Source: a virus
Virus record (IMG/VR): IMGVR_UViG_3300023178_000172
Location: 1-32,018 of that record
Length of the DNA stretch: 32,018 nt
Reading direction: 5' to 3' (one strand)
In this document: piece by piece, positions 1-32,018 of the stretch
Numbering within the stretch: the stretch's first letter is position 1
Layout: every line of letters begins with the position of its first letter
Position numbers and translations under genes: made by a program
The notes under the pieces: generated by a model
Database searches by the model: none
The model's input: only the letters and a program-made list of their open reading frames with translations
Told to the model about the DNA's origin: nothing

Positions 1-159
1 CATAATAGGCATGTACTAACAAGTCCACAGAGTTGTGCAACTATTGACTTATATAAAGGCAAAGTTCTATTTGAAGATCCACAACCTACAAAAGGTTACA
101 ATCATCCTTGGCGTATTAATAATTTAGTGGCTTTTGCAAAATGGGCGGCAACTATTTGA
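1..159 (+). CDS. C-terminal fragment of an unidentified protein
   Basis: An open frame enters from the left edge in frame 1 and ends at TGA 157-159, giving 52 codons without a start in the window. The residues include the stretch DLYKGKVLFEDPQPTKG followed by HPWRINNLVAFAKWAA, which reads like a real soluble C-terminus rather than a shadow. I do not recognise the family. It runs against the minus-strand operon and its stop overlaps the 3' end of the methyltransferase gene at 152 by 8 bp, so the two units converge with no visible terminator between them. Confidence 0.5.
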   Translation, partial: HNRHVLTSPQSCATIDLYKGKVLFEDPQPTKGYNHPWRINNLVAFAKWAATI

Positions 160-823
160 CACACAAGTAATAGGGACGATGTTCTGTTTGTCCTGGCATA
201 CGTTCTACTTGTGTGAATAGTTTTAGTGCTTGTTCATAAAACAATGCTTCACTATAGCCAGTATCCATAGTCCACTTGTGTCCTTTTTTATCTTTTTCGG
301 TAGGCACTTCAAACAGTATTGTATCTGCTTTGTCAGCAAAGTCCTTGATCAATCTATACATGTCCATGTATTTCTCTGTGCGATTATACAAGTGATGTAT
401 AACGTTAAACACTGTCATAAATTCATATACACCGTCTTGCCAACCCTCTAGGTTTGTGTGTTTAAATGTTGCTAGTGCGGCACTGTGTCTTGCTTTGATA
501 CTTTCGCATACACCGATGTATTCTAAATTATAGTCTACGCCAGTAGCAGGTATATCAAACTCCTGTGCTACTTTAAAAACATAGTAGCCTAAATTACTGC
601 CAAAGTCTGCATAACTGCGAGGGCCTACACTAAAAAACACACGTTCAAAATCTGTGCTTTTTACTTTGGTGTCTACCCATGGACGCTTTGGTCCCGGATT
701 ATTGATGGGTACAACAAGTTCATCTGTGATGTCATAGTTTTGATATCCTCGTACTTGTGTTACTGGACTATCATGTCCACCAAAAGTTATGCTTTCTATG
801 TCTGCACGTTCAAGTGTTTGCAT
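152..823 (-). CDS. class I SAM-dependent methyltransferase
   Basis: This 223-aa protein has the Rossmann methyltransferase layout. Motif I is DFGSNLG at residues 73-79, the acidic residue that would bind the SAM ribose is D97 in GVDYN, and a motif IV-like segment FMTVFNVIHHLY follows in mid-protein, then a strand ending in LFEVPTE. It is the last gene of the long minus-strand operon and overlaps the kinase-like gene upstream by 14 bp. In a run of glycosyltransferases it plausibly methylates a sugar or glycan, but the substrate is not visible. The family call is solid; specificity is unknown. Confidence 0.8.
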   Translation of the reverse strand: MQTLERADIESITFGGHDSPVTQVRGYQNYDITDELVVPINNPGPKRPWVDTKVKSTDFERVFFSVGPRSYADFGSNLGYYVFKVAQEFDIPATGVDYNLEYIGVCESIKARHSAALATFKHTNLEGWQDGVYEFMTVFNVIHHLYNRTEKYMDMYRLIKDFADKADTILFEVPTEKDKKGHKWTMDTGYSEALFYEQALKLFTQVERMPGQTEHRPYYLCVK

Positions 824-1844
824 CTATAAATTTCCCTAAACTTCTCCAGGTTGTTTCATCTAACCAGTTCCAATTCTTATATTCATTATACATGCTTTTG
901 CCCTGCTTTGTCTTTATTAATTTTGGCAAAAGTTCAGTTATTTCAGGAATAACCTGTCGTTTAACCTGTAGTATACTGCTGTATAAATCTGCGGTAGTTT
1001 CTGGTTCACTCCAAAACTCATAGTTCAATAAAAATTGACACATAACAAAATCACTATCACCGATTATTAAACTATCTTTGCCATTAACAAGTCTTTGGTG
1101 TGTATCCGTGCCAAGTTCTAGTACAGGTAATGCTTTAAAAGTTCTATACACACTATCAAAATTAGGACACTGTAGCATACCAGCACCGCCATAGTCTACC
1201 CAACGAGTTTCATTATTTTTATCTTTCATAAAGTTTCTACCGTTACTGTATCCCATGTCCCAGAATACAAATCCAGTATTATGTATACACCAACTATTCA
1301 TTAGACAAACATCACGCAAACTTTTATGAATAATTTTACGATCAGGCTTTATGGGTTTAAAAGGTTCTTTGCTTCTATAATGGTTATAGTCTTTTTTAAT
1401 TACTTGATCCACTAATGCTCTGGGTCTCTTTTCACCTTTTTCTTGTAGTTTTCTTAGCATAGCATTGAAAATCTGTGCATGATTATCAAAGTTTTTGGAA
1501 TAGGTGCTTTTAATTTTTATTATATGCTTTGTTTCATTATCATCAAGATATTTGTGTCCCCAAAACGTATCACCATCCTTGCCCTTGCCCAGATGCTGTA
1601 CAAATTTCCAACCATATGCTGCAACACATTCTCCGTCTGTGTTATATGCAACTTTAGCAGGCATTCGTGTTTCAACAATTTGTTGGCACAGTGCAGGTTT
1701 ATCTAAATTTTGTTCCAAGTATGTAATACAATCATTGAATCCTGCCTTTGCAAGACTAGTATATCCAGGTACGTCATGCACACTTTGAAAGAATTCACTT
1801 TCTGCGACACCATCAACTACCATTTTACCTGTTTTAAATGCCAC
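810..1844 (-). CDS. protein-kinase-fold protein, probable sugar or glycan kinase
   Basis: The 344-aa product shows the landmarks of the kinase fold. There is a glycine-rich loop LGKGKDGDTFWG near residues 85-96, a lysine in IIKIK near 110-112, a catalytic-loop-like D196 with N201 five residues later (spacing as in HRDxxxxN), and a metal-binding DYG at 217-219 in place of DFG. Translation starts at GTG with a strong AGGAGA site 7-8 nt upstream; no better ATG exists. The gene overlaps its upstream glycosyltransferase by 11 bp. Fold-level resemblance is my own motif reading. By context a lipopolysaccharide- or capsule-sugar kinase is likelier than a protein kinase. Confidence 0.6.
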   Translation of the reverse strand: MAFKTGKMVVDGVAESEFFQSVHDVPGYTSLAKAGFNDCITYLEQNLDKPALCQQIVETRMPAKVAYNTDGECVAAYGWKFVQHLGKGKDGDTFWGHKYLDDNETKHIIKIKSTYSKNFDNHAQIFNAMLRKLQEKGEKRPRALVDQVIKKDYNHYRSKEPFKPIKPDRKIIHKSLRDVCLMNSWCIHNTGFVFWDMGYSNGRNFMKDKNNETRWVDYGGAGMLQCPNFDSVYRTFKALPVLELGTDTHQRLVNGKDSLIIGDSDFVMCQFLLNYEFWSEPETTADLYSSILQVKRQVIPEITELLPKLIKTKQGKSMYNEYKNWNWLDETTWRSLGKFIDANT

Positions 1845-2766
1845 TATAATTCTCCTGTAACATACCCCATGCTTTACCTGATTCTATTTCGCTAAATTTC
1901 CACTGGTTAAATGCTAACCAGTTTAATAATGCTTGCCTGTTCGGTGGTTCTGTATCAAACACTGCAGGCATAGGATTATCCTTAAAATCTTCTAGACTAT
2001 AACTTACCCGTGAACAACAACTGTGTTCACTTGTAATTACAGGTATACCTTTTAGTGTTGCTTCCAGTGCAACCATACTGTTGTAAGCAATAACACAATG
2101 TGCATCTGCTAGTGCTTGTTCTAGTGTGCCGGGTTGCGGATATTCTCTTAGTTCAATTAAGTTACCTTTACCGTCAACAACAGGTTCTTTGGGTTTGCGT
2201 CTAATTACAATACGACTGTGTTCATTTTCTGGCAAATAACTGCGCAACCTGTTTGCTACCTGTTCTCCCCAGTCTTGTTCCAGTCCCATAAACCAACTAA
2301 CAGCATGTGTGGGAGGACAAATTACAATAGCATTGCCTCGTTCTGCATTAGTGCGCCAGGGTTCTTTGTTATATCCTGCGTTTTTGTGAAAACCTTTCCA
2401 GCGATCTGCACCTACATCTCTTAGTGTTGTGCAACTGTGTCCATTTTTTACTATGCGCATCCAACCTTTGCCACCATAGCCTGGTTTAAAGTAAGCATGA
2501 TCCATGTAGTAATAATCTAGTCCCATACGTTTTGCTTCTTTAAGCATGAGTCCTGTACCACGAAGTATACCCAGTGTAGCAACTGCATCAACACCCGGTG
2601 TCAAATCACTGGGCATTCCGTTGTCTATAAATTGTTGTATAGGTCTGTGTTTTATTTCCCACTGCCCATTGTTTTCATTGTTGTAACGTATTGCTCCGCG
2701 AGCAAAACCAATAGTAAAATTTGTTGTTACTCTTCGACCTGTATCATATACAAATAGTTTAGGCAT
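1834..2766 (-). CDS. capsule-type glycosyltransferase (GT-B-like), paralogue 1
   Basis: This 310-aa protein resembles capsule polysaccharide synthesis glycosyltransferases. Its C-terminal half has a strand IVICPP, a basic motif IRRKP, and the segment HCVIAYNSMVALEATLKGIP, the usual GT-B nucleotide-sugar binding pattern (N/S-S, small residues, E-A, G-x-P-V). It ends with NQWKFSEIESGKAW. The same blocks occur in the next gene upstream (2759-3571) and in the plus-strand gene at 10612-11466, so the three are paralogues. It overlaps its upstream neighbour by 8 bp. Donor and acceptor sugars cannot be read from sequence. Confidence 0.65.
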   Translation of the reverse strand: MPKLFVYDTGRRVTTNFTIGFARGAIRYNNENNGQWEIKHRPIQQFIDNGMPSDLTPGVDAVATLGILRGTGLMLKEAKRMGLDYYYMDHAYFKPGYGGKGWMRIVKNGHSCTTLRDVGADRWKGFHKNAGYNKEPWRTNAERGNAIVICPPTHAVSWFMGLEQDWGEQVANRLRSYLPENEHSRIVIRRKPKEPVVDGKGNLIELREYPQPGTLEQALADAHCVIAYNSMVALEATLKGIPVITSEHSCCSRVSYSLEDFKDNPMPAVFDTEPPNRQALLNWLAFNQWKFSEIESGKAWGMLQENYSGI

Positions 2767-3571
2767 TTAATATCTCGTATGCTAATCCAGATTCTATTTC
2801 GTCATGTGTAAATTGACTGTATGCCAAGTTGTATAGCCATTGACTAATATCTGTTTTGAAAGGCGTTTCTATGTCCTCTAACTTAGTACTACTTATGTCT
2901 GCTGCAAAACTATCCGGATGACAAATGGTTGGAATGCCTAACAGTTGTGCTTCCATAGCACACAAACTTATACTTGTTACTACACAGTGAGTGTCCTGGG
3001 CCTGTTCTGCAAATGGTACAAGTGCGGCTGCAGGTCCACTAGTGCCTTTGCCTCTGGGCTTATAGCGTACTTCAATGGGCCTGTCTGTGTATTTGCGCAC
3101 TCCATGTGTAATTGCCTTTACCCACATGTCCACACTCATACCTGTGATCCAACGTGTCATAGTTTCACTGCTAGGACAAATTAGTATTTTGGATCCGCTG
3201 GTATATGGTTTTGGCTGTACACCCCAGTGTTCAAATCTATCCTTAGGATAATCCTTAGTCTGTTTATAATGCACACTATTTTTACTAACCCGCCAGTAAA
3301 AATCCTGATTGGGATTAACTGCTTGTTTGAGTCCATTCCATCTCCCATAGTATGGCATATCCCAGAAGTACCAGTCTATACCTGCACGTTTTAGTGTGTT
3401 TATTGCGTGTTCGTTATTTTCAATAAATCCCCAGAAGTGACTGGGTTTTAAATCAATTGTGTCTGACCTATGCTGTACACGATCTGAACTGGGCCAACCT
3501 TTAAGTAAACTACGCATTACCCAGTTACATTTGCTTTCAGCATTTTGCGAATTGTAATATAAATTATACAT
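2759..3571 (-). CDS. capsule-type glycosyltransferase (GT-B-like), paralogue 2
   Basis: The 270-aa product is a paralogue of the gene immediately downstream. Matching blocks are KILICPSSETMTRWITGM, VRYKPRGKG, HCVVTSISLCAMEAQLLGIP and a C-terminal SQFTHDEIESGLAYEIL. The N-terminus is about 40 residues shorter than paralogue 1. Its stop overlaps the next gene by 8 bp, as does its start with the kinase-like gene upstream, so the genes are translationally coupled. The S-x-S-L in place of N-S in the nucleotide-sugar motif is a small divergence that may mean a different donor. Confidence 0.62.
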   Translation of the reverse strand: MYNLYYNSQNAESKCNWVMRSLLKGWPSSDRVQHRSDTIDLKPSHFWGFIENNEHAINTLKRAGIDWYFWDMPYYGRWNGLKQAVNPNQDFYWRVSKNSVHYKQTKDYPKDRFEHWGVQPKPYTSGSKILICPSSETMTRWITGMSVDMWVKAITHGVRKYTDRPIEVRYKPRGKGTSGPAAALVPFAEQAQDTHCVVTSISLCAMEAQLLGIPTICHPDSFAADISSTKLEDIETPFKTDISQWLYNLAYSQFTHDEIESGLAYEILNA

Positions 3572-4151
3572 TGTGGGTTAATTCTTGTATTCCATGAATA
3601 TTTGGTAAAATCATATCATGTTTGTGTGCAAGTGCTTTTTCCCATTTTCGTGGAATAAAGAAATCATTTACTGCAAGTGTTTGACTTTGTGTTATTGGTT
3701 GCAGACTCATCACATCTATTATTTTAAAGTCTGTGTAGTACTTGTCAACCATAATGTTTGTACCTGTTCTGTCTGCAAACATCCAGCCTGTTGATCGCAT
3801 AAAATCTATGTGTGCTTGTGCTACGCGGTTATAGTATTGTTTACAGTTCGTGTTATTTTTAAAAAACTGGTTGTATTCTCTCACACGAAGGTCTGGGTAA
3901 AAGTCGCAACTACTTCTTATTATAACGGGTTGATAATCTTTGAGATATTCTGTGACAATCCATTTGCCCTGTTCAAATATTTTTATAACGTCATTGTCTT
4001 GTTGACTGTATTCTAAAACACTGTCGGGTAATGTAATATTTTCTACATTATGAATAGCAAAATATCTTTCGGATTCATCCTCTAGAATCTGATACTTTCT
4101 TTCACCTGGCTTGTTCCAATAGTACAGTTCATGTTTTACTTCGTATTTCAT
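3564..4151 (-). CDS. short kinase-fold protein (truncated N-lobe)
   Basis: At 195 aa this is short for a kinase-fold protein. The C-terminal half carries a recognisable catalytic loop, D127-R-T-G-T-N132 (D and N five apart), followed by KIIDVMSL, where D146 would be the DFG aspartate. The N-terminal half has no clear glycine loop. A strand pair ending VIKIFEQGKWIVTEYL might correspond to the end of the N-lobe and hinge. It belongs to the same group of kinase-like proteins as the genes at 810-1844 and 7691-8926. Activity is uncertain because the ATP-binding lysine is not obvious. Confidence 0.5.
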   Translation of the reverse strand: MKYEVKHELYYWNKPGERKYQILEDESERYFAIHNVENITLPDSVLEYSQQDNDVIKIFEQGKWIVTEYLKDYQPVIIRSSCDFYPDLRVREYNQFFKNNTNCKQYYNRVAQAHIDFMRSTGWMFADRTGTNIMVDKYYTDFKIIDVMSLQPITQSQTLAVNDFFIPRKWEKALAHKHDMILPNIHGIQELTHNV

Positions 4152-4326
4152 CTATACTGCCAGCAATTTGATCATACAGTTTGTTGTAACTTTCATGATC
4201 CAAATCCAATCTAATGTTTTTTAGATGTATGTGCACCATGCCGTTACTGTTATCCTCAATGGTTAGACTGTTGTAATCTGGATCCTGTTCAACATCATTT
4301 AATATTTTTTTAGTAATGTGTCCCAT
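4129..4326 (-). CDS. small conserved-looking protein, IEDN/HIH type (65 aa)
   Basis: I do not recognise a named family. I place the start at ATG 4326, which overlaps the upstream TGA (TGATG) and has GGGAG 7 nt upstream; a GTG one codon earlier is less well spaced. The protein shares a short pattern with its neighbour: IEDN, then V/IHIH, then an aromatic-hydrophobic helix (ESYNKLYDQI). It overlaps the kinase-like gene downstream by 23 bp. Small proteins of this type sitting next to glycosyltransferases could be accessory subunits, but that is speculation. Confidence 0.6.
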   Translation of the reverse strand: MGHITKKILNDVEQDPDYNSLTIEDNSNGMVHIHLKNIRLDLDHESYNKLYDQIAGSIDEIRSKT

Positions 4327-4541
4327 CACAGTCTCCCATTTTTAAGTATAGCATCTGCAAACTCTACATATTCTTCATATGTAAAATGCAGTCTTACTAA
4401 CCATTTTTTAGGCTTGTGTTGTCCAAAGTGTATGTGTATAGGAAACTCATCTCCTATGTTGTCCTCTATTTGAAAATGACTGTTGCCAGGTGCAGGAAAA
4501 TTACAAGTGTCATAACCAATACGATTTACTATCAATCCCAT
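4326..4541 (-). CDS. small protein, IEDN/HIH type (71 aa), related to its neighbour
   Basis: No named family is recognised. Visible features are IEDNIGDEFPIHIHFG, then a basic segment (KPKKWLVRLHF) and YEEYVEFADAIL, the last resembling the end of the downstream 65-aa protein. The shared order suggests an old tandem duplication. The start ATG overlaps the nucleotidyltransferase gene upstream by 10 bp, so it is embedded in the operon. Small size and lack of Cys or membrane segments point to a soluble accessory protein. Confidence 0.6.
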   Translation of the reverse strand: MGLIVNRIGYDTCNFPAPGNSHFQIEDNIGDEFPIHIHFGQHKPKKWLVRLHFTYEEYVEFADAILKNGRL

Positions 4542-5152
4542 TTTATTTCCTCATACTGTTGTTGTTCTAGTTTAGCGTATACACTCGCAGCATTTGGTAA
4601 TACCTCTGCTATTGTTTGTACTGCTAGTTCACGTGATACAGTATTTAACAACACTTGCATACGTTGCTTGTGTTTATCTTTCCATGCACCTTTGTGATCC
4701 AGCGCACCTCTGCACACAGTGAGTGCTATTTCATCTTCCATACTAACCAGCCAATAGAAGTTTAGTTTTCTGCGTCTTGCAATTACATTGTCAAAATAAC
4801 GTTTGCCCACAGTCCAAAAACTATCATCCAGTGGAGTACGAAAGTATAAACTGTTGTACAAGTCTACCCTAAATGCTTGATGCTTGTTTGGTATGCTGGG
4901 ATCTTTGGGTGCAGTTGTAAAGTGTGGATGATACTGCATGTCACACCATTCAGCATATCCATAGTTTGTGCATTTGCCTGCATGCAGGTGTTTGCTTGCT
5001 AAATCTTGTAGTTGTGCATACTGTTCAGGAGGCACAAACATATCAACGTCTGTGTCAGGCAGATCAGGTAACAGTGCAAATCCTCTGAAGATTACATAAT
5101 CCAAATGCTCACAAGCGTCAATGAATGTTTTAAACTGTTGTTGATGTGTCAT
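4532..5152 (-). CDS. nucleotidyltransferase-fold protein
   Basis: This 206-aa protein begins like small nucleotidyltransferases of the polymerase-beta superfamily. RG at 23-24 precedes LPDTDVDMFV, which supplies the metal-binding pair D35-x-D37, and a third aspartate is D96 in RVDLY. The family typically moves a nucleotide or phospho-group to a small molecule or sugar, and LicD-like members modify surface glycans. Its 3' end overlaps the 71-aa gene by 10 bp and its 5' end overlaps the next gene by 23 bp. The fold is moderately certain; the substrate is unknown. Confidence 0.6.
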   Translation of the reverse strand: MTHQQQFKTFIDACEHLDYVIFRGFALLPDLPDTDVDMFVPPEQYAQLQDLASKHLHAGKCTNYGYAEWCDMQYHPHFTTAPKDPSIPNKHQAFRVDLYNSLYFRTPLDDSFWTVGKRYFDNVIARRRKLNFYWLVSMEDEIALTVCRGALDHKGAWKDKHKQRMQVLLNTVSRELAVQTIAEVLPNAASVYAKLEQQQYEEIKWD

Positions 5153-5756
5153 AGTCTCTTTCTAGTATGCATACGTCATCTCTGTTAGTAAACACTTCTT
5201 CCGTGTGTTTATGCAGACACACCCACCATGCTACATGCCCACTGCTGGGTAGCAAACATTTATAAGGATCACGCATACGATTGCGTCTGTGCATTATAAC
5301 ATGATCAGCCGCAAATCTTTCTGTTACACCTACTCGAGGTCCTTGTCCACTACCATATCCATAAACTAAATCTGCTTGATAACTACGCTCTATATCCTTG
5401 CTCCAGAAATGAGGTTTAAGAATTACATCAGGACGCACACGAACAATCATGTCATATTCCTCAGGCACTTGTTGCATACAATGCCAGTGATTGTACACTT
5501 GATATATGCGACTGTGAAAACGCTTACCACTATCTAGTTTGCGTGTAAACCATATGCGACTAGGATTACCTGGAGGTAAACTTCCTATCCATTCATAAAA
5601 AGCATCCACAAATGTTTCAGCATCGGGTAGTTGAGGCAATGGTGTTTGATCCCAGGTATGTGTAAACGAATCATAGGGCAGATAACGTTTTATGCTATTC
5701 AAGCATAGTTCTTGATTACCGCGAAACTCTCCGCTTATACACACTGCTACTTTCAT
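5130..5756 (-). CDS. GT-A-like glycosyltransferase-related protein
   Basis: The 208-aa protein starts with a short hydrophobic strand and the motif CISGEFRG, and in mid-protein has YDMIVRVRPDVIL (R106, R108, D110), a signature I associate with small glycosyltransferase-like proteins of large-genome viruses and marine phages. A basic loop FAADHVIMHRR and GHVAWW follow. The start ATG overlaps the upstream stop (TAATG). The neighbouring enzymes support a glycan role, but no canonical DxD site pair is certain, so I keep the call general. Confidence 0.5.
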   Translation of the reverse strand: MKVAVCISGEFRGNQELCLNSIKRYLPYDSFTHTWDQTPLPQLPDAETFVDAFYEWIGSLPPGNPSRIWFTRKLDSGKRFHSRIYQVYNHWHCMQQVPEEYDMIVRVRPDVILKPHFWSKDIERSYQADLVYGYGSGQGPRVGVTERFAADHVIMHRRNRMRDPYKCLLPSSGHVAWWVCLHKHTEEVFTNRDDVCILERDYDTSTTV

Positions 5757-6571
5757 TAGTATGTAGCACTTGTATGATCACGCTGTCTGGTATCGACATT
5801 GTCTGCACTGTATTCACCTTTTAAATCATCTACAATGTCATTTACATAACGTCCTTGAAAAGGAATTTGAAAAGGTGCATCTTTGGTTTTAGTGTATGCT
5901 GTAACAATACTTACATTGTGTGCTTTGCCATCTCTATTATGTAACTGATCAAATGCACGTTCTAGATCACTTAGTGGCGCACGTGGTTTCTTTTGTTCAT
6001 AGTAGGTCCAACTTTCCAAGTCTGTTGGACAGTCAACATACTTGCCTGTGTTTTGTGCTAACCACATAAACTGCCAAGTGTATCCATTCGCCGCCGCAAT
6101 GTCACGGAACAGTTGTGGATGGAAACTGTAGAAGCAGTGATTGAACCATGGAGCAAATGGCAGTACGTTTATCATTGTACCGCCTACACGACATAGGTTA
6201 TGCATATTTTCAAACACTGTGCGTTGATCGAATATGTGTTCACCTGTACCGTTGTTTGTTACATAGTCAAACTGAGTTGTATAGTTGTACTTGTCTTTTA
6301 GGATGAAATTAAGATCCATAGCAATACTGCGTAGTTCAGTATTGATGTCAATAGCAAGATATTCACTAAATCCGAGATCTTCAAAGTATTCCCATACAAA
6401 TTCAGTAGGTCTTCTGAGTACTCTACCACTTCTTTTTTCGCATTCATTTAACCATCCTTCACTGTATCTAAAACGTTGATTGCCCCATTCAACCACTGTT
6501 GCGCCTTGAGGAAAACATCCTCGTTTTGTTAGTTCAGCAGTTGCTAGTTGCATTATATTATTGAAAGCCAT
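5756..6571 (-). CDS. divergent SAM methyltransferase-like protein
   Basis: This 271-aa protein has a degenerate motif I (VVEWGNQRF, residues 27-34), an acidic strand YLAIDIN (71-77) and the later elements FDYVTNNGTGEHIFDQ, LCRVGGTMINVLPF and NHCFYSFHP. The GG-x-x-I and NHxFYxFxP pattern is typical of class I methyltransferase-like proteins in surface-sugar clusters. The usual GxGxG is missing, so SAM binding is less certain than for the other methyltransferases here. It overlaps the radical SAM gene upstream by 14 bp and the glycosyltransferase-like gene downstream by 1 bp. Confidence 0.55.
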   Translation of the reverse strand: MAFNNIMQLATAELTKRGCFPQGATVVEWGNQRFRYSEGWLNECEKRSGRVLRRPTEFVWEYFEDLGFSEYLAIDINTELRSIAMDLNFILKDKYNYTTQFDYVTNNGTGEHIFDQRTVFENMHNLCRVGGTMINVLPFAPWFNHCFYSFHPQLFRDIAAANGYTWQFMWLAQNTGKYVDCPTDLESWTYYEQKKPRAPLSDLERAFDQLHNRDGKAHNVSIVTAYTKTKDAPFQIPFQGRYVNDIVDDLKGEYSADNVDTRQRDHTSATY

Positions 6572-7691
6572 TAATTAATTCCTCTACTTCTGGAAATGTT
6601 TTTGCAAAACTAGTATTGCGATATAGGTCATGCTTGTTTCGCATTGTTAAAAATTTTTCATAGTGAACACTGCTATCATTAGTCAGTAGATAATCGCTCC
6701 ACTTTACTACTTCACTGTGTTTGCTAGTACTTAAATGCTGTGCAATACCCGAGCGCACTGGTTCCGTATAGACACAGGGACGCATATGACTAGGATTATG
6801 AGCTCTCCCGCACCATGGAGTAGGTAATCCTATACTATCACACCAAGTAAAAAATTCATCCATATAATAAATGTTGTATGCACTTACAGTATGACTTACA
6901 CTTAATCTAATGTTGTGTATATTTTCTTGCTCTAAATATCGATCAAGATTTTTAAGTAAAACATTATTTTTTGCCGGATACCTAATATATTCATATCTAT
7001 TACCCACACCATCTATGCTAAGTTGTATATCTATTTCTTTAAAGTTTTCCCACAAACTCCACCATTTTGTATTGGGATATACTTGTGTGTTTGTTGTATA
7101 GTGGAGTGTAATATTTTTACTTTGTCCACTGTCAACATATCTCTGCAATAGTTCAAGTTGCTTATCTACTTCACTTAGGAAAGGTTCACCACCGGGTATA
7201 TCAAAATGTATTGCGTTCGGTAGTGCATTGTAAATGTTTTCACTTGTTATGTTGTATATTACCTCAACAGGAGGTTTATCTATCCCATATAGGTCTCGGT
7301 ATTCTTTTCTCCAGCGACTACTTGCTCCAGGATTACAGGTTATGCATTTAAGATTACATGTATTTCCAAAAGCAATGCTTGCTGTAATAAATCCTTGATC
7401 CTCAGTATAACTATCGTATGCTTCTTGCCAACGTTCATAATCAAGTTGCCGTTTACTTTTAATATTACTTGCTTCTTCTGTTTTACATCTAATACATCCT
7501 GCCGGCCATTGATTGGCTAACATTTGCTGTTTAATAGTTTTTAAATTATCACTGTCTATGTATTCCTGGATAGTACTTTGTGTTATGTTTAGCATTTCAC
7601 TATTAGGCACTTCATACTTACAGCAAGGCGCAATATTTCCACGCGGTGCTATATCAATATTAGTCCAGGGTACAAGACAGAGTGGTTTCAT
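6558..7691 (-). CDS. radical SAM protein (twitch/SPASM-like auxiliary cysteines)
   Basis: The 377-aa product has the radical SAM cluster motif CNLKCITC (C112, C116, C119), which would bind a [4Fe-4S] cluster and cleave SAM to a radical. The GGEP motif that contacts SAM lies at 167-170. Before the core are paired cysteines, APCC (23-24) and CIRC (66, 69), preceded by LCLVPWTN, an N-terminal auxiliary segment seen in twitch-domain radical SAM proteins. It sits between methyltransferase genes and overlaps the kinase-methyltransferase fusion by 1 bp (TAATG). Substrate is unknown; sugar or peptide modification are both possible. Confidence 0.8.
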   Translation of the reverse strand: MKPLCLVPWTNIDIAPRGNIAPCCKYEVPNSEMLNITQSTIQEYIDSDNLKTIKQQMLANQWPAGCIRCKTEEASNIKSKRQLDYERWQEAYDSYTEDQGFITASIAFGNTCNLKCITCNPGASSRWRKEYRDLYGIDKPPVEVIYNITSENIYNALPNAIHFDIPGGEPFLSEVDKQLELLQRYVDSGQSKNITLHYTTNTQVYPNTKWWSLWENFKEIDIQLSIDGVGNRYEYIRYPAKNNVLLKNLDRYLEQENIHNIRLSVSHTVSAYNIYYMDEFFTWCDSIGLPTPWCGRAHNPSHMRPCVYTEPVRSGIAQHLSTSKHSEVVKWSDYLLTNDSSVHYEKFLTMRNKHDLYRNTSFAKTFPEVEELINGFQ

Positions 7692-8926
7692 TAGTCAATC
7701 TTTTGAAAATGATAGTATTCACGTCTGCCGCTGGGTCTTGCTTGCCCGTGATCAATTTGCACAAATTTAGTTTTAAATGCTCTTAGCATTGCTTCAGTGT
7801 GTGCTTGATTGTTTGGACGATCTTGCAGTTTCTGTGTTTCATGCACAACAATACCACCTGGTGCAAGCAAACTGTGATATGCATTAACAATTTCTTGTTC
7901 TGACAGTCCACCAAAGTCACGCAACTGTATGCTTACTGCCAAACTTAACACAATGTCATAACATTCTAGTTGTTTAAACTTTAAGTAATCATTGAATGTG
8001 CCTGTATACCATTTGACATTCCCCGGCTTTTTGTCATCACGCAATTTAACAAATGGTTCAATACCTGTTGCTTTTGCTACATGTGGTGCCATAAGTGTTG
8101 TAATAAATCCATCATTACAACCAATGTCAAGCAACTGTGCTTTGCCGTCCCACTGTTGCGCAAGTTCAACAAGTTTCATGCGTTGAACTCTATCTTGTGC
8201 ATCATCAATACCGTAACGCTTTTGATACTTGTTCCATTCTTTTACTACTTTTTCTGGTGGTTGTGTAAACATTGTCATATTATCCCATATTTCTCTTGGG
8301 TTACCTTTGCGTAACTCTTTGAATTTAGACTTGTCAGAAAGTTTGGCCATTAGCTCACTTTCCCAACTCTGTCTAGGATCATCTAGACAAATGTGCAATG
8401 CTTGTCTAAAATCATCCTTGTTGTAAAAACTGTATAGGTATCCTAACCTATCACTTAACCTATCTTGTGCCAAACTTTTTACAGGACAGGACATTTCAAA
8501 ATCTATTAAACTTATTTCGCCATCCTGTATACAAAAGTTACTTAGCGGAAACTTTGCAAAGTCTTTTGATTTTGAATTTGGATCCATGCCTGGATAAAAA
8601 TACTGTATGTCGGCACGTTCCAGTTCATCTGCAATACGATCAATTTGATCATGGTACTTGGTTAAGTTATGTTCATGCCATGAGTGAAATAAACTTTCAC
8701 CGACCTCTGTCATTGCCAGACTGTGATCACTTTCATCTGCGCCTATAATGTTTGGAAAGTGTAGTTTTCCTTTGAGTCTTTCCAAACAGGTTGTTTCTCG
8801 TAGCCAACAATCATATATACTTCCTCGAGCAGGTTTAACACTTTTTTTATTTCTTGTGCTGTAACTTTTAACAACATGCTCGCCGGTCATAAAACACCAA
8901 CTGGCTTTACCCATAGTGTATTGCAT
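7691..8926 (-). CDS. fusion: kinase-fold domain + SAM methyltransferase
   Basis: The 411-aa protein combines two enzymes. Residues 1 to about 170 look like a compact kinase fold: K20 in VVKSY, E44 in the helix WLRETTCLERL, a hinge near LAMTEVGESLF, N130 in LSNFCI, and DFE at 142-144 in the DFG position. Residues about 250-411 form a class I methyltransferase with motif I LDIGCNDG at 266-273, acidic E290 in GIEP, and a post-motif segment LLAPGGIVVHETQ. Start and stop overlap both neighbours by 1 bp. Coupling phosphorylation and methylation of one substrate is an attractive inference. Confidence 0.65.
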   Translation of the reverse strand: MQYTMGKASWCFMTGEHVVKSYSTRNKKSVKPARGSIYDCWLRETTCLERLKGKLHFPNIIGADESDHSLAMTEVGESLFHSWHEHNLTKYHDQIDRIADELERADIQYFYPGMDPNSKSKDFAKFPLSNFCIQDGEISLIDFEMSCPVKSLAQDRLSDRLGYLYSFYNKDDFRQALHICLDDPRQSWESELMAKLSDKSKFKELRKGNPREIWDNMTMFTQPPEKVVKEWNKYQKRYGIDDAQDRVQRMKLVELAQQWDGKAQLLDIGCNDGFITTLMAPHVAKATGIEPFVKLRDDKKPGNVKWYTGTFNDYLKFKQLECYDIVLSLAVSIQLRDFGGLSEQEIVNAYHSLLAPGGIVVHETQKLQDRPNNQAHTEAMLRAFKTKFVQIDHGQARPSGRREYYHFQKID

Positions 8927-9696
8927 TAGTTTTTAATTTCTTTTACTTTCCACATCTTGCCATTGCCGTTAAACTCGCCAATGATATTGATACTGCGACG
9001 TCGCATTGTAGGTTCGATACGAGGAGTAACACCATGTACACTGTCCTTTACATTTAAGAACATACAAAAGTTGTTTGCTTCGTAGGGCACTTCAAAGTGT
9101 GGTACATGCAAACTGTCATCCACTTGTCTGCCCAAACTTTTGTTTACTTCGGTAATCTCGCCTGTTGCACGATGCACTGTAAAGTTGCCGCCCTGTGCAG
9201 TATCACCCGGCTGACGCATGTAAAGCAAACCAGCATAAATCTCTACAGGGTTGTCCACATGCGGTGTGCGACTTGTGCCTGTTTGATCCACAGGCTCATG
9301 TACAACAAACTGACAGTCTGCGACATACTGTCCACTGTTGTCTACATCACGTGGTGTTACACTGCCCTGTAGCAAGTTGTGTAAAAAGTCATCACCATAA
9401 GTTTTACTAATGCTTGGCGCAAATAGTTCAACACAGGCTTTGAAATATTCTGCACTGGTGTGGTACGCAAAAAAGTCTTGCCAAATTGCAGGCGGTGCTT
9501 CCTGTTGACATTCTTTCATTTTGTAACGATAGCAGATACCTCCGTCATGTGCTGTGGTGCTGGTAACCAGTTCCATTGGAAACGTTTCGCACAATTCTTT
9601 GTAACGGTTTTCAGGCAATGCGCCTTCTACACAAACATAAGGATATGGATCCGTATGCACTTCTTTAACATTTTGTATACAACTTAAATCACTCAT
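8926..9696 (-). CDS. 2-oxoglutarate/Fe(II)-dependent oxygenase
   Basis: This 256-aa protein has the double-stranded beta-helix facial triad: H146 and D148 in TPHVDNP, and a distal H221 in DSVHGVTPR, with R226 (or the RRRS just after) to bind 2-oxoglutarate. The spacing fits prolyl-hydroxylase-like phage oxygenases, which are common in marine T4-type phages. It would hydroxylate an unknown substrate with O2 and 2-oxoglutarate. The gene overlaps its upstream glycosyltransferase by 4 bp (ATGA type) and has an AGGGAA ribosome site inside it. Confidence 0.8.
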   Translation of the reverse strand: MSDLSCIQNVKEVHTDPYPYVCVEGALPENRYKELCETFPMELVTSTTAHDGGICYRYKMKECQQEAPPAIWQDFFAYHTSAEYFKACVELFAPSISKTYGDDFLHNLLQGSVTPRDVDNSGQYVADCQFVVHEPVDQTGTSRTPHVDNPVEIYAGLLYMRQPGDTAQGGNFTVHRATGEITEVNKSLGRQVDDSLHVPHFEVPYEANNFCMFLNVKDSVHGVTPRIEPTMRRRSINIIGEFNGNGKMWKVKEIKN

Positions 9697-10583
9697 TTTA
9701 TTCCCTTACTTTTTACCTGTTGTGTAGCATCATACTCATGTGGGTTTTTCATTTTCTCTGCACGGATTTCTGCTTTTGTAACATGGCGTACATCTTGCCA
9801 CCATTCTACATCCTTGTGTGCAAACCCACCAGTAATATCACCTGCTAAACTTTTTCCTACTTCCTTACGGAAACCTTTAAGGTGGTCCATGTACTTACCT
9901 AACACACTATTAATGAAGATATGTCCACTTTGATCAGGGCCGCCGAGGTCATTAAACTCAACACCCACTGCTTTAAAATCTTCTACTAGTTCACCGAAAA
10001 TAAAACTATCATGACTTTCAATGTGATTAAAAATATCATCACTTTCATATATCCAACGCCATTGTTCTATAAATTCTTTAAATTTAGGATGGTTACGATT
10101 AAACATCATCCATCCACATTCAGGCCAAGTTTTACGTCCCAAGTATGTTGCGAGTTGATTTTCGTTTGGAGCAATGCTGTGCAAAAACTCTAAGGTCATA
10201 GGTGTATGTGTTCTAACATCACCATCACACCACATAAACACATCAGTGCCACAGTGTTCTGCAAAATGCCACAGTGCAAATACTTTGTTTGCAAAACGAC
10301 TTGCATCCCATAAAAAACTTTTCTTTGATTTATCTGCATTCCAACCGTGCGCATGTGGATTGTCTTTGTGCCGTTCTTGCCAGGCTTTTAAATCTGGCAA
10401 GGTTGTTCGTTGATCGTATAGTGTAATTGAGTGATTGCCCTCTACACTTGGATTGTGATCCTCTGCATAAATTGTAAGAGGAACTTCTTTGGGCCAGTTT
10501 GTGTTATACCCTTCAATAAACTGCTTGCCATATTTTTTGTATCCCGTAGGGTGCCAGGAGGTAAATACTGATAATGTACGCAT
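9693..10583 (-). CDS. GT-A glycosyltransferase with DxD motif
   Basis: The 296-aa product contains DVFMWCDGDVRTH, with the metal and nucleotide-sugar binding DGD at 120-122, and later WPECGWMMFNRNHPKF and an acidic FGELVEDF region. N-terminal SVFTSWHPTGYKKYG is a plausible sugar-nucleotide binding start. It is the first gene of the minus-strand sugar operon. It has no Shine-Dalgarno; instead AATAAATA ends 5 nt before the ATG, which predicts a leaderless late transcript. The divergent glycosyltransferase starts only 28 bp away on the other strand. Confidence 0.7.
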   Translation of the reverse strand: MRTLSVFTSWHPTGYKKYGKQFIEGYNTNWPKEVPLTIYAEDHNPSVEGNHSITLYDQRTTLPDLKAWQERHKDNPHAHGWNADKSKKSFLWDASRFANKVFALWHFAEHCGTDVFMWCDGDVRTHTPMTLEFLHSIAPNENQLATYLGRKTWPECGWMMFNRNHPKFKEFIEQWRWIYESDDIFNHIESHDSFIFGELVEDFKAVGVEFNDLGGPDQSGHIFINSVLGKYMDHLKGFRKEVGKSLAGDITGGFAHKDVEWWQDVRHVTKAEIRAEKMKNPHEYDATQQVKSKGIK

Positions 10584-10596
10584 ATAACTATTTATT
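10584..10596 (-). promoter_or_regulatory. T4 late-type promoter, leaderless spacing
   Basis: On the minus strand the box AATAAATA (10596 to 10589) is followed by GTTAT and then the ATG at 10583. A T4 late box is centred about 10 bp upstream of the start site, so transcription should begin at or within a base or two of the start codon. There is no Shine-Dalgarno. Confidence 0.5.
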
Positions 10597-10611
10597 GGTT
10601 TTTATTTCCAT

Positions 10612-11466
10612 ATGAAAATAACTCACTTTCCAAACAATCTTCCTGGCAATGCAAGTGAAGTATATCCACAACTTATAGATGCTATACAATCTACAGACAC
10701 GCTTGCAGAAGCAAGTATGGATGCTGATGCCGCACTTATATGGAGTGTGCTTTGGTATGGTAAAATGAGTGCAAACAAAAGTGTATGGGATCATTATCGC
10801 GCCCAGAACAAGCCAGTCATTGTCATTGAAGTGGGCGGGCTTATACGCAATGAAACTTGGAAGTTGGGTATAAACGGGATTAATAGAGATGCAGACTTTG
10901 CACTAGAAGAATACATGCCCGACGATCGCAGAAAAAAGTTTAGTATTGTGATGCAACCGTGGAAGCATGACGGCGAGTATGTATTAATATGTGGACAACA
11001 CGGTCATAGTGAACAATGGCGTGATATGCCAGACATGGATACATACTATCGCAATACAATAACTGAAATACGCCAACATACAGATAAACCTATAGTTGTG
11101 CGTAGTCATCCTAGATTCAGAGAAGGCTTGCACTGGGCATGCGATATGCAATGGTACAAAGACAACGATGTAACTTGGAATATTCCACAGCATATACAAA
11201 AGACCTATGACAGTTTTGACCTAGAGCATATGCTTAAACACACATACTTCACTGTTAGTCATAGTAGTAATGCAGGTATACACAGCATTATTAACGGTGT
11301 TCCTGCTGTAGTAAGTAAGCATAGTTTAGCATATGAAGTAGGAAGTAAAATGGGCAAGTGGTTAAGTAAACCAGAACGACATGTTTGGTTTAACCGTATG
11401 TGTTACACAGAATGGCATGCAGATGAGATTGGTTTGCAGTGGAATAGAATTAGAGCAAAACTATAA
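10612..11466 (+). CDS. capsule-type glycosyltransferase (GT-B-like), paralogue 3
   Basis: This 284-aa protein matches the pair at 1834-3571: YVLICGQHGHSEQW, VVRSHPRFREG, FTVSHSSNAGIHSIINGVP and a C-terminus YTEWHADEIGLQW. It lies on the plus strand, divergent from the operon that contains its paralogues, so it was probably moved or duplicated separately. The E-A of the nucleotide-sugar motif is replaced by H-S, suggesting changed specificity. The ATG at 10612 lacks a good Shine-Dalgarno (TTTCCAT precedes it), and I see no convincing late box at the right distance. Confidence 0.6.
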   Translation: MKITHFPNNLPGNASEVYPQLIDAIQSTDTLAEASMDADAALIWSVLWYGKMSANKSVWDHYRAQNKPVIVIEVGGLIRNETWKLGINGINRDADFALEEYMPDDRRKKFSIVMQPWKHDGEYVLICGQHGHSEQWRDMPDMDTYYRNTITEIRQHTDKPIVVRSHPRFREGLHWACDMQWYKDNDVTWNIPQHIQKTYDSFDLEHMLKHTYFTVSHSSNAGIHSIINGVPAVVSKHSLAYEVGSKMGKWLSKPERHVWFNRMCYTEWHADEIGLQWNRIRAKL

Positions 11467-11533
11467 TTCAGAAATTATTACCTAGTAACTATTAGGCATA
11501 AGTATTATCTGTATGTTTGTAAGTTATTCGTCA

Positions 11534-11579
11534 TTGACCTTTTTGCACACATAAGAAAATATAAATTTATATTAAGGAA
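11534..11579 (+). promoter_or_regulatory. candidate porin promoter and ribosome site
   Basis: The sequence TATAAATT at 11560-11567 resembles the late box TATAAATA, and AAGGAA at 11574-11579 is a good ribosome site 8 nt before the porin ATG. A TTGACC at 11534-11539 could be a -35, but it is 20 bp from TATAAA, too long for a strong sigma70 promoter. Late control is the better guess. Confidence 0.4.
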
Positions 11580-11587
11580 ATTTCAAA

Positions 11588-12424
11588 ATGAAAAGACTAT
11601 TATCAACTGCTGCAATCGTTGCAGCACTTTCAACTCCTGCTGTGGCTGATGTAACAATCGGCGGCGACTTTGAATGGAGTTATCAGGATTCAAACGGAAC
11701 ATCAACAACTGCAGTGGATGCGGATGTAAACATTAAGCCAAGTATGACACTAGAAAATGGTTACACTGTAAGTGCAGATTTTAACATTGATCAGGATGCT
11801 AATGATGATGGCGGTAACAGCCTAACTATTGCAAAAGACATGTTTAAGTTAGACATGGGTGATACAGACAGTGCTACTGACGCAATCGACGATGTAACTG
11901 ATTTCGGTTATGTGCTATCAAACGGTTCACCAAGTACAGATCATGCTGCATTGCTAACAGTTTCACCAATCGAAGGTTTGAAATTGCTTGCATCGTTTGC
12001 TGGTGACAGTAACTATGGCACAACTGCAACTGCAGGTCATGCATATGGTGCCCAGTTTACACTTGGTGGTGTAACACTAGGCGGTGCTCAATTGAAAAAT
12101 GATGACAGCACTGAAGAACGTGTAATGAACGTAAGTGCAGGTTTTGGCGATTTTACAGTTGGTTATGAAGTACACACTGCAACAACTGCTGCAGATGTTG
12201 ACACAGACACAACCACTATCGGCGGTGGTTACACATTGGGCGATACAACATTCCTCGTTGAAGCAATGGAAGCAGAATCACAAAGTGTAGTAAGCAGTGA
12301 CGAAATGACCTATGGCATTCATCACACACTTGCACCAGGTCTTGTAGCATTTGTTGAAACAACAGATGACGAAAAGACTGCTAGTGAAGAAACAACTGCA
12401 ATTGGTCTTACAATGAAATTCTAA
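11588..12424 (+). CDS. outer-membrane porin (Gram-negative type)
   Basis: The 278-aa product begins with a clean Sec signal peptide: MKR, a hydrophobic run to about residue 16, and PAVA before D21, giving likely cleavage after A20. The mature part consists of alternating amphipathic strands rich in Gly, Thr and Asp (VTIGGDFEWSY, GLKLLASFAGDS, VTLGGAQLK, NVSAGFGDFTVGYEVH, TTIGGGYTLGDTTFLVEAM). It ends IGLTMKF, with the terminal phenylalanine used for BAM-dependent barrel insertion. It has its own promoter region, a good ribosome site and its own terminator, so it is an independent expression unit (moron). It is complete, with no frameshift. A non-porin beta-barrel is the main alternative. Confidence 0.85.
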   Translation: MKRLLSTAAIVAALSTPAVADVTIGGDFEWSYQDSNGTSTTAVDADVNIKPSMTLENGYTVSADFNIDQDANDDGGNSLTIAKDMFKLDMGDTDSATDAIDDVTDFGYVLSNGSPSTDHAALLTVSPIEGLKLLASFAGDSNYGTTATAGHAYGAQFTLGGVTLGGAQLKNDDSTEERVMNVSAGFGDFTVGYEVHTATTAADVDTDTTTIGGGYTLGDTTFLVEAMEAESQSVVSSDEMTYGIHHTLAPGLVAFVETTDDEKTASEETTAIGLTMKF

Positions 12425-12440
12425 TTTTTATTAGGATAAT

Positions 12441-12469
12441 AAAAAAGCAGCGGAAACGCTGCTTTTTTT
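12441..12469. terminator. bidirectional intrinsic terminator
   Basis: The stem GCAGCG / CGCTGC (12447-12452 and 12457-12462) closes a GAAA tetraloop, with six A before and seven T after it. It can end the porin transcript on the plus strand and the gp32-uvsX-uvsY-methyltransferase transcript on the minus strand. Confidence 0.9.
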
Positions 12470-12474
12470 ATGAC

Positions 12475-13206
12475 TTATGTATGCCATCTATAGTCTTGGA
12501 CGGTTCCATCTAACCAAGTAGTAACTAATCCTTGATCAGTTAGTGTTCCATTTTTTAAAACAAGTTCTCGCATATTATCATTAAGTAAATCATCGTCTAC
12601 CATACTATACCAACTAGTATTATAAGACAAAGGTTCGCGCTCTTTGTAAACTACAACTTGAATCCAATCATCATACTTTATTTTTTGTAGATAAAAGTCT
12701 TTTACATCAAAACCGTTAATTGCAAGAAGATATACGAGTTGTGTTACTGTAAAAGTATTATAATGCATAGGAGGTGTATAATGTTGAAAACGATGCTGTA
12801 ATACATTTACTGTACTAGGCACACCTAAATATAGCATGCCTCCCATGCTCATTGCACGGTTTACACGCCCTAAAAACTCAACAGGGCTATAAATGTACTG
12901 CATAACATCATGACACCATACAACATCGAATTTAACACTCCACATTGTATCGTCTGTGTTTAAATCAAAATTTCTATATTTTATGTTGTGTCTTTGTGGT
13001 TCTATATGTTCGCAGTTCAAATCAAAGCCAACGCAGTTAAAGTCTAGATACCGACCTTCGGTTCCATCTTCTAGCAGTTCACGCATATTTGCCCAGTATT
13101 CTAGATCACTACCGTTACCACAACCAAAGTCTGCCATGTGTTTGATACTACGTTTAAAATCATCAAACTGGTTTAGTATCTCTAATGTTGGCTTACTGTC
13201 TCGCAC
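12475..13206 (-). CDS. class I SAM-dependent methyltransferase
   Basis: This 243-aa protein has a textbook motif I, DFGCGNG at 26-32, an acidic strand end GFDLN, motif IV FDVVWCHDVMQYI and a post-motif region AMSMGGMLYLGVPS. It starts with GTG overlapping the uvsY stop (TAGTG), with AGGA upstream. It is the last gene of the recombination operon, next to the bidirectional terminator. Its similarity to UbiE/glycan-type methyltransferases, and its closeness to the glycan genes beyond the porin, suggest small-molecule or sugar methylation rather than DNA methylation: there is no DPPY-type motif. Confidence 0.8.
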   Translation of the reverse strand: MRDSKPTLEILNQFDDFKRSIKHMADFGCGNGSDLEYWANMRELLEDGTEGRYLDFNCVGFDLNCEHIEPQRHNIKYRNFDLNTDDTMWSVKFDVVWCHDVMQYIYSPVEFLGRVNRAMSMGGMLYLGVPSTVNVLQHRFQHYTPPMHYNTFTVTQLVYLLAINGFDVKDFYLQKIKYDDWIQVVVYKEREPLSYNTSWYSMVDDDLLNDNMRELVLKNGTLTDQGLVTTWLDGTVQDYRWHT

Positions 13207-13667
13207 TATTCGATCCTAATATCTTCCATGCCAGCAGTGCGTAGTCGAACTATGTGTCCCATCTGCCACTGTTTAGCATCCAAGCCTTTCATAATACCAA
13301 GCCACTTGTTGCGTAGCAGTGCAACTTCGTTGATGATAGTTTCAAAGTCAATAACTTCATCTTCTCCGTCCACATACTTTTCTGCATCACGACTTGTTAG
13401 CGCACGAGCATATCCTTCCAAATACTTTTGAAAATGCTTGCGTCTTATCTTGCGCAGTTGTATGTTTAAGAAGTTTAGTACTGCTTCAATTTCTTGTAAT
13501 TGATTGAAGCGATGCTCTGTGATACCAGGTAAGGCACTGATGTTACGTTCAACAATGCCTTTTACACCACATTCATGTTTTGCTTCTTCAAGTTCACTTT
13601 CATAATATCCAATGAACTGTGGAATTTCTGCAAGATTGTTTACAACTCTGTTATACCATTGACTCAA
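13206..13667 (-). CDS. uvsY: UvsY recombination mediator
   Basis: The 153-aa protein matches the UvsY family of T4-type phages, with the helical core LRKIRRKHFQKYLEGYAR and VALLRNKWLGIMKGLDAKQW. UvsY loads UvsX onto gp32-coated ssDNA during recombination-dependent replication. T4 UvsY is about 137 aa, so length fits. The start is a TTG at 13667 that overlaps the upstream TGA (TTGA); there is no in-frame ATG near the N-terminus. It lies two genes downstream of uvsX in the same operon, as expected for a mediator. Confidence 0.88.
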   Translation of the reverse strand: MSQWYNRVVNNLAEIPQFIGYYESELEEAKHECGVKGIVERNISALPGITEHRFNQLQEIEAVLNFLNIQLRKIRRKHFQKYLEGYARALTSRDAEKYVDGEDEVIDFETIINEVALLRNKWLGIMKGLDAKQWQMGHIVRLRTAGMEDIRIE

Positions 13668-13888
13668 TAGTCTTCATCTTCGTATTCGAAGTCCTCTTCA
13701 GGTTCGCCAAGTATATCTTGCACACTTGCTTTGATATACTTGTCTAAGCCTGCCAGTCTATAAAGTTCTTCCTCGTCAAGCAATTCTTGTAGATCATCTA
13801 CTAGATGATCAGTTGCTTGTTGCATATCTTTTTGCGATATGTACTGTTTCAAAATAGTATATACATTTTTAACTATTTCTTCATGCAT
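13664..13888 (-). CDS. small acidic protein between uvsX and uvsY
   Basis: I place the start at ATG 13888 (MHEEIVKNVYTIL), which overlaps the end of uvsX by 8 bp; a longer frame would overlap it by 47 bp. The 74-aa protein is helical, with DDLQELLDEEELYRLAGL and a very acidic C-terminus (EPEEDFEYEDEDY). No named family is recognised. Its place between uvsX and uvsY suggests a role in or coupled expression with recombination. The acidic tail could mimic DNA or bind gp32-like partners, which is speculation. Confidence 0.7.
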   Translation of the reverse strand: MHEEIVKNVYTILKQYISQKDMQQATDHLVDDLQELLDEEELYRLAGLDKYIKASVQDILGEPEEDFEYEDEDY

Positions 13889-14996
13889 CTGTGTTTGCTT
13901 CCTCAAGTACTTCGCCTGTTTCTGCATTTACAACATCACCGTTTGGTGCTGTAATAGTAGCAGGCGCATCCTCTATACTTAGCAAATCTAGGTCAGAAAG
14001 ATCTTGCATAATTACTTCAAGTTTGTCTCCAGTCCAGCCTTTGCGGAATTCTAGCATTTCTTCTCCAGCACTCGTAGTATACTTAAGACGATTGCCTTGC
14101 TTTGTAAGTAGACCTTTCTTTTCAAACAAATCTAATAGTCCACTGTAAGGATCCATGCCAGTCTCATATGGAATCTTAACTTGTACACCTTCAAAAGGTT
14201 TAGCGTAACGTGTTTTCATAACCTTACAAGCCGCACGAATACCCATTACATCGCTGATCTTGTTGCCATCGGCATCTTCTTTAAGTTTTAGTTTACGCAT
14301 AGCAACCACAATACTACTAGCATAGATAAAGCCTTGACCACCACTAATCTTATCATCTGGATCAAACATATCCTGCGACGCATAAGTGTGGTTAGTACAC
14401 ACCATGCCTACATTGTAACTACCAATCATGTTAACTGTGTTACGAACAAGTGCAGTCAATGCCTTGGGCTTACGACCCATATCACCTTTCATGTCACCCT
14501 TGTCAAACTGATCAACGTCGGTGGGCGTTAGCAACATACCCAAACTGTCAACTACAAATAGCACTTTAGGACGTTCTTCTTCTGCCATTGCTTTGTAGTC
14601 TTTCATAAATGTTGAGATTGTTTTAGCAACATCGTCAATCATACTCATACTAAGTTTAAGCAGTTTGCTTTCGTCTGTGTCTACACCCAGTGCTTGTAGC
14701 CATGCTTCGTCTAGTGCGTTCTCACTGTCAATTAGTACTACAAAGATACCTTGCTCTTGTGCATTTTTAACAATGTTGCCACTTGCAAAATAACTTTTAC
14801 CTGCACCAGATTCACCAGCAAACACTGTAACTTTGCCCATAGGCACACCTTTGCGGAAATCCCCACTAATAAGATAGTTAAGTGCATAACTGCCTGTGCT
14901 GATCCAATCAGTAGGATCATTAAAGCCAATGCTTAATCCATCAATGCTTTTTGTAATATCTTTTCTAAATTTGCTTACGTCAAACGGCTTTGCCAT
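13881..14996 (-). CDS. uvsX: UvsX, RecA-like recombinase
   Basis: The 371-aa protein has the RecA fold with Walker A GESGAGKS at 61-68, Walker B KVLFVVDSLGML, and a loop ISGGQGFIYASSIVV typical of the UvsX branch. T4 UvsX is 391 aa. It binds ssDNA and catalyses strand exchange in recombination-dependent replication and repair. Upstream of the ATG is AAGGAAAGG. A perfect 22-bp palindrome separates it from gp32. Downstream genes overlap it, so the small protein and uvsY are co-transcribed. Confidence 0.95.
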   Translation of the reverse strand: MAKPFDVSKFRKDITKSIDGLSIGFNDPTDWISTGSYALNYLISGDFRKGVPMGKVTVFAGESGAGKSYFASGNIVKNAQEQGIFVVLIDSENALDEAWLQALGVDTDESKLLKLSMSMIDDVAKTISTFMKDYKAMAEEERPKVLFVVDSLGMLLTPTDVDQFDKGDMKGDMGRKPKALTALVRNTVNMIGSYNVGMVCTNHTYASQDMFDPDDKISGGQGFIYASSIVVAMRKLKLKEDADGNKISDVMGIRAACKVMKTRYAKPFEGVQVKIPYETGMDPYSGLLDLFEKKGLLTKQGNRLKYTTSAGEEMLEFRKGWTGDKLEVIMQDLSDLDLLSIEDAPATITAPNGDVVNAETGEVLEEANTDA

Positions 14997-15022
14997 AGAA
15001 TTACCTTTCCTTGTAGAATGGA

Positions 15023-15044
15023 CGAGCAGTATATATACTGCTCG
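15023..15044. repeat. perfect 22-bp palindrome between gp32 and uvsX
   Basis: The arms are CGAGCAGTATA and its exact complement, centred between 15033 and 15034. No T-run follows on either side, so it is not a classical terminator. It could be a protein-binding site, an mRNA-stabilising or processing hairpin, or an attenuator that sets the gp32:UvsX ratio. Confidence 0.85.
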
Positions 15045-15058
15045 CCCTTACTTATGCC

Positions 15059-16051
15059 TTATGATTGGCGGTTACGGATCATCGCAAGGATGTCTTCTGC
15101 CCGCTTACTTTCACCAGCAGGTGCTTCTGCAGGTGCTGCCACAGTTTCAGTTTGTGGAGCAGGAGCAGGAGTCTCTGCTACTGGTGCAGGAGTTGGTGCC
15201 GGAGCAGGTGTTTCTGTTGGTGTGACTGCCGCAGACGTATCTGTTTTTGAGGAGCCAGCAGGAGCATCAACGCCGTATGGACGATAGTATTGACCCCAAC
15301 GTTCTACGTCGTAAGGTTGTCCATCTACACTTGCTTCGAACATCTCTTTAATGCACTGCAATTCTACTTCAGTAGGTTTTTTAGGAAGGAAGTCACTAAG
15401 TGTATTAAGACCATGTGTCTCAATAGCCGCCATTTGCGACTCAGTTAGTGCAGTTTCCTTACGAGCCCACTTTGATGTGCTGTAATCTGCGTACTGACCC
15501 TTAGTAGTCTTTGTGATACGGAAATCCAATCCATTGGTATAATCAGTTGGAAGTTCCTGGATATCCGGATCCATAAGTGCATCTTTAATCAAGTTAAAGA
15601 TACTTGGTGAGATAACAAATCTGCGAATTGGATTCTCAGGTGTGTTATCTTCTGCCATTGGGTTTTCATTAATAAAGCCTTGGAAGATGTAACTACGCTT
15701 CTTCCAGTACTTGCGACCCATTTCTTCTAGACTTGAATCTTTGAACCATCCACGCACTTCTGTGAGGATTGGACAGGTTTCATTCCACATCTCAACACAT
15801 GGGACTTGAACCACTACTGGCTTGCTATTCATATCGCCCTTAACACCGTTAAAGGGTAAACGAATCATTAGCCTTTCAGCCCAAAAGAATGTGTTGTTAG
15901 GATCGCCATCAGGTAGGAACCGCACTGCTGCAGTACTGCCTTCTGGGATATTCCAATGTGGGAAAATTGCGTTGTCGCCGCCGCCTGTACGCTCACCGCG
16001 TGTTTCTTGAGACTTTAGTTTTGCTCTAATTTCTGCCAAAGATGTTGCCAT
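15059..16051 (-). CDS. 32: gp32-type single-stranded DNA-binding protein
   Basis: The 330-aa protein matches marine T4-type gp32. It has the basic N-terminal LAEIRAKLKS segment for cooperativity, then the OB-fold core (AVRFLPDGDPNNTFFWAERLMIRLPF) and a Cys pair C85/C93. T4 gp32 holds zinc with one His and three Cys; only two Cys are in place here, so the zinc site looks incomplete. The C-terminus from about residue 255 is Pro/Ala/Thr-rich with scattered Glu and ends in AEDILAMIRNRQS, unlike the strongly acidic T4 tail. It has a strong AGGAG site and heads the recombination operon. Confidence 0.9.
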   Translation of the reverse strand: MATSLAEIRAKLKSQETRGERTGGGDNAIFPHWNIPEGSTAAVRFLPDGDPNNTFFWAERLMIRLPFNGVKGDMNSKPVVVQVPCVEMWNETCPILTEVRGWFKDSSLEEMGRKYWKKRSYIFQGFINENPMAEDNTPENPIRRFVISPSIFNLIKDALMDPDIQELPTDYTNGLDFRITKTTKGQYADYSTSKWARKETALTESQMAAIETHGLNTLSDFLPKKPTEVELQCIKEMFEASVDGQPYDVERWGQYYRPYGVDAPAGSSKTDTSAAVTPTETPAPAPTPAPVAETPAPAPQTETVAAPAEAPAGESKRAEDILAMIRNRQS

Positions 16052-16104
16052 AATATTTTCTCCTATATGTGCCTATTTTTTTAGCCTTGTATGTGCCTAT
16101 TCAC

Positions 16105-16146
16105 ATACTGTAGATACAGTATATGCATTTTTATTTATCAAGTCAA
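16105..16146 (-). promoter_or_regulatory. gp32 promoter with operator-like inverted repeat
   Basis: Reading the minus strand, TTGACT (16146-16141), a 17-bp spacer and TATACT (16123-16118) form a near-consensus sigma70 promoter. An inverted repeat ATACTGT-AGAT-ACAGTAT (16105-16122) covers the -10 and the expected start. A late-type box GATAAATA (16139-16132) lies inside the spacer, so early/middle and late promoters may overlap. Confidence 0.6.
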
Positions 16147-16170
16147 TAACTTTTTTGTGATTTTTTTGAC

Positions 16171-16197
16171 ATAAAAAAACAGGGCCTGAGCCCTGTT
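16171..16197 (-). terminator. intrinsic terminator after the 728-aa gene
   Basis: The stem AACAGGGC / GCCCTGTT (16178-16185, 16190-16197) has a 4-nt loop. On the minus strand it is followed by a run of T (A-run 16173-16179 on plus). It lies 20 bp past the stop of the 728-aa gene and insulates the gp32 promoter. Confidence 0.85.
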
Positions 16198-16216
16198 TAG
16201 TTAGTAGTGTGTTGGT

Positions 16217-18403
16217 TTACTTTTCTAAGTCTTGTAGTTTGCGTAACTGTCTTGCAACAATACTTCTTGGTGTGATTTGGTATCCCTCTTCGCCTTCATG
16301 TATGCCGTGGTTGCTCTTAAATTTTGACCCTACGCCTGCCATTGCCTTCATTTTCGCAATGCTTTCCGCCACTTCGTCTGCCTCTGGTAATTCTTCTGTT
16401 GTCTCTTCTACACTTTCCTGCATATCCCTACGGATGCTATCAATATCACTATCACTTACCATTGGATGCATCTTTTTAATTTCTTCATTACTTGCACCGT
16501 CACTAATCATATCTTCAATGTGCATTGCAAGGTCTCTCATTTTGCCTTCGTTCTGTACAGCGATATCTGAATCACCGTCACCGTCAATGTCAACCATCAT
16601 CCAGTTATCACCTTTTGGATCCATGCTATCACAAGGACAATCTGTTGTAGGTTGTCCTAGCATATCACCACAGTGCTTGCATTTAAGTGTCATCATGCCT
16701 TCTGTTACTTCAACATCTTCACGCTTGTTACCAAATGTTCTTGGAATAGTCATTTCGCTGTCATTGCCATCAGACTTAATTTTGTCTAGTGCCATTTTAA
16801 TTGTTTCACTGTACTTTGGATTTTCCCAATCAGTGTGATCCATCATCCAACCAATAATAATTGGTCTAGCATCACCTTCTGGATCTTTGTCACCTGCAAC
16901 ACCCAGGTCATCCCATAATTCATCATCGCCTATTAGTCCACCTAGTGCATTAATAGCATCTTCACCGCCATCGCCTAGTGCAACAGGATTAGCCATCATT
17001 CCAGCAATTTTCATTGCATCTGCTTCTGTTTCAGGTAGTGCCCATGTGCCTTCTGAAATCATGTCCATACGCTGTGCATATGACTCAAATGTTATGCCTT
17101 CAGTTTTATCTTTGCCGTATAAATCTTTCTTAGCCTTGGGTGCCTTCTTTGCTATCTTACCCTGTAAATACTTCTTTGCAATTTTGAAAGCCATTACCTG
17201 CTGTGCTGAATCGTCAAGTTCAATGTCACTAAGTGCATTTGCTGCAGCATCATTTGTCATATTGTTTGACAAGTATTTCATAATAGCAACTAGAATACTG
17301 CGATTCTTTCTGCCTGCATCCATATCACTGTTCTTCATAAATTGCATATAGTTGTCAAGTTCAGCAATATCTGCTGGATTATCATATACTTCAATAGGTT
17401 CATCGCTGTTAGCAAAATCAATTAGGTCTTGCATATTTGCTTCCTGAACTTTTGCACGTTCTTTCATTGCTCGTCTCACACTAGGTAAACTATCTGTGAG
17501 GCGTTCGTCGTAAACTTCACGAGTTAGTTTTGTTTTAAGATCTTCTAAGTCACCTTCTTCTTCAACTTCTTGTGGACTCCAGTTTTCAAAATATTCTGCA
17601 TACCCGTTTGCAGACGCCAGTGTCTTTAGGGTATCCTTTAGTCCATAGTAGCGATCAGTTGCCGCTTCAATAATTTCATTCTGTTCATCTGTAGCATAAT
17701 CTTCACGTTTAATTGCACGGACAAATGTCTTAAGATTCTGCATTTCTGTCATAATCTCTACAATGTGCTTGCCACGATCATCACGAGTGTGCCCTTCGTT
17801 GCTAACATGGCGTGCCATTGCTCGCGCTCCTGGCAGGTAGTTGTTAGCAAATTTAAAGCGTTCGCCTTCTGCATTCTCAATGTAGATAGCACTGATATTG
17901 CGACTTCTCGCACCCATCTTTGTTTCGTCTACTGTCTTACTATGTTGAATAATAAGTTTTGCTGTGCCTGTTTCTAAGAAACTTTTTTGGCTTGTTCCGT
18001 GTAGTTTGTTTTCCATCACTTCGTCCTGGCTACGTTGTGTTAAAAACTGATAATCTTTTTTGTCCAGTCTTTCTTTTGTTACATTATGAGTTTCATAGTT
18101 TAACATATTTCTAGCACTAAATTTACTCAGTTCTTTTAAAAATCCATACCAAGCATCTGCAGTACTGCTATCTGCATCCTCTACCATACTATTAGGAAAG
18201 TATACTTGTAGAATACCTTCTTCGTTAAGGCTTATTGTTACTGCACCAACTGGTAAACTTTTGTGTTTGAATTGAAATTCAAAAAACTTTGCTTGACTAG
18301 GATCTGTTGTAATAGCGCCATTTTGGTCCCCCAACCTAAGTGTGCTAACACGACTACGGATCTTGTCAAAAAGTTCTTGTGATATGTTTTCTACTGATCT
18401 CAT
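16217..18403 (-). CDS. large unknown protein of marine T4-type phages (728 aa)
   Basis: I recognise the style of this protein from marine T4-type phages but no function. The N-terminal 250 residues include ARNMLNYETHNVTKERLDKKDY and GARSRNISAIYIENAEGERFKF, a mixed alpha/beta region. The middle is helical and charged. The C-terminal part has a zinc-ribbon-like cluster (C575, C578, C589, C591) followed at once by an Asp-rich loop DIDGDGDSD (605-613) that looks like a calcium or magnesium site. No signal peptide or membrane segment is seen. The gene stands alone between gp17 and gp32 with its own late box and terminator. A box 5 nt before the ATG and no Shine-Dalgarno suggest a leaderless mRNA. 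Confidence 0.75.
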   Translation of the reverse strand: MRSVENISQELFDKIRSRVSTLRLGDQNGAITTDPSQAKFFEFQFKHKSLPVGAVTISLNEEGILQVYFPNSMVEDADSSTADAWYGFLKELSKFSARNMLNYETHNVTKERLDKKDYQFLTQRSQDEVMENKLHGTSQKSFLETGTAKLIIQHSKTVDETKMGARSRNISAIYIENAEGERFKFANNYLPGARAMARHVSNEGHTRDDRGKHIVEIMTEMQNLKTFVRAIKREDYATDEQNEIIEAATDRYYGLKDTLKTLASANGYAEYFENWSPQEVEEEGDLEDLKTKLTREVYDERLTDSLPSVRRAMKERAKVQEANMQDLIDFANSDEPIEVYDNPADIAELDNYMQFMKNSDMDAGRKNRSILVAIMKYLSNNMTNDAAANALSDIELDDSAQQVMAFKIAKKYLQGKIAKKAPKAKKDLYGKDKTEGITFESYAQRMDMISEGTWALPETEADAMKIAGMMANPVALGDGGEDAINALGGLIGDDELWDDLGVAGDKDPEGDARPIIIGWMMDHTDWENPKYSETIKMALDKIKSDGNDSEMTIPRTFGNKREDVEVTEGMMTLKCKHCGDMLGQPTTDCPCDSMDPKGDNWMMVDIDGDGDSDIAVQNEGKMRDLAMHIEDMISDGASNEEIKKMHPMVSDSDIDSIRRDMQESVEETTEELPEADEVAESIAKMKAMAGVGSKFKSNHGIHEGEEGYQITPRSIVARQLRKLQDLEK

Positions 18404-18416
18404 GTATGTATTTATG
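18404..18416 (-). promoter_or_regulatory. T4 late-type promoter, leaderless spacing
   Basis: CATAAATA (18416-18409) is followed by CATAC and the ATG of the 728-aa gene. The spacing of 5 nt places the predicted start site on the start codon. Confidence 0.5.
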
Positions 18417-18443
18417 CCTACACCATAATGAATGGTTCAAAGG

Positions 18444-20009
18444 TTAAATCATCACAAAAGGCATCGGTTCTATGTCAAAGTCGTCTCCGTCACGAATATG
18501 ACTGTCTAGTTCAGGGTTATAACTTTTCAGTGTTTGAGCCATGCGCATTACTAGTAGTGTTGCCATTACTAGATCATCTGTATCGCCTACTTTTGCACTA
18601 TAACTATTGCCACTAGCAATAAAACTTTTCATTTCACTAATAAGCATTTTACTGTTGATTTTTACTTTGTCTGTTTCTACTAGTGTTTTGAACTTAGCAC
18701 ATACAGCAAGTTTACTGCGGTGTGTTGTGTTAAAGCCTCGTCTATACACTCTTGCATTGCCGTGACTTTTTGGCTCACTTAGGAAAATACCAGGTATGTT
18801 TTCTTCGCCTATTTCTGCTACACTCTGCAGTGCTGCTTCACCAATTGTGTTATTTTCTATACTGTAATACACACTATTATTGTCGCCACATTCTTCTGCA
18901 AGATACTTGTTAATATCAATCAATATGCGAATTTGTTGAGGTATAGGAGTTTTGTTATGACTCCATTCGCCTACTTGTATCATGCTTGGTACTTCAAAAA
19001 TTTCAATAGCAGCAGGATCGCCGCCTGTGCCTAAACTAGGATCTAATCCTACTAGATATGTTTTACCCTTCTCGGGCTGTTTATACCAACGTACTTTGCC
19101 GTGTCTAAAAAGTGGATCTGTGCCATACATATTTGTAAGGTGCATGCTATCAACTAGTGTTTCGTCGTAGATAATAAATTCGCAATCATGCTCTCGTCTA
19201 AAACGTTCTTCACCAATGCGTCCTAGTTCTTCTTGTTTCCAAGTATCATCTCTGTCTGGATGCTCCCACCAATAACTGCGGTATGCTTTGAAACCATTAA
19301 CACCAATATCTGTTTCAGCACCATCTTCATCAAATGTTTTGTTGGCATCACGCCAAATAGTAGCAAACTGGTCTTCGTCACTGTTAGGTGTGCTTGTAAT
19401 AATAGCCTTACCACCTGTTGCTAGTGTTGGAGAAATACTGGTCCAAAACTCACGGGCAATACTAGGACGCACAAACGCAAACTCATCACAGTATAGTAGT
19501 GTAATACTCATACCTCGTCCAGTGTTGTCTGTCGTTGCTTGTGCTACAATACGGCTACCATTGTCAAAGTCTATACTGCCTTTATTGTAACTTGTAACAC
19601 CTGCACGAATGTGGTCAGGACATAGTTCATATGCATATCTTACACGTTGCATAATCTCCTGCGCACCTGCATATTTGTGTGCGGCAATAAGGATAATACT
19701 GTCAGGCACAAACATGGCATACCATAGCAAGTAGCCTGCGGCTGTTGTTGATTTGCCTGTTTGTCTAGGCAACATATTAATGTTAAAGCGATAGTTGTGA
19801 TAAGTGTCTAGTAATTTGTCTTGATATTCAAATGCTTTATAGGTCATACGTCCACGAGTAGGATGCTGTATGTTGAAATAATTGTTCATAAAGTATTTGA
19901 CACCATTAACAGGGTCTGCACACTTGGCAAACTCTGTGAGTTGTTCGCGAGTAAATGTTTCTCTTTTGTATGCTTTCTTAATCAGCACACCATCAAGTGA
20001 CTTAGCCAT
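18444..20009 (-). CDS. 17: terminase large subunit gp17
   Basis: The 521-aa packaging motor has an N-terminal ATPase with Walker A PRQTGKST (81-88), Walker B LLYCDE (171-176) and a coupling motif ITSTPNS. The C-terminal RNase H-like nuclease has D323 (GLDPSLGTGG), E385 (YYSIENN) and a D478/D479 pair near the end (TDDLVMAT). It cuts concatemeric DNA and drives it into the prohead. I choose ATG 20009 (MAKSLDG), which overlaps the upstream stop as TAATG; a start 16 codons earlier lies fully inside the upstream gene. T4 gp17 is 610 aa, so this is a shorter version. Confidence 0.96.
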   Translation of the reverse strand: MAKSLDGVLIKKAYKRETFTREQLTEFAKCADPVNGVKYFMNNYFNIQHPTRGRMTYKAFEYQDKLLDTYHNYRFNINMLPRQTGKSTTAAGYLLWYAMFVPDSIILIAAHKYAGAQEIMQRVRYAYELCPDHIRAGVTSYNKGSIDFDNGSRIVAQATTDNTGRGMSITLLYCDEFAFVRPSIAREFWTSISPTLATGGKAIITSTPNSDEDQFATIWRDANKTFDEDGAETDIGVNGFKAYRSYWWEHPDRDDTWKQEELGRIGEERFRREHDCEFIIYDETLVDSMHLTNMYGTDPLFRHGKVRWYKQPEKGKTYLVGLDPSLGTGGDPAAIEIFEVPSMIQVGEWSHNKTPIPQQIRILIDINKYLAEECGDNNSVYYSIENNTIGEAALQSVAEIGEENIPGIFLSEPKSHGNARVYRRGFNTTHRSKLAVCAKFKTLVETDKVKINSKMLISEMKSFIASGNSYSAKVGDTDDLVMATLLVMRMAQTLKSYNPELDSHIRDGDDFDIEPMPFVMI

Positions 20010-20260
20010 TAAACTTCGTATACGCCTTTTAAATCTATATACTCTGTACCACCCCAATAGTTTGTGTGATACAAATATGCTTCCTGTATGACAGCGTCTA
20101 TATGTTTATGCCAGTAACGAATAAACTTGACACTACGAGGAAAATCAGGTATATTATCATGTGTTTGCCAGATAAATTCTTGTATCAGATGTACATGATC
20201 TGGCATATGGTAATAAACTTGGATAGAGACTAGTTTGTCTCTGTCAAATCGTTTAATCAT
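20009..20260 (-). CDS. Usg-like small protein
   Basis: The 83-aa product looks like the Usg family (short proteins annotated upstream of trpF-type genes in alphaproteobacteria). Diagnostic blocks in order are YYHMPDH (16-22), LIQEFIWQ (25-32), D..PDFPR (35-42) and FIRYWHKHIDA (46-56). The biochemical role of Usg is not known to me. Here it is directly upstream of gp17 and overlaps its start by 1 bp, the place where a small terminase or packaging helper might be expected, although a better gp16 candidate lies at 23570-24082. A leaderless late promoter precedes it. Confidence 0.6.
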   Translation of the reverse strand: MIKRFDRDKLVSIQVYYHMPDHVHLIQEFIWQTHDNIPDFPRSVKFIRYWHKHIDAVIQEAYLYHTNYWGGTEYIDLKGVYEV

Positions 20261-20273
20261 ATTAATATTTATA
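20261..20273 (-). promoter_or_regulatory. consensus T4 late promoter, leaderless spacing
   Basis: A perfect TATAAATA (20273-20266) is followed by TTAAT and the ATG of the Usg-like gene. No Shine-Dalgarno is present. It should drive usg-like and gp17. Confidence 0.6.
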
Positions 20274-20279
20274 TGAGCA

Positions 20280-20287
20280 AATAAATA
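20280..20287 (+). promoter_or_regulatory. late-type box for the HNH gene
   Basis: AATAAATA on the plus strand lies 8 nt before the HNH ATG at 20296, within the 35-bp gap to the divergent Usg-like gene. The predicted leader is only about 3 nt and no Shine-Dalgarno is seen. Confidence 0.4.
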
Positions 20288-20295
20288 GTTTTACA

Positions 20296-20835
20296 ATGAG
20301 TGATACACTACTTTTAAATGCATGCGGTAATCCTATCAGCAGTTTTCCTGTAAGTACAATTAGTTGGCAACGTGCGGTCAAATTATACTTCTTAGATAAA
20401 GTCGACATCTTAGAATCATATGAAGATTGGGACATTAATAGTCCTAGTTTTAGCATGCCAGTACCTGCCACTGTAATTACTAAAGACTACTACAGACCCA
20501 AGCACCATGTATGTTTCAATAGATACAATTTAGCATTGCGTGACGAATTTAGATGTCAGTACTGTGAAGAACAACACAAGTATGACAATTTAACTATTGA
20601 CCATGTATTACCACGTAGTGCAGGAGGTAAAACACACTGGACTAACTGTGTGATTGCTTGTAAGCATTGTAATGTTGCTAAAGGCAGCAAGTTACTCTCC
20701 CCGCGGCGGAAACCCGAGGCACCTGACTACTATCGCATGGCGGCTCTTAGGAGCCGTTTTCCATTTCAGGTAAGACATGTTAGTTGGTTAAACTATCTAC
20801 CAAACGGTCAACTAAAAAAATCTGCTCTTGTATAG
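20296..20835 (+). CDS. HNH endonuclease
   Basis: The 179-aa protein has a structural zinc pair C87/C90 (CQYC) and C122/C125 (CKHC) framing an HNH core: D102-H103 in LTIDHVLPRSAGG, N117 in HWTNC, and the closing CNVAKG. The N-terminal 80 residues (FPVSTISWQRAVKLY ... VPATVI) match the extra domain of chromosomal-type HNH nucleases rather than a compact homing enzyme. HNH nucleases beside terminases can act in packaging, or the gene may be mobile. It is on the strand opposite to its surroundings and its 3' end overlaps the convergent gene at 20780 by 56 bp. Confidence 0.88.
   Translation: MSDTLLLNACGNPISSFPVSTISWQRAVKLYFLDKVDILESYEDWDINSPSFSMPVPATVITKDYYRPKHHVCFNRYNLALRDEFRCQYCEEQHKYDNLTIDHVLPRSAGGKTHWTNCVIACKHCNVAKGSKLLSPRRKPEAPDYYRMAALRSRFPFQVRHVSWLNYLPNGQLKKSALV
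20741..20760 (+). terminator. hairpin plus T-run inside the HNH coding region
   Basis: CGGCTC-TTAG-GAGCCG followed by TTTT has the form of an intrinsic terminator on the plus strand, but lies about 75 bp before the HNH stop. The C-terminus it would remove (PFQVRHVSWLNYL) looks family-like. It may attenuate the gene or be chance. Confidence 0.35.
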
Positions 20836-21823
20836 CCTGTTGTCTTAATTCACACATGTTTATCAAATTATTAGCAAGTCTTCTTGGATCTATATCAAAT
20901 TGTACAGACTCAAAATGCTTAATCTTTTCATTTGTTTGCAATTTATCTAAATCCATATTAACCACATCTTCAAAAACATCAAATCCAAGTTGTTTAAGCA
21001 GTGCAGTTGTTTCGTTACCCAAGTTTACAAAAGGATGTTGTGCTAGTATAGGTTTAAAACTTTTTTCAGTTAGAAACTGTGTTTTAGCCCAGTATGTTTC
21101 TAGTACTACACTATAGTCTGTGCAATCATACCATTCAATATTTCCAACTGTATAAAAGTCTGTATTACGTTCCTCGGTTTGTGTAATATCTTGGGGCAAC
21201 TCCAACGGCAAATTATCCCTACACCATTGTTCAAAGTCGAGATTTAAATCTTGTGTAAACTCTGAATCTATAAACCTTTGCTGTTTAAGAATACTATTGA
21301 TGTCTCTCACAGTCCTGCCGTTATCCTCGGTATTGACTTGTCCAAGATAACTGATTAAGTTGTCCATTAAATTATTTTCCCACAGATGTTGTAGGAATTG
21401 TATACGCTCACTTTTATGGTTACGCATCATACACAAAAAACGATTACCTGTAGTAAATTTAGCCGGGCGACTGGGTTGTATTAGATCCAGATGTAATCCA
21501 TACTGATGTTTCCATTCAATTACAGTTTGTTTGGGATGTACACCTGCATACTCTACATCAGATGTTACAAGTATCGCATGCAAATCCATTTCATTCAAGT
21601 GTCTAGTTAGCAAATCTCTTGCCGGATCCCACCAGCAGTATAATACTAGTGTGCCTGAAAAATATTGTTTTAGATGATGCAGATAAGGCATGTCCATTGT
21701 ATCGCAGTACCACACGTTGGGCACTGGACCTAGTCTATCTAATAACAACTTTAGAAATCTTCCCTGAGGAGTTGGCTTGTTATAGTGCAGATTGTGTTTA
21801 CTTAAACTATATTCTTGGAACAT
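20780..21823 (-). CDS. glycosyltransferase-like protein (GT10/exostosin-like C-terminus)
   Basis: This 347-aa protein ends with TEKSFKPILAQHPFVNLGN followed by LLKQLGFDVFEDVV. The TEK.FKPI..HPF....L...GF.VF pattern is that of fucosyltransferase/exostosin-like donor-binding domains. The N-terminal half (NVWYCDTMDMPYLHHL, LVLYCWWDPARDLL, FLCMMRNHKSERIQFL) would be the acceptor domain. It overlaps the SGNH gene upstream by 17 bp and the convergent HNH gene by 56 bp. The pairing with an SGNH hydrolase suggests a two-step glycan edit. The family call is moderate; the sugar is unknown. Confidence 0.55.
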   Translation of the reverse strand: MFQEYSLSKHNLHYNKPTPQGRFLKLLLDRLGPVPNVWYCDTMDMPYLHHLKQYFSGTLVLYCWWDPARDLLTRHLNEMDLHAILVTSDVEYAGVHPKQTVIEWKHQYGLHLDLIQPSRPAKFTTGNRFLCMMRNHKSERIQFLQHLWENNLMDNLISYLGQVNTEDNGRTVRDINSILKQQRFIDSEFTQDLNLDFEQWCRDNLPLELPQDITQTEERNTDFYTVGNIEWYDCTDYSVVLETYWAKTQFLTEKSFKPILAQHPFVNLGNETTALLKQLGFDVFEDVVNMDLDKLQTNEKIKHFESVQFDIDPRRLANNLINMCELRQQAIQEQIFLVDRLVDSLTN

Positions 21824-22469
21824 TTAATTTCTCTGGACGATAGATATACTGTTGTCTATGAGGACTTGGACTATCGAATATCGTTTGATTTGCCTTGTCT
21901 AACAACTGTTGTACACTGTCTGCGTCTAAATCAAAATAGTGTTGTGCAAAACGTGCATGTTCTTGTGGACTCGGATGATGATCACCCGGCAGTGTTTCTC
22001 TCCAGTAATCATGTTGATTAGTGTAACCTAAAAAATCACCGAAACTTTCTAATCCTTGTATAGGCTCAACGCTGAACATTCTTAGATCACAGCCGTTTGC
22101 ACTACATATTTTACTCACAGCATGTATGTAACTTGTTTGTTCAAGTATGGCTTTGTCTTCGCTGTAGTATTTCATGCGTTCTTTGGGTTGATGCAAATAA
22201 GCATTGCCTAGCAGTGTCCAGCCTTGATCTTGTGTATAATCACTGAGTCTGTGTGTTTGACTCCACATCACAACTACTAGATCTTCGCTGGTTATTGCGT
22301 TTTGCATGTCGCAGTTCACAACACTGTGAAATATAAAATCATTACTGCCGCCTGGCAATGCCCAATTTTGATAGTTTTCTGCAATGCCACCTACATGCAA
22401 ATAGTCTGCCCAAGTGGGCCATTTATAGTTTGTAAAACTACAACCAAATGCATGTAAAGTTTTGTACAT
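21807..22469 (-). CDS. SGNH/GDSL-type hydrolase
   Basis: The 220-aa protein has the block I nucleophile S11 in FGCSFTN, an oxyanion-type Gly/Asn region ALPGGSND (37-44), and a C-terminal catalytic pair D163/H165 in GDHHPSP. This is the SGNH esterase layout, in which the enzyme removes or transfers acyl groups, often on polysaccharides. It lacks a signal peptide, so it acts in the cytoplasm or on the virion. It follows a terminator and precedes a glycosyltransferase-like gene with which it overlaps by 17 bp. Acetyl-sugar esterase is the best guess. Confidence 0.72.
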   Translation of the reverse strand: MYKTLHAFGCSFTNYKWPTWADYLHVGGIAENYQNWALPGGSNDFIFHSVVNCDMQNAITSEDLVVVMWSQTHRLSDYTQDQGWTLLGNAYLHQPKERMKYYSEDKAILEQTSYIHAVSKICSANGCDLRMFSVEPIQGLESFGDFLGYTNQHDYWRETLPGDHHPSPQEHARFAQHYFDLDADSVQQLLDKANQTIFDSPSPHRQQYIYRPEKLNVPRI

Positions 22470-22480
22470 AATTTATCCAT

Positions 22481-22512
22481 AAAAAAAGCGACTATTTGTA
22501 TATAGCCGCTTT
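22481..22512 (-). terminator. intrinsic terminator after the 169-aa gene
   Basis: Two 11-nt arms (22485-22495 and 22502-22512) pair on the minus strand with one G-U wobble around a 6-nt loop, followed by a run of seven T. It lies 20 bp past the stop of the 169-aa gene and ends the structural operon. Confidence 0.85.
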
Positions 22513-22531
22513 GATTATAGTGTAAAATAAA

Positions 22532-23041
22532 TTACTCTTCGTCTGCGATTTCTGCTTCTTCTAAAAAGTCTTTGTAACTTTTGTAAAGTGATTCTTCAAC
22601 ACTAGCAATAGCATCTTCTTCAATTTCAGTTGGCTCTTGATTCATTGGATTATCGCCACCTGCCGCTGCTGCATAAGCCTTCTTAGGACCATTTAGTCCG
22701 CCACTTAGACCAATCAACTGATCTTCTGTGTCACTGTATTCTTCTTCTGGTTCGTTAGCATATTCTTCAACCTGCTTGTAACCATCAAAGCCTGCTAGTT
22801 GCATAATAGCATTAAGTTCTGCTAGAGGAATTTCAACAGTTTCTTCAACTTCTTCTTCAGCAACTTCTTCTGCTTCCTCAACTTCAAGGTTGTCTTCTTC
22901 AGCAAATTCTTCTTCTGCTACAGGCTGTTCAACTTCTTCAACCTGCTCTTCTTCAATCGCAATGTCTTCTTGCTGAACGTCTTGTTCAGCGAGTTCCGCT
23001 GCGATATTGTCTAGTTTACTTCTTAGTTCAGCAATATCCAT
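22532..23041 (-). CDS. very acidic protein, possible head or scaffold component
   Basis: The 169-aa product begins with a short helix (MDIAELRSKLDNIAAELAEQD), continues with about 55 residues dominated by Glu and Val, and ends with GGLNGPKKAYAAAAGGDNPMN and a final helix EESLYKSYKDFLEEA. No named family is recognised. Acidic low-complexity proteins with terminal helices recall prohead core or scaffold proteins, and its position in a morphogenesis operon fits. The start ATG overlaps the stop of the preceding gene (TAATG). Confidence 0.65.
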   Translation of the reverse strand: MDIAELRSKLDNIAAELAEQDVQQEDIAIEEEQVEEVEQPVAEEEFAEEDNLEVEEAEEVAEEEVEETVEIPLAELNAIMQLAGFDGYKQVEEYANEPEEEYSDTEDQLIGLSGGLNGPKKAYAAAAGGDNPMNQEPTEIEEDAIASVEESLYKSYKDFLEEAEIADEE

Positions 23042-23538
23042 TACTTGTCTCCTTCTTTAGCAAATTCATATTTGCGTGTTTCTAAACTTTTTAGCATATT
23101 TTCATTGTATGCATCACCAAAGGTTGGGTCACCTTTTGTATCCTCGTAATCACTGTCAAGTAGTGCGGTGTATTCTTTACCTTCTTCTTTCAGTGCTTCT
23201 TCACGAGCAATTTCTTCTGGGTTATCCTGATTAATAATAACTAAATGACTAGCAGGCACACCAACAACCTGGCTTATATATTCATACAATTGATGTGCAG
23301 TTACAGGATACTGTAGTTCTGTATCCATGATAAACACTTCAGCATTGTTAAGTGTTTGAAAGTCCATGGGATGTTCCTGAATTGGAGTTTTCTTAGGCTT
23401 GCTAATGCTTTTCATATCATATTTTTGCAGAGCAGTTTCTAGTGCATCCATTGTTTCGTCATCGCATTTTTCAGCCATTTTAATACGAAACTTATATGTT
23501 TGTTCACTTTCTACAAGATAACTTCTAAAACTTTTCAT
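23041..23538 (-). CDS. conserved-looking morphogenesis-region protein (165 aa)
   Basis: I do not recognise a named function. The N-terminus MKSFRSYLVESEQTYKFRIKMA resembles the start of several T4-type head-associated proteins. The middle KKTPIQEHPMDFQTLNNAEVFIMD is a mixed fold, followed by PVTAHQLYEYISQVVGVPASHLVI and an acidic tail. It is translated from AAGGAA and has a late-type box upstream that overlaps the gp16 stop. It is a virion or assembly candidate by context only. Confidence 0.65.
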   Translation of the reverse strand: MKSFRSYLVESEQTYKFRIKMAEKCDDETMDALETALQKYDMKSISKPKKTPIQEHPMDFQTLNNAEVFIMDTELQYPVTAHQLYEYISQVVGVPASHLVIINQDNPEEIAREEALKEEGKEYTALLDSDYEDTKGDPTFGDAYNENMLKSLETRKYEFAKEGDK

Positions 23539-23563
23539 TGGTGTATTCCTTGTTGTAATAGTG

Positions 23564-23571
23564 TATTTATT
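23564..23571 (-). promoter_or_regulatory. late-type box upstream of the 165-aa gene
   Basis: AATAAATA on the minus strand overlaps the TAA stop of the gp16-like gene. A leader of about 20 nt with AAGGAA (23551-23546) leads to the ATG at 23538. Confidence 0.4.
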
Positions 23572-24082
23572 ACTTTTGTTCAGTATTTCTGCCTAAAATT
23601 TCCATTAAAAGTTGGTTACGATCCACAGTTTGTCCATCACCATCCTCTGTATCTTCGCCTCTGGCGGCCGCTTCTCGTGCAAGACGTGCATCCAGTGTTG
23701 CTTTTTTAAGTTGTAGATCAACCATACGCAATTTTTTATTGATCTTTGCACTCTTTGCACTAAGTGCAGTATCCAACATACGACTAGCATTATTGAAGAT
23801 TTCTCCACTAAAACGTGCTTCTACGTTCATTCCCAAGTCCATCAAGTCTTTGAATGTGTCTTGTGCAAGTTGTGCAATGTCGTCCATTTCTTTATCACTT
23901 GTGTCAAGTTCTCGAACACTTGGTAATGCAGCGTCTATCTTATCAACTTGAGTAAGTGCAGATTGTATATCTGGCAAATCTTTAGCAGTTACAGTTTCAA
24001 CTACATTTGTATTTTCTTCTTGAGTAAGATCTACATTATTTGCACCTTCTAAATCAAAAAGCTCTTCAAGTTTTTTAGTCAT
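23570..24082 (-). CDS. 16: probable terminase small subunit gp16
   Basis: The 170-aa protein (T4 gp16 is 164 aa) has a disordered acidic N-terminus with KKLEELFDLEG, then the core MDDIAQLAQDTFKDLMDLGMNVEARFSGEIFNNASRMLDTAL and a coiled-coil-like KINKKLRMVDLQLKKATLDARLA. This matches the small terminases of marine T4-type phages, which form rings that select DNA and stimulate gp17. In T4 gene 16 abuts gene 17. Here six genes and about 3.3 kb separate them, so packaging subunits are expressed from different units. The start has AGGAAAA upstream. Confidence 0.65.
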   Translation of the reverse strand: MTKKLEELFDLEGANNVDLTQEENTNVVETVTAKDLPDIQSALTQVDKIDAALPSVRELDTSDKEMDDIAQLAQDTFKDLMDLGMNVEARFSGEIFNNASRMLDTALSAKSAKINKKLRMVDLQLKKATLDARLAREAAARGEDTEDGDGQTVDRNQLLMEILGRNTEQK

Positions 24083-24091
24083 AATATTTTC

Positions 24092-25129
24092 CTAGTTGAG
24101 ATACCAATTTATATCTCTGTCCCTTTCTCCAAATAGTATTGCCAAAGGTCTAACTATTTCGCTGTTATTATATGTTGCATGACAATAGTTAAAGTTGAAA
24201 AACGTACCATGTTCTATAGGAATTAGTCCTGCTTTTGCAACTTTAAAACAATGACCATCGCTGTTGTCGCTAAGATCCAATACAAAACTACATGCACCTT
24301 GCATATTGTGTTTGGTTTCTATTTCTTTGTGTTCATCCACATGTGGTTGAAATGCTTCGCCTGGATACTGCGTTTGTAATGTAATACATAACAAACGTTT
24401 TAGTCCAATGCATTCACATAGTTTCTTAAGTTCTTCTCCAGGCACATCATCTAATTCTGTGTAAGGCAAATATGGACTACTTCTTGCACTTACTCTACCG
24501 CCTTTGATAGTTTCTCCGGGCGCAGGAAATGCCCAATACTTACTGTCTGTTATATACTCACACATGCTTTGCATTTCTTCATGCACTTTGTTTTTATCAA
24601 TATCTGCAATAACACTACTGTCTAGACTTTTGTAAGGTGTAACAATGCTGTCTTTCCTCCACCATTTAGGACCATGACCATGTTCAAAAAATCCTTTGAC
24701 AGTACTTGGATAGCCTTCGCCGATAATATTCAGTGGTTTGTCTACTGTGTGCATGTATTTTTCAAACAAGTCCGTTCCAATATCCTCTATTAGAATACTT
24801 TCGTATATTTCACTGTAAAGCACTCCAGTATTTGTATGCACCCAGATTTCATATTGACCTTGGGTATAAAGTGTAGTACCTGGACTTGTTCTTTCGCCTG
24901 ACACGGGCTGAAACCAGCCTGTATATAGCATACCATTAAAACTTAAATCTATATCGTTCAAGCGTATATCTTGGATTTTAAGTTTACTTCCAGGATACTC
25001 GATCACAAGTTTATACCAGCCTTCTGCTAAATCAAACTGTTTGCCTAACTCAAAGTCGATCTTATTTTCTTTAAGATCCTCTAGATAAAATGTATGAAAT
25101 GGTTTATTAGCCACAATGTCTATTAACAT
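24092..25129 (-). CDS. 2OG-Fe(II)-oxygenase-like protein
   Basis: I choose ATG 25129, which has AAGGAG 8 nt upstream; a GTG three codons earlier abuts that site. The 345-aa protein has a C-terminal beta-helix with HVD in AFQPHVDEHKE and a later H in FNYCHATYNNSEIVRP with Arg downstream, the facial triad of 2-oxoglutarate oxygenases. The N-terminal half has beta-rich segments (LDLSDNSDG is in the core; WYKLVIEYPGSKLKIQD near the start) that may be a carbohydrate-binding-like domain. It sits between gp4 and gp16 in the virion block, an unusual place for such an enzyme. Confidence 0.6.
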   Translation of the reverse strand: MLIDIVANKPFHTFYLEDLKENKIDFELGKQFDLAEGWYKLVIEYPGSKLKIQDIRLNDIDLSFNGMLYTGWFQPVSGERTSPGTTLYTQGQYEIWVHTNTGVLYSEIYESILIEDIGTDLFEKYMHTVDKPLNIIGEGYPSTVKGFFEHGHGPKWWRKDSIVTPYKSLDSSVIADIDKNKVHEEMQSMCEYITDSKYWAFPAPGETIKGGRVSARSSPYLPYTELDDVPGEELKKLCECIGLKRLLCITLQTQYPGEAFQPHVDEHKEIETKHNMQGACSFVLDLSDNSDGHCFKVAKAGLIPIEHGTFFNFNYCHATYNNSEIVRPLAILFGERDRDINWYLN

Positions 25130-25171
25130 TGACAACACTCCTTAAAAATAATATTGCAATAGTACTTAGTA

Positions 25172-25612
25172 CTAGCGTTTTCCGTTGTGAAATATATCGT
25201 CTTCGGTGACTACACGAAAGCGAAGACCTTTGTGTTTTGCCCACTTTGCTGCCGCTTCCCACTTTGCATGGTTAATTGCAATAGCAAGTTTCTCTTTTTC
25301 TCGAGTCTTTTCAGTAAGCACGGTCTGTGCTTTAGGTTTAATTTCAATGAGTTCGGCATGTTTCTGACCTTGTTTGTTTTGATATACTACAACAAAATCT
25401 GGCACATATACAGTACCTTTACCTGTTAGAGGATTACGATAAGGTATTTGTATTGCTTCACTTGCCCAACTTATAACACTAGGATGATTATCGCAGAAAC
25501 GCATAAACGCATGTTCCCAGGCACTGCGATATCGAGGATCTTTATTACCACTATACTTTCCTGGATTCTTTACTGTGTATAAACCGTTTGCATATTTGTT
25601 ACGGCTAAACAC
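25172..25612 (-). CDS. 4: gp4, head completion protein
   Basis: The 146-aa product (T4 gp4 is 150 aa) has the TnsA/PD-(D/E)XK-like core: E34 in AWEHAFMRF, D72 in VYVPDFVV, and E90-x-K92 in LIEIKPK. Gp4 acts with gp50/65 to finish the head vertex before tail joining. The start is GTG with GGAGG 6 nt upstream; no ATG fits better. It follows the 123-aa gene directly and is preceded by tail genes, an order seen in marine relatives. Confidence 0.82.
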   Translation of the reverse strand: MFSRNKYANGLYTVKNPGKYSGNKDPRYRSAWEHAFMRFCDNHPSVISWASEAIQIPYRNPLTGKGTVYVPDFVVVYQNKQGQKHAELIEIKPKAQTVLTEKTREKEKLAIAINHAKWEAAAKWAKHKGLRFRVVTEDDIFHNGKR

Positions 25613-25613
25613 T

Positions 25614-25985
25614 TTAAGCCTCCACTTGTCGTTTGATGTTTTCGTTTGGTTGTATGTTTTGTTCGTAACCTAGTAAACTACTTGAATTTCTACTAAGGTT
25701 TAAGAATGTAGGTATTGCACTTTTTAAATTTGTACTGTTTTCAAACTCTTCAATTATATCTACAATGTATACATTAAGTCTATTAGCGGCTTCAATAGTA
25801 GCCGCTGTGAGTGCTGCCGCAGCTTCTTCGTTTGTTGTTCTTTTTACAAAGAATGCTTTCGCATATTCGTATTCTTGATCCGTCATTTGTATTGGATCGT
25901 TGAAATAGTTAGCAAAGTAATCTTGTACTCTTTGATCAAAATTATCTTGCGGATTAATGATTGGTAAGTTTGTTGATTGCGCCAT
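25614..25985 (-). CDS. unknown protein in the tail gene block (123 aa)
   Basis: No named family is recognised. The protein is helical: a polar N-terminus, FDQRVQDYFANYF, a YAKAFFVKRTT segment, an alanine-rich helix EEAAAALTAATIEAANRL and a final LNLSRNSSSLLGYEQ. It lies between the tube-like protein and gp4 with tight spacing, so a virion or tail-assembly role is likely. Confidence 0.65.
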   Translation of the reverse strand: MAQSTNLPIINPQDNFDQRVQDYFANYFNDPIQMTDQEYEYAKAFFVKRTTNEEAAAALTAATIEAANRLNVYIVDIIEEFENSTNLKSAIPTFLNLSRNSSSLLGYEQNIQPNENIKRQVEA

Positions 25986-25993
25986 ATCTAATC

Positions 25994-27322
25994 CTACGGA
26001 GTGTCTGTTTCAAAACCAAATGTATCTTGATTGTAACCAAACTGTTTCTTTGTGTCACTTTGTGATGTTGTTACTTTAGTTTGTTTTGTATCACTTATTT
26101 TACTTGGATTACTAATTGCTCCAGTTTTACTTGGAATACTAGTTGCATTTCCTTTATCTGTAGTTAGTGCCGGTTCTGGTGCACTGTTAACAACTTGTAT
26201 ACTTTGGTTTTGTGTTTTTATTACTCCAGTTGCTGCGTTTAGTTTTACTGCACCATTATACCCACTAACGGTATTACCTTGTTTATTAGGCAAATAGCCG
26301 CCCACTGTATTGATAATACCGTCTGTAATATCGCCACTAACACCGGCAAACACTTGTTCTACTTTGCCAGTAACTGGCACTAGAATATTGCTACTTAGTT
26401 TCTTGCCTGTGAGAGCATTATTTAACACAATACCAAATGTGTCCTGTAATATACTGCTACCAGTCATTGGTTTAGTTTGATTATAAACAACGTCAGCATC
26501 TTTGATTACACCAATTACATTGCCTTGAAATAAATCTTGAGGGACTGTACCTTGTATATCTTGCAAACTACCATTTACAAATGCTTGATTATCATCTAGA
26601 TGATCACTTATATCACTAGTTTCTACGTCATAATGTATATCACCAAATCCTCGAGGTGTAATATCATTTACAAATCCAGTAGCGTATTTTACAGTCTCGT
26701 AAGCCAATTGCATAGTATGTTGCATTAAACTGCCGTTTGCATAAGCATGTGTATCATGATTGAAAGCAGTAATAATAGGATTAATAAGTGTGTACTCTGC
26801 AAACCTATGGTTATGCATACTGTATATTTTTATGCTCTTAAAGAAGCGTTTATTGCCGCGCTGTAAACCCCACTGTTGTTGCACACGATCACTGTACTTG
26901 TCATATGCTGTGTATGCATTAGTTCCCTGGTCATATGTAGGATCAGCATTATAATAGATATAATACTTGTGCCACATATTTCTGATAAGTTCCTTTGCAT
27001 CGTCATGAAACACTACATTTACTGGTGTATAGTTCCAACTATGATGACTTTGAACCTTTCGATTATATTGATTATGTGTTTGCACATCTATGCTGTATGT
27101 CGGCAAGTCAATACTTTTCACCAACAATGGCATCTCTAGTTGCTCTACTGTATCGAAAAGTGTAGCAGCTTCTGGCGTAAACTCAAACACAACATGAAAC
27201 AGATTGCTGTAACGTGGTTGTAGTTCAAAATTATTATCAACAAAAGTGCGTGACGCATGTTTGTAGTCACGCACTGTTTCGCCTTGTGTGATAGGTGAGA
27301 GTAGTGGATTTACACTAGCCAT
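25994..27322 (-). CDS. tail-tube-like baseplate protein (gp48/gp54 type)
   Basis: The 442-aa protein has a gp19-like tube fold in residues about 30-215: YSNLFHVVFEF, LLVKSIDLPTYSIDVQTHN, VNVVFHDDAKELIRNMW and NPIITAFNHDTHAYANG..MQHTMQLAYE. The remaining half is Ser/Thr/Gly/Asn-rich. T4 gp48 and gp54 are tube-fold proteins that start tube assembly on the baseplate, and the marine gene at this place is likely equivalent. Which of the two, or a separate tube homologue, cannot be told. GGAGC precedes the ATG. Confidence 0.55.
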   Translation of the reverse strand: MASVNPLLSPITQGETVRDYKHASRTFVDNNFELQPRYSNLFHVVFEFTPEAATLFDTVEQLEMPLLVKSIDLPTYSIDVQTHNQYNRKVQSHHSWNYTPVNVVFHDDAKELIRNMWHKYYIYYNADPTYDQGTNAYTAYDKYSDRVQQQWGLQRGNKRFFKSIKIYSMHNHRFAEYTLINPIITAFNHDTHAYANGSLMQHTMQLAYETVKYATGFVNDITPRGFGDIHYDVETSDISDHLDDNQAFVNGSLQDIQGTVPQDLFQGNVIGVIKDADVVYNQTKPMTGSSILQDTFGIVLNNALTGKKLSSNILVPVTGKVEQVFAGVSGDITDGIINTVGGYLPNKQGNTVSGYNGAVKLNAATGVIKTQNQSIQVVNSAPEPALTTDKGNATSIPSKTGAISNPSKISDTKQTKVTTSQSDTKKQFGYNQDTFGFETDTP

Positions 27323-27334
27323 GGAATGCTCCTA

Positions 27335-27952
27335 TTAGCCAGTAACAGTTATTCCGGCACCTCTGGCTACTGATGCTCCAATGCCGTCACCTAGTGGTGT
27401 CTGTACAGCATTGTCAAATCTAATAGACATTGTAACCATTGCTGGTTCTTGTGATGCATAATCCAATTCATTATAGTTAATATTTTGTACAAAGCAACCG
27501 TAAAGTTCCCAAGTCTCAAGCACTGATGGTGCATTTGCACCATTGCCGCCATCTAAGACTTCAAAGCGTGTAATAAACTTGTAATCAATACCTGATGCCG
27601 CACTGGATTGCTCCATAAAGTCAAACTGCTTCTGTACTTGCTCTCCACACAACTTAGTGACTGCGCCGTTAACATCATCACGTAGATTAACTGTGACCAT
27701 ATCCCAAGTGTGCTTACCAACAATATAAACCTTACTGTTATAGATATCAATCTGTTGTTCTTCAAATGTTACTGAAGGACGAGTAATATTCATAACTTGC
27801 TTGGTTAGCTCTGTGCGTGGTGTACTGATACCAAAGTTTTCAAAACTCGCTCTAAAGCGATATCTAAGTTTTGGCATCAACAAGCCTTGACTTGCTGCGC
27901 TTTGATCACCATCAATAGGGACTGTAAATTTTGTTAATGATGAAACTGACAT
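27335..27952 (-). CDS. 19: gp19 tail tube protein
   Basis: The 205-aa protein matches gp19 of T4-type phages: LRYRFRASFENFG, VMNITRPSVTFEEQQIDIYNSKVYIVGKHTW, VTVNLRDDVNGA and WELYGCFVQNINYNELDYAS. It forms hexameric rings that stack into the inner tube inside gp18. T4 gp19 is 163 aa; the longer form has an extra N-terminus. It has AGGAG 9 nt before the ATG and a GATAAATA late box 30 nt upstream. Confidence 0.93.
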   Translation of the reverse strand: MSVSSLTKFTVPIDGDQSAASQGLLMPKLRYRFRASFENFGISTPRTELTKQVMNITRPSVTFEEQQIDIYNSKVYIVGKHTWDMVTVNLRDDVNGAVTKLCGEQVQKQFDFMEQSSAASGIDYKFITRFEVLDGGNGANAPSVLETWELYGCFVQNINYNELDYASQEPAMVTMSIRFDNAVQTPLGDGIGASVARGAGITVTG

Positions 27953-27981
27953 ATCGTTTCGCTCCTATATAATTATAAAAG

Positions 27982-27989
27982 TATTTATC
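27982..27989 (-). promoter_or_regulatory. late-type promoter for gp19
   Basis: GATAAATA on the minus strand predicts a start near 27976 and a 24-nt leader with AGGAG (27966-27962). It sits between the gp18 terminator and gp19. Confidence 0.5.
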
Positions 27990-28002
27990 TGTTTCCAGTC
28001 AT

Positions 28003-28038
28003 AAAAAATGGGGGGCATTCAACCCCCCATATCTTTTT
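28003..28038. terminator. intrinsic terminator between gp18 and gp19
   Basis: ATGGGGGG (28008-28015) and CCCCCCAT (28023-28030) form an 8-bp stem with a 7-nt loop, with an A-run before and a T-run after, so it works on either strand. Here it ends the gp18 mRNA. Confidence 0.85.
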
Positions 28039-28046
28039 TATTTCTA

Positions 28047-31000
28047 TTAGACTGTGCTTGCTGCCGCTATGTTACCGCTTGCAATTTCACCTGTATTCTT
28101 AAGTCTGATTGGAATAAAGATAAATTCCGCAGCCTTTGCAGGTTCAATAGCAACGTCAACATATAGTTCGTTACGATCTATACGATCTGATGTATTGTTA
28201 GTTTCATCGCAAACTACCAAATAGTCAAATATACCACGCTTTGCAACTAAATCATTAAGTGTCTGTTCTACTTGTTGTTTTAGTTCATCTCTGGTAATTT
28301 TATCGTTTGGTTCAAAAACAAATCCTGTTGCAATAGTTTGTAGTTGACGTCTTAGATAACCAACTAGTCTTGCAACATTGATACGATCTAATGCACTAGT
28401 AGTTGTGGCGCGAGTCTTGTTACCGTAGTTAAGAATGCCACTTCCGTTAAAGAATGCAATTGGATTTACTCTGTTTGAATAAAGTGTATCTCTTAAACTT
28501 TCACGCACATTGTCTACTACAAAAGCGCCAGTAGTGCTGTTAACATAACCGATGCTTGTAACGTTATCTACTAGTCCACGACGTGTTCCTGCTGGTGCAA
28601 ACCAAGGGAAACTAATATCATCACTTCTTGCAATTGTACGCAATACAGCATGACTTGGTGGAACAACCACTGTGTTTCCACTTAGGTCATTTGTTGTACC
28701 ACTTGGGTAAAACACACCCAAGTATGCATCACTAGTTACTAATCCATCTTCGCCATTATCAGTTGCTGATGCTGTGTTTGTAGCCCAGTTTTCAATAGCA
28801 GTACTGCTACCTGAAAGTCTAATTGGACTATCACCAACAACAAATGCTGTGTTACGTCTATCGTTATTTAGACTTACCATGTTACTAATTAGTTCTGGAT
28901 ATCCAGGAGCTGCAATTACATTGAAGGTCCTTGCATCTTCACGCAATTCTGTACTAGAATCCAATGCGCTCTTCATTGCATTAGTAACAATTCTACGCAC
29001 TGATTTGCGTCCAAAGGTATCGCCACTTGCAGTTACCCATGCATCCGTTTCTGTTGGAAGTGTTGGATAAAGTGTTGTGTCACTAAAGTTAGTGCGTGAG
29101 AAGTAATCACTTCTAAATTCTACCACATTATATGTGCTACGACGTGTATTGAATAGCAACATACCACGTGGATAAATTGTTGGATCTGGGCGATCAATAT
29201 CCAAGTAATCACTTGTTAGTAGTGTTATGGTTGTTGGGATAGTACCAGTGACTACATCTGTTGTGCCGTCTCCCATAAAACGTGCATCACCAAAGATAAT
29301 ACCGTTTTCTGTTGTATTGTCTGTCTTGTCAATTGCTACCCAACGTGCTTCTCCGTCTACAGTTTGACGTCTGTATAGTGCAGGATAGTTTTCCAGGTCA
29401 CTTGTGTCAATCCACAAATCACCATTTACTAGTGCAGTGTCATCGCTTTGTAGAGTTGGTTCACTAGTACTAAAAATTACACCACCTGGACTTGTATCGC
29501 CAAGAGCATAACCACGTGTATCAGTGATGTTTTGATATCCTCTCCAAGTTGTACCATCGTGTACTAGGATGTCTGCTTCAAATCCACTACTATACCAATA
29601 AGTTTCATCGCTTGGATTTGAACTAGGAGCACTTGTACTTGCAGTATATGTGTCTGCAATCCAGTTACTTAGGATAATATCGCTATTGTTACCAGCACGG
29701 ACTTGTTTTGTTGTAATGCTTGTAGTAATACCAGCATCTACAAGTGGTGTGCCACTTGTATCTTTCATTACAATTACACCGCCTAGACTGTGTTGAATAA
29801 CCAAGTAACCTGCACTGTTAACACTTGCACTTACGTTAGCAACGTTAGCACCGTTAATGTCACTTGCCATGTCTGCTAGACTTGTTCCACTAAGTGTTAC
29901 TGTGACTGCACTTGTTAGTGTTGTACTGTTAGCCGCACTTGCTTGGATAGTAAATGATTCACTTGAAGTAAGTGGGTTTGCATCATTTACTGTACCTGTA
30001 ACTTGCAATGCACCTGTACTGTAACGCTTAAACAACTTATAAGTAACTGTGTCATTTTCACTTACATCATACTGTACATAAAAACTACCTGTTGGAATGT
30101 CTTTACCGCCTGTTGTATCCAAGTTCTTTAGTGCAGTTTGATCGTTTTCATATGCTGGTGCACTACCTGAAGTAAATGCTGCATTGCTTGTACTGTATGT
30201 ACTTACATCTGCTAAGAAACCATTGTTACTTGCTGTTGTTTTAACCCATACACTGCCTGTTGGGCGACCTACATTTACTGTACCAGTTACTGTGTCTGTT
30301 GACTTCCATGCTGGAACAGTGTAGTGAGGATCTTGTGCAATAACCGGAGCCGTATATGTGCCTGCAGTCAAACCTGCATCTGTAAGGATAGTTCCTGAAG
30401 CATTTGCCAGTACAATCTTACCGTCAGCAACACTGTCTACACCAACTGCTGTACTGTCTGCATAGATTTCAATCTTATTACTGTGTACATCTGCTGTAAC
30501 ACCTGTTATACTTGCATTGTTAATACTAGTCTTAAGATCAGTTACGGTACTACCAACCATTGTTACAGTTGTGCCGTTAATAGTAATACTGTTACCATTA
30601 GTAAATCTTGGACTTGCAACTGTGCCTGCAATTGTAGCATGTGAAATCTGCCAACTTGCACTACCTACTAATACCCATGCATTACTACGGTTTTTGTAGT
30701 AAACTGGATTACTAGTGTTTGTAGCAACCAATGCATAATCACCAATAGCACCGATTGAAGTCTTTGGAACACCGCCTACTAAATCTGTTGTACTTGTGAT
30801 TACAGTTGGTATTTTGTTTGTAAATACGCCAGTTGACTTATTCCATTCAAAAATACCCCAACGTGTATCGCTACTTACATCCCACCAAACAGTACCATTT
30901 GTAGGATTACCTGTAGGACGACTTGAACTTGCAACAAGTTCTGCAAGGTCAATATCTGCTCTTGTAACATATGCTCTGTTGCTTACACCTAGTAAACTAT

Positions 31001-31292
31001 ATGCAGCCAATAAGCCATATTCGTTAAGTTCGTAACCATTAATTGGCGAGCCTGTTGCAGTATTATAAAATGTAGGATTGCCAAATGTTGCTGTAAGTTC
31101 TCTTTGGCTTCCGATTAAGAAAGTCTTACCTGCGTTTGCTGCCGTAGTTCCTGATGCTGTACCTGATCCTGTACCGCTTGTTTTGTCTTGGGCTGTTGCA
31201 ACTACAATAGCAGCAACTGTGCCTAATGCTGATGGTGAGTAGTTACTTTCATCAATTACTGTAACTTCTACGCCTGGTGATATTAGTGCCAT
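28047..31292 (-). CDS. 18: gp18 tail sheath protein with large inserts
   Basis: The N-terminus (MALISPGVEVTVIDESNY ... FLIGSQRELTATFGNPTFY) and the C-terminal 350 residues (NVIAAPGYPELISN, SFPWFAPAGTRRG, INVARLVGYLRRQLQ, YVDVAIEPAKAAEFIFIPIRL) are the contractile sheath domains. At 1081 aa it is far longer than T4 gp18 (659 aa). The extra is in residues about 125-690. This holds two copies of a beta domain (about 236-309 and 445-522) and four W-centred motifs (GTVWWDV, GSVWVKT, ETYWYSS, GDLWIDT), which look like surface-exposed binding modules. A long leader with AAGGAA and a late box precede it. Confidence 0.95.
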   Translation of the reverse strand: MALISPGVEVTVIDESNYSPSALGTVAAIVVATAQDKTSGTGSGTASGTTAANAGKTFLIGSQRELTATFGNPTFYNTATGSPINGYELNEYGLLAAYSLLGVSNRAYVTRADIDLAELVASSSRPTGNPTNGTVWWDVSSDTRWGIFEWNKSTGVFTNKIPTVITSTTDLVGGVPKTSIGAIGDYALVATNTSNPVYYKNRSNAWVLVGSASWQISHATIAGTVASPRFTNGNSITINGTTVTMVGSTVTDLKTSINNASITGVTADVHSNKIEIYADSTAVGVDSVADGKIVLANASGTILTDAGLTAGTYTAPVIAQDPHYTVPAWKSTDTVTGTVNVGRPTGSVWVKTTASNNGFLADVSTYSTSNAAFTSGSAPAYENDQTALKNLDTTGGKDIPTGSFYVQYDVSENDTVTYKLFKRYSTGALQVTGTVNDANPLTSSESFTIQASAANSTTLTSAVTVTLSGTSLADMASDINGANVANVSASVNSAGYLVIQHSLGGVIVMKDTSGTPLVDAGITTSITTKQVRAGNNSDIILSNWIADTYTASTSAPSSNPSDETYWYSSGFEADILVHDGTTWRGYQNITDTRGYALGDTSPGGVIFSTSEPTLQSDDTALVNGDLWIDTSDLENYPALYRRQTVDGEARWVAIDKTDNTTENGIIFGDARFMGDGTTDVVTGTIPTTITLLTSDYLDIDRPDPTIYPRGMLLFNTRRSTYNVVEFRSDYFSRTNFSDTTLYPTLPTETDAWVTASGDTFGRKSVRRIVTNAMKSALDSSTELREDARTFNVIAAPGYPELISNMVSLNNDRRNTAFVVGDSPIRLSGSSTAIENWATNTASATDNGEDGLVTSDAYLGVFYPSGTTNDLSGNTVVVPPSHAVLRTIARSDDISFPWFAPAGTRRGLVDNVTSIGYVNSTTGAFVVDNVRESLRDTLYSNRVNPIAFFNGSGILNYGNKTRATTTSALDRINVARLVGYLRRQLQTIATGFVFEPNDKITRDELKQQVEQTLNDLVAKRGIFDYLVVCDETNNTSDRIDRNELYVDVAIEPAKAAEFIFIPIRLKNTGEIASGNIAAASTV

Positions 31293-31332
31293 GTTTGTGT
31301 TCCTTATCTCTCACAAGATTTTTTATATATAA

Positions 31333-31340
31333 TATTTATC
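31333..31340 (-). promoter_or_regulatory. late-type promoter for gp18
   Basis: GATAAATA on the minus strand lies 40 nt upstream of the gp18 ATG. The leader carries AAGGAA 8-9 nt before the start codon. Confidence 0.5.
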
Positions 31341-31390
31341 CTAACCACCCTAAAAAACACCTGTTTTACCAAATCCCTTTAAAGGTCCGC

Positions 31391-31403
31391 GTTAAATACA
31401 TGT
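31391..31403 (+). promoter_or_regulatory. late-type promoter, leaderless spacing
   Basis: GTTAAATA (31391-31398) is followed by CATGT and the ATG at 31404 on the plus strand. No Shine-Dalgarno is visible, so the transcript should start at the initiation codon. Confidence 0.4.
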
Positions 31404-31733
31404 ATGAGACCGGTTTGTGAGATATGCGGACAACGTCCAAAAGCAGTAAACTATCGAAAAGACGATAAGATTTACTATAGGCGTAGATGTGAACAGTGCT
31501 TAAAGTTACACAAGCCTGTAAAGCCATTATGGGTTGATAGTGGATATAGGGTAAAACGTGTTTGTGAGGCTTGTGGATTTAAGCCTGTAATCAGAAGTCA
31601 GGTTACTATATTTTATGTTGACGGCAATTTAAACAATATTGATTCTAGCAATCTTAAGACTGTGTGTTTAAATTGTAATGCAGAATTAGTTAGTACGGGA
31701 TGGCGCCGAGGTGACTTAACACCTGACGATTAA
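31404..31733 (+). CDS. HNH-like zinc protein, four CxxC
   Basis: The 109-aa protein has four CxxC pairs: C5/C8, C29/C32, C54/C57 and C88/C91, enough for two zinc sites. The second half reads like an HNH nuclease (FYVDGNLNNIDSSNLKTVCLNC), but the first His is Tyr71, so catalysis is doubtful and a DNA- or protein-binding role is possible. The C-terminus GWRRGDLTPDD looks family-specific. I recall similar proteins in marine T4-type phages near gp18/gp1. It overlaps the end of gp1 by 44 bp on the opposite strand. Confidence 0.7.
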   Translation: MRPVCEICGQRPKAVNYRKDDKIYYRRRCEQCLKLHKPVKPLWVDSGYRVKRVCEACGFKPVIRSQVTIFYVDGNLNNIDSSNLKTVCLNCNAELVSTGWRRGDLTPDD

Positions 31734-32018
31734 GATCGGCTAGTGTACCATCATTAGTAATTACTTCATCTTTTTTAGATTTGATCCAGCGCCATTCGCT
31801 AGGATGTACTGTTGTTGGTTCTACACCTGTTGTTTCATATTCAATTAGCCATTCAGGATCACCGTTGCGTTTTACTTCCCAAACTTCGCCGCCAATACTG
31901 CGAATCATTTCTATTTCATTTTCAAAACGCACATCAGGCACAACATAGTTGCCCGGATTATCCAGTATAGTTTTTTTAAGTAGGCTTACCCAGACTCCAT
32001 CATAAAACCCATCACGCA
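31690..32018 (-). CDS. 1: deoxynucleoside monophosphate kinase gp1, C-terminal part
   Basis: The frame is open to the right edge of the window. An apparent GTG at 31941 is an internal Val codon: upstream codons continue as RDGFYDGVWVSLLKKTILDN. The sequence VPDVRFENEIEMIRSIGGEVWEVKR is the conserved late motif of T4 gp1-type dNMP kinases, which phosphorylate dGMP, dTMP and modified dCMP to feed the phage dNTP pool. The last 50 residues (EPTTVHPSEWRWIKSKKDEVITNDG) also fit. About 110 residues are visible. Confidence 0.85.
   Translation of the reverse strand, partial: RDGFYDGVWVSLLKKTILDNPGNYVVPDVRFENEIEMIRSIGGEVWEVKRNGDPEWLIEYETTGVEPTTVHPSEWRWIKSKKDEVITNDGTLADLNRQVLSHLGAIPY

Follow-up and report, generated by a model that had tools for sequence, protein, structure and literature searches.

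Among the closest described systems are the Lc porin of phage PA-2 and NmpC of prophage DLP12, reportedly complete phage-encoded porins for which a change of receptor is a possible benefit. Both genes belong to temperate lambdoid phages and are of the OmpC/OmpF type (Porin_1). To our knowledge, phage porins have otherwise been noted only in a few temperate enteric phages and in scattered metagenome annotations. Here we analysed a stretch of viral DNA of 32,018 nucleotides (the window; IMG/VR record IMGVR_UViG_3300023178_000172) that contained a porin gene. Like Lc and NmpC, the window porin was complete and phage-encoded; unlike them, it had no match to Porin_1 (OmpC/OmpF-type) up to an E-value of 10 and belonged to a group of jumbo phages in which no integrase was detected among four long relatives. 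The literature that we searched, which lacked most subscription papers, described no jumbo-phage-encoded porin and no exchange of one porin for another at a slot, and the auxiliary-gene paper that named a "porin" referred to KdgM, a host protein. Phage porins were already known as a kind; the search is weak evidence that a jumbo-phage slot at which one porin takes the place of another has not been described before.

The porin gene (11588-12424, + strand) was an intact reading frame of 278 amino acids running from ATG to TAA, and the opposite strand of the same interval was interrupted by stops throughout. A reading made from the sequence alone had proposed a complete porin here, and the profile search bore this out: Pfam Porin_4 (PF13609) covered residues 7-262 with an E-value of 9.3e-19 (68.8 bits, where the curated cut-off is 27) and also matched 32 of the 32 aligned relatives. 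The window porin had no match in PHROG and, searched as a single sequence, none in the PDB. The signal peptide of the sequence-only reading (residues 1-20; 11588-11647, +), with cleavage expected after A20 (MKRLL...TPAVA, followed by DVT), agreed with the sequence pattern on inspection. A20 was invariant in the 32 relatives, as was the terminal Phe (F278), also part of that proposal. The mature proteins of the family were 258-260 residues long (about 258 in the window) and very acidic, with a net 26-36 acidic residues and 36 in the window porin. Its GC3 of 0.26 was similar to that of the neighbouring phage genes.

AlphaFold2 with 32 phage sequences predicted a closed barrel of 16 strands (pLDDT 78.2, pTM 0.70), while an earlier run on 11 sequences was poor (pLDDT 61). 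The longest inter-strand segment of the model, residues 95-117 (11870-11938, +), was located between strands 5 and 6, contained a short helix and was among the best conserved segments. It is a candidate constriction loop 3; in general porins the constriction loop lies between strands 5 and 6. The model was thus in line with the 12-16 strands and L3 loop that had been suggested as the mark of a true porin. Foldseek against the PDB placed Vibrio cholerae OmpU first (TM-score 0.80 by query length, E 4.5e-14), followed by porins of Burkholderia, Rhodopseudomonas, Rhodobacter and Neisseria and also by OmpF/OmpC; the top matches were all porins. A sequence profile reached OmpU independently (E 2e-6). 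Like OmpU and other Porin_4 porins, the phage porin had the Porin_4 domain and the terminal Phe and was predicted to have 16 strands, the fifth and sixth joined by loop 3. It differed from OmpU in sequence (19% identity), in length (258 versus about 320 residues) and in being encoded by a phage. When classes were assigned by the usual porin topology rule rather than from coordinates, mean entropy was 0.50 in the predicted outer loops (the least variable class), 0.70 in the strands and 0.95 in the periplasmic turns. The higher conservation of the loops and loop 3 relative to the strands would fit a constraint on the channel. The profile match, the closed 16-strand model and the junctions found again in independent contigs (below) together argued for a true general porin of 16 strands that belongs to a real T4-related phage, and none of the outcomes named beforehand as refuting (no porin hit, no closed barrel, a chimeric assembly) was observed. 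Proteins annotated as porin-like in BFVD, for example A0A6J5L4P1 and A0A6J5LP82 from uncultured Caudovirales phages, were also viral and had porin-like predicted folds; they differed in length, were 11-13% identical to the window porin and showed no sequence relation to it.

Upstream of the porin, a conserved block (AAGTTATTCGT ... CTTTTTGCACACAT; 11521-11552, +) recurred in most of the slot relatives and was present as a single copy in the window. Given this recurrence, it is a better candidate for a regulatory element than the T4-type late promoter proposed earlier, which falls inside a palindrome, AATATAAATTTATATT (11558-11573, +), that was neither conserved nor above chance. The promoter was rejected, since the window had eight copies of its TATAAATW motif where 7.0 would be expected by chance, and a box directly upstream of the porin was found only in the window and L008 among the 32 relatives. 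A good ribosome-binding site, AAGGAA (11574-11579, +), had similar counterparts in most relatives. Downstream, the suggested bidirectional terminator proved to be real: AAAAAAGCAGCGGAAACGCTGCTTTTTTT (29 bp; 12441-12469) read as an intrinsic terminator on both strands, was conserved and travelled with the porin. The proposal that the porin had its own expression cassette gained support from the inversion of the gene as one unit and from the accompanying terminator, and none from the late promoter. A conserved hairpin in the 5' leader was also considered and rejected, as the window was no better than shuffled sequences (z +1.0). Hairpins better than shuffles were present in the leaders of many relatives with type-B porins and in L012 and L030. 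The type-B leaders (e.g., L024:1948-2008 and L045:9943-10003) had a short hairpin before the ribosome-binding site, with stems that differed among them (ACAGC/GCTGT, GCAGC/GCTGC and ACAGT/ACTGT).

The window also encoded UvsX, UvsY, a gp32-type single-strand binding protein, the large terminase subunit, a tail tube protein and a tail sheath of 1081 amino acids. Its terminase was 52% identical to those of PA5oct-group phages and 48% to that of Sinorhizobium phage Phosso, and its sheath was approximately 46% identical to those of PA5oct, Phosso and Atu_ph07. The genomes of these three phages are about 285 to 490 kb long; the 32-kb window was therefore, as judged from sequence, a fragment of a PA5oct/Phosso/Atu_ph07-like jumbo myovirus. 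What had been described as a T4-type genome was indeed T4-related, and the jumbo phage group is its better description. A 316-kb relative (L018) was 68% identical in terminase, 58% in sheath and 61% in porin, and its porin was located about 70 kb away from its terminase gene. No tyrosine integrase was found in the four long relatives, whose records were incomplete or unclosed; with that limit, lysogenic conversion like that of PA-2 was unlikely. A run of genes on the minus strand (152-10583), methyltransferase-like, radical-SAM, weakly 2OG-oxygenase-like and unassigned, most of them without a PHROG match, resembled a modification gene cluster and was conserved beside the porin slot.

Three scans of IMG/VR for related phage contigs, a comparison that the sequence-only reading had suggested, recovered the porin family in about 48 IMG/VR contigs (53-100% identity), mostly at one genomic slot. 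The full-length members that were extracted had 278-280 amino acids and undamaged frames. For close pairs within porin types, dN/dS was 0.07-0.21, which indicates purifying selection. Two contigs from other samples (L002 and L003) encoded a porin identical to that of the window, and to either side of it nearly all of their proteins were likewise 100% identical. Since these contigs carried the same junctions independently, and the gene order was conserved in dozens of contigs, a chimera with misassembled host DNA was ruled out. No relative was found by tblastn in 50,697 phage records, among them PA5oct, Phosso and Atu_ph07, which belong to the same group by terminase and sheath but have no relative of the window porin. 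Nor was a cellular relative confirmed when GTDB contigs were scanned by pattern. With a sequence profile, the only matches were weak and partial; they came from 17 of 385 alphaproteobacterial genomes (best E 1.9e-6) and from 0 of 369 gammaproteobacterial genomes, and a re-search with whole reading frames from the alphaproteobacterial loci of the 17 genomes returned nothing. By comparison, the porin of L199, from the same phage group, matched 113 of the same 369 genomes, with full-length matches at about 25-38% identity, so the genome sample held porins detectable by the method. The evidence leaned towards a link to alphaproteobacteria, but so weakly that it pointed to no particular host and was not relied on; an origin from SAR11 was not demonstrated.

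In most of the approximately 48 contigs, the porin was located between a conserved gene without a Pfam or PHROG family (10612-11466, + in the window) and a methyltransferase gene (12475-13206, -) that was missing in some relatives, followed by the phage core block of uvsY, a small gene and uvsX (13206-14996, -). The left flank gene and two further genes of the window (1834-2766 and 2759-3571, both -) were distant paralogues of about 20-28% identity, none with a Pfam family. In 11 contigs (L005, L006, L007, which is the same as L016, L009, L010, L011, L019, L031, L037, L050 and L063), the porin unit alone was flipped while both visible flanks remained in order. At a minimum, this required five orientation changes on the porin tree and three on the poorly resolved UvsX+UvsY tree. 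In the short contig L046, UvsY-like sequence flanked the porin on both sides (L046:3-248 and L046:1346-1804), either a duplication at the slot or an assembly fault. In other genomes the slot was empty: the matched flanking genes were separated by a gap of 2 bp in L106/L117 (one contig) and L107, and of 13 bp in L111. Since some of these were close relatives, the porin gene was dispensable. Additionally, a radical-SAM/SPASM gene occupied the slot without a porin in L115 and similarly in L105 and L118, and stood beside the porin in L026 and L019. These radical-SAM/SPASM-type genes encoded about 470-500 amino acids (L115:6806-8275, L118:8213-9682, L026:6804-8219 and L019:6446-7954), with Pfam run on L115 only. 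Of the loci that were empty or had the radical-SAM gene alone, seven were examined, and none had the terminator.

Three genomes had a different Porin_4 protein of 312 amino acids (E 7e-19) at the same slot (L112:999-1934, L114:894-1829 and L198:6001-6936, the last on a 203-kb contig). BLAST found no significant similarity between it and the window porin (E 0.4), and it had no match in the same bacterial genome samples or phage records that could indicate its source. In L112 and L198 the 29-bp terminator behind it was identical to that of the window. Such replacement suggests that porin activity, and not one particular protein, is under selection. Since the slot and terminator were kept while the porins differed, the porin was the exchangeable part of the cassette. 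Homologous alleles appeared to be exchanged as well. Between the window type and the main other type, mean identity was 58% for the porin versus 90% for UvsX, 87% for UvsY and 80% for the left flank gene, and the L005 porin was 90% identical to that of the window while its UvsY was only 74% identical. On the UvsX+UvsY tree, on which few branches were well supported, the slot changed state at least nine times. A further possibility, at well below even odds, is that this clade of jumbo phages maintains one slot specifically for porins. With the terminator staying constant, porin cassettes would be exchanged, flipped or dropped there, making the outer-membrane permeability and surface identity of the infected cell a rapidly exchanged viral trait comparable to tail-fibre exchange.

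As to function, the sequence-only reading had offered superinfection exclusion and a wider uptake of nutrients as possible roles. We favoured a resetting of outer-membrane permeability during infection, with a probability of roughly one half. According to this proposal, the cassette on the jumbo myovirus genome consists of a leader, the porin gene and the bidirectional terminator, and the phage would make the porin during infection. The host Sec and BAM machinery would then export it and assemble OmpU-like trimers in the outer membrane. The porin could thereby reset the permeability of the infected cell, so that small, mostly cationic or neutral solutes would still enter when the host makes less of its own porins. 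With 36 net acidic residues, the protein is so negatively charged that its channel may well prefer cations. We placed this reading first because the predicted loops and the loop-3 segment were conserved and unrelated porins replaced each other. Purifying selection and the Porin_4 genes elsewhere in related phages also spoke for it, and the empty slot of some close relatives spoke against it.

The second explanation was receptor replacement, a role reportedly suggested for Lc in PA-2. The phage porin would replace or outnumber a host porin used as a phage receptor, and its short loops would offer competing phages no binding, resulting in superinfection exclusion. Short loops were suggested by the 258-260 residues of the family versus 289-340 in the matched solved porins. 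The porin alleles of different types (58% identity) diverged far more than the flanking genes (80-90%) and did not follow the backbone, resembling genes in a surface arms race, and the non-homologous swaps at the slot pointed the same way. Short loops and exchanged alleles gave this explanation its second rank. However, the predicted outer loops were the least variable class, dN/dS showed no positive selection overall, and the benefit that PA-2 gains as a lysogen was probably inapplicable to a group without an integrase in four long relatives. We considered it rather unlikely.

The third explanation was envelope maintenance: through the long infection by a jumbo phage, the porin would only replenish the outer membrane and keep up its integrity or stress balance, with no specific role in transport or exclusion. 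Any porin would then suffice, in agreement with replacement by unrelated porins, and the small heat-shock-type gene near the porin in another lineage would also fit. On the other hand, the loop-3 segment and the acidic residues were strongly conserved, suggesting that channel properties mattered, and some close relatives lived without a porin, leaving this explanation improbable. Finally, a host porin misassembled onto phage DNA or a recent functionless pick-up, which could have accounted for the missing PHROG family and cultured-phage matches, was very improbable in view of the shared junctions and synteny, the purifying selection, the phage-like GC3 and the clean empty alleles.

The occurrence of the same pore, a flipped gene, an unrelated pore or nothing at one position suggested that rebuilding the host outer surface during infection is a selected viral trait. 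The porin was a conserved yet exchangeable component of many jumbo-phage genomes, and the same slot and terminator with an unrelated porin amounted to a natural experiment. It becomes testable whether a lytic phage remodels the cell it infects, either in outer-membrane permeability or in receptor surface.

Porin carriage in the clade was recurrent but not universal. A Porin_4 scan of 15 further clade contigs, in which L198 had its slot porin, found no Porin_4 gene in a 210-kb contig (L130) and other, off-slot Porin_4 genes in L200 (425 amino acids; the 93-kb contig of L124) and L199 (344-357 amino acids; the 90-kb contig of L183). L202 had an outer-membrane-like protein of 184 amino acids that was below the Porin_4 cut-off. 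The L199 and L202 genes (L199:1405-2478, Porin_4; L202:1438-1992) both came after phage genes whose ends resembled each other, GQ..(V/I)..AMREGRN, and these loci are perhaps a second slot for outer-membrane proteins. The porin had another context in a second lineage, and a small heat-shock-like gene, recognised by eye, was located shortly upstream of it there (L018:7629-8102, L027:736-1149 and L030:8995-9432).
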